DNA of 64,000 nt from Rhizobium sp. WYCCWR10014 (lineage in GTDB: Bacteria; Pseudomonadota; Alphaproteobacteria; Rhizobiales; Rhizobiaceae). The stretch is from assembly GCF_001657485.1 (NCBI RefSeq), contig NZ_LXFU01000025.1:1-64000 (forward strand). Reading direction: 5' to 3'. The number at the start of each line of letters is the position of its first letter. Position 1 is the first letter of the stretch. Positions 1-64,000 of the stretch are shown here, piece after piece. The translations under genes and the position numbers were made by a program. A model generated the notes under the pieces. It searched no databases and had not been told where the DNA came from. It was given only the letters and a program-made list of their open reading frames with translations.

Positions 1-1
1 C

Positions 2-49
2 CGCCGCGAAGACGCCGAAAACAATGCGACGTTCTACATGCCCGCCTAA
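2..49 (+). CDS. C-terminal end of an unidentified gene (partial)
   Basis: An open frame enters from the left edge and ends at TAA 47-49, giving a 15-residue tail ending ATFYMPA. The codons look like ordinary coding sequence, but the piece is too short to identify. The bases from 50 to 238 hold no convincing gene; they are the leader of the exporter gene that follows. Confidence 0.35.
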   Translation, partial: RREDAENNATFYMPA

Positions 50-238
50 CCTAGCGCATATGAGGGTTAGGGTGAGGGGCACTTATCGGCGATCTCCTGG
101 GCCAAGGTGCGGGATCAATCCCGCACCGCCGGCCGTTCCTTGGCGCCTCAGCATCAGCGCTCTTGATCCCGGCATGAAAAGTTTGAATTTGGTTCTCACC
201 CGTCTTCGGCCTAGAACCGCGCCAGGATCGGGGGCCAC

Positions 239-1150
239 ATGGACATCAAGAACATCGAGACCGGGACAGACGGCGCAGCCTTGATTGCTGAGCCGGGCGT
301 ATCGCCGACTTCTGGCGGCTTGGCGGCCGGTGTTGCGATGTGCCTGATGTCGATGTCTTCGATCCAGTTCGGCGCGGCACTGTCTTCGTCAGCCATTGCG
401 ACCTATGGCGTTGCCGGCGCCACCTGGCTGCGGCTTGCTTTCGCGGCGATCATCCTTGCCGTCGTCGTCAGACCTTCTCTGCTGCGTTATAGCGGCGCCC
501 AATGGCGGGCGACATTGCTGCTCGGTACGACGACGGCCGCCATGACGCTCTGCTTCTTCGCTGCGATCCAGCGGCTGCCGCTCGGCCTGGCGATCGCCAT
601 CGATTTCCTCGGGCCGCTCTCGGTCGCCGTCTTCGGCTATGGTCTGACCTGGCGGCTCGCCTGGCCGTTGATCGCTGCGGCCGGCATTCTCTTCCTCGCC
701 CATGACGGCGAAGGCTGGGTCGGCAATCTCCCGGGCGTCCTCTTTGCCCTCGGCTCTGCCGTGGGATGGGCGGTCTATATCCTGCTGACGAAGAAGGTCG
801 GCGCTGCCTTCAAGGGGCTGGAAGGTCTCTCGATGTCGCTGATCGTTGCAGGCCTCGTCGCGACACCCTTCGGCCTTGCCGAGACGGGGGGCGCCTTCAC
901 GCTGAAGGGACTGGTCGAGGTTCTCGGCCTTGCCATCCTTGTGCCGCTCTTGCCCTATGCGCTGGAGATGGTGGCGCTGCGGCGCATGCCGGCGGCATCA
1001 TTCGGCATCCTGATGAGCCTCGAACCGGCGCTCGGCGCGCTCGCCGGTTTTCTGATCCTCGCCCAGCCGATGACCGCGTTGCAGATGCTGGGTACGGCGC
1101 TCGTGGTGGCGGCCAGCGCCGGCGCCACCGCCTCGGCGGAAAGGGCCTGA
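239..1150 (+). CDS. EamA/DMT-family transporter, RhtA-like amino-acid exporter
   Basis: A 303-residue inner-membrane protein of the drug/metabolite transporter superfamily. The chain is almost entirely hydrophobic helices, consistent with about ten membrane segments in two EamA repeats, and the length is normal for the family. The second repeat contains the typical segment with SFGILMSLEPALGALAG near residues 255-271, which resembles threonine/homoserine exporters (RhtA). The substrate is inferred from that resemblance only. The gene stands alone and converges on the hemoglobin gene, with two bases between the stop codons. Confidence 0.85.
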   Translation: MDIKNIETGTDGAALIAEPGVSPTSGGLAAGVAMCLMSMSSIQFGAALSSSAIATYGVAGATWLRLAFAAIILAVVVRPSLLRYSGAQWRATLLLGTTTAAMTLCFFAAIQRLPLGLAIAIDFLGPLSVAVFGYGLTWRLAWPLIAAAGILFLAHDGEGWVGNLPGVLFALGSAVGWAVYILLTKKVGAAFKGLEGLSMSLIVAGLVATPFGLAETGGAFTLKGLVEVLGLAILVPLLPYALEMVALRRMPAASFGILMSLEPALGALAGFLILAQPMTALQMLGTALVVAASAGATASAERA

Positions 1151-1152
1151 GA

Positions 1153-1620
1153 TCAGGCGGGTTTGCGCGCGGGATCGTCGAGCGCTGGATTGTAGAACAG
1201 CGACAGTATCAGGCTTTTGGCGATCCGCTCCGCCGTGGCCATGAACCAGGCCTTAGCCTCCGGCGACGGGGCGATATCGTCGAGCGTTGCGGCAAAAAGC
1301 GACAGCCACTTCGGAAAGAGATCCGGCGTCAGGTTCTGGACGTGAGTATGCGCCTGCACCGGCTTGCCGCCATAGGCGCCGCTTCGGAAGGCGACTGATG
1401 ACCAGAAGCTCTTCATTTTCGCCATATGCTCCGGCCAGCGGCCGGACAGCTTGGCGTCGAACACCGGGCCGAGATCGGGATGCGTTAGCACGCGTGCGTA
1501 GAAGGTCTCGACCAGCCTGTCGATGAAGGCCGCGTCGACGCCCATCTCCCGCATTTCCGCCTCCGCCTTTTCGCGGATCGCCGCGACATGGGCAGGGCGG
1601 CCCTGAATGTCATTGTCCAT
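1153..1620 (-). CDS. Group III truncated hemoglobin
   Basis: A 155-residue cytosolic globin. The core pattern of group III truncated hemoglobins is visible: LVETFYARVLTHPDLGPVF, then WPEHMAKMKSFWSSV, then a histidine-containing segment (AHTHVQNL) leading to FPKWLSLF, where the proximal histidine is expected. Such proteins bind O2 or NO through heme b; the physiological ligand here is unknown. The start is set at ATG 1620 because the frame upstream of it is not globin-like. It is divergent from mbfA, so the iron box at 1761-1777 lies between the two genes and may affect both. Confidence 0.88.
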   Translation of the reverse strand: MDNDIQGRPAHVAAIREKAEAEMREMGVDAAFIDRLVETFYARVLTHPDLGPVFDAKLSGRWPEHMAKMKSFWSSVAFRSGAYGGKPVQAHTHVQNLTPDLFPKWLSLFAATLDDIAPSPEAKAWFMATAERIAKSLILSLFYNPALDDPARKPA

Positions 1621-1760
1621 TCCAAAACCCCGGCACCGCGTGATGCGGCAGCCTCCATATAGGTGTTTATGGCGGCGAGCCAAAGTCACCCGTGTCGCTT
1701 GCGTCAATCTGTCAGCTGGCCTGCCCCATCCACTTGACCGTCACCGCCTCCTTCTTTAGA

Positions 1761-1777
1761 TTTAGAATAATTCTAAA
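1761..1777. promoter_or_regulatory. Iron control element (ICE / Irr box), perfect palindrome
   Basis: The bases TTTAGAATAATTCTAAA form a perfect 17-base inverted repeat (8-base arms around one A). This matches the rhizobial iron control element recognised by Irr. It lies 14 bases before the mbfA ATG, overlapping where RNA polymerase or a repressor would act, in the 171-base gap between the hemoglobin and mbfA genes. In related bacteria mbfA is repressed by Irr under low iron, which fits this placement. Confidence 0.82.
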
Positions 1778-1791
1778 AATTGGAGAAAGTC

Positions 1792-2775
1792 ATGCTGGCG
1801 CGGTTTTTCAGATCCTCGAAACGATCTTTCGAGTCGCTGTCCGAGCAGGAGATCCTTGCCCTTGGGATCGCCTCCGAGGAAGACGATGCCCGCATCTATC
1901 TTGCCTATGCCGACAGGCTGCACCGCGAATTTCCGGCCTCGGCCAAGGTCTTCGAGGACATGGCCGAGGTCGAGGATACGCATCGCAAATCTTTGATCGA
2001 GATCCATCGCCAACGTTTCGGTGAGCGCATTCCGTTGATCCGGCGCGAGCATGTGGAGGGCTTCTACGAGCGCAAGCCCGACTGGCTCAGGGCAAACCTT
2101 TCGCTGGATGCGATGCGCCGGGAAACCGAGGCGATGGAGGAGCAGGCCTACCGTTTCTATGTCGAGGCGGCAAAACGGACCTCGGATGCCTCGACGCGTG
2201 AACTTCTCGGCGATCTCGCCCTCGCCGAACAGGGACATGAGGATATCGCCCGTATGCTGGGCGACAAACATACGCCCGCAGACGTCAAGCACGACGAGGA
2301 CGCGACGGTGCATCGGCAATTCGTGCTGACCTATGTACAGCCGGGTCTTGCTGGGCTGATGGACGGCTCGGTCTCGACCCTGGCGCCGATCTTCGCCGCC
2401 GCCTTCGCCACCCAGGATACATGGCAGACCTTTCTTGTCGGTCTTTCGGCCTCCGTCGGCGCCGGCATTTCGATGGGCTTCACCGAAGCCGCCCATGACG
2501 ACGGCAAGATCTCCGGCAGAGGCTCGCCGGTCAAGCGCGGCCTTGCCTGCGGCATCATGACCGCGCTCGGCGGCCTCGGCCACGCACTGCCCTATCTGAT
2601 CCCGCATTTCTGGACGGCGACGATCACCGCCGCCATCGTCGTCTTCTTCGAACTCTGGGCAATCGCCTTCATCCAGAACCGCTACATGGAAACCCCTTTC
2701 CTGCGCGCCGCCTTCCAGGTGGTCCTCGGCGGCGGCCTGGTGCTCGGCGCGGGTATATTGATTGGGAATGGGTGA
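1792..2775 (+). CDS. mbfA: Membrane-bound ferritin MbfA (ferritin-like + VIT1/CCC1 iron exporter)
   Basis: A 327-residue inner-membrane protein. Residues 1-160 form a rubrerythrin/ferritin-like four-helix domain with the di-iron ligand patterns EVEDTH, EAMEEQA and EQGHED. Residues 165-327 form a VIT1/CCC1-type domain of about five membrane helices. Characterised relatives in Agrobacterium and Bradyrhizobium export iron and protect against iron and peroxide stress. ATG 1792 is chosen over the upstream in-frame TTG at 1780 because GGAG sits 6 bases before it. The ICE palindrome immediately upstream indicates Irr control. The gene is complete. Confidence 0.92.
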   Translation: MLARFFRSSKRSFESLSEQEILALGIASEEDDARIYLAYADRLHREFPASAKVFEDMAEVEDTHRKSLIEIHRQRFGERIPLIRREHVEGFYERKPDWLRANLSLDAMRRETEAMEEQAYRFYVEAAKRTSDASTRELLGDLALAEQGHEDIARMLGDKHTPADVKHDEDATVHRQFVLTYVQPGLAGLMDGSVSTLAPIFAAAFATQDTWQTFLVGLSASVGAGISMGFTEAAHDDGKISGRGSPVKRGLACGIMTALGGLGHALPYLIPHFWTATITAAIVVFFELWAIAFIQNRYMETPFLRAAFQVVLGGGLVLGAGILIGNG

Positions 2776-2780
2776 GGAGC

Positions 2781-2970
2781 GGTCGGCGAAGCCGAGCAAT
2801 CGATCCAGTGAATCGATTGCAGCGACGAACGCCCTGAGCCCAAAGCGAAGGGCCGGGAGACGTTGCCTCATACTCGGCATCAAGCCGGTCGGGCGCAGCC
2901 CGAGCAATCGATCCAGTGAATCGATTGCAACAACGAAGGCCCTGAGCCCAGAGCGAAGGGCCGGGAAACG
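2781..2970. repeat. Two tandem copies of an ~83-base palindromic mosaic repeat
   Basis: Copy 1 is 2781-2862 and copy 2 is 2887-2970, in the same orientation and separated by 24 bases. Each carries a hairpin with 9-base perfect arms, GCAATCGAT and ATCGATTGC around CCAGTGA, followed by a conserved segment containing CCTGAGCCCA and GCGAAGGGCCGGGA. The copies differ at only a few positions. The element lies between the mbfA stop and the terminator of the convergent peptidase gene. It resembles rhizobial intergenic mosaic elements; the exact family was not confirmed. Confidence 0.8.
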
Positions 2971-2992
2971 GTGCGTCATCCCAAACCCGCAA

Positions 2993-3020
2993 AACGAAAA
3001 AGGCCGGCAAACAGCCGGCC
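2993..3020 (-). terminator. Rho-independent terminator of the cysteine peptidase gene
   Basis: Arms GGCCGGC (3002-3008) and GCCGGCC (3014-3020) make a perfect 7-base stem with a 5-base loop. Read on the minus strand the stem is followed by TTTTTCGTTTT. It lies 25 bases past the stop of the gene at 3046-3645. Confidence 0.8.
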
Positions 3021-3045
3021 CTTTCCACATTCTCTATCGCAACCC

Positions 3046-3645
3046 TTACCGCAGCGCGCCGACCAGGACGTCGCGGCCGTTCTCGATGGTGACCCAGCGG
3101 CCGGCATTGTAGCTCGACTGGCGCTTGACGAAGGAATAGGGGGTCCCGAACCACGGCCTGACGTCGGAGGCGAGGTTGTCGAGTACGAAATCGCCCTCGG
3201 CGGTGCGCAGCGTCAGCACGGCATGGCCTTCGCCATCCGGCTTGCGCACGACGGTCATCAGCAGGTCGGCAGCCGAAAAGCCACGCTGGATCAGCATGCG
3301 GCGCTTCAAGAGCGCGAAATCCTCGCAGTCGCCGGCAGTGGTCGGATAGGCCCAGACCTCATCCTTGCCGTAGATTTCTTTGTCGGTCATCGGCGTGATC
3401 GTGCGATTGACCGTAGCGTTGACCGAACGCACGAGCGACCACTTCCCCGGGTTCATGGCGACCGGGCCTGCGTTGCGGTTTGCGCCGCATTCATTGCGGT
3501 GGATCTGACAGAAATCGTAGTGGCCGATCGGCTGTGAGGTGGCGTTGCCCGTTACCATTGAAGCATTTCTGCTTGGGGCCGGTATGGCGGCAGTCGCCAT
3601 CGCAAACACGGCCATCATGGCCACAAAGATACCCTTGATCCGCAC
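3046..3645 (-). CDS. Bacterial transglutaminase-like cysteine peptidase (BTLCP/DUF920, LapG-like)
   Basis: A 199-residue exported protein. It starts at GTG 3645, with GGAAAG about 7 bases upstream, followed by an n-region (RIKG) and a hydrophobic signal segment ending near IPAPS. The mature part carries the Cys-His-Asp triad of the BTLCP family: Cys in TAGDCEDFALLKR, His in GEGHAVLTL, Asp in VLDNLASD. LapG, the best-known member, cleaves surface adhesins in the periplasm. No lapD-like partner is nearby, so the substrate is unknown. Length is typical of the short rhizobial members. Confidence 0.85.
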   Translation of the reverse strand: MRIKGIFVAMMAVFAMATAAIPAPSRNASMVTGNATSQPIGHYDFCQIHRNECGANRNAGPVAMNPGKWSLVRSVNATVNRTITPMTDKEIYGKDEVWAYPTTAGDCEDFALLKRRMLIQRGFSAADLLMTVVRKPDGEGHAVLTLRTAEGDFVLDNLASDVRPWFGTPYSFVKRQSSYNAGRWVTIENGRDVLVGALR

Positions 3646-3810
3646 GCCCGCTCTTTCCTTGCATCGCCCCTTATTTATTAACAAAGTGTTAATGGAGAGG
3701 GCCCAAAAGAGTCAATCGTTACTTCTTGGGAGGACCTTGCGACTCGCGGACATGGTTAAAATGCAACGGGTTGGGGACCTGCATCAGGCGAATTTATCCG
3801 CCTCTGCCAT

Positions 3811-4656
3811 TCAATCGGGCATCTGCCTATTTGTTGATGAACGGATGATGCCTTTGACGGCACTTAGGAGAAGCGCGATGTCGCCGGGGCGGGAAAGGCG
3901 ATGGTCGCCGTCGCGGATGAAGGTCAGCACCACGTCGTCGGCGGGAAGATGTTCGACCAGTTTCATCGCATGTGCATGCGGCACGTCGGCGTCTTTCATG
4001 CCCTGGAGGATATGCACCGGGCAGCCTGTTTCAATGATGCCGTCGAGCACCCGGTTGTCGCGGCCATCCTCGATCAGTGCCCGCGTATAGATGTTCGGTT
4101 CCGGACTATATTGCGAGCGCTCTTCGAAATAGCCGCGCTCGGCAAGCGACTTGCGCTCCTTGGCCTTCAGGTTCGGCTCGATCAGCTCGGAGGTGAAATC
4201 TGGGGCCGGCGCGATCAGCACCATCCCTGCGAGTTTTGGCCCTGCGAGCTTCGGGCCTTCGCCGCCCTGTCGCGCAAGCTCCTGCGCCAGCCTGAGCGCG
4301 ATCCAGCCGCCCATCGACGAGCCGACGAGGACTATCCGATCGGGCGCGACATGGCGGATGACGGCAAGCGCCTCCTCCAGCCAGCGCGAGATCGTGCCGT
4401 CGCCGAAGCTGCCGCCGGAAAGTCCGTGGCCGGAATAGTCGAGGCGGATGCAGGCGAGCCCAAGTTCCGCCGCCAGCCCGTCGAGTTCCACCGCCTTGGT
4501 GCCGCTCATGTCGGAGCGGTAACCGGACAGCCAGACGAGTGCCGGTGCGCCATTGCCCGCCTGCGCCGGCCGGACGAGCATGGCGATCTCACGCGCCGCC
4601 TCACCCTCGCCGACCGTCAGGAACTGCGGCTGGGCATTGGACAACTGATCGGACAT
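3811..4656 (-). CDS. Alpha/beta hydrolase (ABHD10-like serine hydrolase)
   Basis: A 281-residue cytosolic hydrolase. The nucleophile elbow GSSMGG lies near residue 114, the oxyanion region WLSGYRSDMSG near 42-52, the catalytic Asp in LQGMKDADVP and the final His in RDGDHRLSRP. This order (Ser, Asp, His) is that of the alpha/beta-hydrolase fold, closest in pattern to ABHD10-type esterases/thioesterases. The substrate is unknown. A short in-frame duplication (GPKLA twice, about residues 134-142) sits in a surface loop. The gene is divergent from infC. Confidence 0.85.
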   Translation of the reverse strand: MSDQLSNAQPQFLTVGEGEAAREIAMLVRPAQAGNGAPALVWLSGYRSDMSGTKAVELDGLAAELGLACIRLDYSGHGLSGGSFGDGTISRWLEEALAVIRHVAPDRIVLVGSSMGGWIALRLAQELARQGGEGPKLAGPKLAGMVLIAPAPDFTSELIEPNLKAKERKSLAERGYFEERSQYSPEPNIYTRALIEDGRDNRVLDGIIETGCPVHILQGMKDADVPHAHAMKLVEHLPADDVVLTFIRDGDHRLSRPGDIALLLSAVKGIIRSSTNRQMPD

Positions 4657-4745
4657 CGGCGAAACTCCTGTTGTTTTGGCCTATAAAACAGATTCTTGGC
4701 AGGCTGACAGCGGGTGATTTTTCCGCTAAAGGATGATATTGACTC

Positions 4746-4805
4746 CGTTGCAGCGATGACGCGACACGTTTGTGCACCCCTGATTGGGAGCGCGATGCTG
4801 CAACG
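4746..4805 (+). promoter_or_regulatory. Inverted repeat in the infC leader
   Basis: CGTTGCAGC (4746-4754) and GCTGCAACG (4797-4805) are perfect 9-base complements enclosing 42 bases. The 3' arm ends 15 bases before the AGGAG ribosome binding site at 4821. Translation operons encoding L20 are often autoregulated through leader structures, so this is a candidate; its function is inferred only. Confidence 0.45.
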
Positions 4806-4834
4806 TTCCGAAACAACGCGAGGAGAATACGACC

Positions 4835-5371
4835 ATTCGCAGACCTTTTAAAACCGACGCGCCCGTGAAGGACGGACCGCGCTCGAACCGTGAAATCCGC
4901 ATTCCCAAAGTTCAGCTGATCGGGGCTGACGGTGAGAATATGGGCGTCGTGCCTACCGACCAGGCCTTGAGAATGGCGGAAGAAGCCGGCCTCGATCTCG
5001 TCGAAATTTCCCCCAATGTCGAACCGCCGGTGTGCAAGATCCTCGATCTGGGCAAGCTGAAATATGCCAACCAGAAGAAGGCTGCCGAGGCGCGCAAGAA
5101 GCAGAAGATCGTCGAAGTCAAAGAAATCAAGATGCGCCCGAACATCGACACCCATGATTATGAGGTGAAGATGAAGGCGATGGGTCGCTTCTTCGACGAA
5201 GGCGACAAGGTCAAGGTGACGCTGAAGTTCCGCGGCCGTGAAATGGCTCACCAGGAACTCGGCATGAAGCTTCTGCAGCAGGTCAAGGCCGATACGATCG
5301 AGTTCGCCAAGGTCGAAGCCGAACCCAAGCTCGAAGGCCGCCAGATGATGATGGTGCTGGCGCCGAAATAA
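4835..5371 (+). CDS. infC: Translation initiation factor IF-3 (ATT start codon)
   Basis: IF-3 binds the 30S subunit, prevents premature 50S joining and checks start-codon pairing. The 178-residue product has the N-terminal domain (residues 17-85, with [10 protein letters not shown] and LDLVEISPN), a lysine-rich linker and the C-terminal domain ([16 protein letters not shown] onward). No ATG or GTG lies at the expected place. ATT 4835-4837 does, with AGGAG 9 bases upstream, matching the rare ATT start conserved in infC, through which IF-3 limits its own synthesis. The rpmI and rplT genes follow. Confidence 0.95.
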
Positions 5372-5395
5372 GCGTCAGGCAGTTTTTCGCCCAAG

Positions 5396-5420
5396 GCCGT
5401 CCGCAAGGGCGGCTTTTGTG
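5396..5420 (+). terminator. Terminator or attenuator between infC and rpmI
   Basis: GCCGTCC (5396-5402) pairs with GGGCGGC (5407-5413), with one G-U pair and a GCAA tetraloop, followed by TTTTGTGCTTT. It lies 25 bases past the infC stop and would end or reduce transcription into rpmI-rplT. Confidence 0.65.
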
Positions 5421-5484
5421 CTTTCTGCCATTCTGCTTTGGGCCGGTGTATTTTGGGATGCGCGAAGATTCCTCCGCGGCCCCG

Positions 5485-5512
5485 TTGCACTTTCATGACG
5501 CTGCGGTTATAA
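5485..5512 (+). promoter_or_regulatory. Candidate sigma-70-type promoter for rpmI-rplT
   Basis: TTGCAC (5485-5490) and TTATAA (5507-5512) are spaced by 16 bases, downstream of the infC terminator and about 185 bases before rpmI. The 326-base gap between infC and rpmI otherwise shows no gene. Confidence 0.45.
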
Positions 5513-5697
5513 GCGCGCGTCCGAACTGACCGGCAGGGCATGCCGTGGCAGTTTCGAATGCTTGCGGAACGGTTCGTCGCCGATGCCGCAGATCAACAAC
5601 AAACGCTCCCGCACCTTGTTGCGACGGCCGGAGAACCGGACTTCGCGAGAAGGGCTTTTTCGATAAAGCGCGCAGGGAGGACAGAAGGAGTAGCAAA

Positions 5698-5901
5698 ATG
5701 CCCAAGATGAAGACGAAGTCCTCTGCCAAGAAGCGGTTCAAGATCACCGCAACCGGCAAGGTCAAGGCTGCCGCTGCCGGCAAGCGCCATGGCATGATCA
5801 AGCGTTCCAACAAGTTCATTCGCGATGCACGCGGCACCATGGTTCTCGCAGAACCGGATGGCCGCAAGGTTATCAAGAATTACCTGCCGAACGGTCTCTG
5901 A
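5698..5901 (+). CDS. rpmI: 50S ribosomal protein L35
   Basis: A 67-residue, strongly basic protein of the large ribosomal subunit, starting [20 protein letters not shown], which is the conserved L35 N-terminus. AGAAGGAG lies about 7 bases before ATG 5698. The gene has normal family length and is followed 38 bases later by rplT, the classic infC-rpmI-rplT order. Confidence 0.98.
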
Positions 5902-5939
5902 GACTCGTCCGCGAACGCTAGATTTAAGGAGATCATGAT

Positions 5940-6344
5940 ATGGCACGTGTCAAAAGAGGCGTCACCTCTCACGCCAAGCACAAGAAGGTTCTGAAGGCCG
6001 CAAAGGGCTTTTACGGCCGTCGCAAGAACACCATCCGTACCGCCAAGGCTGCTGTCGATCGTTCGAAGCAGTACGCCTACCGCGACCGCAAGGTCAACAA
6101 GCGCAACTTCCGCGCGCTTTGGATCCAGCGCATCAACGCCGCCGTGCGTGAATTCGGCCTGACCTATGGCCGCTTCATCGACGGCCTGAACAAGGCTGGC
6201 ATCGAAGTCGACCGCAAGGTTCTCTCCGACATGGCGATCCACGAGCCGGAAGCATTCGGCGCGCTGGTCAGCGCTGCCAAGAAGGCTCTTGAATACCTCA
6301 AGGAAGCCGGCACGGCGAACGAGTTTGAAGGCGCGGTCCGTTGA
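5940..6344 (+). CDS. rplT: 50S ribosomal protein L20
   Basis: A 134-residue basic protein that binds 23S rRNA early in 50S assembly. It has the conserved N-terminus [19 protein letters not shown] and the [10 protein letters not shown] motif, and the globular C-terminal part ([20 protein letters not shown]). In other bacteria L20 represses its own operon. A ribosome binding site AAGGAG lies just upstream. Confidence 0.98.
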
Positions 6345-6349
6345 GCCGC

Positions 6350-6369
6350 GCGCGTTCGTAAGAACGCGC
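6350..6369 (+). terminator. Stem-loop just after rplT
   Basis: GCGCGTTC and GAACGCGC form a perfect 8-base stem with a GTAA loop, followed by AAAAG rather than T residues. A second perfect 18-base palindrome (GAGCGGGCGC/GCCCGCTC) lies at 6411-6428. Together with the stronger terminator at 6479 they form a structured 3' region, possibly mRNA-stabilising. Confidence 0.5.
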
Positions 6370-6478
6370 AAAAGCTGGCTCAACTGCTTTAAGTGGCGCA
6401 TGTACCTTTCGAGCGGGCGCGCCCGCTCGGGACATGCGCTACCAGCGCTTCCCAAGCTTTGAAGTTATGATTTTGGGA

Positions 6479-6516
6479 AACCCGCGCTGGTTTGGGCTAG
6501 CGCGGGTTTTTCTTTC
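6479..6516 (+). terminator. Strong rho-independent terminator after rplT
   Basis: AACCCGCGCT (6479-6488) and AGCGCGGGTT (6499-6508) form a perfect 10-base stem with a 10-base loop, running into TTTTTCTTTCTTT. It separates the ribosomal protein genes from pheST. Confidence 0.88.
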
Positions 6517-6590
6517 TTTATATTCCTGGCGCCGGCCGGCGCCGCCTGCCTCCCGATCGCCCGCCTGATACTGGACGGAAAGAAGTGACA

Positions 6591-7673
6591 ATGTCAGATA
6601 TCGACCAGCTCAACACATCGCTGCTCGCCGAAATCGCCGCCGCCGATGACGAGACGGCGCTCGAAGCCGTGCGCGTTTCCGCCCTCGGCAAGAAGGGCTC
6701 CGTCTCCGAACTGTTGAAGACGCTCGGCGCCATGACGCCGGAAGAGCGACAGAGCAAGGGTGCTGCGATCAACGTTCTAAAGAACGCGGTGACCGAGGCG
6801 CTCACCGCCCGCAAGACGACGCTGCGGCAAGCGGCGATCGATGCGCGGCTGAAGGCCGAGACGGTCGATGTCAGCCTGCCGGTGCGCTCTTCGCCCGCCG
6901 AGCGCGGCCGTATCCATCCGATCAGCCAGATCGTCGACGAAATCACCGCGATCTTCGCCGACATGGGTTTCTCGATCGCCGAAGGTCCCGACATCGAGAC
7001 CGATTATTACAATTTCACCGCGCTGAATTTCCCCGAGGGCCATCCGGCCCGCGAGATGCACGACACCTTCTTCTTCAATCCAGATGAGAATGGCGAGCGC
7101 AAGGTCCTGCGCACCCATACCTCGCCGGTGCAGGTGCGCACCATGGAGGCGCAGACACCGCCGATCCGCATCATCATTCCCGGCAAGACCTACCGCCAGG
7201 ACTCGGACGCCACCCATTCGCCGATGTTCCATCAGGTCGAGGGCCTGGTCGTCGACAAGAAGGCCAATGTCGCCAACCTCCGCTGGGTGCTGGAAGAATT
7301 CTGCAAGACCTTCTTCGAGGTCGACAGCGTGACGATGCGTTTTCGCCCGTCCTTCTTCCCCTTCACCGAGCCCTCCTTCGAGGTCGATATCCAGTGCGAC
7401 CGCTCCGGTCCGATCGTCAAGTTCGGCGAGGGCACCGATTGGATGGAGATCCTCGGCTGCGGCATGGTCCACCCGAACGTGCTGCGTTACGGCGGGCTCG
7501 ATCCGGACGAATATCAGGGTTTTGCCTGGGGCATGGGCCTCGATCGCATCGCCATGCTGAAATACGGCATGCCCGACCTGCGCGACTTCTTCAACGCCGA
7601 CGTCCGCTGGATGACGCATTACGGCTTCCGCCCGCTCGACATGCCGACGCTGTTCGGCGGCCTCAGCGCTTGA
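6591..7673 (+). CDS. pheS: Phenylalanine-tRNA ligase alpha subunit
   Basis: The 360-residue catalytic subunit of the (alpha-beta)2 enzyme that charges tRNA-Phe. The N-terminal coiled-coil region covers about residues 1-85. The class II catalytic core follows: [10 protein letters not shown], motif 2 near [28 protein letters not shown], and motif 3 GLDRIAML near residue 320. ATG 6591 is preferred to the in-frame GTG at 6585, with GGAAAGAAG placed before it. pheT follows 16 bases after the stop, so the two are co-transcribed. Confidence 0.97.
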
Positions 7674-7689
7674 ACGGAGAATTGGGACG

Positions 7690-10113
7690 ATGAAATTCAC
7701 GCTCTCCTGGCTGAAAGAGCATCTGGAAACGGATGCCGGCCTCGATGAAATCTGCACGCGCCTCACCGAGATCGGGCTGGAGGTCGAGGATGTCGACGAC
7801 AAGGCGGCATTCAAGCCCTTTGTTATCGCGCGAGTCATCTCGGCCGAAAAACATCCCCAGGCCGATCGCCTGAAGGTGCTGATGGTCGACACCGGTTCCG
7901 GCGCACCCGTCCAGGTCGTCTGCGGCGCCCCGAATGCGCGCGCCGGTCTCGTCGGCGCCTTCGCAGCCCCCGGAACCTATGTTCCCGGCATCGACGTGAC
8001 GCTCGCCGTCGGCAATATCCGCGGCGTCGAAAGCCATGGCATGATGTGCTCCGAAAAGGAGCTGCAGATCTCCGACAGTCACGACGGCATCATCGATCTG
8101 CCCGAGGATGCGCCGGTCGGCCAGAGTTATGCCGCCTATGCTCATCTTGACGATCCCCTCATCGAGATCAACCTGACGCCCAACCGGCCGGACTGCACCT
8201 CGATCCACGGCATCGCCCGCGATCTCGCCGCCTCCGGCCTCGGCACGCTGAAGACGCGGCCCGCCCCGTCCTTCGCCGTCGAAGGCGAGACGCCGGTGAA
8301 GCTGACGCTCGATCTCGACGATCCGAAGCTCTGCCCGGGTTTTGCGCTCCGCCTCGTGCGGGGCGTCAGAAACGGCCCGAGCCCGCGCTGGATGCAGCAG
8401 CGGCTGATTGCCATCGGCCTGCGCCCGATCAACGCGCTTGTCGATGTCACCAACTACATGACCTTCGATCAGGGGCGGCCGATCCACGTCTTCGACGCTG
8501 CCAAGATCAACGGCAACCTGACCGTCCGCCGTGCCGCCGAAGGCGAGACGGTGCTGGCGCTCGACCAGAGCGAATACAAGCTGTCGCCGAACAACGTCGT
8601 CATCTCCGATGACAACGGCATCGAATCGATCGGCGGCATCATGGGCGGCGAACATTCCGGCTGCGACGAGAGCACCGTCGACGTGTTGATCGAATCCGCC
8701 CTCTGGGACCCGATGAACATCGCCAAAGCAGGCCGCAGCCTCGGCATCATCACCGATGCCCGCTACCGCTTCGAACGCGGCGTCGATCCGGACTATATGG
8801 TCCCCGGTCTCGAACGCACGACGGAACTGGTGCTGGAACTTTGCGGCGGCAGGGCCGCCAAGGCCGAGATCGTCGGTTACCAGGGTCATGAGCCGAAGAT
8901 CGTCGATTTCCCCTATTCGGAGGTCAAGCGTCTGACGGGCCTCGACGTCTCGAATGAGGAAAGCAACACGATTCTGACGCGCCTCGGCTTCACCGTCTCC
9001 GGTTCCGGCGAGCGCGTCTCCGTCGCTGTCCCCTCCTGGCGCCCCGATGTCGACGGCAAGGCCGATCTCGTCGAAGAAGTAATGCGCATTCACGGCGTCG
9101 ACAATATCAAGCCGTCGCCGCTCGAAAGCCATGCGGCCGTCAACGGCAAGATCCTGACGACGCTGCAGATCCGCAGCCGCCTCGCCAAGCGCGCGCTCGC
9201 CGCGCGCGGCATGCTCGAAGCCGTCACCTGGTCTTTCATTCCGGAAGACCAGGCAAAGCTCTTCGGCGGCGGTTCCCCGATGCTCAAGCTTGCCAACCCG
9301 ATCGCCGCCGAAATGTCGGATATGCGCCCCTCGCTGCTGCCGGGCCTGCTGACTGCAGCGCAACGCAATGCCGACAAGGGTTACGGCGACGTCGCCCTCT
9401 TCGAGGTCTCCGGCACTTATGAGAACGACAGGCCTGAGGGTCAGCGCCGCGTGGCCGGCGGCATTCGCCGCGGCACGGCTTCGCTTGCCGGCGCCGGTCG
9501 CGCCTGGTCGAACCCCGCCAAGGGTGGCGGCAAGCCGGTCGACGTCTTTGACGCCAAGGCCGACGCGCTCGCCGTCATCGAAGCCTGCGGCCTGCCGATG
9601 GGCAATATCCAGATCGAGCAAGGCGGGCCGGAATGGTATCATCCCGGCCGCTCCGGCACGATCAAGATGGGGCCGAAGGTCGTGCTCGGCTATTTCGGTG
9701 AATTCCATCCGTTAACGCTGGAAGCGCTAGATGTCTCAGGCGCTCTGTGCGGCTTCGAGGTCTATGTCGACGCCATGCCGGAGGCCAAGCGCAAGGCGAC
9801 GCGCACCAAGCCGGCGCTCGAGCTGTCGCCTTTCCAGGTGGTGCGGCGCGACTTCGCCTTCGTCGTCGACAAGACGGTGGAAGCCGGCGCCATCGTCAAG
9901 GCCGCGACCGGCGCTGACCGCAAGCTGGTGACCGGCGTCAATGTCTTCGATATTTTCGAGGGCGCATCGGTTGGCGACGGCAAGAAGTCGGTGGCGATCG
10001 AGGTGCAGATCCAGCCGGTCGAGCGCACGCTGACGGACGAGGATTTCGAGGTGCTGACGCAGAAGATCGTCGCCAGCGTCATGAAATTCACCGGCGGTGT
10101 CCTCAGAAGCTGA
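7690..10113 (+). CDS. pheT: Phenylalanine-tRNA ligase beta subunit
   Basis: The 807-residue beta subunit, which carries the editing domain that hydrolyses mischarged Tyr-tRNA-Phe. Domains in order: EMAP-like tRNA-binding domain (about 39-150, with [15 protein letters not shown]), B3/B4 editing domain (about 200-390), B5 (about 400-475), the catalytic-like core, and a C-terminal FDX-ACB anticodon-binding domain (about 712-806, beginning [16 protein letters not shown]). Length is normal for the family. It is the second gene of pheST. Confidence 0.97.
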
Positions 10114-10167
10114 GCGTCACCCAACGTCGCCAGATAACGGATCGGTCGCGAATGGCGGCCGGTCTTT

Positions 10168-10527
10168 TCACCGATGCAGATGGAAGAGTTTGCTGACGAT
10201 CGTCCAGCGGCCGTCGATCTTCAACAGCGAGAGATAGTCGGTAAAGCGCATTCCGGCGAAATCGTCGGTGACCTTGACGCTTGCCGCATCGCCCTCGACG
10301 TCGACACTCTGAATGTCCATGTAGGGCTGCGTGCCGGGCGGCGCCGGCTCCTCCTGCAGGATCGCGGCGATGAATTCGTCCCGCGTCAGCCATTCGACGG
10401 CATTTTCGTAATGGCCGATGATCGAGCTTTTCGGATGAAAGGCCTTTTTCAAGGCTGCCTCATTGGCGAAGGCCATGCCTTCGACATAGAGATGAACCGT
10501 CTGTTCGACTGCCTGCCTGTCCGACAT
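10168..10527 (-). CDS. NTF2-like / Lumazine_bd_2-type protein
   Basis: A 119-residue small alpha+beta barrel protein of the SnoaL/NTF2 superfamily. Features seen: an N-terminal helix (AVEQTVHLYVEGMAFANEAALKKAFHP), a central DDFAGMRFTDYLSLLKIDGRWTIV strand pair, and a C-terminal LFHLHR. Close relatives are annotated as putative lumazine-binding or nuclear transport factor 2 family proteins. No catalytic role can be assigned. The gene is convergent with pheT. Confidence 0.75.
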   Translation of the reverse strand: MSDRQAVEQTVHLYVEGMAFANEAALKKAFHPKSSIIGHYENAVEWLTRDEFIAAILQEEPAPPGTQPYMDIQSVDVEGDAASVKVTDDFAGMRFTDYLSLLKIDGRWTIVSKLFHLHR

Positions 10528-10581
10528 ATTTTCATCCCGTTCTCAGAGATGGCGTTAGATAGTTTCGCCAGCGCCGAAGGC

Positions 10582-10611
10582 AAGCCCGGCCGGTTGTGGC
10601 CGACCGGGCTT
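10582..10611. terminator. Stem-loop after the aldo/keto reductase gene
   Basis: AAGCCCGG (10582-10589) and CCGGGCTT (10604-10611) form a perfect 8-base stem, enlarged inside by CGGT/GCCG pairing. There is no long T run on either side. It lies 24 bases past the stop of the minus-strand reductase. Confidence 0.45.
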
Positions 10612-10634
10612 TCGCTCTCTGCTTCGGTAGGGGT

Positions 10635-11702
<1,068 letters not shown>

Positions 11703-11757
11703 CTATCCATCAGAAAATACATGCAGTTTCTAACAGGTTGTTCTATTATTTCGATCA

Positions 11758-12666
11758 ATGAACAGAACCCAGCTCTCGCAACTCGCCGTTCTCGCCGCCG
11801 TCTCGGAGCATCGCAGCTTCCGGGCTGCGGCGAAGGAACTCCTCGTCGCGCCCTCGGCCATCAGCCATGCGATCTCCAGCCTCGAAAACAGTCTGGGGGT
11901 GCGGCTGCTGGCGCGGACCACCCGCAGCGTCGCGCCGACGGAAGAGGGCCGACTGCTGCTTGAAAGACTTCGTCCCGCACTCGAGGAGATCGATATCGCC
12001 TTGGAGGCCGTCCGCGATACGCGCGGCAAGCCGGCCGGAAACCTGCGCATCACGGCACCGCGCTTCGCCTCCGATCTGCTGCTCGCCCCGCGGCTCGGCG
12101 ACTTTCTCAACCTCTATCCCGATATCACCCTGGAGATCGCCAATGAGGACGGCTTCACCGATATCGTCAAGGAGGGTTTCGATGCCGGCATCCGGCTGGA
12201 GGAGAGCCTGGAGGCTGATATGATCGCGGTCAGGATCTCGCCCAATCTGACGACGGTGATCGCCGCTTCGCCCGAATATTTCGAGCATCATCCAAAGCCC
12301 GAGCATCCGCGTGATCTCGTCCATCACCGCTGCATCAAGCGGCGCTTCACCAACGGCTCGATCTATCGCTGGGAATTCGAAAAGGACGGGCAGGAACTCG
12401 TCGTTTCGGTCGATGGGCCGCTGATCGTCAGCGAGGACCGGCTGGCCCTGCTTGCAGCGCTGAACGGCGCCGGCCTTGCCTATCTTTTCGACATGCGGGT
12501 CTATGACGAACTGGCGGGCGGCACACTTGTGCGGGTGCTGGAAGATTGGTGCGCGCCCTATTCCGGGCCGTTTCTCTATTACCCCACCCGGCGGCAGATG
12601 CGCCCGGCGCTACGCGCCTTCATCGATTTTTTTAGGTATAGCGAGCAGGATACGGGCGGCCCGTAG
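11758..12666 (+). CDS. LysR-family transcriptional regulator
   Basis: A 302-residue regulator with an N-terminal winged helix-turn-helix (residues about 3-62: LAVLAAVSEHRSFRAAAKEL, then AISHAISSLE) and a type 2 periplasmic-binding-like effector domain from about residue 90. It resembles the CrgA-like group, which often controls adjacent oxidoreductases. The 127-base gap shared with the divergent aldo/keto reductase is the likely operator region. Confidence 0.9.
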   Translation: MNRTQLSQLAVLAAVSEHRSFRAAAKELLVAPSAISHAISSLENSLGVRLLARTTRSVAPTEEGRLLLERLRPALEEIDIALEAVRDTRGKPAGNLRITAPRFASDLLLAPRLGDFLNLYPDITLEIANEDGFTDIVKEGFDAGIRLEESLEADMIAVRISPNLTTVIAASPEYFEHHPKPEHPRDLVHHRCIKRRFTNGSIYRWEFEKDGQELVVSVDGPLIVSEDRLALLAALNGAGLAYLFDMRVYDELAGGTLVRVLEDWCAPYSGPFLYYPTRRQMRPALRAFIDFFRYSEQDTGGP

Positions 12667-12687
12667 GAATGGGGACAGGCCGCCCGT
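12652..12687. terminator. Bidirectional stem-loop between LysR and the DUF892 gene
   Basis: ACGGGCGGCC (12652-12661) and GGCCGCCCGT (12678-12687) are perfect 10-base complements enclosing 16 bases. The left arm overlaps the end of the LysR gene; the two genes converge here. No T run is present. Confidence 0.55.
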
Positions 12688-12700
12688 TCGCATTATTTGA

Positions 12701-13198
12701 TCAGGCAGCCTTTGCCTTCTGGTTCGCCGCCGTGGTGGCGAGCTGCGAGAGGGTCTTGTCGGTGGCCGTTTCCTGCTGCAGCGTCTGGTCGAGCAGGCCG
12801 ACGACTTCCTTGAGGCCGAGCGTTGCGGCCCAGGTCTTCAGCGTGCCGTAACGGGCGATTTCATAATGCTCGACGGCCTGGGCGGCCGAAATCAGGCCGG
12901 CATCGAGAGCCGCCGTGCCCTTGAATTCCTCCATGATTTCCTCGCCCTCGGCGATGATGCCCTGGATCGCCTCGCAAGTCTTGCCCTGGGCGCGTTTGCC
13001 GATCAGTTCGAAAACCTGCTGCAGGCGTTCGACCTGGCCTTCGGTTTCCTCGCGGTGTTTTTCGAAGCCCTTCTTCAGTTCGGGGGATTGGGCGGCGCGC
13101 GCCATCTTCGGCAGCGCGCGCAATATCTGCCGTTCGGCGAAGTAGATGTCCTTCAGCGTATCGTAGAAGAGATCTTCCAACGTCTTTTCCTTGGCCAT
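12701..13198 (-). CDS. YciE/YciF-like ferroxidase-family protein (DUF892)
   Basis: A 165-residue four-helix-bundle protein of the ferritin-like DUF892 family. The helices carry acidic and histidine residues at ferritin-like spacing: FYDTLKDIYFAERQILRALPKMA, GFEKHREETEGQVERL, IIAEGEEIMEEF, AAQAVEHYEIARYGTL. Related YciE/YciF proteins are stress-induced, and metal binding is known for some. The C-terminus is rich in Ala and Lys. It is convergent with LysR and divergent from an M15-like peptidase gene. Confidence 0.85.
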   Translation of the reverse strand: MAKEKTLEDLFYDTLKDIYFAERQILRALPKMARAAQSPELKKGFEKHREETEGQVERLQQVFELIGKRAQGKTCEAIQGIIAEGEEIMEEFKGTAALDAGLISAAQAVEHYEIARYGTLKTWAATLGLKEVVGLLDQTLQQETATDKTLSQLATTAANQKAKAA

Positions 13199-13347
13199 TT
13201 TCTCGATCCTTGTTCTGGGGAAAACCGCGAATGCGGCGACACATTAAGAAGAGAAGATCGCGCTAATTGTTCCCGATCGATTTCGGGTGGACTGTAAATC
13301 GGTGCCGGGCGATGATTCCTGCCATCGATGCGCAGGAGAACGACGTC

Positions 13348-13965
13348 ATGCGAAAGCCGAATTCGATGAAGGGTCTGGAGGATCTCGGCCGTGTGCGCCT
13401 CTCGCAAAACTTCTTTCTCCGCGATTTCCTGCATTCCGAAATCGCCGATTTCTACCGCATCCCCAATATCCCCGAGGATCCCGATCTGGCGATCGAGACA
13501 GGCAAGAGGCTCTGCGAGGAATTGCTGGAGCCGCTAGAGGCGACGTTCGGGCGCCTGCATATCCGTTCCGGCTATCGTTCGCCTGCGGTCAACAGGTTCG
13601 GCAATGAGAACAAACTGAACTGCTCGACCAATGCCGCCACATCAGCGCATCACATCTGGGATATGAGAGATTTTGACGGCTGCATGGGTGCAGCCGTCTG
13701 CATTGCCGTGCCGTGGATGATCGACCACTACCACAATGAAAGCGACTGGCAGCGGCTCGCCTGGTGGATTCACGACCACCTGCCTTATGCCTCGCTCTGC
13801 TTCTTCCCGAAGCTCTGGGCCTTCAATATCCAGTGGCACGAACGGCCGAAGCGGGTGATCCAGAGTTATGTCAGCCCGCGCGGCATCCTGACCAAATCCG
13901 GCATGGCCAATTGGGAAGGTGATCATGCCGCCTTTTACGAAGGCTTTCCCCCGCTCAGAAACTGA
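13348..13965 (+). CDS. M15-like (D-Ala-D-Ala carboxypeptidase/hedgehog fold) protein
   Basis: A 205-residue protein with no signal peptide. The pattern of zinc M15 peptidases is seen: FLRDFLHSE near the start, IRSGYRSPAVNRFGN, then SAHHIWDMRDFDG (His and Asp ligand candidates) and a late NIQWHERPK (third His). The middle part is unusually tryptophan-rich (DWQRLAWWIHDHLPYA). The start is ATG 13348, with AGGAG 9 bases upstream; longer in-frame starts at 13267 and 13312 lack such a site. The substrate and location are unknown; a cytosolic copy of this fold often comes from phage-like ancestry. Confidence 0.65.
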   Translation: MRKPNSMKGLEDLGRVRLSQNFFLRDFLHSEIADFYRIPNIPEDPDLAIETGKRLCEELLEPLEATFGRLHIRSGYRSPAVNRFGNENKLNCSTNAATSAHHIWDMRDFDGCMGAAVCIAVPWMIDHYHNESDWQRLAWWIHDHLPYASLCFFPKLWAFNIQWHERPKRVIQSYVSPRGILTKSGMANWEGDHAAFYEGFPPLRN

Positions 13966-13973
13966 TGCGGTGC

Positions 13974-14415
13974 TCAGAAGGTGATGCGATAGCGGATATG
14001 GCCGTCGCTCTCGACATAGCTGTCGTAGAGCGCCCGCGCCGTTCTGTTCTGCTCGCTCGTATGCCAATAGAGCCGCGACCAGCCCTTGGCTTTGCAGGTT
14101 GAAACGAGATCGTCCATCAGTGCCCGCCCGACGCCTTTGCCGCGCGCTTCGGCATCGACGAACAGGTCTTCGAGATAGCAGTCCCTGCCGCGGATCCACG
14201 TGCTCTCATGGGTGAGATAAAGCGCAAATCCCATGATCCGGCCGTCGATTTCGGCGACGCGCATCGCGATTGCCGACGCCGGATCGAAGACCCGGCGCCA
14301 TGTGGAATCGGTGATATCGGCATCGACCGTGACGTCGTAAAAGACCAGATAGGCCGCCCAGAGCTCGCGCCAGCGGGCTTCGTCCTCGGGGCGGGCCTCA
14401 CGTATCGACGGTCAT
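13974..14415 (-). pseudogene. GNAT N-acetyltransferase with a frameshift at its 5' end
   Basis: The frame 13974-14411 encodes an almost complete GNAT domain beginning REARPEDEARWRELWAAY. It holds the acetyl-CoA loop ARGKGVGRALMDDL and the C-terminal LYWHTSEQNRTARALYDSY. No ATG, GTG or TTG opens this frame until ATG 14264, which would delete the first 49 residues of the domain. ATG 14415, 14 bases past the preceding stop and in a proper start position, is out of frame and meets TGA after five codons. A single-base change would restore a protein of about 146 residues. It is decayed, or the base is an error. Confidence 0.7.
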
Positions 14416-14429
14416 GGCGTCTCTTTCTT

Positions 14430-15377
14430 TCAGGCCCCGGCTTCGTCGAGCAGCGCCATCGCATCATCGGAAAGCGCAAGTGTCGCCGATTTCGCCAGGC
14501 TTTCAAGCTGCGAAAGACTGGTCGCGCTGGCGATCGGCGCCGTCACGCCCTTCTTGCGCAGCAGCCAGGCGAGCGATATTTCCGCAGGCTTGGCGCCTGT
14601 CTCGGCCGAAACCGTGTCGAGCGCGGCCAGGATGCGCAGGCCCTTGTCGTCGAGATATTTCGAAACCCGACCCTCGCGTGCGCGGCCTTCCGTATCGGCC
14701 TTGCTGCGGTATTTGCCGGTGAGGAAGCCGGCGGCGAGGCTGAAATAGGTGATGACGCCGATGTCTTCCTTGACGCAGAGATCGGCAAGCGGCCCCTCGA
14801 AGCTCGAACGTTCATAGAGATTATATTCCGGCTGCAACACATCGTAACGCGGCAATCCGGCCTTTTCGGCAGCGTCGAAGGATGCCTGAAGCAGTTTCGC
14901 ATCATAATTCGAGCAGCCGATGGCGCGGATCTTGCCCTGCTGCTTCAGCTTGGCATAGGCGCCGAGCGTTTCCTCGTGCGGCGTATCTTCATCCGGCCAG
15001 TGCGACAGATAGACGTCGATATAGTCGGTCTGCAACCGGCGCAGCGAATCCTCGACCGCCTTCAGGATATAGGTCTCCTTCAGCGTCTTTCCCTGTCCCA
15101 TGTCGGAACCGACCTTGGTGACGATGACGGCCTTATCGCGGGAAACCTTGGCTTGGCTTAGCCACCGCCCGATGATCTCCTCGGAATCGCCGCCCTTGTT
15201 GCCCGGAACCCACGAGGAATAGACATCGGCCGTATCGATCGTATTCAGGCCCGCATCGAAGAAGGCGTCGAGAATGGCGAAGGATGTTTTTTCGTCGGCC
15301 GTCCAGCCGAAGACATTGCCGCCGATGACGATCGGCGCGACCGAAAGACCTGTTTTTCCAAGCCGGCGCATTTCCAT
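14430..15377 (-). CDS. Aldo/keto reductase
   Basis: A 315-residue NADPH-dependent reductase. Active-site pieces: TIDTADVYSSW (Asp, Tyr), AVIVTKVGSDMG (Lys) and DVYLSHWPDE (His). The C-terminal end has IASATSLSQLESLAKS, which binds the cofactor phosphate. It resembles the YajO/AKR11-12 type. ATG 15377 is chosen because GGAG lies 6 bases upstream; an in-frame extension to 15497 is not protein-like. The GNAT remnant follows in the same direction after 14 bases, so the two were probably an operon. Confidence 0.9.
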   Translation of the reverse strand: MEMRRLGKTGLSVAPIVIGGNVFGWTADEKTSFAILDAFFDAGLNTIDTADVYSSWVPGNKGGDSEEIIGRWLSQAKVSRDKAVIVTKVGSDMGQGKTLKETYILKAVEDSLRRLQTDYIDVYLSHWPDEDTPHEETLGAYAKLKQQGKIRAIGCSNYDAKLLQASFDAAEKAGLPRYDVLQPEYNLYERSSFEGPLADLCVKEDIGVITYFSLAAGFLTGKYRSKADTEGRAREGRVSKYLDDKGLRILAALDTVSAETGAKPAEISLAWLLRKKGVTAPIASATSLSQLESLAKSATLALSDDAMALLDEAGA

Positions 15378-15556
15378 GACGCTCTCCAGAAGTGTGAAGG
15401 AATTGAAATTGCGGATACGGCAGAACGCCGCCCTGACCAATTTAGTGCGATCCGCGCATCCGGGAAGGCAAACTTCCGTGATTTCGGGCCGCGCCATTGC
15501 GCCACAGTGAAGGCCTGAATATGGTTCGCCGAACTCAATTTGGGGAGGCTTGAATC

Positions 15557-16543
15557 ATGCTGCGTTTCGGTATCATTTCAACGGCGAAGATCGGCCGCGA
15601 CAATGTCGTTCCGGCGATCCAGGATGCGGAAAATTGTGTCGTCACGGCGATTGCCAGCCGTGATCTGACGCGCGCAAGAGAGATGGCCGACCGCTTCTCG
15701 GTGCCGCATGCCTTCGGCTCCTACGAGGAGATGCTGGCCTCCGACCTCATCGACGCCGTCTACATCCCGCTGCCGACCTCGCAACATATCGAATGGTCGA
15801 TCAAAGCAGCCGATGCCGGCAAGCACGTGCTCTGCGAAAAGCCCTTAGCGCTGAAGGCCGACGATATCGACGACGTGATCGCCGCCCGTGACCGCAACCG
15901 GGTGGTGGTCACCGAAGCCTATATGATCACCTATTCCCCGGTCTGGCAGAAGGTGCGCTCGTTGATCGACGAAGGCGCGATCGGTTCGCTCCGGCATGTG
16001 CAGGGCGCCTTCACCTATTTCAATCGCGACCCCGCCAATATGCGCAACGTCCCCGAGCTCGGCGGTGGCGGCCTTCCCGATATCGGCGTATATCCCGTCA
16101 TGGGCACGCGTTTTTCCACCGGCAAGGAGCCGCTGTGGATCCAGGCGATCACCGAGCGCGATGCGGATTTCGGCACGGATATCTATTCGAGCGTCAAGGC
16201 CGATTTCGGCGATTTCGAGCTGAGCTTCTATATCTCGACGCAGATGGCCAACCGCCAGGTCATGGTCTTCCACGGCACCGAAGGGTACATCGAGGTCAAG
16301 TCGCCGTTCAACGCCAATCGTTGGGGGTCGGAAGAGATCGAGCTTGCCGACCGCAGCCACAATGAATCGCGCATCTTCCGCTTCCAGGACAGCCGCCAGT
16401 ACAAACGGCAGGTCGAGGCCTTCGCCCGGGCGGTGACGAACGGCAAGGAAGAGATCGTCACGCTCGAAAATTCGAAGCTGAACCAGAAGGTGATCGACGC
16501 GATCTATCGCGCCAGCGAGAAGGACGGCTGGGAAGCGGTCTAG
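15557..16543 (+). CDS. Gfo/Idh/MocA-family oxidoreductase
   Basis: A 328-residue NAD(P)-dependent sugar or polyol dehydrogenase. An N-terminal Rossmann domain covers about residues 1-120 (start [20 protein letters not shown]; the family motif EKPLAL lies near 95-100). A C-terminal alpha/beta domain contains [13 protein letters not shown], in which Asp and the downstream residues form the active site. GGGAGG lies 8 bases before the ATG. The substrate is unknown. It stands as a single gene divergent from the aldo/keto reductase. Confidence 0.9.
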
Positions 16544-16562
16544 CGCATAACCCCGAGGGTTA

Positions 16563-16600
16563 GAGCGTCCTGAGCGCGTCCCATTGGACGCGCGGCGCTC
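16563..16600. terminator. Stem-loop between convergent Gfo/Idh and gtrA genes
   Basis: GCGCGTCC (16574-16581) and GGACGCGC (16586-16593) form a perfect stem with a CATT loop. The flanks GAGCG (16563-16567) and CGCTC (16596-16600) pair around it. Such a structure can end transcription from both sides; no long T run is present. Confidence 0.6.
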
Positions 16601-16603
16601 TCA

Positions 16604-16981
16604 TCATTCCGCGCGGAAGACGAAGCGCGAATAGCCGAAGAAGCTGAAGATCATCGAGGCGATGCTGGCGATCACCATGGCCGCCAGCGGCTGAAGCGCC
16701 GGCAGCGACAGCAGAAGCGCGGAATAGAGCCCGTAATTGACGAGCGCTGCCGTCACCCCGACGGAGCCGTAGCGGAAGCCTTCGGCGGCAAGCGAACGGC
16801 CGGAGCGATCGAAGGTGAAGCTCCGGTTGAAACCCCAGGTCGCGGCCATCGCGAAGGCGATCGCGATAAGCCGCGCCAGAAACGGCCCGAGCGGCGTCAA
16901 TGCGAGCAGCGCCGACAGGATGCCGGCATCGACGAGGAAGCCGATGCCGCCGGCAATGGTGAAGCGGACGAGCTTTCTCAT
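16604..16981 (-). CDS. GtrA-family membrane protein (polyprenyl-linked sugar translocation)
   Basis: A 125-residue protein of four membrane helices with the family hallmarks FTIAGGIGFLVD at the start, WGFNRSFTF after helix 2 and FFGYSRFVF at the end. GtrA-like proteins are thought to move polyprenyl-phosphate-linked sugars across the inner membrane. Its ATG overlaps the stop of the upstream GT2 gene by 4 bases (16978-16981), so the two are translationally coupled and act in one pathway. Confidence 0.88.
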   Translation of the reverse strand: MRKLVRFTIAGGIGFLVDAGILSALLALTPLGPFLARLIAIAFAMAATWGFNRSFTFDRSGRSLAAEGFRYGSVGVTAALVNYGLYSALLLSLPALQPLAAMVIASIASMIFSFFGYSRFVFRAE

Positions 16982-17985
16982 GCCGCATCCGCCTTGCCGG
17001 GACGCGCGCGAGAGACCGGCCTTGCGTCACTGAGCGGCGCCTGCAACGCGCTCGGCCTTTCCAGGCCGATATAATGGATACGAAGCTGTTCGGCGCGGGC
17101 GCGCGCCACGGAATCCAGGATGACGCCGGCGGTGAACAGCATGAAGGAAATCATCATCAGCGCCGTCGACAGCACCCAGGTCGGCATGCGGCTGACGAGA
17201 CCTGTCTCGAAATATTCCGCCAGCACCGGCGCCATGAAGCCGAGGCTCGCCAGCATGAAGGTGGCGCTGATCGCGCTGAAAAAGGCGAAGGGCCGGGTTT
17301 CTTTCATCAGCATCGCGAACATCCAGAGGATCTTGGCGCCGTCGCGGAATGTCGAAAGCTTGGAATGCGAGCCTTCCGGCCGGCGGCCATAGTCGAGTTC
17401 CAGCTCGCTGACCGGCAGCTTCAGCCGCGAGGCATGCACGGACATCTCGGTTTCGATCTCGAAGCCGCCTGATACCGCCGGGAAGCTCTTGACGAAGCGG
17501 CGCGAAAACGCGCGGTAGCCGGAGAAGATATCGGTGAAATCAGGGCCGAAGATCATCCGGTAGAGCAGGTTGAAAAGCCGGTTGCCGAGCGCATGGCCCT
17601 GACGGCCGGCATCGGCGTGCACGCCTCGCCTGGTGCCGACCACCATGTCGGCGCGCTCGGTCAGAAGCGTGCGCACCAGTTCCTCGGCATCCTCAGGCGC
17701 ATAGGTGCCGTCCCCGTCGGCGATGATGTAGATGTCGGCGTCGATATCGGCGAACATGCGGCGCACGACATGGCCCTTGCCCTGACGCCGCTCGCGCACG
17801 ACATGCGCGCCGGCCAGCATCGCCTGCAGGGCGGTGCCGTCGGTGGAATTGTTGTCGTAGACGTGGATCGCAGCATCGGGCAGCGTCGCCCGGAAACCCT
17901 GCACGACAGCGCCGACCGTCGCGGCCTCATTATAACAGGGGAGCAGGACGGCAATATTCAGATTATCGGTACGCGATCGGGCCAT
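16978..17985 (-). CDS. GT2 glycosyltransferase, DPM1/GtrB-like
   Basis: A 335-residue GT-A glycosyltransferase. The nucleotide-sugar site has LLPCYNEAATVGAVV (about 14-28), VYDNNSTDGT and the metal-binding DGDGTY near 94. GHALGNRLFNLLYRM and DIFSGYRAFSRR are typical of polyprenyl-phosphate sugar transferases. Two C-terminal hydrophobic segments (about 225-290) anchor it in the membrane. It would load a sugar onto undecaprenyl phosphate for the coupled GtrA. The sugar is not predictable from sequence. Confidence 0.9.
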   Translation of the reverse strand: MARSRTDNLNIAVLLPCYNEAATVGAVVQGFRATLPDAAIHVYDNNSTDGTALQAMLAGAHVVRERRQGKGHVVRRMFADIDADIYIIADGDGTYAPEDAEELVRTLLTERADMVVGTRRGVHADAGRQGHALGNRLFNLLYRMIFGPDFTDIFSGYRAFSRRFVKSFPAVSGGFEIETEMSVHASRLKLPVSELELDYGRRPEGSHSKLSTFRDGAKILWMFAMLMKETRPFAFFSAISATFMLASLGFMAPVLAEYFETGLVSRMPTWVLSTALMMISFMLFTAGVILDSVARARAEQLRIHYIGLERPSALQAPLSDARPVSRARPGKADAA

Positions 17986-18144
17986 GACTCTACTCGTTAC
18001 ACTTAAAGCCGCGCTTAGCCTAAATCATGCGCCGTTAATAAGACCCTATGACGCAGGCAAAATCGGCTGCTGCCACAAACGGCTTTACACTTTCTTGATC
18101 GGCGGCGGCTAAAGTTCGGGTATCGAAACGAACCGCTAACCACG

Positions 18145-20013
18145 ATGAACGCTGTGCAGCCGATCCCCCATGCATCCTCCGCGATCGACGCTCCCAGGGG
18201 CGGGTTGCCCGCTCCCAGGGTCGGGGTGCGCGACCTGCTGACGCGTCTCTGGCCAACCGTCATCGCCTATAGCGTCATCCTTGCTGCCGCCATCCTCATC
18301 ACCAAGCTTTCCGGCGCCACCGATTACGTCGGCCCCGACAATGATGACGGAATGCGTCTCGTCGAGGTTCGCGATTTTCTGGCCGGGCAGGGCTGGTTCG
18401 ATCTGATGCAATATCGTCTCGGCCTCGACGGCGGCACGCTGATGCATTGGTCGCGGCTGATCGATCTGCCGATCGCCTCGCTGATCTGGTTCTTCGGCCT
18501 GTTTGCGCCCCGCGAGACGGCTGAAGCGCTGGCGCTCGCCGTCTGGCCGGTATCGCTCATCCTGCCCGCCATGCTCGCCATGGCGGTTGCCGGCCGGCGC
18601 ATCGGCGGTGTTGCCGCCATGCATATCAGTCTCGGCTTGACCGGTCTTGCGATCTACACCGGAAACCGCTTCGCGCCGGGCGCCATCGATCATCACAATG
18701 CGCAGCTGGCTCTGGTCGCGACGATGATCGCGATGCTGCTGGATCCAGAGCGTCGTGCCTGGAGCTATGTGGTTGCCGGCATCGCGGCTGCCATCGCCAT
18801 CGCCATCGGCGCCGAGACGACCCCCTTCGTCGCCGCCGTCTGCCTGACCATCGCCCTGCTCTGGGCATGGGAGGGCGAAAATTTCGCCGCCGCCGCCAAG
18901 GCCTTCGGGCTGGCGCTGGCGATTGCGATCAGCATCCTTTTCTTCGCAACGGTGCCGCCTCGGCTTTATTCGACGGTCACCTGCGACAATCTCTCGCTCG
19001 GCTATTACAGCCTGGCGGCGATCGGCGGCGGGTTGCTGTTGTTTTCGGCGGTTCTTGCCAGCCGTTTGCGCCGGCCCTTGCGCTTTGCCGCACTCGCCGT
19101 CGTCGGCGCCGGCGTTCTCGGTTCGGCGATCGTCATCGCACCGCAATGCCTGAGCGATCCGCTGGCCGGTCTCGACCCGATGCTGGTCGAGCTCTGGCTC
19201 AGAAATGTTTCGGAAGCGCAGTCGATTTTCGCTCTCGGACGCACCGATCTCTTCTCGATCGGTGGCTTCTATGCGGCCGGTCTGTTCGGTATCGCCGTCT
19301 GCATCTTCCGCGTCGTCCAGCGTGACCGCGTGCAAATCCACCTGGTCCTGCTCTTCCTGCTGATGACGAGCTGGGCAATCGCGCTGGTCCAGGTACGCGG
19401 TTCGACGTTCTCGAACCTGATCTCCATCCTCCCGCTTGCCCTGTTGATAATAGATGTCCGCCGCATCTCTAACGGCGACAGCGAGAATGTCGCAGCCGCT
19501 TTCGTCTATATCGTCACCGTGCTCGCCAGTGCTCCGGCCGCCTGGGCAGTCGGCGGCGGATTTGTCTCGCTGCAGATGCAGAATGCTGCGCAGAAGAAGG
19601 CGGCAGAGCCGGCAAAGAAGATTTCCTGCACATCGCAAGCGGCGCTGGCGCCGCTCACCGGGCTACCGGCCGGACTGGTCTCGGCGCCGTCGGAAATGGG
19701 CGTACCCATCCTCCGCTTCACCGCGAACCGGGTTCTCTCCGCGCCCTATCATCGCAATCAGGGCGGCATGCTGACGGAGCTGCACATCGGCATGGCCGAG
19801 CCGCAGGAGGCGGAAGCCTTCCTGAAGGGGACCGGCGTGACGGTGCTTGCCTTCTGCCCCGGCGACCTGCAGACGCGCGAGATCGCCAAGCTGAAACCAG
19901 ACGGGCTCTATGCGCAACTCGGCAAGGGGAATATCCCGCCCTATCTGGAACCGCTCCCAAAGGCAGCGGACGTGGGCGTGCAGTTCTTTCGCTATCGGCC
20001 GGCGACGAATTGA
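18145..20013 (+). CDS. Large GT-C-like membrane protein (putative polyprenyl-phosphate-sugar transferase)
   Basis: A 622-residue integral membrane protein: a short cytosolic N-terminus, a first helix near residues 35-52, then a periplasmic loop with GPDNDDGMRLVEVRDFL, followed by QGWFDLMQYRLG and HWSRLIDLP. About eleven further helices follow up to residue 470, then a soluble C-terminal domain of about 150 residues. An acidic DNDD/DD motif in the first loop plus many helices is the architecture of GT-C transferases such as STT3 or PMT. It is divergent from gtrA/GT2 (159 bases apart) and may use the lipid-linked sugar they make. Confidence 0.6.
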   Translation: MNAVQPIPHASSAIDAPRGGLPAPRVGVRDLLTRLWPTVIAYSVILAAAILITKLSGATDYVGPDNDDGMRLVEVRDFLAGQGWFDLMQYRLGLDGGTLMHWSRLIDLPIASLIWFFGLFAPRETAEALALAVWPVSLILPAMLAMAVAGRRIGGVAAMHISLGLTGLAIYTGNRFAPGAIDHHNAQLALVATMIAMLLDPERRAWSYVVAGIAAAIAIAIGAETTPFVAAVCLTIALLWAWEGENFAAAAKAFGLALAIAISILFFATVPPRLYSTVTCDNLSLGYYSLAAIGGGLLLFSAVLASRLRRPLRFAALAVVGAGVLGSAIVIAPQCLSDPLAGLDPMLVELWLRNVSEAQSIFALGRTDLFSIGGFYAAGLFGIAVCIFRVVQRDRVQIHLVLLFLLMTSWAIALVQVRGSTFSNLISILPLALLIIDVRRISNGDSENVAAAFVYIVTVLASAPAAWAVGGGFVSLQMQNAAQKKAAEPAKKISCTSQAALAPLTGLPAGLVSAPSEMGVPILRFTANRVLSAPYHRNQGGMLTELHIGMAEPQEAEAFLKGTGVTVLAFCPGDLQTREIAKLKPDGLYAQLGKGNIPPYLEPLPKAADVGVQFFRYRPATN

Positions 20014-20114
20014 CGCTGGCAGTCTTCAGGATGGGATAAAGCAGATCGCTATAACGACATGCTTAAAAACAACGCAAGCGCGGGAAGCCAATCTAAAAGA
20101 TCGCGACGCGCTTA

Positions 20115-20360
20115 TCAGTGCGAAACGCGCGTGGCACGACGAAGGCGGTGATTGGCATAGAGCCCGAGCACGAAGAGCATGAGGCCGCCATTAAAGCCGA
20201 GCACGGCATAGACGAATGCGAGAATGGACACCGGGCCGGGCGAGGTTATCGCCGCCAACACGAACGTCATTCCGATCAGCGCGGCGACCAACGCGATCAC
20301 GGCAGCCGAGCGCGTTTGCCCGGCGCTGATGCCTAATGCTGCTGCTGTGAGAATAATCAT
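20115..20360 (-). CDS. Small hydrophobic membrane protein of unknown function
   Basis: An 81-residue protein that I do not recognise. It has about three hydrophobic segments: residues 2-13, 18-40 (VIALVAALIGMTFVLAAI) and 46-68 (VYAVLGFNGGLMLFVLGLY). A basic C-terminus (NHRLRRATRVSH) follows, so the tail is probably cytosolic. AAGG precedes ATG 20360; the upstream in-frame extension is not membrane-like. The gene stands alone between the GT-C-like gene and xseA. Confidence 0.65.
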   Translation of the reverse strand: MIILTAAALGISAGQTRSAAVIALVAALIGMTFVLAAITSPGPVSILAFVYAVLGFNGGLMLFVLGLYANHRLRRATRVSH

Positions 20361-20506
20361 TTCAGCACCTTCCCAGAGATAACGAGGGGAAGCATAGGAA
20401 GCGCCAACTAACAAAGGTTTACCGGCAGGCTTTGCCGAAAAGCCTTTGTATTGCGGTGGTTAGCAATCCCTTTCGTGTGAAACGCATTGTCTAACTATAC
20501 GTTCCG

Positions 20507-20535
20507 CAACAAAACAGAATTGCTCGATTTTGTTG
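20507..20535. repeat. Perfect inverted repeat upstream of xseA
   Basis: CAACAAAA (20507-20514) and TTTTGTTG (20528-20535) are exact complements around 13 bases. It lies in the 342-base gap between the small membrane protein and xseA, about 170 bases before the xseA ATG. The rest of the gap shows no gene. The repeat may be an operator or a promoter-region hairpin. Confidence 0.5.
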
Positions 20536-20702
20536 TTTGTCTGCCTGGCTGCAACGAATGCATGTGCAGGATACGTTGAGACGAGCGCGCTCGATGGACT
20601 GGCGACGAACTTCTCCCACCACCGATTTTAACGGCCGGGAAAACAGGTCCGTCTGCTGAAGCCGAGCTTCCCGTTTGATGGAGATCGACATACAAAGAAG
20701 GG

Positions 20703-22283
20703 ATGAGCAACGTCTTCGACGGCGATTCGCCGACCAACCTTGCCGAATATTCGGTTTCGGAACTCTCCGGCTCGATCAAGCGCACTGTCGAAACCGCCTT
20801 CGACCAGGTTCGCGTGCGCGGCGAAATCTCCGGCTATCGTGGGCCGCACTCCTCGGGCCATGCCTATTTCGCGCTGAAGGACGACCGCGCCCGCATCGAC
20901 GCCGTCATCTGGAAGGGCACCTTCTCGCGGCTGAAGTTCCGCCCGGAAGAGGGCATGGAAGTCATCGCCACCGGCAAGGTCACTACCTTTCCGGGCTCCT
21001 CGAAATATCAGATCGTCATCGAGACGCTGGAGCCGGCCGGCGCCGGCGCGCTGATGGCGCTGATCGAAGAGCGCAAGCGCAAGCTCGGCGCCGAGGGCCT
21101 GTTCGATGCCGCCCGCAAGAAGCGGCTGCCCTTCATGCCCAGCGTAATCGGCGTCGTCACCTCGCCGACCGGTGCCGTGATCCGCGATATCCTTCACCGC
21201 ATCTCCGATCGTTTTCCCGTGCATGTACTCGTCTGGCCGGTGAAGGTTCAGGGCGAGGGATCCGGCGAGGAGGTGGCGAACGCCATCCGCGGCTTCAACG
21301 CGCTTCAGCCGGCAGGCGCCATTCCGCGCCCGGACGTGCTGATCGTCGCGCGCGGTGGCGGCAGCCTGGAAGATCTCTGGAGCTTCAACGACGAAATCGT
21401 CGTGCGTGCTGCGGCCGAAAGCCGCATACCGCTGATCTCGGCCGTCGGCCATGAGACCGACTGGACGCTGATCGACTATGCCGCTGATGTCCGCGCGCCG
21501 ACGCCGACGGGGGCAGCGGAAATGGCGGTGCCGGTCAAGGCGGAGCTCGAGGCGCAGGCCGCCGCTCTTGCGGCACGCCTGCAGGGCTGCATGAACCGGC
21601 AGATGGATCAGCGCCGCCAGTCGGTGCGCGCGCTGATGCGGGCATTGCCGTCGCTCGATCAGCTTCTCGCCTTGCCGCGTCGCCGTTTCGACGAGGCGGC
21701 GACCGGTCTCGGCCGCGGGCTGGAGCTCAATACCATCAACAAGCGCCGCGGCTTCGAGCGCGTCGGCTCGCATCTGCGCCCGGACCTGCTCGCCGGCCGC
21801 ATCGCCGAGCGCCGTCAGACGCTGAACGAGCGCATGGCCCGGGCCGAGCGCATGGTCGAGCGGCTGATCGACCGCTCGAAATCACGCGTCGACCGCGCCG
21901 AAGCCATCCTCGCCTCACTGCCGGCCCGGCTGAAGACCCAGACCGACCGCGGTCGCGAACGCCTCGGCAATCTTTCGCGCCATGCCGATACGGCGATCCG
22001 CCATCAGCTGACCCGCGCGCGCGCCGAGCTTTCCGCGCAGGACCGCGTACTGCAGTCGCTCTCCTATAAGAATGTGCTGAAGCGCGGCTACGCCGTCATT
22101 CGCGATGAGGATAACAGGCCGGTCTCGCAGGCTGCTCACCTCTCCGCCGGCATGGGCATCGCCATCGAATTCGCCGACGGCCGTGTCGGCGCCATGACCA
22201 CGGAAGGTGGCACACCGCCAGCCGGTGCCAAGAAGCGCAGCGTAAGACCCGCAGAACCGCCGAAGCAGGGAAGCCTGTTCTGA
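20703..22283 (+). CDS. xseA: Exodeoxyribonuclease VII large subunit
   Basis: The 526-residue large subunit of the bidirectional single-strand exonuclease VII. Order: N-terminal OB-fold (about 14-110, [24 protein letters not shown]), catalytic domain (about 130-330, with [25 protein letters not shown] and [13 protein letters not shown]), a long coiled-coil region rich in Arg/Glu, and the C-terminal [16 protein letters not shown] motif. The small subunit xseB is not in this window. A flavoprotein gene follows after two bases. Confidence 0.96.
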
Positions 22284-22285
22284 CG

Positions 22286-22879
22286 ATGCGGATCCTGCTG
22301 GTGCTGGCCCATCCGTTGGAGGACAGTTTCGCCGCCGCTGTGGCACGGACCGCGCGTGAGGCGCTGGAAGCGGCAGGCCATACGGTTGATCTGCTTGATC
22401 TCTACCGCGAAGATTTCGATCCGCGTCTTTCGAGGGCCGAGCGCAGCGGTTATTTCGACCAGCCCTACGATACCTCAGCCGTTGCCGATATTGTCGCCCG
22501 CCTGAAGGCTGCCGACGGCCTGATCTTCGTCTTTCCGCAATGGTGGTTCAATTTCCCCGCCATCCTGAAGGGTTTCTTCGACCGTGTTTTCGCCCCCGGC
22601 GTTGCCTTCAGCCATGATGCCGCCGGCGGCCGCATCGTGCCGCAGCTGACCAATATCCGGCTGCTCTATGCGCTGACGACGACAGGCTCACCCTGGTGGC
22701 TGGTGCGTCTCTATATGGGCGATCCGGTGCGCCGGCTCTTGAAGCGCGGCATCGCCGCCTTCTGTTCGAAGCGGCTGAATTTTCGCATGCTCAGCCTGCA
22801 CGACATGGACCGGGCCACGGATGCAAAGCGCAAGGCGCATCTCGATCGCGTGCGCAAGCTGCTATCGGCGATCCGCTAA
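22286..22879 (+). CDS. NAD(P)H-dependent flavoprotein oxidoreductase (KefF/MdaB-like)
   Basis: A 197-residue flavodoxin-fold protein. MRILLVLAHPLEDSFAAAV at the start holds the FMN/FAD phosphate loop, and LIFVFPQWWFNFPAILKGFFDRVF (about 76-99) is the signature of NQO/KefF-type quinone reductases. TGSPWWL follows near 130. It would reduce quinones with two electrons. Its start lies two bases after the xseA stop, so it is probably co-transcribed with xseA. Confidence 0.88.
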   Translation: MRILLVLAHPLEDSFAAAVARTAREALEAAGHTVDLLDLYREDFDPRLSRAERSGYFDQPYDTSAVADIVARLKAADGLIFVFPQWWFNFPAILKGFFDRVFAPGVAFSHDAAGGRIVPQLTNIRLLYALTTTGSPWWLVRLYMGDPVRRLLKRGIAAFCSKRLNFRMLSLHDMDRATDAKRKAHLDRVRKLLSAIR

Positions 22880-22880
22880 A

Positions 22881-22927
22881 GCAATTCCAGCAAAAGTGTG
22901 CGGCGGGTTTGCGTTCGGATTGCGTAA
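22881..22927 (+). repeat. Dispersed 3' palindrome, copy R1
   Basis: It starts directly after the stop of the flavoprotein gene. Arms GCAATTCC and GGATTGC enclose CAGCAAAAGTGTG and a GGCGGGTTT core. It is related to copies at 26649, 30292 and 46677. Confidence 0.7.
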
Positions 22928-23002
22928 AACAAAAGTTAGAGCATGCATGCTGGGGCATGTTGCGTCTCGGACAATGTCGCGTGCTGTGCAGCCACCCGCC
23001 CC

Positions 23003-23189
23003 CGTCCTTCGAGCCTACGGCCTATGGCCTTCGCACCTCAGGATGAGGGCTAGTCATGATGCCGTGGGGCTGGCACGCCCTTGCTCCCGGTCTTATCCTC
23101 AGGCGTGATCGGCAGTGAAGGATCACCTGAGGCACGCCCTCCCTCCAGCCTCATCCTGAGGTGCCCCGCAGGGGCCTCGAAGGACGGGG
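23003..23189. repeat. Paired palindrome element 1 (copies A and B)
   Basis: Copy A (23003-23049) begins CGTCCTTCGAG and ends CACCTCAGGATGAGGG. Copy B (23149-23189) is the inverse: CCTCATCCTGAGG, then the hairpin core GCCCCGCAGGGGC, then TCGAAGGACGGGG. A further imperfect hairpin (23091-23122, CCTCAGGCGTGATC against GATCACCTGAGG) lies between them. Total length is 187 bases. The 325-base gap 22880-23204 contains only this element and copy R1. Confidence 0.8.
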
Positions 23190-23204
23190 CTGGCCTTGGG
23201 CGGC

Positions 23205-23501
23205 TCATCCGGCTTTGACAGGCCCGCGCTTCGACAAGTCAGGCAGGGCCTCGTAATCCATTGCCATCAACGCTTCCTTCTTTCGGCGCGACCAGCCCTT
23301 GATCTGGCGCTCGCGGGCGATGGCGTCGATGATGCGGTCATAGGTTTCGGTGAAGACGAGTTCGACCGGACGTCGCTTGGCGGTATAGCCGTCATAGGTT
23401 CCGGCATTATGCTCCCAGACACGCGCCTCGATCTCCTGCTTGGTGAGGCCGGTATAATATGAGTCGTCGCTGCAGCGGAGAATATAGACGGTGACTTCCA
23501 T
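23205..23501 (-). CDS. GIY-YIG nuclease-family protein (single domain)
   Basis: A 98-residue protein that is little more than a GIY-YIG domain. The first motif is VYILRCSD with YYTGLT after it (the GIY and YIG strands). The expected catalytic Arg is in IEARVWEHNAGTY and the catalytic Glu in AIARERQIKGW. The Arg/Lys-rich helix WSRRKKEAL follows. Such UPF0213-like proteins are putative endonucleases of unknown role. It sits between paired palindromes on both sides (23003-23189 and 23567-23989), which is unusual; see the findings. Confidence 0.9.
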   Translation of the reverse strand: MEVTVYILRCSDDSYYTGLTKQEIEARVWEHNAGTYDGYTAKRRPVELVFTETYDRIIDAIARERQIKGWSRRKKEALMAMDYEALPDLSKRGPVKAG

Positions 23502-23566
23502 AGAGGGAGGCTAGCATGGTGGGTCGGCGGGCGGCAATAATGCTGGAGGTGTCTGCCACCCGCCCT

Positions 23567-23751
23567 CGTCCTTCGAGGCTCCGGCCTTTGGCCTCCGCAC
23601 CTCAGGATGAGGGCTGATCGCGGTGGCGTGTGGTGGTGGGCTGATAAAGACTCCAGCCATCCCAGGCTGATGAGCTTGCCGCTATCCTTCTGGCACGGGC
23701 TCTTCTCCAGCCTCATCCTGAGGTGCCCCGCCGGGGCCTCGAAGGACGGGG
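23567..23751. repeat. Paired palindrome element 2 (copies C and D)
   Basis: Copy C (23567-23613) reads CGTCCTTCGAGGCTCCGGCC, continuing to CACCTCAGGATGAGGG. Copy D (23711-23751) is the inverse, with core GCCCCGCCGGGGC. The pair spans 185 bases, with a 97-base spacer unlike that of element 1. It lies 66 bases upstream of the GIY-YIG start. Confidence 0.82.
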
Positions 23752-23809
23752 CTGGCCACGGCGCCTCCAGCAATGCGGGCGCTGCGGTGGGCGCGGGGCC
23801 ACCCGCTCT

Positions 23810-23989
23810 CGTCCTTCGAGGCTCCGGCCTTTGGCCTCCACACCTCAGGATGAGGGCTGATCCGTGGTGCTTGCCGCCTGGGCTAACATTTCCGGCCTGC
23901 GTTGTCGCTGCGCCTCCCTCTTGAGCCGAGCCGCCACGTCTCTCCAGCCTCATCCTGAGGTGCCCCCGGAGGGGCCTCGAAGGACGGGG
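23810..23989. repeat. Paired palindrome element 3 (copies E and F)
   Basis: Copy E (23810-23856) is nearly identical to copy C. Copy F (23948-23989) is inverted, with core TGCCCCCGGAGGGGC. The pair spans 180 bases with a 91-base spacer. Elements 2 and 3 together account for most of the 535-base gene-free stretch 23502-24036; no other gene is seen there. Confidence 0.82.
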
Positions 23990-24036
23990 CTGGCCGCACC
24001 ACCTCGTTTTATCCACTCAGCGCACGATGCTGCCGC

Positions 24037-25290
24037 TCAGGCCCATTCGCCCTGCCGCATCACCGGAACCCGCGAGCCATCCGGCTTGATGCCGTCGATA
24101 TCGACCTTGTCCGAGCCGATCATCCAGTCGATATGGATCAGGCTGGAATTACCGCCCTGCGCCTTGATCTGCTCCTGACTCAGTGTCGCGCCATCGAGGA
24201 AGCATTTGGAATAGCACTGGCCGAGCGCGATGTGGCATGAGGCGTTTTCGTCGAACAGCGTGTTGTAGAACAGGATGCCGCTCGCCGAGATCGGTGAGGA
24301 ATGCGGCACCAGCGCCACTTCGCCGAGCCGGCGCGCGCCCTCGTCGGTATCGAGCACCTTGTTCAAGACCTCTTCGCCGCGCGAGGCCTTTGCTTCGACA
24401 ATGCGCCCGCCCTCGAAACGCACCTGGATATTGTCGATCAGCGTGCCCTGGTGCGAGAGCGGCTTGGTGCTCGACACATGGCCTTCGATGCGAAGCGCAT
24501 GCGGCGTCGTGAAGACTTCCTCGGTCGGGATGTTCGGATTGCAGGTAATGCCGTTCTTGGCGGTGGAAGCGCCGCCGTGCCATTCATGTCCGTCGGCAAG
24601 TCCGATCGTCAAGTCGGTGCCCGGCCCCTGGAAATGCAGCGAGGCGAAGCGCTCGCCGTTCAGCCAGGCGGAGCGCTTGCCAAGATTGGCATTGTGCTCG
24701 GCCCAGGCGGCGACGGGATCGCTGACATCGACGCGCGAGGCGGCAAAGATCGCCTTGGCGAGCTTGGCGATCGCGATCGGTTCCGGATCGTCGGGGAAGA
24801 CCACCTTGGCCCAGGAGGGGTTCGGGTAGGAGACGATGTTCCAGTTGATGTCGAAGTTCGAGATCTTTTCCAGCGCCGGCTTGTAGGCGGTGGAGTTGGC
24901 GCGATTGGCGCGGCCGACCCTGCCGGCATCCTGCTCGGACAGCAGCATCGGATTGTCGCCGGCGACCGCAAGACGCGCCGCCCCGTTGGTATAGGCCTTG
25001 GCCATACCCTCGTAGAGCCAGCCGGAGGCGCGGTCGAAGCTCTCGTCGCTGCCATATTGATAGCGCGCCAGCGTCGTTTCCTCGTCGGAATAGAAGGCAG
25101 AGACCAGCCCGGCGCCGGCCTGGTAGGCGTGCTTGGTGATCAGGCGAACCAGCGGCAGCGCCACGACAGGCGCGGTGATCACCAGATCCTGACCTTTTTG
25201 CAGCTGCAGCCCGACCTTGATGGCGACTTCCGCAAGCTTTTCCAGCTTGACGGGATCAATTGTGTTCTGGCTCTGGGGCATGAAAGTCAT
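24037..25290 (-). CDS. M29-family aminopeptidase
   Basis: A 417-residue cytosolic metallo-aminopeptidase (AmpS/AmpT type). Metal-ligand regions are visible: SVVFPDDPEPIA-like entry near 165, PTEEVFTTPHALRIEGHV near 252-270 (Glu and His ligands), LGEVALVPHSSPIS near 325-340, HIALGQCYSKC near 365, and the final LIHIDWMIGSDKVDIDG. Length is standard for M29. AGG 7 bases before ATG 25290 supports this start; a second Met lies three codons in. Confidence 0.92.
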   Translation of the reverse strand: MTFMPQSQNTIDPVKLEKLAEVAIKVGLQLQKGQDLVITAPVVALPLVRLITKHAYQAGAGLVSAFYSDEETTLARYQYGSDESFDRASGWLYEGMAKAYTNGAARLAVAGDNPMLLSEQDAGRVGRANRANSTAYKPALEKISNFDINWNIVSYPNPSWAKVVFPDDPEPIAIAKLAKAIFAASRVDVSDPVAAWAEHNANLGKRSAWLNGERFASLHFQGPGTDLTIGLADGHEWHGGASTAKNGITCNPNIPTEEVFTTPHALRIEGHVSSTKPLSHQGTLIDNIQVRFEGGRIVEAKASRGEEVLNKVLDTDEGARRLGEVALVPHSSPISASGILFYNTLFDENASCHIALGQCYSKCFLDGATLSQEQIKAQGGNSSLIHIDWMIGSDKVDIDGIKPDGSRVPVMRQGEWA

Positions 25291-25414
25291 GGTTCAACCT
25301 GCCTTCTGTCATCGACGGTGGGAGGCTGGAAGACTTAGACCCGTTTGCGGCGAAAATGAAGCGCGCCGCTGCCGAATTGCAGCGGCCGGATATATGTCCG
25401 GCCGCCGGCGCGCT

Positions 25415-26098
25415 TCAGGCGGCGGCAGGCAGCCTGAGCAGGATCGAGTTATGTTTTTCGAGGAATTCCATCAGCCGTTGCGGGTAGTCTTCGCCAACGG
25501 CGGCCTTGACGCTCGCCCGCTCGGAGAGCGCCTTGCGCCAGCGCGTCACCCTCTCAAGCCCTTCGAAGATGTCGCTGTCGCCGAGCGTTTCGAACAGATC
25601 GAAATACCGAAAGACCGGCGCGAAGACGGCGTCGACGAGGCTGAAGTCGTTGCCGCCGAAATAGGGGCCGTCCGTCAATACGTTCTCGACAGTCGCGAAT
25701 TTGGAAATGAGCGCCGTGCGCTTGGCCTCCAACTGCGCGGCATCCTCAGCCGTCTCGTAACCCCAGAGATCGGAAAGCACGGAGGATCCGAATTCCATCC
25801 AGCCGCGGTGGCGGGCACGCGTCAGCGCGTCTTTCGGATGCAGCGCCACACCTGGCTGCGTTTCCTCCAGATATTCGCAGATGACGCTGCTTTCGAACAG
25901 CACCGCCTCGCTGCCGTCCTCCTCCTCGATCCGCAGCAGCGGCACCTTGCCGAGCGGCGAGATCTTCAGGAACCAGTCCGGCTTGTTGGCAAGATCGATA
26001 TTGATGCGCTCGAAGGGCACGCCCTTTTCGAGAAGCGCGATCGCGGCGCGCTGTACATAGGGGCAGAGATGATGGCTGACGAGGGTAAGCTTGCTCAT
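25415..26098 (-). CDS. Glutathione S-transferase family protein (Cys-type, omega/DHAR-like)
   Basis: A 227-residue protein with an N-terminal thioredoxin-like domain and an all-helical C-terminal domain. The active-site motif CPYVQR at residues 12-17 has a catalytic Cys, and the glutathione-binding pieces KVPLL and ESSVICEYLEE follow. Such proteins usually act as thiol transferases or dehydroascorbate reductases. It is divergent from a MarR-family gene, and the shared 82-base gap holds two copies of a palindromic operator. Confidence 0.9.
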   Translation of the reverse strand: MSKLTLVSHHLCPYVQRAAIALLEKGVPFERINIDLANKPDWFLKISPLGKVPLLRIEEEDGSEAVLFESSVICEYLEETQPGVALHPKDALTRARHRGWMEFGSSVLSDLWGYETAEDAAQLEAKRTALISKFATVENVLTDGPYFGGNDFSLVDAVFAPVFRYFDLFETLGDSDIFEGLERVTRWRKALSERASVKAAVGEDYPQRLMEFLEKHNSILLRLPAAA

Positions 26099-26121
26099 GG
26101 GGGCCTCCTTGGCGATGACAA

Positions 26122-26139
26122 TAGATGTAATTGCATCTA
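26122..26139. promoter_or_regulatory. MarR-type operator O1 (GST/marR intergenic)
   Basis: TAGATGTAATTGCATCTA is an 18-base near-perfect palindrome (one mismatched pair). It lies 24 bases before the GST start codon and 42 bases before the marR ATG. The same sequence recurs at 26165. Confidence 0.75.
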
Positions 26140-26164
26140 ATATCGCTTGCGGCGGAATTCAAGA

Positions 26165-26182
26165 TAGATGTAATTGCATTAT
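26165..26182. promoter_or_regulatory. MarR-type operator O2, overlapping the marR start
   Basis: TAGATGTAATTGCATTAT repeats the first 15 bases of O1 exactly, 43 bases (about four helical turns) away, and runs into the marR ATG at 26181. Binding here would block marR transcription or translation, consistent with autorepression. The overlap replaces any recognisable ribosome binding site. Confidence 0.7.
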
Positions 26183-26624
26183 GTCCGAAAAAACCTTGAA
26201 TCCAAGCGAAGCGGTCACCTCCGCCTGGACGAGCATCATGCGCGCCCGCGAGCGGTTGCTGGCTGCCATCGAAGCCGACCTGAAAGCGGCCGGCATGCCG
26301 CCGCTTGCCTGGTATGACGTGCTTTGGGAATTGGCGCGCTCGCAAGACGGCATGCTGCGCCCCTACGAGATCGAAGAGCAGACATTGCTGGCGCAGTATA
26401 ATCTTTCCCGGCTGATCGACCGGCTGGAAAAAGAAGGTCTGGTCCGGCGCGAGGCCTTCGCCAAGGATGGGCGCGGCCGCTGGGTGGTGATCACAGATGC
26501 CGGCCGAAAACTTCGCGAGCGCATGTGGTCGGTCTATGCCAGATCGATCGAGACCCATATTGGCTGCAAGCTTGCCGAGAACGAGGCGAAAGCGATCGCC
26601 GGCCTGCTTGACCGCTTCCTCTGA
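26181..26624 (+). CDS. MarR-family transcriptional regulator
   Basis: A 147-residue winged-helix regulator. The helix-turn-helix lies about residues 50-85 (MLRPYEIEEQTLLAQYNLSRLIDRLEKEGLVRR), followed by the beta wing with KDGRGRWVVITDAGRKL, the family signature. Dimerising helices are at both ends. ATG 26181 is chosen because the frame before it covers the operators. It probably represses itself and the divergent GST gene, released by a small phenolic or oxidant ligand. Confidence 0.9.
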   Translation: MSEKTLNPSEAVTSAWTSIMRARERLLAAIEADLKAAGMPPLAWYDVLWELARSQDGMLRPYEIEEQTLLAQYNLSRLIDRLEKEGLVRREAFAKDGRGRWVVITDAGRKLRERMWSVYARSIETHIGCKLAENEAKAIAGLLDRFL

Positions 26625-26648
26625 ATCATGTTCTCAATTGAAGAGTGA

Positions 26649-26696
26649 GAGCAAGATGTCGTCGTAAAACCGCTCACACTTTTCGGCATCATGCTC
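26649..26696 (-). repeat. Dispersed 3' palindrome, copy R4
   Basis: Outer arms GAGCAAGATG and CATCATGCTC flank an AAAAGTGTGAGCGGTTTT core (minus strand). It fills the 75-base gap between the convergent marR and ybaK stops. The core is shared with copies R1-R3, the arms are not. Confidence 0.7.
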
Positions 26697-26699
26697 CGA

Positions 26700-27173
26700 T
26701 CAGGCAATCAGCGGCGCGGCGACAGCCTTCAGTGCCTTCAACGCATGCTTCGGATCGAGCCGCACCTGCAGCCCGCGCTGCCCGCCATTGATATAGACCA
26801 GCGATTCGCCAAGCGCGGCTTCCTCGATCGCCGTCGGCACGGTCTTCTTCTGGCCGAACGGGCTGATGCCGCCGACATGATAGCCCGTCAGCCGCTCGGC
26901 ATCGGCAGGCTTCATCATATTGGCCGATTTGCCGTGAAAGGCGCTCGCAAGCTTCTTCATGCTGACCTCGCGATCCGACGGCACGACGACGCAGACCGGT
27001 TTGCCGTCCACCTCCGCCATCAGCGTCTTCAGCACCCGATGCGGCGTCTCGCCGAGCGCTTCGGCCGCCTGCAGCCCGACGCGCTCGGCATTGGGGTCGT
27101 AGTCATAGACATGAACGGTGAAGGCGACACCTGCCTGCGAAAGAAGCTGTGTCGCGCGCGTTGTCTTGGACAT
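26700..27173 (-). CDS. ybaK: Cys-tRNA(Pro)/Cys-tRNA(Cys) deacylase
   Basis: A 157-residue YbaK/EbsC-family trans-editing protein that hydrolyses mischarged Cys-tRNA-Pro. The conserved pieces are VFKT-like RVLKTLMAEVDGKPVCVVVP (about 46-65, with the essential Lys), SMKKLASAF, TGYHVGGISPFGQKK (GGxSPfG motif near 100) and VYINGGQRGLQVRL. Full family length. It is followed on the same strand by other single-domain enzymes but with no clear operon partner. Confidence 0.9.
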   Translation of the reverse strand: MSKTTRATQLLSQAGVAFTVHVYDYDPNAERVGLQAAEALGETPHRVLKTLMAEVDGKPVCVVVPSDREVSMKKLASAFHGKSANMMKPADAERLTGYHVGGISPFGQKKTVPTAIEEAALGESLVYINGGQRGLQVRLDPKHALKALKAVAAPLIA

Positions 27174-27203
27174 CTCTTCCCCTCGTGAGTTCAGCGGCGC
27201 CTG

Positions 27204-27554
27204 TCAGCCTCCGAGCATACCGGCGTAAATCTCCGGCTTGAAGCCGATCAGCAGCTTGCCCCTCGCCTCCAGCACCGGCCGCTTGATCATCGACGGCTGG
27301 TCGAGCATCAGCTGGATTGCTTTCTCCCGGGTGAGGTTCTCGCGGTCGGCATCGGGCAGTTTGCGGAAGGTGGTGCCGGCGCGGTTGAGCACGGTGTCGA
27401 GGCCGGCTTCGTCGATCCAGGCTTCGAGATGGGCGCGGTCGATACCGAGCGCCTTGTAATCGTGAAATTCATAGGCGACGCTGTGTTCCTCCAGCCAGCT
27501 GCGGGCCTTCTTCATCGTGTCGCAATTCTTGATGCCATAAATGGTGACGGCCAT
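27204..27554 (-). CDS. ArsC-family thioredoxin-fold reductase (YffB/Spx-like)
   Basis: A 116-residue protein beginning MAVTIYGIKNCDTMKKA. The Cys at residue 11 is in the ArsC-type NC-DTxKKA motif, and TTFRKLPD and IKRPVLE complete the family signature. YffB-like members bind glutathione; an arsenate reductase role is possible but not supported by any nearby ars gene. ATG 27554 is chosen because the longer frame upstream is not family-like; GGGAG lies 11 bases before it. Confidence 0.85.
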   Translation of the reverse strand: MAVTIYGIKNCDTMKKARSWLEEHSVAYEFHDYKALGIDRAHLEAWIDEAGLDTVLNRAGTTFRKLPDADRENLTREKAIQLMLDQPSMIKRPVLEARGKLLIGFKPEIYAGMLGG

Positions 27555-27673
27555 GCCCGATCGATCTCCCTGTAATAGCAGCGAGATAACATGCACGACG
27601 GCCGGCGCAAACGCCGTGCGACGTTTTATCCCCGAGCGCGTCGACAATAGCAGCAAGACAAAACCGGCCCCGT

Positions 27674-28735
27674 TCAATTCTCCAGCGTGCCGGCCTTGCG
27701 CGAAGCCTTGCTGGGTTCGTCGCAGGCGATCTTCATCAGGTCGCCGCGCCGCCGCACCAGTCGGTCGGAGGTTCGGGTCAAGATCAGCCCGTCCTGCGGC
27801 GCGGTGAGCTCGATGCTGCCGCCCGGCTGCCCCGGCCGGGTGACGATCGTCACTAGACGGTCGCCTTCCGAAATCCTTTCGCCGATATTGCGATGGAAAA
27901 GCACGGCGCCACCTTCCGGAGTGCGGATGATCTCGACATTGTCGAGCGGCACGGCCGGACCGGAAAATGCCGTAGCCGCCAATTTTTCGTCGCCAACGAT
28001 CCCCCGTGCCGCGAGGAAGTGCCAGAGCCCGTCGGCATCCTTTTTCGCCAGCACCGGATCGACGTCGCGTTTGCCGCGGAGTTCGACGGTGACGGAGAGT
28101 TTGCCGGGCAGCCGGGACCGGCGCTCGCCGGGAACTTCATATTTCCATGCAAAGCCGACCGCCTCCTCGAAGGCCGAGCTTTCGCCATCCGAAAGCAGCA
28201 CGGCCTCCATGTCGAGCGCGGCAGCGAGATCGGCCGCCTCCGGCCAGAAGGCCTCGTCGATATAGGCATATTGCAGGGATTCATCGTCGCAATGCAGGTC
28301 GAGCACCAGATCGGCTCCGAGTGCCATGTGCAGCAGCTGTCGCTTCAATCTGTCGGTAGCCGGATAATCATCGAGGTCGTCGATCAGCGTGGCCCGATCG
28401 GCAATGGAGATTAGCGGAAAATCCCGGTTGAAATTGGTGCGCGAGCCCAAGTCGAAACGGCCCTGCAATTCGCCGAAATGCGATTGCGCCGCACCGATCG
28501 GATTGGCCTGTGGCACGATGGTGATGTCGCCGGCGATCCCGCCTTGGCCTTCCGCCTGCCGCAGCCGCTCGCAAAGGAAATGCAACAGCACCGTTCCCGG
28601 CAGCTCGCCGGCATGCAGAGCCGCCTGGATATAGGTCTTCGGCGCCTTCGGATCGCCGCCCTTGAAGCGCAGCACCGGCAGCCGCCACTCCGTTCCCGGC
28701 GTATCTCCAGGGATGATGATCTCTGAAACGTCCAT
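27674..28735 (-). CDS. Succinylglutamate desuccinylase/aspartoacylase-family protein
   Basis: A 353-residue zinc-dependent amidohydrolase-like protein. Zinc-binding elements of the M14-like fold are visible: QAALHAGELPG (His and Glu; residues 37-47) and VLDLHCDDESLQY (His near 148). NFNRDFP (near 98) is the usual substrate-binding Arg region. A C-terminal barrel-sandwich part contains GAVLFHRNIGERISEGDRLV. Rhizobial relatives act on acylated amino acids or ectoine derivatives, but no such genes are nearby. GGGAG precedes the ATG. Confidence 0.88.
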   Translation of the reverse strand: MDVSEIIIPGDTPGTEWRLPVLRFKGGDPKAPKTYIQAALHAGELPGTVLLHFLCERLRQAEGQGGIAGDITIVPQANPIGAAQSHFGELQGRFDLGSRTNFNRDFPLISIADRATLIDDLDDYPATDRLKRQLLHMALGADLVLDLHCDDESLQYAYIDEAFWPEAADLAAALDMEAVLLSDGESSAFEEAVGFAWKYEVPGERRSRLPGKLSVTVELRGKRDVDPVLAKKDADGLWHFLAARGIVGDEKLAATAFSGPAVPLDNVEIIRTPEGGAVLFHRNIGERISEGDRLVTIVTRPGQPGGSIELTAPQDGLILTRTSDRLVRRRGDLMKIACDEPSKASRKAGTLEN

Positions 28736-28824
28736 GCTGATTTCGCTCCCTGTGCAACACCTGAACGAGCTTTATGCGCAGAAGCTAGGCAAGCGCAAGC
28801 CGTGGCCAAGGGCATCAGCCTGCC

Positions 28825-29423
28825 TCAACCGAGCAGTGGCCAACGATCGATAATCCGATGTTCTGTTTCTCCAATCAGGCTCTCGATGAGCAGGAATTCG
28901 GACGCCGTCCACGAAACCGATTTGTTGAGGGCTGTCGATGGTACGATCTTGCGGTCGTAAAGCAGCGTCATGTGTGGCGTGAAATCGCGCTTGATATTGT
29001 GCGGCAATCCGAGATTGTGCATGCCGAGGCCGAGTTGGACGTGCAGGCGCGTCAACGCTTTTAGCCCACCTTCGCCGTAAAGTACGAGTGCCTCCGAATG
29101 CCTGAAGCTCATGATGTGGTCGAAATCAATTGCGATCGGTGCGCTTTCCGCCATGGCGCCAGCCTGCCGTGCAGCGAAAACTATCTCCTCCGGCAGTTGA
29201 TCATATTTTCCAACACAAGTGATTGTCACATGCAGCGTCTCAGGCGCGGCTTGCCGCAGAGTGAGAAGGTTTTGCAATAATCGCCGGCAATCAAGGCGGT
29301 TTGTTGCTCGACGGCCGGGGGAGGACAAATGGCGAAGAAAAGCCCGTGTTCAGCGCTGTGACGTTTGCTGGGCCGTCGGCGACCATTTTTGTCGTCTCCG
29401 AAGTCGAGGGGCATCTGGTTCAT
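28825..29423 (-). pseudogene. 2'-5' RNA ligase (ThpR/LigT) family gene split by a frameshift
   Basis: The start (ATG 29423, MNQMPLDFG) leads in one frame through HGLFFAICPPPAVEQQTALIAG. The rest of the protein lies in the next frame: LLQNLLTLRQAAPETLHVTITCVG (first HxT motif) up to NIKRDFTPHMTLLYD (second HxT motif). One missing base near 29283 explains the break; adding it gives a normal protein of about 198 residues. Intact members are RNA 2',3'-cyclic phosphodiesterases. This copy would not make a complete enzyme as written; an assembly error is possible. Confidence 0.75.
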
Positions 29424-29706
29424 AGAATTTCAGGTCGTCATGACCCGCCTCGTCGTTTCCAAAACGCGACGAAGGATACTCCGAAAGGAAGCAACATCAA
29501 GAACAAAAAGAGAACATAATCTCCCGATATGCTCGATACCTCACTTACGCGAACCGTTGCCCCAGGACCGGATGAATGGAGATTTGGTCGACAATGCAGG
29601 GGCGCATCGCAATATTTCCGGGAAGCCCGGCGCGCGCAAGAAACGGGTTGAAACAGCGGCCGTCCCATACGATTTTGAGGGTTATCGAAAACGCGGAGGC
29701 TGTGTC

Positions 29707-30270
29707 ATGGCTGAGACAACGCACCACTATCTCATCTTCGAAACCGCGGGCGGTTTCTGCGGCATCGCCTGGAGCGACGCGGGCATTGCCCGTTTCCAAC
29801 TGCCGACCAAAACCGCAGAGGCGACCGAACGGCTGCTGCTGCGCCGCCTGCCGGATGCCGAAGCCGGCGCGCCGACGCCTGCCGTGCTGGAAACGGTCGC
29901 TGCGGTGAGGCGCTACTTTCAGGGCGAGGAGATGGATTTTTCCGGCGTCGAACTCGACCTTGCCGGTCAGGATAGCTTCTTCCGGGATATTTATGCGGCG
30001 GCAAGGCGTGTCGGCTGGGGTCGCACCACCACTTACGGCGCGCTGGCGAAGGAGCTCGGCGTCGGGCCGGAAGCCGCTCGCGACGTCGGCCAGGCAATGG
30101 CGAAGAACCCGGTCGCTTTGATCATCCCCTGCCACCGGGTGCTGGCCGCCGGCGGCAAGATCGGCGGCTTCTCCGCGCCCGGCGGGTCGTCATCGAAGGC
30201 CCGTATGCTGGAGCTCGAAGGCGTCAGCCTTGCACCGCCGCCGCCTGCCCAGCAGTCGCTGGGTTTTTAG
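29707..30270 (+). CDS. ogt: Methylated-DNA--protein-cysteine S-methyltransferase
   Basis: A 187-residue DNA repair protein that removes O6-alkyl groups from guanine onto its own cysteine. The active-site PCHRV lies at residues 141-145 (Cys142). The helix-turn-helix region TTTYGALAKELG precedes it and GGFSAPGGSSSKARMLELEG follows. ATG 29707 starts the family-like sequence (MAETTHHYLIFET). The frame extends upstream to 29365, but that part is not protein-like and the 283 bases before the start hold no other gene. Confidence 0.93.
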   Translation: MAETTHHYLIFETAGGFCGIAWSDAGIARFQLPTKTAEATERLLLRRLPDAEAGAPTPAVLETVAAVRRYFQGEEMDFSGVELDLAGQDSFFRDIYAAARRVGWGRTTTYGALAKELGVGPEAARDVGQAMAKNPVALIIPCHRVLAAGGKIGGFSAPGGSSSKARMLELEGVSLAPPPPAQQSLGF

Positions 30271-30283
30271 GCGGCGGCTTTTT
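30237..30283 (+). terminator. Terminator overlapping the end of ogt
   Basis: GCCGCCGCCT (30237-30246) pairs perfectly with AGGCGGCGGC (30269-30278), with an inner CCCAGC/GCTGGG stem, and is followed by TTTTT. The left arm and inner stem lie within the last codons of ogt. Confidence 0.8.
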
Positions 30284-30291
30284 CGTTTTCC

Positions 30292-30358
30292 GCAATTCCC
30301 GGCAAAATCGCTTCGCGCTTTGCCTGACAAAACCGCTCTACACTTTTGTTGGAATTGC
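30292..30358 (-). repeat. Dispersed 3' palindrome, copy R3
   Basis: Arms GCAATTCC (30292-30299) and GGAATTGC (30351-30358) are perfect complements; the minus strand reads CAAAAGTGTAGAGCGGTTTT inside. It fills the gap between the convergent ogt and SDR genes. Confidence 0.75.
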
Positions 30359-30378
30359 TTCGGCAAAGTCTCGGCCGA

Positions 30379-31113
30379 TCAATGCGGGCTGGCTGTCGGC
30401 CGGATGATGATCTCGCTGACATCGACGTCATCAGGCTGGCTGATGGCGTAGAGGATGGAATTGGCGATCGCCTCGGGGCTGATCGTGATCGCCCTGAAAG
30501 CCTTCATAGCGTCCCGCGCCGTCGGATCGGTGATCGTGTCGGCCAGTTCCGATGTCGTCGTGCCGGGAGAGATGACGGTCACGCGGATACGATCGGTCTC
30601 CTGCCGCAATCCGTCCGAGATCGCCCGCACCGCAAATTTCGTCGCGCAATAGACGGCCGCCGTCGGCGAGACGCTGTGGCCGCCGATCGAAGACAGGTTG
30701 ATGATCTGCCCCGATCCCTGTGCCTTCATGATCGGAAGGACTGCGGCGATGCCGTAGAGAACACCCTTGATATTGACGTCGACCATCCGGTCCCATTCGT
30801 CGACCTTGAGGGCGTCGAGCGGCGAGAGCGGCATGACGCCGGCATTGTTGACGATGACATCCAACCGGCCGAATTCGGAGCGGGCAAAGCCTGCAAAGGC
30901 CTCCACTTGGGAACGGTCGGTGACATCAAGCTGTCGCAGGCGCACCGTCCCGCCGTTTGCGGCGATTTCGCCGGCGAGTTCCTCCAGGCGCTCGGTGCGG
31001 CGGGCACCGATCACGACATGGGCGCCTGCTGCAGCCAGCACCTTTGCCGCAGCCTCTCCGATGCCGCTGCTGGCTCCGGTGATGGCAATGACTTTTCCTT
31101 TGATATCAGACAT
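30379..31113 (-). CDS. Short-chain dehydrogenase/reductase
   Basis: A 244-residue classical SDR. The cofactor motif TGASSGIGEAAAK is near residue 12 and NNAGVMPLSPLDA near 88. The catalytic Ser is in NLSSIGGHSV, with YCATKFAV holding Tyr and Lys. RTERLEE after strand 2 suggests NADP(H) preference. ATG 31113 is taken, with GGAG 6 bases upstream; a second ATG four codons earlier overlaps that site. A second SDR lies 57 bases upstream in the same direction, so the two may be co-transcribed. Substrate unknown. Confidence 0.9.
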   Translation of the reverse strand: MSDIKGKVIAITGASSGIGEAAAKVLAAAGAHVVIGARRTERLEELAGEIAANGGTVRLRQLDVTDRSQVEAFAGFARSEFGRLDVIVNNAGVMPLSPLDALKVDEWDRMVDVNIKGVLYGIAAVLPIMKAQGSGQIINLSSIGGHSVSPTAAVYCATKFAVRAISDGLRQETDRIRVTVISPGTTTSELADTITDPTARDAMKAFRAITISPEAIANSILYAISQPDDVDVSEIIIRPTASPH

Positions 31114-31170
31114 TTCAAGCTCCATTTGTACGCCGCTCGCCTGGCGATGCGGCTGTGGGTTTTTGGGTGG

Positions 31171-32013
31171 TCAGGCGGGAAAATCGGCGCTGAGCGTCGT
31201 CTCCGCCCAGGCGTCGAAGTTGGCGCGCAGCGCATCCAGCCGTTCGCGGGCGATCTTCAGGGCTGGCGCGCCGAGCAGCAGGCGCAGCGGCGGTGCGTCC
31301 GCTTCGAACGCCGATATGATCGCGGTTGCCGCGCGCGTGGGATCGCCCGGCTGGTTGCCGGAGATCGAGCGGGTCGCCCGGCGCCGCTTGCCGGATGTCT
31401 CGGCATAGTCGTCGATGATCGTGCTGGACTCGACCATCGACCGGCCGGCCCAATCCGTGCGGAAGGCGCCGGGTTCGAGGATCGTCACATCGATGCCGAG
31501 CGGTTTGACCTCGTGGGAAAGCGATTCCGACAAGGCTTCGACCGCGAACTTGGTGGCGTGGTAGTAGCCGGTTGCGGCAAAAGCGACGAGCCCGCCAAGC
31601 GAGGAGACGTTGAAGATATGCCCTTGCCGGCGTCGGCGCATGCCCGGCAGAACCTGCTTGGTGACAGCGATCAAACCGAACACATTGGTCTCGAACTGGG
31701 CGCGTACCTCAGCTTCGTCACCCTCTTCGATCGCCGAGAGATAGCCGTAGCCGGCATTGTTGACGAGGACGTCGATCGCGCCGAAATGCGCTTCGGCGTC
31801 ACGAACCGCGCGGGCGATGGAGCGGCTGTCCGTCACATCCAGTGCAAGGGCAAGCGCGCGGTCGCCGTGCTCTGCCGTGATATCTGCCAGTGTCTCGGGT
31901 CTGCGCGCCGTCATGGCGGCGCGCCAGCCACGGACCAGAACGGCTTCGGCGAGCGCCCGGCCGAGGCCGGACGATGCGCCGGTGATGAACCAAAGGGGTG
32001 TTGGGGAAGACAT
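31171..32013 (-). CDS. Short-chain dehydrogenase/reductase
   Basis: A 280-residue SDR of the type often annotated as oxidoreductase acting on ketones. TGASSGLGRALAEAV lies near residue 12, DVLVNNAGYGYL near 80, the catalytic Ser in NVSSLGGLVA, and Tyr/Lys in YYHATKFAVEAL. The C-terminal region is longer than in its neighbour, with a predicted helix ending in ADFPA. ATG 32013 is chosen because AAGGA lies 8 bases upstream; an in-frame extension to 32304 runs antisense over the neighbouring gene and is not protein-like. Confidence 0.9.
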   Translation of the reverse strand: MSSPTPLWFITGASSGLGRALAEAVLVRGWRAAMTARRPETLADITAEHGDRALALALDVTDSRSIARAVRDAEAHFGAIDVLVNNAGYGYLSAIEEGDEAEVRAQFETNVFGLIAVTKQVLPGMRRRRQGHIFNVSSLGGLVAFAATGYYHATKFAVEALSESLSHEVKPLGIDVTILEPGAFRTDWAGRSMVESSTIIDDYAETSGKRRRATRSISGNQPGDPTRAATAIISAFEADAPPLRLLLGAPALKIARERLDALRANFDAWAETTLSADFPA

Positions 32014-32080
32014 GATCGTCATCCTTTCCGGCCGGCTAACGCGGCCTTCTCCTGTGTGATGTTGCCTTTCAGGCGGCACA

Positions 32081-32452
32081 TCATTTGCGCCGAAGCACCA
32101 TGCCGCCATGATGGAGGGTATTGCCGTCGACGAAATCGCCGTCGGCCGTGAAGCCCGTGTCATCCCAGTATTCGATATGGCTTCCGGTGACTTCGTAGCG
32201 TCCCCGGTAGGCGCTTTCCCGGTTTCCGCGGGCCTCGTCGTAACGGCCATTCGGCAAAAGTTCGTGGCGGACGCGGCCATCATCCGTAACCCACATGCCG
32301 ACATAGGGATGTTGCTGCATACTGTTCTCGCTTGTTTGTTGCTGGTGAGATTGGCGGGTCACAGCATCGGTGGCGGACGAACTGATCGCCGTGCCAGCAA
32401 GGATGACCGCCGTGAAAAACTGCAGGATGGGGCTTTTGAAAATCCTTCGCAT
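32081..32452 (-). CDS. Atu4866-family exported protein
   Basis: A 123-residue protein with a signal peptide (residues 1-28: RRIFKSPILQFFTAVILAGTAISSSA) and a polar linker rich in Gln. The C-terminal domain of about 75 residues begins YVGMWVTDDGRVRHELLP and contains NGRYDEARGNRESAYRGRY and IEYWDDTGFTADGDF, matching the Atu4866 family of small beta-barrel proteins with unknown function. It is divergent from a LysR gene whose promoter holds a perfect palindrome. Confidence 0.85.
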   Translation of the reverse strand: MRRIFKSPILQFFTAVILAGTAISSSATDAVTRQSHQQQTSENSMQQHPYVGMWVTDDGRVRHELLPNGRYDEARGNRESAYRGRYEVTGSHIEYWDDTGFTADGDFVDGNTLHHGGMVLRRK

Positions 32453-32537
32453 TGCCTTGCCTTTCGACGCCTTCGTTTACCTCGACTGAAAGATAATACG
32501 GAGAGCCCGAGTGATTGAGTTGCCAATCCAGGATGCC

Positions 32538-32558
32538 TTGGTTAGAAGTGCTAACCAA
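32538..32558. promoter_or_regulatory. Perfect palindrome overlapping the LysR start (putative operator)
   Basis: TTGGTTAG (32538-32545) and CTAACCAA (32551-32558) are exact complements around AAGTG. This fits the T-N11-A pattern bound by LysR proteins. The right arm includes the A of the lysR ATG, so binding would block the gene directly. There is no ribosome binding site between palindrome and start. Confidence 0.75.
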
Positions 32559-33454
32559 TGGTCGATGACCTCGAAGGCATTTCAGTTTTTCTTGCGGTGG
32601 CCGAGGCGCGGAACTTCCGCCTTGCCGGCGAGCGGCTTGGCGTCACCCGCTCCGCCGTCAGCCAGGCCCTGCAGCGCCTGGAGGATCGGGTTGGCGTCGC
32701 CCTGGTCCAGCGCACGACCCGCAGCGTCAGCCTGACCGAAGCCGGCGAAGTGTTCTTCGACGCGGTTCGTCCCTCGGTCCGTCAGGTCAAGGATGCGATG
32801 CAGACGGTGCGGGAAATGCAGGCGCGCCCGAGCGGCCTGCTGAGGATCACCGTTTCCTCGATCGCCGAGAACTTCCTGTCCGGCACCTTGCTGGCCGGCT
32901 TCATGGAAGCCTGCCCTGACGTCAAACTCGATATCACCATCACCGATGACGAATTCGATATCGTCGAGGCCGGTTTCGACGCCGGCGTCCGGCTGGGCGA
33001 AGTGATCGAACAGGACATGATCGCCATATCAGTCTCCGAAGAGCAGCGACAATGCGCGGCAGCATCCCGCAGCTATCTCGAGCGCCGCGGTCATCCCCGC
33101 CACCCCCGCGACCTGCAGGATCATGCCTGCATCGGATGGCGGCCACGCCCGGATACTGCGCCTTATCGCTGGGAATTCACCGAAAACGACCGCGACTTCG
33201 ACGTCTCCGTCGATCCCACCGTCACGACCAACGATATGGGCATGATGATCCGCATGGCCTGCGCGGGAGCAGGCATCACCTTCGGCATGGTGGAAACCTT
33301 CCAGCCCTATATCGAGCGCGGGGAACTCGTGCCGCTGCTGGAGCATTTCTGCCCGCCATTCCCGGGATTCTATCTCTACTACCCCAGGCGCCAGAGGCAG
33401 CCGCTGAAGCTGCGTGCGCTGGTCGATTATGTGCGCAGGTTTGAGAGGGGTTAG
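32558..33454 (+). CDS. LysR-family transcriptional regulator
   Basis: A 298-residue LysR. The winged helix-turn-helix covers about residues 3-62 (ISVFLAVAEARNFRLAGERL, SAVSQALQRLEDRVG). The effector domain follows (GLLRITVSSIAENFLSG; GFDAGVRLGE near 145). It resembles CrgA-like regulators of oxidoreductase genes. It is divergent from the Atu4866-family gene and the SDR genes beyond it. The last 4 bases overlap the stop of the convergent antitoxin gene. Confidence 0.9.
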   Translation: MVDDLEGISVFLAVAEARNFRLAGERLGVTRSAVSQALQRLEDRVGVALVQRTTRSVSLTEAGEVFFDAVRPSVRQVKDAMQTVREMQARPSGLLRITVSSIAENFLSGTLLAGFMEACPDVKLDITITDDEFDIVEAGFDAGVRLGEVIEQDMIAISVSEEQRQCAAASRSYLERRGHPRHPRDLQDHACIGWRPRPDTAPYRWEFTENDRDFDVSVDPTVTTNDMGMMIRMACAGAGITFGMVETFQPYIERGELVPLLEHFCPPFPGFYLYYPRRQRQPLKLRALVDYVRRFERG

Positions 33455-33720
33455 ATGTCGGCGGCGGGGCCATCGGCCAACACGCCGGCTTCCATCTCTT
33501 CCAGAGTTTTCGGCTCGCCGCCGAAGGGAAGCATACCGAACACATCGTCAGGCCGCGTCGGCGCAAGGGCAGGGAGCTGCTTCAGAAGCACGCCTTCCGG
33601 GGTTTCCTCGACAATGAGACGAGTTCCAGCCTCCCACTCCCGCCGCCGGCAGATCGTTTTTGGGAGAATGACCTGCCCGTTGGTCGAGACGGTTGTAATG
33701 AGGTTTTCGGAGTGAGCCAT
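33451..33720 (-). CDS. AbrB/MazE/SpoVT-type antitoxin-like protein (no toxin partner seen)
   Basis: An 89-residue protein. The swapped-hairpin AbrB DNA-binding domain covers about residues 6-50 (VSTNGQVILPKTICRRREWEAGTRLIVEETPEGVLLK). The C-terminal tail with DVFGMLPFGGEPKTLEEMEAGV normally binds a PIN-domain VapC toxin. No toxin gene follows or precedes it: downstream is the convergent LysR, upstream a non-coding gap. ATG 33720 starts just before the domain. It may be an orphan antitoxin. Confidence 0.85.
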   Translation of the reverse strand: MAHSENLITTVSTNGQVILPKTICRRREWEAGTRLIVEETPEGVLLKQLPALAPTRPDDVFGMLPFGGEPKTLEEMEAGVLADGPAADI

Positions 33721-33817
33721 CAGTTGAGTCCCGCAGGTAACACAAAGATAAGATATGCGAGGCAAATAGTTCCGTCACCACACTATCGCGAGGTCCATGG
33801 CTTGAGGCGGCGGAGTC

Positions 33818-34342
33818 CTAAAATACCGTAGATTCGCCGGTGAGGGCCTGAGCCGCGTTAGGCTGAGGACGCAGCAGCAAATAGAATGCAAAGACGTGGG
33901 TGATCATCAGCAAGGGCACGTAAAAGATCGGGATCGCGTATGCGGCGCCCAATTCGTCCGCCCGCGCCGGCAGGCCGGCCTGGATCGCGTGATAGTAGTC
34001 GAGCACGAGGTCGCCCATTCCCACGAGATTGAAGGCGACGACGAACAGCCAGAAGACCGGACGCATGCTGATCGTGACGAGCGCCAGCATGGCAAGCAGC
34101 CCGGCCGCGAGGTCGCCATAGGCAGCGAAAGTGGCGAAGCTGGCGGGCAGGTTGGGACCGACGACGCCGGGCAGAATGAAGACGAGCCCGAAGAAGCGGA
34201 AGCTGTGCAGAGTGGCGATGGCGCGGTGCGCCTTGACCCTGTCCATCGACTTGAGCCAGGGCAGAATATACGCGCCGAAGCAAAGCAGCCACGCGACATA
34301 GCCTAGGACGAGATGGGTTTGAAAGATGGATTCCGTCGACAT
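33818..34342 (-). CDS. Multi-pass membrane protein of unknown function
   Basis: A 174-residue protein with about five hydrophobic segments (residues about 8-25, 48-66, 75-92, 96-116, 145-165). The sequence ATLHSFRFFGLVFILPGVVGP between the first two is conserved-looking. I do not recognise a named family with certainty. AGGAG lies 7 bases before ATG 34342. It is divergent from a LysR gene 78 bases away, which probably regulates it. Confidence 0.75.
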   Translation of the reverse strand: MSTESIFQTHLVLGYVAWLLCFGAYILPWLKSMDRVKAHRAIATLHSFRFFGLVFILPGVVGPNLPASFATFAAYGDLAAGLLAMLALVTISMRPVFWLFVVAFNLVGMGDLVLDYYHAIQAGLPARADELGAAYAIPIFYVPLLMITHVFAFYLLLRPQPNAAQALTGESTVF

Positions 34343-34402
34343 CGGGGCACTCCTGATTTGTGGGGTCCAGATGTACGGCCGCTTCCCGCGATCGACTATT
34401 GG

Positions 34403-34413
34403 CGATAATATCG
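34403..34413. promoter_or_regulatory. Small palindrome between membrane-protein and LysR genes
   Basis: CGATA, A, TATCG makes an 11-base perfect palindrome 7 bases before the LysR ATG. It lies in a 78-base divergent gap and could be part of the LysR binding site. Confidence 0.35.
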
Positions 34414-34420
34414 ATGCGGT

Positions 34421-35392
34421 ATGAAGCAGAACTTCACACTCAGGCAAGGCGCGCTCGACGGCGTTGAGGCGTTTCTGAGCGTTGCCCATCACCGTAGTTT
34501 TCGCAGAGCAGCCGCGGAACTCGGGGTGACCCCATCGGCAATCAGCCAGGCCGTACGCGTTCTTGAGGAGCGTGTCGGTGCAGTACTCTTCATCCGCACG
34601 ACGCGCAGTGTCGGCCTGACTGAAGCCGGCGAGCGGTTCCTGACGCGCGCAAAGCCCGCTTTCGAGGAACTGGTCGCGGCAAGCTCGGTTGCGCGTGAGC
34701 TCGGCCAGAGACCGGCTGGACTGTTGCGGCTCACCGTGCCGCCGTCAGTGGTGCCGATCCTGCTGGAGCCACTGATTGCATCCTTCTGCCAGGCCTTTCC
34801 CGAGATCGAGGTGGAGGTCGCCGCGAATGAGGAACTGGTCGATATCGCCGCAGAAGGATTTGACGCCGGTATCCGGCTCGGCCAGTTCATCGCAGCCGAC
34901 ATGGTCGCGGTCCGGCTGACGCCGTCCTTCCCGCTGGTGGTCGTCGGCAGCCCCGAATATCTGCACCGAAGAGGGCGGCCCGAGCGTATCGACGATCTGC
35001 GTCAACATGCCTGCATCCGCATGCGCCGCTCGAACGGCTCAATCGCGCCGTGGTCGTTTGTCAGCAGCAAAAAGCCGATCGAGGCTGTCGTCTCCGGGCC
35101 GCTGATCGCCCACGACTTTCCCACCATGTTGGGAGCCGCGGTCGAAGATATGGGGCTTGCGCAAGTGCCGGAGCCAATCGCCGCAGGACCGGTGAAGGCG
35201 GGAAAACTCGTCCGCGTCCTGGAGGCGTTCGCCCCGATGGTGCCGGGTGTGTTCCTCTACTATCCCAGCCGTCATCAGGTGATGCCGAAGCTGCGGGCCT
35301 TCATCGATCACGTGAAAAGCCGGGCCGACGCTGCCGACAAAACCCGAATTCACATCGATGACAAGCAAACACCAGTCACAAAAATGCGCTGA
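34421..35392 (+). CDS. LysR-family transcriptional regulator
   Basis: A 323-residue LysR with a helix-turn-helix at about residues 8-66 (FLSVAHHRSFRRAAAELGVTPSAISQAVRVLEE) and a standard effector domain (GLLRLTVPPSVVPILLEP; GFDAGIRLGQF). The C-terminal 25 residues (TRIHIDDKQTPVTKMR) extend past the usual end. It is divergent from the membrane-protein gene. The frameshifted AraC gene follows on the same strand after 185 bases. Confidence 0.88.
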   Translation: MKQNFTLRQGALDGVEAFLSVAHHRSFRRAAAELGVTPSAISQAVRVLEERVGAVLFIRTTRSVGLTEAGERFLTRAKPAFEELVAASSVARELGQRPAGLLRLTVPPSVVPILLEPLIASFCQAFPEIEVEVAANEELVDIAAEGFDAGIRLGQFIAADMVAVRLTPSFPLVVVGSPEYLHRRGRPERIDDLRQHACIRMRRSNGSIAPWSFVSSKKPIEAVVSGPLIAHDFPTMLGAAVEDMGLAQVPEPIAAGPVKAGKLVRVLEAFAPMVPGVFLYYPSRHQVMPKLRAFIDHVKSRADAADKTRIHIDDKQTPVTKMR

Positions 35393-35577
35393 GGTGGGAC
35401 GCACGGAATTCCATTGAGTTCGAACACCTGAATGACGCTCAAGATTGCCCATGACACGCGGTTTTGCTATTCCCGATCCTCAAGGGATCGGTGGTGGCAA
35501 GTCTACCGATGATAGTTCCAATCTCACGGCCTGGCAGCCCGAGCCCCACGATCGTCCATCCTGTTGCCGGAGAACAT

Positions 35578-36431
35578 ATGCTCGACGAGGTCCTTCCCAT
35601 TCCGACCAGGGCCTTGATCCGCCAGGGCGGGCGGGCCTGTTTTTTCGTCTCGTCAATACGAGCCCCCTGTTGATACAGGTGCAATCGGGAACGAAGATCG
35701 TCATGGCAGATGACAAGGCTTTGCGCCTTGAGGCCGGCGCCTATGGCTTGCTGCCCGACTATCGACCGTTGACGATGGAGAACATTCCCAAGGCGCCGCA
35801 GAAGTATCAGACGCTGGCGCTTCCTGTTCCGCGGCAGCTCTTCGAGGAAGCCTATACCAGGATGGGATCGATCGCCGTTCCATCGAGGCCTGTCCCGACA
35901 GGCACCTCGAAGCTGCCGGAGGAAGCCGCGGCATTGTTTGACTATTGCTGTCAGCCCGGCAATCTGACGAGGCTTCCCGGCGCCATTGCCAAGGCTCGTT
36001 TGATGGAACTGATCACCTGGTTTGCGCTCTGCGGAGCGGTGCTCGGCCAAAGCCAAAGCCCTCGGCTCGAAGACCGGCTGCGGCAGATGATCGAAAGTGA
36101 TACGGCCTTTGATTGGACGCTGGGGCACGCGGCGCGCGCGTTCAACATGAGCGAAGCGACGCTGAGGCGTAAGCTGGCCGCCGAGAATACCGGCTTTACT
36201 GAGATCTTGAGCGATACAAGGATGAACCGCGCCTTGGGCCTCATTCAAACCACAACCCTCCCAATGGCGCAGGTCGCGCTTGAGGTCGGTTACGACTCCC
36301 CGTCGCAATTCGCGGCGCGGTTCAAAGAGCGGTTTGGCGTCAATCCACGCCATGTGCGGGGCGGGGCCGAGCGTTTTGAGCGGATCGGGGCAGAAGTTGA
36401 GCATAGCGGGGCAGATGCACTTGCTCCGTGA
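35578..36431 (+). pseudogene. AraC-family regulator with a frameshift at a T6 tract
   Basis: ATG 35578 has GGAGA 5 bases upstream and opens MLDEVLPIPTRALIRQGGRACFF. At the run of six T residues (35640-35645) this frame is lost: RLVNTSPLLIQVQSG and all the rest lie in another frame. The C-terminal AraC domain (about 200 to 285 of the joined protein, WTLGHAARAFNMSEATLRRKLA and VGYDSPSQFAARFKERFG) is intact. A seventh T restores a protein of about 284 residues. The alternative is a start upstream at 35451 without a ribosome binding site, or an internal one at 35703. Confidence 0.7.
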
Positions 36432-36469
36432 CGATAGTTTTCCTGCATTATCAACCGCAGGAAAACAGC

Positions 36470-37015
36470 ATGCGTTTTATCACAGCAGTACTTCTCGCCA
36501 CATCCGTCTTCGGCGCGACGGCCGCACAGGCCGAAATGAAGCTCACCTCGAAGGATTTGACAGCCGGTAAGTCCATGGCCGATGCGCAGGTCTTCAACAG
36601 CTTCGGCTGCGTCGGCAAGAACATCTCGCCGGAACTGACCTGGTCGGGTGCGCCCGAGGCGACCAAAAGCTTCGCCATCATGGCTTACGATCCGGATGCT
36701 CCGACCGGCTCGGGCTGGTGGCACTGGTCGGTGTTCAACATTCCCGCAAATGCCTCGGAGATTGCCACCGGCGCCAGCGGTGACAAAAAGCTTCCGGCAG
36801 GCACTGTCGAAGGTCACACGGATTTTGGCATGTCCGGCTATGGTGGCGCATGCCCGCCGGCCGGCGATGCGCCGCACCGCTATCAGTTCACCGTCTACGC
36901 GCTCTCGGTCGACAAGCTTCCGCTTCCCGATACTGCGCCGGCCGCCATGGTTGGCTTCTATGTCAGGGCAAACACGCTCGACAAGGCCTCCGTCGAGGTC
37001 ACCTACGGCCGCTGA
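36470..37015 (+). CDS. YbhB/YbcL-family Raf kinase inhibitor-like (PEBP) protein, exported
   Basis: A 181-residue protein with a signal peptide (MRFITAVLLATSVFGATAAQA, cleavage before EMKLTSKD). PEBP signature pieces: GCVGKNISPELTWSGAP, MAYDPDAPTGSGWWHWSVFNIP, then GMSGYGGACPPAGDAPHRYQFTVYAL. The family fold binds anions or lipids; its bacterial role is unclear. AGGA precedes the ATG. It lies 38 bases after the AraC stop on the same strand and could be that regulator's target or operon partner. Confidence 0.9.
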   Translation: MRFITAVLLATSVFGATAAQAEMKLTSKDLTAGKSMADAQVFNSFGCVGKNISPELTWSGAPEATKSFAIMAYDPDAPTGSGWWHWSVFNIPANASEIATGASGDKKLPAGTVEGHTDFGMSGYGGACPPAGDAPHRYQFTVYALSVDKLPLPDTAPAAMVGFYVRANTLDKASVEVTYGR

Positions 37016-37167
37016 AGCCAGTTCGCAGCCATCATCCTTCCATGACAACGGCCGGCCGAGGCGACTGAACCTTGGCCGGCCATTTCCTCTGCGGGCTTCT
37101 CCGGCCTGCGGGTGGCGAACATCAGGTCGCGGATTTATGCGCATTTCAAAAACCAATTGCGATATAA

Positions 37168-37207
37168 AATCAGTTGAGTTAGCTTCAACCGATTGCATAA
37201 TGCAATC
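37168..37207. promoter_or_regulatory. Two palindromes upstream of the DHFR-like gene
   Basis: AATCAGTTGA (37168-37177) pairs with TCAACCGATT (37185-37194), 9 of 10 bases. It overlaps a perfect 17-base palindrome, GATTGCAT, A, ATGCAATC (37191-37207). Both lie 40-79 bases before the gene at 37247 and look like an operator. Confidence 0.6.
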
Positions 37208-37246
37208 AGCCTGCGCGGATATGCCGTTTAAGGAAAGGAAGTGAGT

Positions 37247-37777
<531 letters not shown>

Positions 37778-37861
37778 TCTCGGGACTCACCAGATGAAAA
37801 TCGCCGCGGAAGTCTGGTCTTGGTGCGGCCATCCCCCATGACGCCGACGGTCTGGACGGCG

Positions 37862-38743
37862 TCAAACGGATGCTTTTGCCTGGTCCGCCCCGACGAGTTC
37901 GGCGATGACGCTTTCGAGTGACGTCGTGCCCTTCACTGCCGATCGGCCGTGCTCGCTGAAGTCGATCCATCCCTCGTTGAAGCCGTCGAGCATCCGGATC
38001 CGAGGCAATGGATTTCGCGTTCCCTGAGAGCGGAAAATCTGTTCCCAGCTCGCGCGCGGCACCGTCTCGACCCGGACGGGACGCTTCAGCGCCGTGGCGA
38101 AGGCTCTGGCGATATCGTTTGGCGATATACGTGCGGGGCCTTCCAGCTCGACGACCCGTGCCCCGCTCCACTCCTCGCGGAGAAGCGCGGCGGCCAAGTG
38201 CCCGACATCCTGCGTCGCGACCATCGGAAACAGCTTTCCGGCCGGCTGCAGGAAGCTGCGCAGCACGCCTTCGTCGCGCGCCGAGGGAATGTCCCAGAGT
38301 GCATTCTCCATGAACCAGCCGGGCCTCAGGAAGGTGACCGGAATGCCGATCTCCTGCAGCGACTGCTCCATCAGCGTGCGCTGGGTCAGCAGGTTCTCGT
38401 GCAGCGCATCCGCGCCGATGGTCGACAGGCAGACCACCTTGCCAGGACGAGCCTCGACCAAGGCCGACGTTACGGCGGCGATGACGTGTCTGGCCTCGGG
38501 AAAGCCGGGTTCCGGATCGAATTCGGAGGGCGGCAGGATGAAGACGCCCGTGGCATCCCTGAAGGCTGAAGTCAGGCTTGCCGCCTCGTCCATCTCGGCC
38601 AGGGCGACGTCGCAGCCCCGAGTCCTCCACTCCGCCGCCTTTGCCTCGTCGCGCAACACGGCGCGAACGGGCAGTCCTTCGGCGAGAAGGCTGCGCGCAA
38701 GCGCGCCGCCGACCTTGCCGGTGATTCCGGTGATTGCGTACAT
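37862..38743 (-). CDS. NmrA-family NAD(P)-binding oxidoreductase
   Basis: A 293-residue atypical SDR. Rossmann motif ITGITGKVGGALARSL at the start, GVFILPPSEFD near 82, CLSTIGADALHENL near 118, and PVTFLRPGWFMENAL near 148. These match NmrA/HSCARG-type proteins that sense or use NAD(P)H, such as QorB quinone reductase. GGAG 7 bases before ATG 38743 decides the start. It is divergent from the LysR at 38981. Confidence 0.9.
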   Translation of the reverse strand: MYAITGITGKVGGALARSLLAEGLPVRAVLRDEAKAAEWRTRGCDVALAEMDEAASLTSAFRDATGVFILPPSEFDPEPGFPEARHVIAAVTSALVEARPGKVVCLSTIGADALHENLLTQRTLMEQSLQEIGIPVTFLRPGWFMENALWDIPSARDEGVLRSFLQPAGKLFPMVATQDVGHLAAALLREEWSGARVVELEGPARISPNDIARAFATALKRPVRVETVPRASWEQIFRSQGTRNPLPRIRMLDGFNEGWIDFSEHGRSAVKGTTSLESVIAELVGADQAKASV

Positions 38744-38877
38744 GATGGTTCTCCAGAAGGTTGATACCAGTCGCGCAGGCTCAGTCGAGCCCGGCATAGA
38801 GGTTGCGCTCGAACTCGCCGTAGAGCGCGACGATCCGTTCGTCGTAAGACACCATCCTTCTACACCGCGCTATGACG

Positions 38878-38899
38878 TGATTCACGCGCATTAGAATCA
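38878..38899. promoter_or_regulatory. Putative LysR operator between NmrA and LysR genes
   Basis: TGATTC (38878-38883) and GAATCA (38894-38899) form an inverted repeat with a 10-base centre. A second small palindrome, CGTGATTCACG, overlaps at 38876-38886. Both lie in the 237-base divergent gap. Confidence 0.45.
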
Positions 38900-38980
38900 A
38901 TGTTATGATGACTCAGATTCACTGCTTATTCGGCCCGGAGTGAGGCTGCGCGGTGACCTGCAGAGGCGAAGGGGGATCGA

Positions 38981-39883
38981 ATGGCTTTCGACACGCGGCT
39001 TCTGACCGGCGTCGGCGTCATGGCGGCGGTTGCGGAGGCCGGGAATTTCGCCCGCGCCGCGGAGATGCTCGGCCTGACGCCGTCAGCGGTGAGCCGGGCC
39101 GTCGCGCGTCTGGAAGCGCGGATCGGTGTACGGCTTTTCGATCGCAATCCACGCGAAGTCAGCCTCACCGAGGAAGGGCGCCGCTTCCACACACAGGTGA
39201 TGCCGCTTCTCGCCGGCCTGGATGAGGCCGCCGCCGAGGCCGCAGGGGCGGCGGCGGTCGTGCGCGGCCGGCTGCGCGTATCGGTCGACCCGTGGTTCGC
39301 GCGCATGGTGCTCGCGGCGAAGCTCCAGGAGTTCCTGGTCCGCTATCCCCTGCTGTCGGTCGATTTCTCCACCAGCAACTATCGCCAGGAGATGATGACC
39401 GGGGTCGACGTCGCAGTGCGCTTCGGGCCTCCCGACGAGTCATCGCTCATCGTGCGCAAGCTGCTGGAGACCCGCATCCTGACGGTCGCCGCTCCGGCCT
39501 ATCTCGAAAAACACGGCGAACCGCGATCACCCCATGACCTCGTCCATCACGAAGCGCTTCTCTTCCGCGATCCTCAGACCGGGCTGCCCTTTCCCTGGGA
39601 GTTCCGGCGTGGCGGAGAGGTCAAGGAGATTAAGGTCTCCAGTCGCCTGGTCATGGACGATCCTTCGGTTGCGATCTCCGCTTGCCTGGCCGGTCAAGGC
39701 ATTTTCCAGAGCCTCGCGATCGGCTTGGCGCCTTTGCTGTCGCGAGGCGAGCTTGTTCAGGTTCTGCCGGAATGGTCGGAAGAACTCTTTCCGCTCTATG
39801 CCTATCATCCCTCGCGCCACCTCCCGCCGGCGAAGGTCAGAGCGCTCCTGGATTTCATCCAGGAGATCGCTGTCCGCGAGTGA
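38981..39883 (+). CDS. LysR-family transcriptional regulator
   Basis: A 300-residue LysR with helix-turn-helix about residues 8-67 (MAAVAEAGNFARAAEMLGLTPSAVSRAVARLEARIG) and an effector domain containing GRLRVSVDPWFARMVLA and VDVAVRFGPPDES. It probably regulates the divergent NmrA-family gene. It converges with another LysR gene whose stop lies 43 bases away. Confidence 0.9.
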   Translation: MAFDTRLLTGVGVMAAVAEAGNFARAAEMLGLTPSAVSRAVARLEARIGVRLFDRNPREVSLTEEGRRFHTQVMPLLAGLDEAAAEAAGAAAVVRGRLRVSVDPWFARMVLAAKLQEFLVRYPLLSVDFSTSNYRQEMMTGVDVAVRFGPPDESSLIVRKLLETRILTVAAPAYLEKHGEPRSPHDLVHHEALLFRDPQTGLPFPWEFRRGGEVKEIKVSSRLVMDDPSVAISACLAGQGIFQSLAIGLAPLLSRGELVQVLPEWSEELFPLYAYHPSRHLPPAKVRALLDFIQEIAVRE

Positions 39884-39926
39884 TGACGCTCTCCTTGTGC
39901 GGTACGACCGCGCGACCTGCGGGACG

Positions 39927-40823
39927 TCAGTCGCGCGATATGGACAGCCCCGCGAGAAGCGGAGCGTACGCGGTGAACCTGCTGGATACGAACTCCGTGA
40001 AGAGCCGGACGCGCTTCGTCTTGCGTGTCTCCCCCTGCGTGAGAAGCCAGAGCGTTCCGTACATGTGCAGGTCGGTGCCCGGCACCCTCACCAATAGGGG
40101 GTCGGCATCTCCCACGAAGCACGGCAGTGTCGTGATCCCGAGCCCTTGCCGTACCGCAACGATCTGCGCCTCGCCGTCCGTGGTCCTGAACGGAACCCCT
40201 GTAGCGCGAACCTCACCCTCGGTGGCCCAATCCGGAATTCCATGCATGCTTATGACGATCCACCGGATGGGATCAGGCGCGCCCGCACGCCATGCGGCCA
40301 GTCGATCACAGGAAATGTAGACGCCGCCAAACAGCTCCGGTCCCTTCAGGCCGTGAAGATTGAGCGGCAGGGTTTTGCGGTCGTAGACGACGCGGATCGC
40401 CACATCGGCCTCTCGGTTGGTCAGGTTTGCCAGCTCGCCGGACGACACGATTTCCATCTCGATATCAGGATGCAGACGCGCGAAATCGGCGAAGTCCGGC
40501 ATGAGCAGGTGTGTCGCGAGGGGCGGAGCCAACGTTACCCGCAGAAGGCCGCGCACGCTCTGGTCACGCCCGAAGACGCGCGTCTCCAGCTGGTGCGACG
40601 ACGCTTCCATCTGGTTCGCGAGCTCGAGGACCTCCTCGCCCGCAGCCGTCAGGCGGTAGCCCGAAGGCAGCTTTTCGAACATCTGCGCCCCGAGGCGTTC
40701 CTCAAGCTGTGCGATGCGTCGCAGCACGGTCGAGTGATACACCCCGAGGCCCTCGGCGGCAGCCCGCACCGAGCCGCCGCGCGCCACGGCAAGAAAGTAG
40801 CGAATGTCATCCCAGTCGATCAT
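39927..40823 (-). CDS. LysR-family transcriptional regulator
   Basis: A 298-residue LysR. The helix-turn-helix covers about residues 4-62 (DIRYFLAVARGGSVRAAAEGLGVYHSTVLRRIAQLEERLG), with a His in the recognition helix. The effector domain begins near 90 (GLLRVTLAPPLATHLLMP). ATG 40823 is chosen; an ATG five codons upstream is less family-like. It is divergent from the SDR at 41088 across a 264-base gap that holds no other gene. Confidence 0.88.
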   Translation of the reverse strand: MIDWDDIRYFLAVARGGSVRAAAEGLGVYHSTVLRRIAQLEERLGAQMFEKLPSGYRLTAAGEEVLELANQMEASSHQLETRVFGRDQSVRGLLRVTLAPPLATHLLMPDFADFARLHPDIEMEIVSSGELANLTNREADVAIRVVYDRKTLPLNLHGLKGPELFGGVYISCDRLAAWRAGAPDPIRWIVISMHGIPDWATEGEVRATGVPFRTTDGEAQIVAVRQGLGITTLPCFVGDADPLLVRVPGTDLHMYGTLWLLTQGETRKTKRVRLFTEFVSSRFTAYAPLLAGLSISRD

Positions 40824-41087
40824 GGTGCAATCCCGCACCGCGCGGTGCGTCTTACAAAGTCCGTATCGAACGCTTTCGTACAGCAGTACGGGCGGTCATC
40901 ATAGCTAATGTCGACGAGCACGGCCGAATTTGGAACGGTCGACAGCGATCGTCGCGGCTGGCGTCAGTCGTCCACCCGGATCGATTTTGCACCACCGATG
41001 TGCGCGCTTCCGCACTCAACGCCTGACTCCGGCGGACCTATTTGGAGGGTCTCGGGGACGTCCCCCAACGACCAAAGGATGCATGAC

Positions 41088-41822
41088 ATGAACAGACTGA
41101 ATGGAAAGACCGCCGTGATCACCGGTGGCGCTACCGGCATCGGCCGCGCCGCAGCAAAGCGCTTCATCGAGGAGGGCGCTTTCGTCTTTATCTTTGGCCG
41201 CCGGCAGGAAGCGCTCGACGCCGCAGTGGCCGACCTAGGGTCCAATGCCCGCGCGGTGAAGGGCTCGGTCTCCGATCTGGGCGACCTCGACCGGCTTTAC
41301 GCGGCGGTGAAGGCCGAGCGCGGAACCCTCGACATCGTCTTCGCCAATGCCGGGGCGGGAAGCCAACTTGTGCTCGGCAAGATCACCGCCGAGCACATTG
41401 ACGAAACCTTCGACACCAATGTGAAGGGTACGATCTTCACGGTCCAGAAGGCGCTGCCACTGATGGGCCAGGGCGGTTCGATCATCCTGACTGGATCGAG
41501 CGCTGGCACTACGGGCGCCCCGGGAATGACCGCCTACAGCGCGAGCAAGGCGGCAGTGCGCAACCTCGCGCGGACCTGGGCGGAGGACCTGAAGGGCACC
41601 GGCATCCGGGTAAACGTGCTGTCGCCCGGGGCGACGGCGACCGAACTCGCGAAGGAAGCGCTCGGCGAAGATGGAATGAAGGTCTTCGCCTCGATGACTC
41701 CGCTCCAGCGTATGGCCGATCCGGCGGAGATCGGGGTGGCGGCTGCCTTTCTCGCGTCGTCGGACAGCAGCTTCATGACCGCCAGCGAGGTCGCGGTTGA
41801 CGGCGGCCTTGCGCAACTCTGA
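41088..41822 (+). CDS. Short-chain dehydrogenase/reductase
   Basis: A 244-residue classical SDR. TGGATGIGRAAAKRF near residue 12, DIVFANAGAGSQL near 80 (A replacing the first N of NNAG), catalytic Ser in ILTGSSAGTTG, and YSASKAAVRNLARTWA with Tyr and Lys. The ending VAVDGGLAQL is typical. AAAGGA lies 8 bases before ATG 41088. An NAD(P)-binding reductase follows after 82 bases, and a LysR is divergent upstream. Substrate unknown. Confidence 0.92.
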   Translation: MNRLNGKTAVITGGATGIGRAAAKRFIEEGAFVFIFGRRQEALDAAVADLGSNARAVKGSVSDLGDLDRLYAAVKAERGTLDIVFANAGAGSQLVLGKITAEHIDETFDTNVKGTIFTVQKALPLMGQGGSIILTGSSAGTTGAPGMTAYSASKAAVRNLARTWAEDLKGTGIRVNVLSPGATATELAKEALGEDGMKVFASMTPLQRMADPAEIGVAAAFLASSDSSFMTASEVAVDGGLAQL

Positions 41823-41904
41823 CGCGCTGCACCCGGCCAGGCGCTCCATTCGATTACCGTTCAAGGCCGGGGAATCAATATCAACACAATATCGGAGAAA
41901 CATT

Positions 41905-42507
41905 ATGAGCTACGCAATTGTAGGATTCGGCAAGATAGGCCAGGCCCTTGCCCACGCCTTCGCCCGTAAAAACATCGAGGTGGCCGTCGCGAGCCGCCGG
42001 CCGCCCGAGGCGTTGGCGCCGCAGGCTCGGGCGATTGGGCCCACGATCGTCGCCAGGTCGCTGCGGGATGCACTCGAGGCCGACACGATCATCCTGGCGG
42101 TCCCGTTCGGGGAGCATCGCGAAGTTGCCAACGCCCTGCCGAGCTGGGAAGGCAAGACAGTCATCGACACGACGAACTCGTTTCCCCTCACTCCCGAAGA
42201 GCTGGACGGCCTGCCGTCCTCCGCCTTCGTCGCGAAGGCGTTCACCGGCGCCAAGCTCGTGAAAGGGTTCAATCACCTGATTGCCGCCACCCTGGCTTCC
42301 GATCCGATCGTCGAGGGCGGCCACCGGGTCGTCTTTCTGTCGAGCGACGACGAGGACGCGATCGCTTCCGTGGCGGACTTGGCCAAACAACTCGGCTTCG
42401 CACCCGTCACGCTGGGAAAGCTCAACGAGGGTGGCGCGCTGGTGCACGCACGCGGCCGCACTTGGGGCCAGCTCATCTTCCACGATTTGTTCAAGAAGGA
42501 GCAATAA
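41905..42507 (+). CDS. NADPH-dependent F420-reductase-like (NAD(P)-binding) protein
   Basis: A 200-residue Rossmann protein. The cofactor motif YAIVGFGKIGQALAHAF is at the N-terminus, VAVASRRPPEAL supplies a phosphate-binding Arg pair, and VIDTTNSFPL and VKGFNHLIA match the F420:NADP oxidoreductase-like group. Rhizobia generally lack F420, so an NADPH-dependent reductase with another acceptor is more likely. It follows the SDR on the same strand and probably shares its promoter. Confidence 0.85.
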   Translation: MSYAIVGFGKIGQALAHAFARKNIEVAVASRRPPEALAPQARAIGPTIVARSLRDALEADTIILAVPFGEHREVANALPSWEGKTVIDTTNSFPLTPEELDGLPSSAFVAKAFTGAKLVKGFNHLIAATLASDPIVEGGHRVVFLSSDDEDAIASVADLAKQLGFAPVTLGKLNEGGALVHARGRTWGQLIFHDLFKKEQ

Positions 42508-42604
42508 TCGATCTACGGCCGTGTGATTTGGCCCAAGAAGTACGATGGCATAGGATTCGCTCGAGTGTCCTCTGCCATCCGATACTACCCCACGGTATTC
42601 CCCG

Positions 42605-44167
42605 TCACTCCCACTCGATCGTGCCGGGCGGCTTCGACGTGACGTCGTAGACCACGCGGTTGATGCCGCGCACTTCGTTGATGATGCGGGTCGCGGCGCG
42701 CCCGAGGAATTCCATGTCGTAGTGGTAGAAATCCGCCGTCATGCCGTCGACCGAGGTGACGGCGCGCAGCGCGCAGACGAATTCATAGGTGCGCCCGTCG
42801 CCCATGACGCCGACCGTCTGGACGGGAAGCAGCACGGCAAAGGCCTGCCAGATGGCGTCGTAGAGGCCGGCCTTGCGGATTTCGTCGAGATAGATCGCAT
42901 CGGCCTCGCGCAGGATCTCCAGCTTTTCGCGGGTGATGCCGCCGGGGCAGCGGATCGCAAGGCCGGGGCCTGGGAAGGGGTGGCGGCCGATGAAGCTGTC
43001 GGGCAGGCCGAGCTCGCGGCCGAGCGCGCGCACCTCGTCCTTGAAGAGCTCGCGCAGCGGCTCGACGAGCTGCATCTTCATGCGCTCCGGCAGGCCGCCG
43101 ACATTGTGGTGCGATTTGATCGTCACCGACGGGCCGCCGGTGAAGGAAACGCTCTCGATCACGTCGGGATAGAGCGTGCCCTGACCGAGGAAATCGGCGC
43201 CGCCGAGCTTCTTCGCCTCTTCCTCGAAGGTCTCGATGAATAGCCTGCCGATGATCTTGCGCTTGGTTTCCGGGTCGCTGACGCCTTCGAGCTCGCCGAT
43301 GAAGCGGTCGGCGGCATCGACATGCAGCAGATGCAGATTGTAGTGCTCGCGGAACATGGCGACGACGCCGGCTGCCTCATCCTTGCGCATCAGCCCGTGG
43401 TCGACGAGGATGCAGGTCAGCTGGTCGCCGACGGCCTCGTGGATCAAGAGCGCTGCGACGGAACTGTCGACGCCGCCCGAAAGCGCGCAGATGACGCGCT
43501 TGTCGCCCACCTGTTCGCGGATCTGCTCGACCGCCTTCTGGCGATAGGCAGACATCGACCAGTCGCCCTTGATGCCGGCGATGTTGTGAATGAAATTGCC
43601 GATCAGCTTGGCGCCGTCGGGCGTATGCACGACTTCCGGGTGGAACTGCACGCCGTAATATTTGCGCTTCTCGTCGGCGATGAAGGCATAGGGCGCGTTG
43701 GAGGAGGTGGCGACCACCTCGAAACCATCCGGCAGCGCGGTGACGCGGTCGCCATGGCTCATCCAGACCTGGTGGCGCGAGCCCGAGGACCACAGTCCCT
43801 CGAACAGCTGGCAGTCCCTGTCGACCTCGAGGAAGGCGCGGCCGAATTCGCGGTGATGGCCGCTCTCGACCTTGCCGCCGAGCTGCATGCACATCGTCTG
43901 CTGGCCGTAGCAAATGCCGAAGACCGGCAGGCCGCTGTCGAAGATGATCTGAGGCGCTCGCGGCGATCCCTCGTCCACCGTGGAAGCCGGGCTGCCGGAC
44001 AGGATCACGGCCTTCGGCTGCAGGCGCCGAAAGGCCTCTTCGGCCGATTGGAAGGGGACGATCTCGCAATAGACGCCAGCCTCGCGCACGCGCCGTGCGA
44101 TGAGCTGGGTCACCTGGCTGCCGAAATCGACGATGAGAACGGAGTCGGGATGTGCTGTCTGGGTCAT
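42605..44167 (-). CDS. guaA: GMP synthase (glutamine-hydrolysing)
   Basis: A 520-residue enzyme making GMP from XMP, ATP and glutamine, the last step of guanine nucleotide synthesis. The N-terminal class I amidotransferase domain has the nucleophile Cys86 in FGICYGQQ and His/Glu in QFHPEVVHT. The ATP pyrophosphatase domain has the P-loop [14 protein letters not shown] near 237. The C-terminal dimerisation domain ends [21 protein letters not shown]. Length is normal. No riboswitch-like leader was recognised. Confidence 0.97.
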
Positions 44168-44259
44168 GGCGAGGCTTTAATGAAAAGTGCTTCGCCTGGC
44201 AATCCGGGAAATCGGCGGCATCGGGTTTTTATTGTTCCAATTGTCCCGCATTCAGGGGC

Positions 44260-44898
44260 TCAGAACCAGAAAACCCCGTCCTCCAGCGCCGTGAACAGGC
44301 TGTCGACGCCGTAGGAGAGCTTGCGGTCGACGATGTGCAGATATTCGGTCCAGCCGGAGATATGCTGCAGCTCGACGGCGCCGTCGGAAATGCCGCGAAG
44401 GCCGATCAGCGGCAGCTTGTAGCCCTGGCAGGCCCGCAGCACCGCATAGGTCTCCATATCGACCATGTCGGCGTCGATGCCTGTATAGGCGGCGCCCGAG
44501 ATGATGTTGCCGCCGGTAGAAAGGCTTGCTTCGGCAATGCCGGGAATGCGCAGCGGCAGCTCGAGCGTTGCGGGCAGGTCGAGAAAGGGTGTCTTGCCCT
44601 TTTCGAAACCGAGCGGCGAGGCGTCCATGTCGCGGTAGGAAACCGAGGTCACCTGATAGATTTCGGTCTGCTCCAGTTTCGCGGAGCCGGCCGAGCCGAG
44701 GGACACGACGAGATCGGGCAGTTCGTCGACGGCATCCAGCCGCGCCAATGTCTTGCTCAGCGCGATGGCCGCCTCGACCGGGCCGACGCCGGTCATCAAA
44801 GGTTCGATGCGCGAACGCAGGAAGGGACCGTATTCGGCCTCCGCCGCCATGACGAAAAGGATGGATTTCCCCGCGACCGATTTCAATTCAAACTTCAT
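44260..44898 (-). CDS. 5'-methylthioadenosine/S-adenosylhomocysteine nucleosidase-like protein
   Basis: A 212-residue nucleoside phosphorylase-fold protein. SILFVMAAEAEYGP at the start (with the acid residue used in catalysis), LMTGVGPVEAAIAL, VSLGSAGSAKL and VDMETYAVLRACQ (ribose-binding Met-Glu) match the MTA/SAH nucleosidase family, and LRGISDGA supplies the catalytic Asp. It would recycle by-products of SAM use. Its ATG overlaps the stop of the thioesterase gene by 4 bases, so the two are translationally coupled. Confidence 0.85.
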   Translation of the reverse strand: MKFELKSVAGKSILFVMAAEAEYGPFLRSRIEPLMTGVGPVEAAIALSKTLARLDAVDELPDLVVSLGSAGSAKLEQTEIYQVTSVSYRDMDASPLGFEKGKTPFLDLPATLELPLRIPGIAEASLSTGGNIISGAAYTGIDADMVDMETYAVLRACQGYKLPLIGLRGISDGAVELQHISGWTEYLHIVDRKLSYGVDSLFTALEDGVFWF

Positions 44899-45344
44899 CC
44901 CGTGATGCCCTCTCTACCGCGGATCACCATCATCGTTCCGGTCATGGAGGCGATGAGCTTCGCCGGCCCGTCGCTGATTGCGTAGCCTCGTCCGTCGGCG
45001 ACGATGATGGTGGAGCCGGGTTTGGTGATTTCCCCGCGAAACAGGAAACGATCGCCACGCCCCGGCGACATGAGATTGACCTTGAACTCGATCGTCAGGA
45101 TCGAGGCTTCCGGGTCGATGACGCTATAGGCGGCAAAGCCGCAGGCCGAATCGAGCGCTGCGGAAATGATCCCCGCATGCAGGATGCCATGCTGCTGTGT
45201 CAGCTTGACGTCGAAGGGAAGCTCGATCTCGACGACGCCGTGCTCGACGCGCGTCAGCTCCGCGCCGATCGTTTCCATCGCCGCCTGCCGCGCAAAATTA
45301 CGGCGGATCCGCGCGCGGAAATCGCCCCTGTCAGTCTCGCTCAT
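44895..45344 (-). CDS. PaaI-family hotdog-fold thioesterase
   Basis: A 149-residue hotdog-domain protein. The signature QQHGILHAGIISAALDSACGFAAY (about 52-75) contains the Asp expected to be catalytic, and TIEFKVNLMSPGRGD follows. Relatives hydrolyse phenylacetyl-CoA or other acyl-CoA thioesters. ATG 45344 is chosen because upstream in-frame sequence is not protein-like. It precedes and overlaps the nucleosidase gene by 4 bases; the functional link between the two is not obvious. Confidence 0.88.
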   Translation of the reverse strand: MSETDRGDFRARIRRNFARQAAMETIGAELTRVEHGVVEIELPFDVKLTQQHGILHAGIISAALDSACGFAAYSVIDPEASILTIEFKVNLMSPGRGDRFLFRGEITKPGSTIIVADGRGYAISDGPAKLIASMTGTMMVIRGREGITG

Positions 45345-45598
45345 GTCTGCCCCTCTTGCAGCCGCGAAATTGGCATGGCGCGCCGCATTCGACAAGCTGG
45401 ACATTGCTGAAATCGGTCTGGCCGGTGATGGAAACCCGGGACCGTGTCGCCGGGGCAACCCTTCACCTTTCCGTCGCCGTGCAAGCCGGTACCGCTGGCC
45501 AATACCGCTGGATCGTGGCGATCCGATGCGAAGACGATTGCAGCTTCGCGCGGCACGCGTATTCTCCGCATCGGGTTGCGAAATGACGGAGCGCCAGC

Positions 45599-46675
45599 AT
45601 GACGACGATATCGCAATCGGTCCGGAATTTCGAGACCTGGCTGGCCGGCGAACTCGGCGACGATCTCGTCAAGGACGATCTCCGGGAGAAGCATGAGAAG
45701 ATGCGGAGCGACGATTTCGTCTTCCTGCGCGCCACCTATTGGCGCTGGTGCGAGATCATCCTCGATATCTGCCCGGAACTTAAAGGCGCGCCTGAGGTAC
45801 TGGCGATCGGCGACACGCATCTGGAGAATTTCGGCACCTGGCGCGATGTCGAGGGCCGGCTCGTCTGGGGCGTCAATGATTTCGACGACGCGGCGATGAT
45901 GCCCTATGTATTTGATCTCGTACGCCTTGCGACAAGCGCCGTTTTGGCTCGCGGCGGCGACGGTCCCTCGGTTCGCATGATCGGCGAATTGATCTTGAGC
46001 GGTTATCGGAGAGGCCTTGAAAATCCGCTGCCCGTCATCCTCGAGCGCGACCACAAATGGCTGCGCAAGGCGCTGCTGCTGCCGAATTCCGAACGCCGGG
46101 AATTCTGGGAGAAATACGAAATGCTGCTTCCCGGCAAGAAGCCGCCACCACCAGCCTATGTCAAGGCGCTCGCAGACGCGCTGCCGTTGGGGTCAGGATC
46201 CTTCGTGGCGAAGCCGCGCAGCGGCGGTACCGGCAGCCTCGGCCGGCCGCGTTTCGTCGCCTATGCCGAATGGCAAGGTGGACCGGTGCTGCGCGAGGCA
46301 AAGGCGCTGGTGCCGTCCGCCTGGTCGCTTCGCCACAACCCGCGAGATGTGGCGATCCATGCAAGCGAGATCGCCAATGGGCGGGCGCGCTCAGTCGATC
46401 CTCACTACCGGGTCTCCGGCCGCATCCTCATGCGCCGGCTCTCGCCGAACAGCTGCAAGATCGAAATCGACCAGCATCCCGAGATCCTGCTTTCGCCGAC
46501 GATGCTCGAACTGATGGGCTTCGAGATCGCCAATTGCCATTCCGACGATGCGGCGGCGGTTACAGCGATCCTGAAGGATTTGGCGGTGCGGGGAAACGAA
46601 TGGCTGCATGAGGCGGCAAGGGCCGCGGCATCCGGCGTCAGCGCCGAGCAGAAAGCCTATTCCCGCGCCGGCTGA
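45599..46675 (+). CDS. DUF2252-family protein
   Basis: A 358-residue protein with the DUF2252 kinase-like pattern. GDTHLENFGTW (near 80) is followed by WGVNDFDDAAMMPYVFDLVRLATSAVLA, which parallels the HxDxxxxN and DFD motifs of aminoglycoside phosphotransferase-like folds. FVAKPRSGGTGSLGRPRF lies mid-chain. Biochemical function is unknown for the family. It stands alone between the thioesterase and the iron locus and is followed at once by dispersed repeat R2. Confidence 0.88.
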   Translation: MTTISQSVRNFETWLAGELGDDLVKDDLREKHEKMRSDDFVFLRATYWRWCEIILDICPELKGAPEVLAIGDTHLENFGTWRDVEGRLVWGVNDFDDAAMMPYVFDLVRLATSAVLARGGDGPSVRMIGELILSGYRRGLENPLPVILERDHKWLRKALLLPNSERREFWEKYEMLLPGKKPPPPAYVKALADALPLGSGSFVAKPRSGGTGSLGRPRFVAYAEWQGGPVLREAKALVPSAWSLRHNPRDVAIHASEIANGRARSVDPHYRVSGRILMRRLSPNSCKIEIDQHPEILLSPTMLELMGFEIANCHSDDAAAVTAILKDLAVRGNEWLHEAARAAASGVSAEQKAYSRAG

Positions 46676-46676
46676 A

Positions 46677-46722
46677 GCAATTTCAGCAAAAGTGTGCAGC
46701 GGTTTTGCGTCCGGAATTGCGC
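46677..46722 (+). repeat. Dispersed 3' palindrome, copy R2
   Basis: Arms GCAATTTC and GGAATTGC enclose AGCAAAAGTGTGCAGCGG and a TTTTGCGTCC tail. It begins two bases after the DUF2252 stop. Confidence 0.75.
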
Positions 46723-46731
46723 TTCTCTGAT

Positions 46732-47811
46732 TTAGATCCGCACGATGTGCTGATCCCAGGCGACGTCGCTGCGGGTCGACAGGAAATCGCCGTCATAGGA
46801 GGAGACGGCAAAGCCGCTTCTTGCCGGCGCAATGCCCGCTGCATCCGGAACGACGGTCTCGGCCAGCACCTTGCCCGACTTTGCGTCAAGGGTCACCGAG
46901 GCGCCGCCCTTCGGCGAGGTGATGCCGACAAGACCTTCGCGGCGATTGACGGCGATCGCCCCGACGTAGTTGGCGAGCCTGCGCGTTGTCTCCTCCGGCA
47001 GGTCGATGAAGGTAAGATCTTCGCCCTTGGCGAAATGGCCGACAAGCGGCGGCAAATCCTTACGGTGGCCTTCATACTGGCAGGCGAACCAGATGCGGCC
47101 CTCGCCGTCGAGATCGACGTGGCGGGTGGAGAGTTCCGCCCATTCCGCCGGCAGCACATGTTTTTCGACCAGCGCACCGGTTGCCGCATCGATCAGCGCC
47201 AGCGACGGCTGCATCTCGCCGAGATTGAGTTTGGTGCGGCCGAAATCCGGATGTGTCTCGATGCCGCCATTGGCGACGATGAGCAGGCGTCCGTCATCGG
47301 ACACCGCCATGTCGTGCGGACCGATGCCGTAGGTCTCGAATTCGCCGATGCGGGCGAAGCGGTCGGTGGCGTCGTAGAGGCCGATCATGCCGCGATTGCC
47401 GTCGAAGTCGTTCTCGCTAGCGTAGAGCAGACGGCCGTCGGGAGAGAAGGCGCCATGGCCGTAGAAATGCCGGTCCTCCCTGGAGTTGATGACAACAGGC
47501 TCGCTTTTGTTCCAGGGATCGAAGACCATCGCATAGGTGCCGGGCCGGCGTGCAAAGGCGACAGTCTTGCCGGTGCTGGCGCTGAAGGCCATGCCGTGAG
47601 CGCGGGCGGGAAGCGCCACTTGATCGACGATCTCGCCACGCTCGGTCACGGTCGCGATGGCAAAGGAGCCGTCGGCTGCCCGAATGCCCGAGGCATAGAC
47701 GGCATCGGCCCGCTCCAGTGCCATCAGCGACCTCGGCGCCAAGGCAGCAAGGAAGCCAAGGCCGGCCGCCTTGACGAAGTTGCGTCGGTCGATCGCGGCA
47801 CTTCGCATCAT
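46732..47811 (-). CDS. DUF1513 protein with Tat signal (iron locus)
   Basis: A 359-residue beta-propeller-like protein. The N-terminus has a twin-arginine signal, DRRNFVKAAGLGFLAALAP, so it is exported folded. Repeats such as YGHGAFSPDGRLLYASEND and GPHDMAVSDDGRLLIVANGG follow, ending HIVRI. It is the last of four genes (51779 to 46732) and follows the second imelysin with a 4-base gap. ATG 47811 is preferred, with GGAG 9 bases upstream. Family function is unknown; the context says periplasmic iron handling. Confidence 0.88.
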   Translation of the reverse strand: MMRSAAIDRRNFVKAAGLGFLAALAPRSLMALERADAVYASGIRAADGSFAIATVTERGEIVDQVALPARAHGMAFSASTGKTVAFARRPGTYAMVFDPWNKSEPVVINSREDRHFYGHGAFSPDGRLLYASENDFDGNRGMIGLYDATDRFARIGEFETYGIGPHDMAVSDDGRLLIVANGGIETHPDFGRTKLNLGEMQPSLALIDAATGALVEKHVLPAEWAELSTRHVDLDGEGRIWFACQYEGHRKDLPPLVGHFAKGEDLTFIDLPEETTRRLANYVGAIAVNRREGLVGITSPKGGASVTLDAKSGKVLAETVVPDAAGIAPARSGFAVSSYDGDFLSTRSDVAWDQHIVRI

Positions 47812-47815
47812 CGTC

Positions 47816-48916
47816 TCAATCTCCGTCCGAAAAGGAAAAGCCGGCCGAAAGGCCGATAGCCGCGCCATATTCGTCGCTGATCCTGGTGATCAGGTCGCGG
47901 CTGTCGGCAAGCAGCGCATCGAGCTTCGCCTTCTCCGCATCGCTGACGGCGATGTCGATGTCGGGATTGAGCTTCGGTACGCTGTCGAGCAGCGATTTGA
48001 AGTCCTGGTCGATCGAGGCAGCGATCGGCTGCTTGTCCGGCGGCAGAAGTTCGGCCATGCCGGCCTTCTGCCAGAGCGTGCGCAGCCCCTCCAGATTGGC
48101 GGCCATCGATTTCCAGGTATTCTTGGAGCGCCAGTAGATCGCCATGCGTGGCCGTGGCGCGGTGTCCTTGCCCTTGTAGAACTGCTCCAGCCGCTGGTCG
48201 CGGACATTCTCCGCCCCATGGACGAGAATGCCGAGCAGCGCCGTCACCGCTTCCTTGTTGTCCATGAAATCGTTGCTCTGCGGGCCTGGATGTTTCCAGC
48301 TCGCCTGCACGCCATCGGGCTTTTCCCAGGCGGCGACGACTTCGCCGGCCTCACGCTGGATATTGCCGGCGACCGCCTGGCCGTAAAGGCAGCGGAAACT
48401 GCCTTTCTGCCCGACGAGATCGTCGGAGCCATTGCCGTAAAGCACGTATTCCAGCGCCGTCAGGCCTTGCAACGCAACGCTCTTGCCGGCGATCGCATCA
48501 ACGGTCGCATCGTTCGGATCGGCCTTGGCAATCAGCGCCTGGACCTGCTTGAGGCCGACGCCCTTGCGGTCGGGATAAAACAGGATGTGCTCGAAGAGAT
48601 TGTCCTGGATAACAGGCCCGGTCTGGACGATCTCGATGATCGACCAATAGCGGATCGTGTCGTCGAAGGTGGACTTCGCCTTGTCGAGCGTCTGCTGCGT
48701 GCCGTCGGCGCAAAGATCCTTCATTGCCGTCGTCAGCCGGGCGGCCGATTGCTGCATGTTGCGATAGCCGGGACGGATAACCTCGTCGACGGCGCGCTGC
48801 ATGACGGCGGGAACGGCATCCTCGTTCAGCCCTGCCGGGGGAGTGGTCGTCTGGGCGGCCGCGGATGTCGCGAGGCCGATCAGAGGAAGGCAGAGCAGGC
48901 GGTGCCAAAGGCGCAT
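47816..48916 (-). CDS. Imelysin-family periplasmic protein (second copy, degenerate GxHxxE)
   Basis: A 366-residue exported protein with signal peptide MRLWHRLLCLPLIGLATSAAAQ. The imelysin helical fold is indicated by MQRAVDEVIRPGYRNMQQSA and KGVGLKQVQALIAK. The family motif GxHxxE appears as GLTALE, with Thr in place of His. The motif is intact in the first imelysin upstream. Its ATG overlaps the DUF1111 stop (TGATG). Imelysins are associated with iron uptake; the altered motif suggests a structural role or different ligand. Confidence 0.88.
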   Translation of the reverse strand: MRLWHRLLCLPLIGLATSAAAQTTTPPAGLNEDAVPAVMQRAVDEVIRPGYRNMQQSAARLTTAMKDLCADGTQQTLDKAKSTFDDTIRYWSIIEIVQTGPVIQDNLFEHILFYPDRKGVGLKQVQALIAKADPNDATVDAIAGKSVALQGLTALEYVLYGNGSDDLVGQKGSFRCLYGQAVAGNIQREAGEVVAAWEKPDGVQASWKHPGPQSNDFMDNKEAVTALLGILVHGAENVRDQRLEQFYKGKDTAPRPRMAIYWRSKNTWKSMAANLEGLRTLWQKAGMAELLPPDKQPIAASIDQDFKSLLDSVPKLNPDIDIAVSDAEKAKLDALLADSRDLITRISDEYGAAIGLSAGFSFSDGD

Positions 48917-50454
48917 CAAAGTGACTCCAGGAATGTAATCAGGGCCGCCCTGTCGTCTGTCGGCAGGGAGGAGAAAGCGTTGCGGGCCTTTTCAGCTTCG
49001 CCGCCATGCCAGAGGATCGCTTCGGTGAGATCACGCGCACGGCCGTCATGCAGGAAAAAGCTGTGTCCGCTGATAGTCCGGGTCAGTCCTATACCCCATA
49101 GCGGCGGCGTGCGCCATTCACGTCCGCTTGCAAGACCGACCTGCTGCCCGTCGGCAAGGCCGTCGCCCATGTCGTGCAGAAGAAAGTCGGAATAGGGCCA
49201 GATCAGCTGGAACGACTGCGCCTTGTCCGGCGTATCCCGCCGGGTGACGAATTTCGGCACGTGGCAGGAAATGCAGCCGCTTTCGTAGAAGATCCGCTTG
49301 CCCCGCAGCGTCTCGGGGAAACTCGCCTTGCGGCGCGCCGGAACGGCGAGATTTTCGGAATAGAAGGTGACGAGGTCGAGAATGGGACCCGGCGCTTCTT
49401 CTGCGCCCAGCCGCTTCTGCACCCCGGTCGGCATATCAAGGCATTTTTCTTCCGCTTTGGTGCAGTCGCCCTGCGCCTTCGGCTGATCGGGCGTCGAGAT
49501 GCCGATATCATTGGCGAAGGCATCGGCACTCTGATCGCGCACCGTGGCGTTCTGCGCCTTCCAGCCGAAGCGGCCAAGCGCGATCTTGCCGCTGCGGTGG
49601 TCGCGCACTATCGCCGCCTTGCCGGAGATGCCGTCGCCGTCGACATCATCAGGATCGGCATGGGCAAGGATATCGGCCTCGGGAATTGCCTCGATCAGTC
49701 CGAGGCCGATCATCGCCGAGGCGACACGCGGCGAAATCGTCGTCGCGGGGTCGAGCGGTCCATAGCCAAGGTTCGTCACCGCATAACTCGGCCGGCGCAG
49801 CGACACGGTCTCGCCGTCGCCGAGCGTCACTCTTTCTTCGTGATAGTTGATCGCCATCTTCCCTTCGGCAGCAAGGCCGGGAACGGCGAGGTCCTGCAAC
49901 TGATGGCCGTAGACCGGATCGGGAAAGTTGACGACATCAGCTACCGCGATCGCCTTTTCTTCCTCGGGCGTCGTGGCCGCGCGGGAAAGCCGCAGGAACA
50001 TCGAGGTGGCGCTCGGGCCTCCCTCCGGCGGTTTGCCGCGGCCGTCATTGACATGGCAGCTCATGCAGGAGCGGGCGTTGAAGAGCGGCCCGAGACCATC
50101 GGAGGCCTGCGTCGAGGAGGGAGCGGAAACCCAGAGCTTGCGGAAGAGCGCATTGCCGAGCTTGAAATTCTGCTCTTCCTCGAAGGGGATGTTGGCCGAA
50201 ATATGTGAGAAGCTGTCCTCGGTGACAGGGTCGATCGAGGTCGTCGCCCCCGCCTGCATCGCTTCGTATTGTTCGGCCTTGGAAAAATCCGCCGTCGGCC
50301 GGGTGACGTCGGCGACTCGTTTCAGATCCGCGTCGGAAAGGTCGGTGCGTTTCGTCGGCAGATCGAAACCGGCGGCGATGCTGACGGAAAAACCGGCAAG
50401 CGTGGCGCAGAGCGCTGCGCTGGCGAAAAATCGGCGGGCCGGGGCATGCGACAT
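48916..50454 (-). CDS. Di-heme oxidoreductase-family protein (DUF1111)
   Basis: A 512-residue exported c-type cytochrome-like protein. A signal peptide (residues 1-29) precedes two heme-binding CxxCH motifs: Cys130-Met-Ser-Cys133-His134 and a second (CISCHV) near residue 396. The family is often called thiol oxidoreductase but is related to di-heme peroxidases. It lies between two imelysin genes, so it probably transfers electrons during iron acquisition, for example ferrous oxidation. The stop overlaps the next start (TGATG). Confidence 0.9.
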   Translation of the reverse strand: MSHAPARRFFASAALCATLAGFSVSIAAGFDLPTKRTDLSDADLKRVADVTRPTADFSKAEQYEAMQAGATTSIDPVTEDSFSHISANIPFEEEQNFKLGNALFRKLWVSAPSSTQASDGLGPLFNARSCMSCHVNDGRGKPPEGGPSATSMFLRLSRAATTPEEEKAIAVADVVNFPDPVYGHQLQDLAVPGLAAEGKMAINYHEERVTLGDGETVSLRRPSYAVTNLGYGPLDPATTISPRVASAMIGLGLIEAIPEADILAHADPDDVDGDGISGKAAIVRDHRSGKIALGRFGWKAQNATVRDQSADAFANDIGISTPDQPKAQGDCTKAEEKCLDMPTGVQKRLGAEEAPGPILDLVTFYSENLAVPARRKASFPETLRGKRIFYESGCISCHVPKFVTRRDTPDKAQSFQLIWPYSDFLLHDMGDGLADGQQVGLASGREWRTPPLWGIGLTRTISGHSFFLHDGRARDLTEAILWHGGEAEKARNAFSSLPTDDRAALITFLESL

Positions 50455-50501
50455 TTCAGGGTCCGGGCCGCTCCGGCTTTCGAAGCGGCCCGCCTTTTTG
50501 C

Positions 50502-51779
50502 TTATTTGAAGACGGCGTTAGGATTATCCAAGCTGTCGGAACCTTCAAGCTGAACCGTGCCGAGATCGAGTGCGGCTATAACGCGCTGCACCGATTTCGT
50601 CTGGTCGATCAGCCCATCGATGGCGGCCTGAACGACCGCGTTGCCTTCCTTGTTGCCTTCGCCGATCATCTGGTCGTACTTCTCGACGGCCTCGCCGCGC
50701 TTTGCCATGGCATTCATCGCATCGAGCGTCTTGTTGAGCTTGCCTTCAACTTCGGCATCGAGCGCCTTGTCCTTGGCGGCCACCAGATCGTGCAGCGACG
50801 GGCCGCTGAGCTTGGTGCCGTCGACGCGGGTATAGTTGCCGGTATAGGCGGCAGCAATGCCGATCGCGTCGTTGAGATGCGAGTTGTAGGTATTGTCCGA
50901 GAAGCAATCATGCTCTTCTTCCGGATCGTGCAGCAGCAGGCCGAGCTTCATGCGCTCGCCGGCAAGCTCGCCGTAGGAAAGCGAACCCATGCCCGTCAGG
51001 ATCGCGACGAGGCCGGCCTTCGGATCGGCTTCGACGTTCTTCGTCGCAGCACCATCCGGCTTCCAGTTGTCGGTCATTTCCTGCAGATCGGAAACGAGCA
51101 GGGTGGAGGCGGATTTCAGATATTCGGCACGGCGGTCGCAATTGCCGTGCGTGCAGTTCTTCAGGTCGTAATCGGTTGCCGGGCGGTCGCCGGCGCCAGG
51201 GCCGGTGCCGTTCAGATCCTGACCCCAGAGCAGGAATTCGATGGCGTGATAGCCGGTCGCGACATTGGCTTCGATGCCACCGGCCTCGGCCAGCGTGCCA
51301 GAGAGGAATTCCGGAGTCAGCTTGGAAGCGTCGACATCCTTGCCCTCGATCTTGATCGTTTTGTTGGCGATGACATTTGCCACATAGAGAGAATTTTCGT
51401 CGCTCTCGGTGCCATAGGAGGCATCGACATAGTCGATCAGGCCTTCATCGAGCGGCCATGCGTTGACCTTGCCTTCCCAGTCGTCGACGATCGGATTGCC
51501 GAAGCGATAGACTTCCGTCTGCTGGTAGGGGACGCGCGCCTTGATCCAGGCGTCTCTGGCGGCCTTGAGCGTCGCATCGGTCGGCGCCTTCAGGAAGGCA
51601 TCGATCGCGGCGTCGAGCGCCTTGGCCGTCGTCAGCGAGTCCTCGTATTTCGCATGCGCCACGTCGGCATAGTGTTTCACCACGCTAGCAGCATCGGTCT
51701 CGGCATGCGCGGGAAGGGCGAGCAGGGCGGCGGGGGCGATCGCCAGCACGGCTGCGCGGAATTTGCGGTTGAGCTTCAT
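50502..51779 (-). CDS. irpA: Imelysin-family iron-regulated protein
   Basis: A 425-residue periplasmic protein with a signal peptide (residues 1-26, cleavage after PAHA). The imelysin GxHxxE motif is Gly176-His178-Glu181 in ATGYHAIEFLLWG. Other family pieces: DAWIKARVPYQQTEVYRFGNPIVDDWEGKVN and SLSYGELAGERMKLGLL. Named iron-regulated protein A in cyanobacteria. It heads the operon with DUF1111, a second imelysin and DUF1513 (gaps 47 bases or less). A degenerate iron box lies 81 bases upstream. Confidence 0.9.
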   Translation of the reverse strand: MKLNRKFRAAVLAIAPAALLALPAHAETDAASVVKHYADVAHAKYEDSLTTAKALDAAIDAFLKAPTDATLKAARDAWIKARVPYQQTEVYRFGNPIVDDWEGKVNAWPLDEGLIDYVDASYGTESDENSLYVANVIANKTIKIEGKDVDASKLTPEFLSGTLAEAGGIEANVATGYHAIEFLLWGQDLNGTGPGAGDRPATDYDLKNCTHGNCDRRAEYLKSASTLLVSDLQEMTDNWKPDGAATKNVEADPKAGLVAILTGMGSLSYGELAGERMKLGLLLHDPEEEHDCFSDNTYNSHLNDAIGIAAAYTGNYTRVDGTKLSGPSLHDLVAAKDKALDAEVEGKLNKTLDAMNAMAKRGEAVEKYDQMIGEGNKEGNAVVQAAIDGLIDQTKSVQRVIAALDLGTVQLEGSDSLDNPNAVFK

Positions 51780-51859
51780 GATCCTCTCCTGTGACGGATT
51801 TTCCGTCTAATCGGGCTCCGTCTCTTCGCGCAAAAGCAAACTTGTGTCAAACGCTCTAG

Positions 51860-51876
51860 TTTGGAATGATTTTAAG
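51860..51876. promoter_or_regulatory. Degenerate iron control element upstream of the imelysin operon
   Basis: TTTGGAATGATTTTAAG matches the mbfA palindrome pattern TTTAGAAT-N-ATTCTAAA at 13 of 16 arm positions. It lies 81 bases before the ATG of the first operon gene (minus strand), near a plausible promoter. Weaker than the mbfA site, so the assignment is tentative. Confidence 0.5.
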
Positions 51877-52004
51877 GACGCAGAGGCACTGCCAGCGCTG
51901 CCTCTTTTAAACGGCATCTGCTTGAAAACCGGCATCTCACGCGTCCAGCGCAGCGTCATTCCGCCACGGCATCACGATGCGCTGTCGACGCCCGCTAAGC
52001 CGCG

Positions 52005-53294
52005 TCAGCCCTTCCGCTGCATGCGGCAGAAGAAGAAGCCGTCCGTGTCGGTGGAGGCCGGCGTCAGCGTCACCGACAAGCCGTCGGAAGAGTGCGGACG
52101 CGGGGCGTCCTTTCCGAAGAGCTGATCCCAGGCAGGCAGGGCGCTGACGATCTGAAAATCGGGATTATCCGCCGTGAAACGGCGCGCCTGCTCCTCGTTT
52201 TCCTGGGGCAGGACCGAGCAGGTTACATAGATCAGTTCGCCGCTTGGCTTGACGAAGCTGCTCGCCTGCGCCAGCGCGTCCTGCTGCTGGGCGGTGCGCT
52301 CGTCGAGGTTCTTGGCCGTCAGGCGCCACTTCGTATCGGGCCGGCGGCGCCACGTGCCGGTGCCGGTGCACGGCGCGTCGACCAGCACCTTGTCGCAGCG
52401 TCCGGCAAGGGCGGAGAGTGCCCTGGCGTCGTCATGCACCTGGACATTGCGTGTGCCCGCCCGCTTCAGCCGCTCGATGATCGGCGCTAGCCGTTTGCGG
52501 TCGGCGTCATAGGCGTGAACCTGTCCCTTGTTCTGCATGGCCGCGGCCATGGCGAGCGTCTTGCCGCCGCCGCCGGCGCAATAGTCGAGAACCTGTTCGC
52601 CATCATGGGCGAGCACCAGGTCGGCGACGATCTGCGATCCCTCATCCTGAACTTCGAACCAGCCTTTTTGGAACGAAAGCTCGGCTGTCACGTTCGGAAG
52701 ACGCGACGCGCCTTCGCCGGCGGCAATCCGGATGCCTTGGCGGGCGATCTTCGCAGCATGCGCGTTGGCTCTTTCGAGCGCCTTGACGACCTTTTCGCGG
52801 GAGGCTTTGAGGCTGTTGGCGCGCAGATCGAGCGTCGGGCGGGCGGCGAGTGCCTGTGCCTCGGCGAGCCATGCGGCGCCGAAGGCCTGTTCGAAGGAGG
52901 GTTGGACCCATTCGGGAATATCACCGCGAATATGCGGCGGCGCATCGTCGAGCGAGCGGCTTTGAAAGGCCGAGGCGGCGTCGGCCGAAAGCGGCGCCGG
53001 CGCAAACTTGTCATCTGCCAGCTCAGCGGCAAGACTGTCAGGTGTGAAACCCCATTGGCGGAACATGACGGCATGGGCAATGGCGGCGGCACTATCGTCA
53101 TCCATCAGCCAGGCATGGGAAAGCCGCATGCGCAGTGCGTCATAGACGATGTTGCCGATCGCAGCACGATCGCCGGAACCGGCGAAGCGGTGCGCGAGGC
53201 CCCAGTCCTTCAGCGCGTCGGCGACGGGCCGCTTGCGGGCATCGATGTCCGCGAGCACAGAAATCGCCCCTTCGAGGCGGCCGCCCAGACGCAT
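52005..53294 (-). CDS. 16S rRNA m5C methyltransferase-like (RsmB/NOL1-NOP2-sun)
   Basis: A 429-residue SAM-dependent RNA cytosine methyltransferase. The N-terminal helical NusB-like part covers about 1-130. The methyltransferase domain has DYCAGGGGKTLAMAAAM (SAM site, near 246), motif IV VLVDAPCTGTGTWRRRPD (Cys for release) and motif VI YVTCSVLPQENEEQ (catalytic Cys near 380). Length fits RsmB/Sun. Rhizobial copies are annotated as rsmB-like; exact target base is inferred. Confidence 0.9.
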   Translation of the reverse strand: MRLGGRLEGAISVLADIDARKRPVADALKDWGLAHRFAGSGDRAAIGNIVYDALRMRLSHAWLMDDDSAAAIAHAVMFRQWGFTPDSLAAELADDKFAPAPLSADAASAFQSRSLDDAPPHIRGDIPEWVQPSFEQAFGAAWLAEAQALAARPTLDLRANSLKASREKVVKALERANAHAAKIARQGIRIAAGEGASRLPNVTAELSFQKGWFEVQDEGSQIVADLVLAHDGEQVLDYCAGGGGKTLAMAAAMQNKGQVHAYDADRKRLAPIIERLKRAGTRNVQVHDDARALSALAGRCDKVLVDAPCTGTGTWRRRPDTKWRLTAKNLDERTAQQQDALAQASSFVKPSGELIYVTCSVLPQENEEQARRFTADNPDFQIVSALPAWDQLFGKDAPRPHSSDGLSVTLTPASTDTDGFFFCRMQRKG

Positions 53295-53464
53295 TCACAT
53301 GTCTCCTGTTGCCGTGGCGTGTGAACGACCAGCGCAAACGCGATGGTCACGCAGTGGATTGTTCACAAGTCTCAACCGGGTGGTAACCGCGATTGACGGC
53401 AAGAGCAAGCGCTGCTTCCGGCGCAGTCAGTGGTGGCCTCAGCTGATGACCTCGGCTGTCAGCT

Positions 53465-53827
53465 TTAGCTGATCACCTGGTAGCAGACCTTCGCAGTGCC
53501 GGAGCTCACCATGCCGATATTCTGTGCGGCGGCGCGCGACAGGTCGATTACTCGACCACGGATGAACGGACCACGATCGTTGATGCGAACGACGACGGTG
53601 CGGCCATTGTTGCGGTTGGTGACCTTCACCTTGGTGCCGAAAGCAAGCGAGCGATGTGCGGCAGTCAAGATGGCAGGATTCATACGTTCCCCGGAAGCAG
53701 TTTTGGAGCGAAGTGCGTACCATGAAGCACCGCCACAGCCATTTGCAGCAAAACCTTCCGCCGGAAGCATGGAAGAACAGGCGGCAATAGTTGCGGCGAC
53801 GATAATAGAACGACGTATTTTCTTCAA
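53465..53827 (-). CDS. rlpA: RlpA-family septal-ring lytic transglycosylase (short)
   Basis: A 120-residue exported double-psi beta-barrel protein. TTG 53827 is chosen because it opens a good signal peptide ([26 protein letters not shown]) and AGGGA lies 8 bases before it; a GTG ten codons upstream (53857) is the alternative. The domain has [29 protein letters not shown] and [10 protein letters not shown], the signature with the catalytic Asp. No SPOR domain is present. RlpA acts on denuded glycan strands; here it is the single-domain form common in rhizobia. Confidence 0.85.
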
Positions 53828-54233
53828 AACAGAGTATCCCTCAACTATTGAACTCACGCCCTTGCAGGCGGCGGGGCTTAAATCTGCGAAAAAGTGGCGA
53901 AAAAGTGCCGGGCGTGTTCACGGAATATTACAATCTGTAACATTCGTGAGCGCGGTGATGGAATCTCAGGAATCCATGCCGTCGCCAAATGTGGAAAAAA
54001 CCTAATAAAATCAGCTAAAATCCGAACGAATATTCCGGAGGGATAGTTAACGCCTCGGCGTTCACGAAAATCGCGAAAATATTTTTCCGATTTCGCCATA
54101 TTTGCTGCCACATTTGGGCAAATTTAAAGGCCGTTAACCATAAGATGCGGCGAAAATTGTCCGGCCAAAGCGGGAAAGTAGGAATTTCCTACTCATTTTG
54201 GGTGAGTGCATCCGTCGCAAACAGGACTGCGTT
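53828..54233. other. Gene-free AT-rich stretch upstream of rlpA
   Basis: These 406 bases are AT-rich relative to the window and contain no gene I can support. They hold the inverted repeat at 53919-53948, the palindrome AACGCC/GGCGTT at 54050-54063, and a CtrA-like half-site TTAACCAT at 54134. The short minus-strand frame 53878-54111 has no family-like sequence or ribosome binding site. Confidence 0.6.
53919..53948. promoter_or_regulatory. Inverted repeat 92 bases upstream of rlpA
   Basis: CACGGAAT-ATTACA on the left pairs with TGTAAC-ATTCGTG on the right (one bulge and one mismatch); the core TTACA, ATC, TGTAA is perfect. It sits 92 bases upstream of the rlpA start and could be an operator. 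Confidence 0.5.
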
Positions 54234-55103
54234 CTAACCGCGCCAGCGTCCGTCCTGCCACAATTGCGCAAGCGACATCGGATAGTTCGGGAAGGAGAAT
54301 GCGAAGCCGGCGGCCTTGAGTTTCGCATTCGAGATGCGTTTGTTCTCGCCGTAGAAGGAGCGCGCCATCGGCGTCAGTTCGGCGGTCTCGAACGCCTGCT
54401 CCGGCGGCGGTTCGACGCCCATCAGGCGGGCTGCCTCGACGATCACATCCTGCGGCGGGCCGGGCCGGTCGTCACTGACATTATAGATGCCGCCGAGGCC
54501 GTGCTCCGACAGGAAGCGTGTCGCCGCGCCAATATCCTCGACGCGGATGCGGTTGAACACCTGGTCCTTCTTGATCAGCCGTCGTGCCGTGCCCTTGTCG
54601 AGATTGCAGAAGGCGTTGCGCCCTGGCCCGTAGATGCCGGAAAGGCGAAGCACCGCCGCCGGCACGCCGCGTTCCCGGCCCATCGCCAGCCAGCCCTCTT
54701 CCGCCTCGAGCCGCTCGGTCGACCGCCCGGAAACGGGCACACACGGCGTTTCCTCGCTCACCCAGGCGCCCTTGTGATCGCCATAGACGCCGACGGTGGA
54801 GAGATAACCGATCCATTCGAGCTTCGGCAGCAGGCTTGCGCCGTCTTTATCAAGCAGCCGCAGCAGCGGGTCGGCCTTTCCAGGGGCGATCGACTGCACC
54901 AGATGGGTGACGCCGTCCAAAGCTTGGCGGAGCCCCTCTTCCATGCTCTCGCCGTCGAAAAGGAATGCTTCGATGCCATTCTGGCGGAGCGCATCCATCT
55001 TGTCAGGCGAGCGCGTGGTGCCGGAAACGCGCACGCCGTCGCCGGCAAAGGCCTTGGCGATTGCCGTGCCGGAATAACCGCAGCCAAAGATCATCACATG
55101 CAT
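54234..55103 (-). CDS. SDR/NAD-dependent epimerase-like protein (YeeZ-like)
   Basis: A 289-residue extended/atypical SDR. The start [21 protein letters not shown] holds the Rossmann glycines in GxGxxG form. YLSTVGVYGDHKGAWVSEET has the catalytic Ser/Tyr region, and LRLSGIYGPGRNAF near 178 is typical of YeeZ-type proteins. ATG 55103 overlaps the queG stop (TGATG), and GGGAG precedes it. It is the last gene of a GST-queG-SDR operon. Substrate unknown. Confidence 0.85.
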   Translation of the reverse strand: MHVMIFGCGYSGTAIAKAFAGDGVRVSGTTRSPDKMDALRQNGIEAFLFDGESMEEGLRQALDGVTHLVQSIAPGKADPLLRLLDKDGASLLPKLEWIGYLSTVGVYGDHKGAWVSEETPCVPVSGRSTERLEAEEGWLAMGRERGVPAAVLRLSGIYGPGRNAFCNLDKGTARRLIKKDQVFNRIRVEDIGAATRFLSEHGLGGIYNVSDDRPGPPQDVIVEAARLMGVEPPPEQAFETAELTPMARSFYGENKRISNAKLKAAGFAFSFPNYPMSLAQLWQDGRWRG

Positions 55104-56260
55104 CAGCCCACTCCCGCCAATCGCCATTCGTTCAGGACGTCGTCATCTTTCTCGTCTGCCCTTTGTGCGGCAAAGGCCGAGAATTCGCCAGCCTCCATCA
55201 GCCGCGAAAGCGCCCAGACCGCCATGCCGCGCACCACCGGCGAGGAATCCTCCGAAAGCCCGCGACATGGCCCGATGAGCACCTTGTCGCCGGAATTGCC
55301 GGCGGCGATCAGCACATTGCGGACGAAGCGGTCGCGGCCGATGCGCTTCACCGGCGAACCGCTGAAGAAGGCACGGAAGGCGGCATCGTCAAGCGTCAGC
55401 AGAAAGGCGATCGACGGCTCCTTCAGATCTTCCCGCGCCTGTAGCTTCATCTCGGAGGCGGAGCTTGCGAACTTGTTCCAGGGACAGGCGGCAAGACAGT
55501 CGTCGCAGCCATAGATGCGATTGCCGATCAGCCCGCGCAAATCGGTGTCGATCGGTCCCTTGTGCTCGATGGTGAGATAGGAGATGCAGCGCCGCGCGTC
55601 GATCTGGTAAGGCGCCGGGAAGGCAGCCGTCGGACAGATGTCGAGACAGGCGCGGCAGGAGCCGCAATGATCGCTCTCCGGCGCATCGACCACAAGATCG
55701 GCGGTGGTGAACATCGTGCCGAGGAACAGCCAGGAACCGTGCGTGCGGCTGACGAGATTGGTATGTTTGCCCTGCCAGCCGAGCCCGGCTGCCGCCGCTA
55801 AGGGCTTTTCCATGACAGGCGCCGTATCGACGAAGACCTTCACATCAGCGCTCGCCCGCGCCGCAAAGCGCGTGGCGATTTCCTTCAGCCGGCCCTTGAT
55901 GACGTCGTGGTAATCGCGGTTCCGGGCATAGACTGAGATCGCTGCTTTGTCAGGCTTGTCGAGAATGCCGCGGGGATCTTCTTCCGGGGCGTAATTGAGG
56001 CCGAAGACGACGACGGAGCGCACCTCGCTCCAGAGTGTGCGCGGATCTCCGCGCCGGTCGCGCGTCTCCGCCATCCAGTCCATCGTCCCGTGGCGCCCGG
56101 CATCGATGAACTGGCCGAGACGCTCCTTCGCTTCAGGGATCGCGTCCGGGCGGGTGATGCGGCAGAGATCGAAGCCCTTGGCGGCAGATTCCGCCCGGAC
56201 GAACTCGGTCAAATTGTCGCGGCGGCGGCGCTCTTTGTCATCATTGTCAGGTTCGGGCAT
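55103..56260 (-). CDS. queG: Epoxyqueuosine reductase
   Basis: A 385-residue cobalamin- and Fe-S-dependent enzyme that reduces epoxyqueuosine to queuosine in tRNA. Asp145 in [11 protein letters not shown] is the expected catalytic acid. Two [4Fe-4S] sets: Cys199, 202, 205, 209 ([12 protein letters not shown]) and Cys225, 252, 255, 259 ([11 protein letters not shown]). A HEAT-like C-terminal part follows. Length is typical. The GST gene lies 12 bases upstream and the SDR overlaps the end. Confidence 0.95.
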
Positions 56261-56272
56261 GAAGAGCCCTCG

Positions 56273-56965
56273 TCAGAAATCCAGATCGGCATAGTGTGAA
56301 ACCGGTGTCAGGCCGCGCACGCGCTCGGTCAGCATCGGCCGGAAGGAGGGACGCGACTTCAGCCGCTGATACCAGTCCTTGACGACGGGCGAATCCGCCC
56401 ACTCGATCTCGCCGAGATAATCGAGGATCGAGATCGAGGCCGCGGCGGCAAGGTCGGCATAGCTCATCCGCTCGCCCGCCAGCCACTGACGCGAGCCGGC
56501 AAGCCAGGTGAGATAACGCATATGCTGGCGGATATTCGCGCGGGCCGTGCGCAAAACCTTCGAATCCGGCGCTCCGCCGCCCTGATCGGCGGTCATCTGC
56601 AACTTATAGACACGCTCGCGGGCGAGCGGCTTGGTCACATCGTTTTCCATCTTCTGCATGAACCATTCGGTCAGCCGGCGGATTTCCGCCCGCTGGAAAG
56701 GGTCTTCGGCGAGCAGCCGCCGGTCGCGTTTCAAGACGCCGTGCGTCTCGTCCAGATATTCGGAAATGACGCTTGCGCCGCAGAGCGCGCGCATGCTGTC
56801 GTCGACATAGACCGGCAGCGTGCCGGCCGGATTGAGCGCCAGGAAATCCCGGCGCTTCTCCCATGTCTGCTCCTCGATCAGATCCGCCTGATAGCCGTAT
56901 TCCGCCAGGATCAGCCGGACGAAGCGAGATGCGGATGACATGGGATGATGATAAAGCGTGGGCAT
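56273..56965 (-). CDS. Glutathione S-transferase family protein
   Basis: A 230-residue GST. The N-terminal thioredoxin-fold domain (MPTLYHHPMSSASRFVRLILAEYG) has Ser residues at the active-site turn in place of Cys. PAGTLPVYVDDSMRALCGASVISEYLDE is the glutathione-binding part. The helical C-terminal domain ends RGLTPVSHYADLDF. A serine-type GST joins the FMN-independent conjugation groups (nu/theta-like). It is the first gene of the queG operon. Confidence 0.88.
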   Translation of the reverse strand: MPTLYHHPMSSASRFVRLILAEYGYQADLIEEQTWEKRRDFLALNPAGTLPVYVDDSMRALCGASVISEYLDETHGVLKRDRRLLAEDPFQRAEIRRLTEWFMQKMENDVTKPLARERVYKLQMTADQGGGAPDSKVLRTARANIRQHMRYLTWLAGSRQWLAGERMSYADLAAAASISILDYLGEIEWADSPVVKDWYQRLKSRPSFRPMLTERVRGLTPVSHYADLDF

Positions 56966-57197
56966 CGATACTCGGGCTTTGTGATTGCTGTTACAGGACT
57001 GTGTGGCAGCTCGATTATAGCGCCCTAGTCATGACTCATTGGTTGAAGCTATAGGTGCTTGGCCCCGCCAATACAAGCGAATCGGATTTTTCAGGCCATC
57101 TGATAATGGCGAAGCACGGTCTAACGAACGAATGGAAGCGGCAGCCTGATCGGCCCAAGCGCTCAGGCCCGACCGAACTTTAAACCGGAGACAATGT

Positions 57198-57995
57198 ATG
57201 GATTATATAAATGCTGCAATTCTCGGTGTCATAGAAGGGATCACCGAATTCCTGCCGATCTCGAGCACCGGCCACCTGATCATCGCGGAGCAATGGCTCG
57301 GACATCGGTCGGATATGTTCAACATCGTCATTCAGGCGGGCGCCATCCTCGCCGTCACCATCATTTACTGGCGTCGTCTGGTGGATCTGGTACTTGGTTG
57401 GCGCGATCCTGCCAACCGCGATTATGCCGCCAAGCTGATCGTCGCCTTTCTGATCACCGCCGTTCTCGGACTGGTCGTCAAGAAGCTCGGCTTTGAACTT
57501 CCAGAGACCGCAACACCGATCGCCTGGGCGCTCATCATCGGCGGTATCTGGATGATTTTTGCCGAGTGGGCCGCCGCCCGCAAGCCGCCCCATAAAGAGA
57601 TCACCTGGCTTGTCGCCATTCTGGTCGGCATCGCCCAGATCGTTGCCGGCGTCTTCCCGGGAACCTCGCGCTCCGGCGCCACCATCTTCGTCGCCATGCT
57701 GGCAGGCACGGGCAACCGCGCCGCCGCGACCGAATTTGCCTTTCTCGTCGGCATACCCACAATGTATGCCGCCAGCGGCTATGAATTGCTGAAGACGTTT
57801 AGGGATGGCGGAGCTGCAGGCGAAGACTGGACAGCGCTCGGCATCGCCTTCGTCGTCTCCACGGTCGTTGCCTTCATCGCCGTCAAATGGCTGCTGGCCT
57901 ATATCAGAAGCAACCGGTTTACCCTGTTTGCCATCTACCGCATCATTCTCGGTGTCTTGCTGCTCGGCATGGCCGCGACCGGCCTGATTGCCTGA
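57198..57995 (+). CDS. uppP: Undecaprenyl-diphosphatase
   Basis: A 265-residue inner-membrane enzyme (BacA/UppP) that recycles undecaprenyl diphosphate to the monophosphate carrier for cell-wall and O-antigen synthesis. Two signature loops are seen: EGITEFLPISSTGHLI (residues 13-28) and FPGTSRSGATIF (about 152-163), with catalytic Glu, Ser and Arg. About eight helices. It stands alone on the plus strand. The carrier also serves the GT2/GtrA locus at 17 kb. Confidence 0.95.
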   Translation: MDYINAAILGVIEGITEFLPISSTGHLIIAEQWLGHRSDMFNIVIQAGAILAVTIIYWRRLVDLVLGWRDPANRDYAAKLIVAFLITAVLGLVVKKLGFELPETATPIAWALIIGGIWMIFAEWAAARKPPHKEITWLVAILVGIAQIVAGVFPGTSRSGATIFVAMLAGTGNRAAATEFAFLVGIPTMYAASGYELLKTFRDGGAAGEDWTALGIAFVVSTVVAFIAVKWLLAYIRSNRFTLFAIYRIILGVLLLGMAATGLIA

Positions 57996-58011
57996 GACAT
58001 CCGTCCTTCAT

Positions 58012-58041
58012 TGCATTCGCGCAACTCCTGGCGCGAATGCA
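58012..58041. terminator. Perfect stem-loop after uppP
   Basis: TGCATTCGCGC (58012-58022) and GCGCGAATGCA (58031-58041) form an 11-base perfect stem with an 8-base loop, 17 bases past the uppP stop. No T run follows. Confidence 0.6.
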
Positions 58042-58238
58042 CATGCCCCGTCGGACTGCACAAACAGGCACCCGATTACCGGCAAGGTGCCGAAATTTTC
58101 AGTTGGTCATTGAGGGGATAGACTCCAGCCGCCGCTTTGAGCAGGTGGGACTGAGCGATGATCTTGAAGCGCCCTGTATTAGGCGTTTCGATCGACTGCT
58201 TGCTTGGAGCAGGATGCCGGCGCAGGGCCGGGCTTTCG

Positions 58239-58391
58239 TCAATGGATGATCGAGGCCGTCGAGCAAAGATCGACGCCGTAGGCCGGCGAGCAATCGCCCT
58301 TTACCGCCGCGACCGAACCGGGCGCAACGAAAGAGCCTGCAAGGATAACCAGCGCCGCACACGCAAACAGGAGCGCGATTGACTTGCCCAT
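58239..58391 (-). CDS. Small exported protein (50 residues)
   Basis: MGKSIALLFACAALVILAGS begins a signal-peptide-like segment, followed by a short mature part with two cysteines (GDCSPAYGVDLCSTASIIH) that could form a disulfide. AAAGG lies 9 bases before ATG 58391. The family is unknown. The 283 bases upstream (58392-58674) hold only AT-rich promoter-like sequence. Confidence 0.6.
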   Translation of the reverse strand: MGKSIALLFACAALVILAGSFVAPGSVAAVKGDCSPAYGVDLCSTASIIH

Positions 58392-58674
58392 TGAGAATTG
58401 CCTTTCACAGTGATTGCCGCGCGCGACCGCAGGCGTTGAGTCCGTTGGAAGACGCGCGGGTTTGGTAGTCAGTGGAATGGCAAATAGCAATAAACGTTCC
58501 TGCTAAATTTCGCGTTAATTCCACAAAATTTCCGATGCGTCTTTTATGCAACGCTACTGAATATGCCGAGCACCAGAACACTTCAAACTTGCGCCGGGCT
58601 TTGCGGGACACGCCAACGCCAAAACGCCGCCCGCGGTATCGACGGACGGCGCTATCGTTCCTCGAAAAATATGG

Positions 58675-59655
58675 TCAGGCAGCCTTGCCGGTGCCGGTGT
58701 ACTGGCCGTGCGGACGATAGTGCACCAGATAGGAGCCGAGCACCGATGCCACCATGGTGGGCGTAATGCCGAGGCCCTTCAACGTGCGGCCTTCCGCCTC
58801 GGCTTCGGGGGAGACGATATTGTCGCGCTTCAGCATGCGCACCTGATCCGGCGTGATCGGTGGCGTTATGAAGGGGACCAGCGAGGCGATGCTGCCGATC
58901 ATCGAAGCGATGCCGAAGGGCAGCGATACCAGTGGGTTCTTGCGGCACGTTACCTTCAGCATCGTCTCGAGACATTCGCGGAAGCTCAGCACCTCAGGCC
59001 CGCCAAGCTCGTAGACCTTGCCGCCGGCAACTTTGCCGTCGACGGCGCGGGCGACGGCCTCGGCGATATCTTCGACATAGACAGGCTGGAATTTCGTCTT
59101 GCCGCCGCCGATGAGCGGCAGGATCGGCGACATGCGCGCCATCTCGGCAAACTTGTTGAAGAAGCTGTCCTCCGGTCCGAAGACGATCGACGGACGGAAG
59201 ATCACTGCATCGGGCTTGACCGAGAGGATGGCCGTTTCGGCGCGGCCCTTGGTGCGGCCATAGTCCGAATCGGATCTCGCATCGGCGCCGATCGCTGAAA
59301 TATGGGTGAGGGTGGCACCTGCGCCACGCGCCGCCTCAGCAATCGCACGACCGCCGAATTCCTGCACGGCGTCGAAAGTGTTGCGGCCGGTCTCGTGCAG
59401 AATGCCGACGCAATTGACGACGTGGCTCGCACCATCGACGGCGCGGTCGATCGAGCTGCGATAGCGCAGGTTCGCCTGCACGAAGGAAATCTGGCCGACA
59501 TTGCCGAGCGGCTGCAGGAAGCCGGCGAGATCGGGACGACGCACGGCGACGCGGATGTTATAGCCGCGCTTGGCCAGCGCCCGAACCACGTGCCTGCCCA
59601 CGAAGCCGGACCCTCCGAACACGGTGACGAGCGGCGGCAGGTTGGCAAGGGTCAT
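58675..59655 (-). CDS. Complex I NDUFA9-like NAD(P)H-binding protein
   Basis: A 326-residue atypical SDR. The motif VTVFGGSGFVGRHVVRAL opens it, followed by RVAVRRPD and VVNCVGILHETGRNTFDAV, then HISAIGADARSDSDYGRTKGRAE, and KPDAVIFRPSIVFGPED. This matches the NDUFA9/complex I subunit-related family, which binds NADPH and in some bacteria accompanies respiratory complex I. The C-terminal 60 residues include hydrophobic segments. No complex I genes are adjacent. Confidence 0.87.
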   Translation of the reverse strand: MTLANLPPLVTVFGGSGFVGRHVVRALAKRGYNIRVAVRRPDLAGFLQPLGNVGQISFVQANLRYRSSIDRAVDGASHVVNCVGILHETGRNTFDAVQEFGGRAIAEAARGAGATLTHISAIGADARSDSDYGRTKGRAETAILSVKPDAVIFRPSIVFGPEDSFFNKFAEMARMSPILPLIGGGKTKFQPVYVEDIAEAVARAVDGKVAGGKVYELGGPEVLSFRECLETMLKVTCRKNPLVSLPFGIASMIGSIASLVPFITPPITPDQVRMLKRDNIVSPEAEAEGRTLKGLGITPTMVASVLGSYLVHYRPHGQYTGTGKAA

Positions 59656-59768
59656 GGCAGGCTCCTCGAAAGGCTTTGCGGGATGCTGAATTGGCTCTCG
59701 TCTTAGCCGAATCCCGGCGCGACGGGAAGGCCCATCACGCCGTCAGTTTTTTAGGAAGTGACCGCGCT

Positions 59769-60056
59769 CTAGACGCCCTCGACGACGACCATTTCCGCAT
59801 CCGCGACTTCCTGGCGGATTTTCGCGGCGATCTGGTATTCCGGCGAATTATAGCAGTCGACCGCATGTTGCATCGAGGGGAATTCGATCACCACATTGCG
59901 GACGCGCGCCCTGCCCTCGAGCTCGGTAAAGGCGCCGCCGCGCGCCAGAAAATTCGCGCCATATTTTTCGAAGGCCGGCTTGGCCGCCGCCACGTAATCC
60001 TTGTAGCGCTCGGCATCTCGAACGTCGACGCGGGCGATCCAGTATCCTTTGGCCAT
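59769..60056 (-). CDS. DUF1330-family protein
   Basis: A 95-residue dimeric ferredoxin-like-fold protein. The start MAKGYWIARVDVRDAERYKDYV is typical, with FLARGGAFTELEG and VIEFPSMQHAVDCYNSPEYQ in the rest. Function unknown for the family. ATG 60056 starts the conserved sequence. It lies in a minus-strand series with pyrF (31 bases upstream). Confidence 0.9.
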   Translation of the reverse strand: MAKGYWIARVDVRDAERYKDYVAAAKPAFEKYGANFLARGGAFTELEGRARVRNVVIEFPSMQHAVDCYNSPEYQIAAKIRQEVADAEMVVVEGV

Positions 60057-60087
60057 GGTCTTCTCCCTTTTTGCCGTTGAATTCCGG

Positions 60088-60795
60088 TCAGCGATTTGCC
60101 GGCCAGAGTGCCGACACCATCTCGCTGAGGATGGCGCGGGCGGCATCTCGGGGATCGGGCGCCTTGACGACAGGCCGGCCGACAACGAGATGCGTCGCTC
60201 CCGCCTTCAGCGCGTCGAAAGGCGTCATCACCCGCTTCTGGTCGCCCTTGTCGCTACCATCAGGGCGAATGCCGGGGGTGACGATCGCCATGTCGGGTCC
60301 GACGATCTCGCGCACCGCTGTCGCCTCCTCCGCCGAGCAGACGATACCGCCCATGCCGGCCGCGCGCGCCTGTTCGGCGCGGCGCAGCACCAGGCTGTGC
60401 GGATCCTGGCTATAGCCGGCATCGGCAAGGTCGTCGGCATCCATCGAGGTCAGCACGGTCACGCCGAGCAGGCAGAGGCCGGAGCCGGCCGCGGCCTCGA
60501 CCGCCGCCTTCATCGCTTTCGGATAGGCATGCAGCGTCAGCATCGACATGCCCATCTTGGCGATGTTCTCGACGCCGGAGGCAACGGTGTTGTCGATGTC
60601 GAGCAGCTTCATGTCGAGAAAGATCTTCTTGCCGCTGGCGGCAAGATCGCGGGCGAATTCCAGGCCGCCGGCAAAGACCAGCTGATAGCCGATCTTGTAG
60701 AAGAGAATGTCGTCGCCGAGCGTGGAAACCAGTCTTTCCGCCTCGCCGATCGTTGGAACATCCAGGCCGACGATCAACCGCTCGCGTGCGTCCAT
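60088..60795 (-). CDS. pyrF: Orotidine 5'-phosphate decarboxylase
   Basis: A 235-residue TIM-barrel enzyme that converts OMP to UMP, the last step of pyrimidine synthesis. [10 protein letters not shown] at the start, then the catalytic pair in [13 protein letters not shown] (Lys and Asp; residues 58-70), and VTPGIRPDG near 183 with the phosphate loop VVGRPVVKA. Length is normal for the family. It follows the phosphatase gene by 6 bases, so it is probably co-transcribed. Confidence 0.95.
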
Positions 60796-60801
60796 CTGAA
60801 G

Positions 60802-61383
60802 TCACCCCTGCCAGTCTTCGATGGGTGTCCAGTCGCATGATAAGCGGCGATCCGCAAGACTGAAAGCATAGAGATTGCCGCCGCCGCCCGGCTGGTCGCG
60901 GTCGCGCGCGATCGGGCTGCCCGCCAGATGGCATTTGAGCAGCGTGCCGACGCCGCCATGGCCGACAAAGGCGATCGGCGCCGTCGCATCATGCGTGGCA
61001 AGAACGGCGTTAACAGCCTCGACGATGCGGGCCTGCGCGTCGACGGCGCGCTCCCAGCCTTTGAAGCTTTGTTCCGGATGGGCGAAGAACCAGTCGGCCG
61101 CCTCTTCGAATTGCGGTGGCGGCAGGAAGCCGGTGGCCGTGCGGTCGTTCTCGTGCATCGCGTGGACGATCTCCACGGTCACACCGGAAGCTTTTGCCAA
61201 AATTTCGGCCGTCTCGATCGCCTTCGTCTCGTCGCTGGAGACGATGCGCCGCAACTGCCTGGCCCAGCCGCTCTCTGCCGCTTTGCGGGCGCGCGCCGCG
61301 CCAACATCGGAAAGTCCCCATTTCGGCACGGGCACGTTGGGGTCGATCCTGACCTGCGGATGAGTGATGTAGATCCCGAACAT
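60802..61383 (-). CDS. Histidine phosphatase superfamily protein with altered RHG motif
   Basis: A 193-residue phosphoglycerate mutase-like protein. The first motif, normally RHG, reads YITHPQV: His8 is retained, the Arg before it is Thr. The second motif, usually RAxxTA, reads KAIETA. The later Glu (HENDRT) and second His (FVGHGGVG) are present. The fold is convincing (PVPKWGLSDVGAARA). Enzyme activity is uncertain. The gene lies between pmtA (one base upstream) and pyrF (6 bases downstream). Confidence 0.82.
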   Translation of the reverse strand: MFGIYITHPQVRIDPNVPVPKWGLSDVGAARARKAAESGWARQLRRIVSSDETKAIETAEILAKASGVTVEIVHAMHENDRTATGFLPPPQFEEAADWFFAHPEQSFKGWERAVDAQARIVEAVNAVLATHDATAPIAFVGHGGVGTLLKCHLAGSPIARDRDQPGGGGNLYAFSLADRRLSCDWTPIEDWQG

Positions 61384-61384
61384 C

Positions 61385-61984
61385 TCAGCCGCGCCTATAG
61401 ATCCAGAGCTGCGCCGGCGGAATATTGCGCATGACGAAGTCGAAATGCTGGATATGGTAGCGGTCGGGATTGGCGGCGATCGGCGAGATCGCGCCGTAGG
61501 AAATCTGCACCATCGGCCGGCCGGCCGGCAGTCGATCGAGCAGGCTTTCAAGCAGCGAGATGCGCTTCGCCATCGGGAAATTCAGAAGCGGAATGCCCGA
61601 GACGACGGAATCGAAGGTGAGACCGCTGAAATTGCCAAGCGTGGCCTGAAGATCGAAGGCATCGCCGTTGATGAAGTGCACGCCGGGATAGGTCCGCTGC
61701 AGATGTTTATGAAAATCCGTCGAATATTCGATTGCGACGAGATTTTCCGGACGGACGCCGCGGCCGAGGATGGCCTTGGTGATGGCGCCCGTGCCCGGTC
61801 CGAGTTCAAGCACCGGCAGCCCGGAATGGATATCGACGACGCTTGCCATGCGCTTGGCCGTGATCGAGGAAGTCGGCACGATCGAGCCCACCGTCTTCGG
61901 CCCCTGCATCATGCCCCGGAAGAAGCGGATCTCGTCGTCGAACCTCTTGCCCAACCGTTCCTTCACCTTGACCCGTAAGCTCAT
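61385..61984 (-). CDS. pmtA: Phosphatidylethanolamine N-methyltransferase (PmtA type)
   Basis: A 199-residue SAM-dependent methyltransferase. The rhizobial PmtA N-terminus is seen (KERLGKRFDDEIRFFRG, PKTVGSIVPTSS), then the SAM motif VLELGPGTGAITKAIL near residue 58 and the Asp/Glu segment LVAIEYSTDF. It would turn phosphatidylethanolamine into phosphatidylcholine, which rhizobia need for symbiosis. The distinct rhizobial type is soluble. The phosphatase gene starts one base past its stop. Confidence 0.9.
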   Translation of the reverse strand: MSLRVKVKERLGKRFDDEIRFFRGMMQGPKTVGSIVPTSSITAKRMASVVDIHSGLPVLELGPGTGAITKAILGRGVRPENLVAIEYSTDFHKHLQRTYPGVHFINGDAFDLQATLGNFSGLTFDSVVSGIPLLNFPMAKRISLLESLLDRLPAGRPMVQISYGAISPIAANPDRYHIQHFDFVMRNIPPAQLWIYRRG

Positions 61985-62079
61985 TCTCCACCCATCCGCA
62001 TGTTGATCGAATGCCTTAATATGCCGCTTGTCGCTTAAGGGACAAGGATTTTCGCAACAAGGACATCGGCATCAACAGT

Positions 62080-62991
62080 TCATGCAGCTACGGGGGCTGA
62101 GCGAGGCATGAGATCGGCGAGCCTTTGGCTCAGGTGATCGGCATCGATAGGCGCGCGCAGCTTCACATCGGTATTGTCGAAATATAGATAGACGTCGCGG
62201 CCCTTGTTGCGCACCGGCACGGGCGCCAGCACCCGCGTCGCATTCTCAGGTTCTCCGCCCGTTGCCCAGGCGCGGATACGTTGCGCCCAGATGTCGAGTG
62301 CTTCTTCCTCGTAGCCGCTGACATAGAGCTTTTCGGAGCCATGCAGGCGGCAATAGATGAAATCGGCGGTGACATCCATCAGCAGCGGCCATTTCACCGT
62401 ATCGGCGCAGACGAGAGCGACCTTGTGACGCCTCAGCATCTCGATGAAGGCGGGTGAGCGGAAGCTCTCGTGGCGAATCTCCAGCGCATGCCGGATCGGC
62501 TGGTGCCCGTCGCATTTAAGCCAGGCCGGTCCTTTGATATGCCAGTCGTGACGCTTCGCAAGCGCTATCGCTGCGTCGCGGTCGTGCGGCAGCAGCGACA
62601 AAAAGTTTTCGAAAAGGGATGGGTCGAAGACCATGTTCGGCGGGAATTGCCAGAGGATCGGCCCGAGTTTGGGACCAAGCCGCAAAACGCCGCAGGCGAG
62701 GAAATTGGCGAGCGCCGTCTCGATATTCTGCAGCCGCAGCATATGGGTGATGAAGCGCGGTCCCTTGACCGCGAAGACGAAATCATCCGGCGTCTCGTCG
62801 CGCCAGCGGCCGAAGCTTTCAGGCCGCTGCAATCCGTAGAAGGTGCCGTTGATTTCGATCGACCGGAAGTGCCGGGCGGCATAGGAAAGTTCCTGCTTCT
62901 GCGGCAGGTCCTTCGGGTAGAATTGGCCGCGCCAGGGCGCATAGGTCCAGCCGGATATGCCGATGCGCACCGTCCCCGTCTTTTTGGTCAT
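62080..62991 (-). CDS. DUF72-family TIM-barrel protein
   Basis: A 303-residue protein with a TIM-barrel-like fold. RIGISGWTYAPWRGQFYP opens it, followed by FRSIEINGTFYGLQRPESF, then ALEIRHESFRSPAFIEMLRR and FIYCRLHGSEKLYVSGY. These are the DUF72 signatures. Relatives bind phosphorylated or nucleotide ligands, but the activity is unknown. It ends VYLYFDNTDVKL with a normal length. It lies next to dnaN in the same orientation. Confidence 0.88.
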   Translation of the reverse strand: MTKKTGTVRIGISGWTYAPWRGQFYPKDLPQKQELSYAARHFRSIEINGTFYGLQRPESFGRWRDETPDDFVFAVKGPRFITHMLRLQNIETALANFLACGVLRLGPKLGPILWQFPPNMVFDPSLFENFLSLLPHDRDAAIALAKRHDWHIKGPAWLKCDGHQPIRHALEIRHESFRSPAFIEMLRRHKVALVCADTVKWPLLMDVTADFIYCRLHGSEKLYVSGYEEEALDIWAQRIRAWATGGEPENATRVLAPVPVRNKGRDVYLYFDNTDVKLRAPIDADHLSQRLADLMPRSAPVAA

Positions 62992-63045
62992 GGGATCCTC
63001 CGTTTTGACAGGAGGAAAAACGGCAAGCGGCAGCCTTCGTTCCGG

Positions 63046-64000
63046 TCAGACGCGCATCGGCATCAGCACGTAGAGCGCGTCGTCGCCCGCCGTGTCGCGG
63101 ATCAGCGTCGGCGAGCCGGCATCGGCAAGCAGGAAGATCGCTTCCTCGCCGGAAAGCTGGGCGGTGATGTCGAGCAGGTATTTGGCGTTGAAGCCGATTT
63201 CCATCGCATCCGTGTCGTAGCCGACGGCGACTTCTTCCGTCGCGCTGCCGGAATCGGGATTGTTGACGGTCAGCATCAGCTGCCCTTCGGAAAGCGCCAG
63301 CTTGACGGCACGGCCACGCTCGGACGAGATGGTCGAGACACGGTCGACGGCCTGTGCGAAGCTCGTGCAGTCGACGCGCATTTCCTTGTCGTTGCCTGTC
63401 GGGATGACGCGCTGATAATCCGGGAAGGTGCCGTCGATCAGTTTCGAGGTCATGACGATCGAGCCGATCGTCAGCCGGATCTTGGCGTCGGAGACCTCGA
63501 CGGTCACCGTCGTTTCGGGATTGTCGACCAGCTTCTGCAACTCGCCGACCGTCTTGCGCGGAATGATGATGCCTGGCATGCCCTCGGAGCCGGAGGGCGC
63601 ATCGACATCGGCGCGCGCCAGCCGGTGACCGTCGGTCGCAACCGCTCTGAGTTTCAGCTCGCCATTGCTCTCGATCGTGTGGAAGAAGATGCCGTTGAGA
63701 TAATAACGCGTCTCTTCCGTCGAAATCGCGAACTGGGTGCGGTCGATCAGCATTTTCAGATCGGTCGCCTTCAGCTTGAAGGAATGCGTGAAGGTGCCGG
63801 CTGTGAGATCAGGGAAGTCCGATTCCGGCAGGCACTGCAGCGAGAATTTCGAGCGGCCGGACTGCACGGTCATCGCGCCGCCATCGGGGCTGGTGGCAAG
63901 CAGCACTTCCGAGCCGTCGGAAAGCTTGCGCACGATATCGTAGAGAAGATGCGCGGGAACCGTAGTGGCGCCGGGCTGCTCGACGCTAGCAGGTGTCGCC
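63046..64000 (-). CDS. dnaN: DNA polymerase III beta sliding clamp, C-terminal part (partial)
   Basis: About 318 codons of the beta clamp are present; the start lies beyond the right edge, so the N-terminal 55 or so residues are missing. Visible: LLYDIVRKLSDGSEV at the edge, ETRYYLNGIFFHT, the second domain VDCTSFAQAVDRVSTISSE, and the C-terminal GSPTLIRDTAGDDALYVLMPMRV. The clamp holds polymerase III on DNA; the C-terminal pocket binds partner proteins. Confidence 0.95.
   Translation of the reverse strand, partial: ATPASVEQPGATTVPAHLLYDIVRKLSDGSEVLLATSPDGGAMTVQSGRSKFSLQCLPESDFPDLTAGTFTHSFKLKATDLKMLIDRTQFAISTEETRYYLNGIFFHTIESNGELKLRAVATDGHRLARADVDAPSGSEGMPGIIIPRKTVGELQKLVDNPETTVTVEVSDAKIRLTIGSIVMTSKLIDGTFPDYQRVIPTGNDKEMRVDCTSFAQAVDRVSTISSERGRAVKLALSEGQLMLTVNNPDSGSATEEVAVGYDTDAMEIGFNAKYLLDITAQLSGEEAIFLLADAGSPTLIRDTAGDDALYVLMPMRV

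Follow-up and report, generated by a model that had tools for sequence, protein, structure and literature searches.

A small GIY-YIG nuclease gene as the predicted enzyme partner of REP-like hairpin pairs in Rhizobium and related bacteria

We analysed a stretch of 64 000 nucleotides from Rhizobium sp. WYCCWR10014 (the window), in which a lone GIY-YIG nuclease gene lies among three pairs of inverted hairpins. This locus is probably a gene-bearing copy of a REP/REPIN-like repeat family, with a small GIY-YIG protein, rather than a RAYT, as its dedicated structure-selective enzyme. On balance, we also favour a broader reading: lone GIY-YIG proteins would be a second, RAYT-independent class of enzymes creating and maintaining REP-type repeats, one clade going with hairpins that carry a TGAG/TCGAA internal loop (type A) and another with CGTC REPs (type C), so that some widespread repeats would be non-autonomous elements of GIY-YIG loci. 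The locus and its neighbours are arranged as follows.

22286-22879, forward strand: left neighbour, flavodoxin-like oxidoreductase (Flavodoxin_2), outside the element
23003-23189: REPIN-like pair 1, hairpins 23005-23048 (reverse) and 23149-23184 (forward)
23205-23501, reverse strand: lone GIY-YIG nuclease gene of clade A, 98 aa (PF01541, E=5e-15)
23567-23751: REPIN-like pair 2, hairpins 23569-23612 (reverse) and 23711-23746 (forward)
23810-23989: REPIN-like pair 3, hairpins 23812-23855 (reverse) and 23948-23984 (forward)
24014-24036, forward strand: stretch right of the island matching locus L177, outside the element
24037-25290, reverse strand: right neighbour, M29 aminopeptidase, outside the element

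The original prediction had placed a single-domain GIY-YIG gene and three paired elements at these coordinates, and both were borne out. Pair 1 lies on one side of the gene and pairs 2 and 3 on the other. Each pair consists of a 44-nt hairpin followed by a 36-37-nt hairpin in opposite orientation, with 92-100 nt between the cores; the inner part reads GGCC...GGCC in the left hairpin and CCCC...GGGG in the right one, and TCATCCTGAGGTG...TCGAAGGA is common to both partners. As we read the sequence, a T would stand opposite GAA within the otherwise paired stem, making an asymmetric internal loop. The claim that a pair is made of two copies of the same palindrome in opposite orientation thus stands as to orientation; the partners are not identical. 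Likewise, the spacers, described earlier as unrelated, have ends partly common to the window pairs (CTCTCCAGC at the right end), and the spacer of pair 3 is similar to that of a copy on contig C14.

Scanning the window's own genome (7.44 Mb in 53 contigs) with a strict hairpin pattern gave 12 matches, six of them at the window locus, and none for the reversed control pattern, which places the palindrome pairs above chance. The six strict copies elsewhere in the genome represent the dispersal expected of non-autonomous elements. When folded as single-stranded DNA, pair 2 forms one very stable structure (z of -6.5); the isolated window hairpins are weakly stable (z from -0.3 to -3.0, four of the six above -1.5). 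An Rfam search with the threshold relaxed yielded two hits, both weak and well under their gathering scores. Another Rhizobium repeat (GCAATTCCAGNAAAAGTG...) occupies positions 22881-22945, just left of the island; its 18-mer pattern recurs in L183, L184 and L185.

To assess conservation of the hairpin, we took 107 minimal hairpins, all distinct, from the loci examined, picking them by their inner 13 nt (TGAGCYYGTCGAA) with no requirement for pairing. Stem positions 1-3 are paired in 102, 97 and 92 of these 107 hairpins, where shuffling gave at most 71, 63 and 65, and each position shows three or four pair types. Since the flanking positions pair with several pair types, the stems vary with compensation around a fixed TGAG/TCGAA. 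Partners of a pair often differ in their arms (ATCC versus ATGG); thus, the hairpin, rather than repeat identity, seems to be kept. Among 40 regions selected by visual inspection, for the most part at places with two neighbouring copies in the list, we counted 32 inverted pairs of the '-+' and five of the '+-' orientation, with spacers clustering at 27-30 nt. Nested elements, with a TGAG/TCGAA hairpin inside the loop of another hairpin, are present in L016, L019, L031, L066, L067 and L071, as if hairpin loops served as targets or templates.

These features are similar to those of REPIN/RAYT systems (REPtrons), which also have short extragenic imperfect palindromes, dispersed and often in inverted pairs; here the palindromes are dispersed and imperfect, and their extragenic position was observed in the window and at a plasmid site (see below). 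As in REPtrons, copies flank a single conserved enzyme gene and enzyme clades match hairpin classes. Unlike in REPtrons, where the enzyme is a Y1/HUH tyrosine transposase, the enzyme is a GIY-YIG nuclease, and the invariant part of the hairpin is the internal loop TGAG/TCGAA instead of a GTAG end tag. The unpaired GTAG end tag of the GTAG REP superfamily is absent from all six window hairpins; in L066, L067 and L262 the string TGAGTAG lies within the loop and is not an end tag.

A proposed check was whether genes of this subfamily are flanked by the palindrome more often than by chance, and they are, in samples of increasing breadth. A close homologue (69-100% identity) was found in 27 of 151 genomes of the family, the next-best other GIY-YIG proteins of the family having 45% identity, a 54% fragment apart. 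The hairpin or a stem-compensated variant lies beside 26 of these 27 homologues. The core motif matched directly at 20 loci; this first motif, with fixed ATCC arms and one mismatch allowed per half, missed the other seven, of which six have compensated stems (ATGG/CCAT or ATGC/GCAT) and one, L029, lies at a contig end. In a class sample of 289 genomes, a strong homologue (at least 95 bits) was present in 22, the window's own genome among them. Among 24 loci of class homologues with 54-63% identity, 17 have the hairpin at a distance of at most 200 bp, and the same scanner found a type-A hairpin at none of 24 distant GIY-YIG loci. In the 80 top-ranking entries of a longer list of named homologue loci, the strict scanner located the hairpin within 400 bp at 57. 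Adjacent windows of 250 bp contain 111 hairpins in 155 windows versus 10 in 1673 windows located more than 1 kb away; per non-coding kb the enrichment is 24-fold.

A dependence of the palindrome on the gene is suggested at the level of genomes as well. At least one hairpin copy was found in 21 of the 22 class genomes with the strong gene versus 23 of the 267 without it (Fisher 9e-19, a test which, like the next one, treats genomes as independent and ignores shared ancestry). By a stricter pattern with a fixed outer stem, the hairpin is present in 19 of 27 family genomes with the gene and in 17 of 124 without it (Fisher 1e-8); this pattern undercounts, as G033, G064, G041 and G147 score zero despite flanking hairpins. 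The hairpins being near-universal with the gene and rare without it, hairpin populations seem to be gene-dependent. The highest copy numbers are 279 (G336), 163 (G358) and 70 (G350 and also G050). Some genomes have hairpins and no strong clade-A gene (13 copies in G051, 9 in G119, 27 in G272 and 25 in G255); they may require loss of the gene, a missed or divergent gene, an incomplete genome or a source in trans.

One could think of such genomes differently. If older host or selfish repeats were moved by something else, a homing-like GIY-YIG endonuclease could have invaded and cut them and would have come to lie between copies of its target. Homing endonucleases commonly contain GIY-YIG domains, and the group I intron endonuclease model TIGR01453 is a sub-threshold match for a clade-B protein (see below). 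The many different gene contexts, and the hairpins in 23 of 267 genomes without the strong gene, would suit such a parasite, but the same comparison, with hairpins in nearly every gene-bearing genome, points to gene-dependent populations; moreover, the window gene lies between pairs, not within one hairpin, and 15 of the 20 hairpin-bearing genomes examined gave no Y1 transposase. We consider this explanation unlikely and retain the reading of a repeat family with its own GIY-YIG enzyme.

Beyond these samples, a TGAG/TCGAA hairpin was found near seven of 44 loci from two other phyla, a weaker link in which the phyla are inferred from MAG titles, with misbinning possible; long inverted repeats of a different sort are present at some of the remaining loci. 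The C-terminal tails of several clade-A proteins (L038, L043, L044, L046, L048, L050 and L052) are seemingly encoded by the adjoining hairpin, e.g. ..HPSTGSG, ..PELVEG and ..FDKLRT. In genome G333, which gave no GIY-YIG match at E<=1e-8, we saw a hairpin variant, TCATCCTGAGCGAAGTCGAAGGATGA, in eight copies counting a close variant; this is possibly a further enzyme/hairpin pairing.

The distant loci L072-L095, with type A at 0 of 24, were at one time taken as negative controls and were dropped from this role, being themselves bracketed by other arms in 11 cases. The bracket test assumes no sequence: it takes inverted arms of at least 20 bp located within 300 bp on both sides of a gene. None of 135 pseudo-positions were bracketed, versus 11 of the 24 distant loci, and many of the arms read CGTCAT...ATCCAG or similar, which is the layout of CGTC REPs. 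Among the distant loci at family level, L033-L035, all without type A, two (L033 and L034) are bracketed by arms of 22 and 35 bp.

To characterize the two classes we reduced 248 loci to 228 distinct genes (yhbQ apart), 158 assigned to clade A, 62 to clade B and eight to neither. Type A is near 86 clade-A genes and type C near seven; for clade B the respective numbers are zero and 28. In background windows, type A and type C occur in 6 and 12 of the 574 around A genes and in 2 and 4 of the 135 around B genes. Arms of at least 20 bp bracket 84 of 155 clade-A genes versus 2 of 574 pseudo-positions, and 30 of 62 clade-B genes versus 0 of 135. Per non-coding kb, type A has a density of 7.29 near A genes and 0.30 far from them (type C, 0.29 and 0.52), and type C a density of 4.82 near B genes and 0.52 far from them (type A, 0 and 0.05). 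The strict hairpin scan is negative for about half of the genes of clade A and of clade B. In a FastTree phylogeny of 215 proteins (13 of the 228 genes, short or interrupted, were left out), A and C labels change three times, none of 200 shuffles giving fewer than 31 changes, and one clade of 135 proteins (support 85) contains 110 of the 112 A labels and none of the 40 C labels; five proteins have other labels and 58 none, and some labels come from the bracket-arm motif where the hairpin scan was negative. The second clade thus sits between hairpins of another class, and enzyme clade and hairpin class correspond.

The window's own genome carries clade-B genes too: G000:C24:252012-252281 (L004) is bracketed by CGTC-type CGTCATCCTCGGGCTTGTCCCGAGGATCT, G000:C16:31357-31635 (L001) has a CGTC pair just upstream, and the third, on C45, has neither a bracket nor a CGTC hairpin. 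Of the ten clade-B paralogues in genome G273, seven have a CGTC hairpin within 300 bp, the variants differing from one another; the clade-A gene of this genome has no type-A hairpin. In the available parts of Di Nocera et al. 2013 (PMC3733652), CGTC REPs are defined by a CGTC tag, a stem of 8-9 bp starting with AT and a CCA-type tail. Clade-B loci show this layout (GTC tag, stem and CCA-type tail), as in CGTCATCCTCGGGCTTGTCCCGAGGATCT or in CGTCATCCCCGCGAAGGCGGGGATCCAG of L092; the tag with a perfect 8-bp stem is present at 28 of 62 loci, the tail being assessed by eye. Many clade-B genes, the one on C24 included, are thus bracketed by GTCAT...ATCCA-type hairpins like the CGTC-tagged REPs of that paper, as far as its available parts describe them. 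The window hairpins are a separate class, as they have CGTC at the outer end (CGTCCTTCGAG) without a stem starting with AT and without the CCA tail. The same parts of PMC3733652 state that a dedicated transposase of CGTC REPs is apparently missing and suggest that the enzyme vanished, was replaced, or that many transposases serve; the term GIY-YIG has no occurrence in PMC3733652. The REP-like layout with a GIY-YIG protein in place of RAYT, as originally proposed for one locus, recurs in at least two enzyme/hairpin pairings, and the proposal of a repeat family with its own GIY-YIG partner, supported by association, specificity, covariation, dispersal and presence or absence at sites, turned out to be wider than stated.

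We looked for the Y1/RAYT family, PF01797, in 20 genomes chosen for having the hairpin, not all of them complete. It was not found in 15, which are 86-100% complete and include the window's own genome and G178, which is a single contig and has 35 hairpin copies; a flanked Y1 (RAYT) gene, which is the mark of REPINs, is accordingly missing from the window's own genome. At the 13 Y1 loci of the other five genomes the TGAG/TCGAA hairpin was observed in no case. On these two counts RAYT involvement was rejected. That a RAYT or some other transposase moves the hairpins, with the GIY-YIG gene as cargo, has in its favour a layout like that of RAYT/REPtron loci, as outlined in the accessible part of Bertels & Rainey 2011, but besides being at odds with the results for Y1, the transposase family searched, it would leave the matching of enzyme clade and hairpin class unexplained; we regard it as very improbable.

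We then turn to presence and absence of the elements among relatives, which the original prediction proposed to compare and which does vary. Single-linkage clustering of the genes next to 104 clade-A loci gave 53 clusters (this set, like a 103-locus bracket set, counts some genomes twice). The M29 gene is present in 59 of 60 Rhizobium genomes, and of 30 stretches left of this gene (both flanking genes found in 10; the other 20 covering ∼1.5 kb left of M29) only the window's own contains the GIY-YIG island. In L177 an EamA transporter gene fills the island's place, and L178, L180 and L181 align likewise; the L177 counterpart of window positions 24014-24036 lies near the 3′-end of this EamA gene, which the island replaces. 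At the orthologous intergenic site of L179 we observed a decayed right-hand hairpin and an EamA 3′ tail, the latter recognized by eye; L179 is likely to be a remnant of the element, the nuclease gene being absent.

An intergenic site of Rhizobium plasmids, covered by ten records, contains zero, one or two hairpin pairs:

L217-L219: no pair, 12-19 bp
L206, L214 and L215: one pair
L212, L213, L216 and L220: two pairs

Two R. phaseoli strains have two pairs at this site and a third strain has one. A 23-bp direct repeat (GCAAGAARCAAGRTYGGAGCGTG or near it) borders the plasmid REPINs (L206, L212-L216 and L220) and, together with the duplicated plasmid units, may reflect tandem duplication. Only three plasmid records encode a GIY-YIG relative at E<=1e-12. 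Empty and filled sites between relatives are therefore seen both at the plasmid site and at the chromosomal island. A target-site duplication was not detected in any of 37 pairs, direct repeats in the flanks being no longer than in shuffled sequences. In being dispersed and non-autonomous, with inverted ends, the elements are like MITEs and IS elements; they differ from them in this lack of a target-site duplication among the 37 pairs and in having hairpins, not simple terminal repeats, as ends.

The nuclease gene is under strong purifying selection (dN/dS of 0.02-0.09 in 10 of 11 pairs, one being saturated), and its 3′-end often runs into a palindrome. Along with a weak similarity to the Slx1 fold (see below), these observations could be explained by a regulatory or housekeeping role with no mobility, in which the hairpins serve for autoregulation of the nuclease gene, or form cruciforms that the nuclease resolves, and dispersal is due to ordinary recombination. 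However, the dispersed copies, which in some genomes number from dozens into the hundreds (G336 and G358 being the extremes), the empty and filled plasmid sites and contexts that differ among genomes make this quite improbable, and we return to the reading in which the GIY-YIG protein would act on a dispersed repeat family.

The window protein matches PF01541 with 56 bits versus a gathering cut-off of 22.6, and has no match in PHROGs, PADLOC or NCBIfam. Columns Y6, Y16, R27 and E64 are invariant, and we take them to be the catalytic residues. Its AF2 model (pLDDT 92) has 1ZG2 and 1YWL (UPF0213) as the best PDB matches, both strong, and a weak fold match to Slx1 (E of 0.008). The protein is thus like the Slx1/UPF0213 (YhbQ-type) group in fold and in conserved GIY-YIG residues; unlike it, the E. 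coli relative yhbQ has no bracketing hairpins. Slx1 cuts branched DNA and needs Slx4, and we know of no link between Slx1 and repeats. The modelled similarities fit a predicted recognition of hairpins or cruciforms.

The system that we predict would work as follows. Through the TGAG/TCGAA loop, the GIY-YIG enzyme would recognise the hairpin, be it an extruded form or single-stranded DNA of the lagging strand, and would cut one strand at the loop, compare the distantly similar Slx1 on branched DNA. GIY-YIG enzymes hydrolyse DNA and, to our knowledge, do so with no covalent intermediate; spread of the released or broken hairpin pair would therefore rely on host repair or ligation, which would leave the REPIN pairs as non-autonomous passengers that depend on the GIY-YIG locus.

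Among other short repeats, RIME of rhizobia are palindromic intergenic elements, and so are Bru-RS1 and Bru-RS2 of Brucella (∼103-106 bp), which we liken to the present elements by description alone; the descriptions available in part mention no enzyme, unlike the window system. Among the matches listed in a search of open-access literature, none connects GIY-YIG genes with these repeats; with subscription papers and preprints outside its scope, priority is unproven. The words 'nuclease' and 'transposase' do not occur in the accessible part of the RepRanger paper (PMC12306157), nor does 'nuclease' in that of the Bradyrhizobium REP paper (PMC5082802).

The analysis names a candidate enzyme for CGTC REPs, for which none had been found previously, and points to an invariant internal loop within a covarying stem as the likely recognition element, so that the question can be put to the test using short oligonucleotides and a protein of 98 residues. 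If true, there were at least two origins of REP-type repeats, with enzymes unrelated to each other, in one case a tyrosine HUH transposase and in the other a hydrolytic nuclease. A hydrolytic nuclease alone cannot join DNA; a different way of spreading must then exist. We suggest the GIY-YIG family as the missing partner of some widespread short bacterial repeats.
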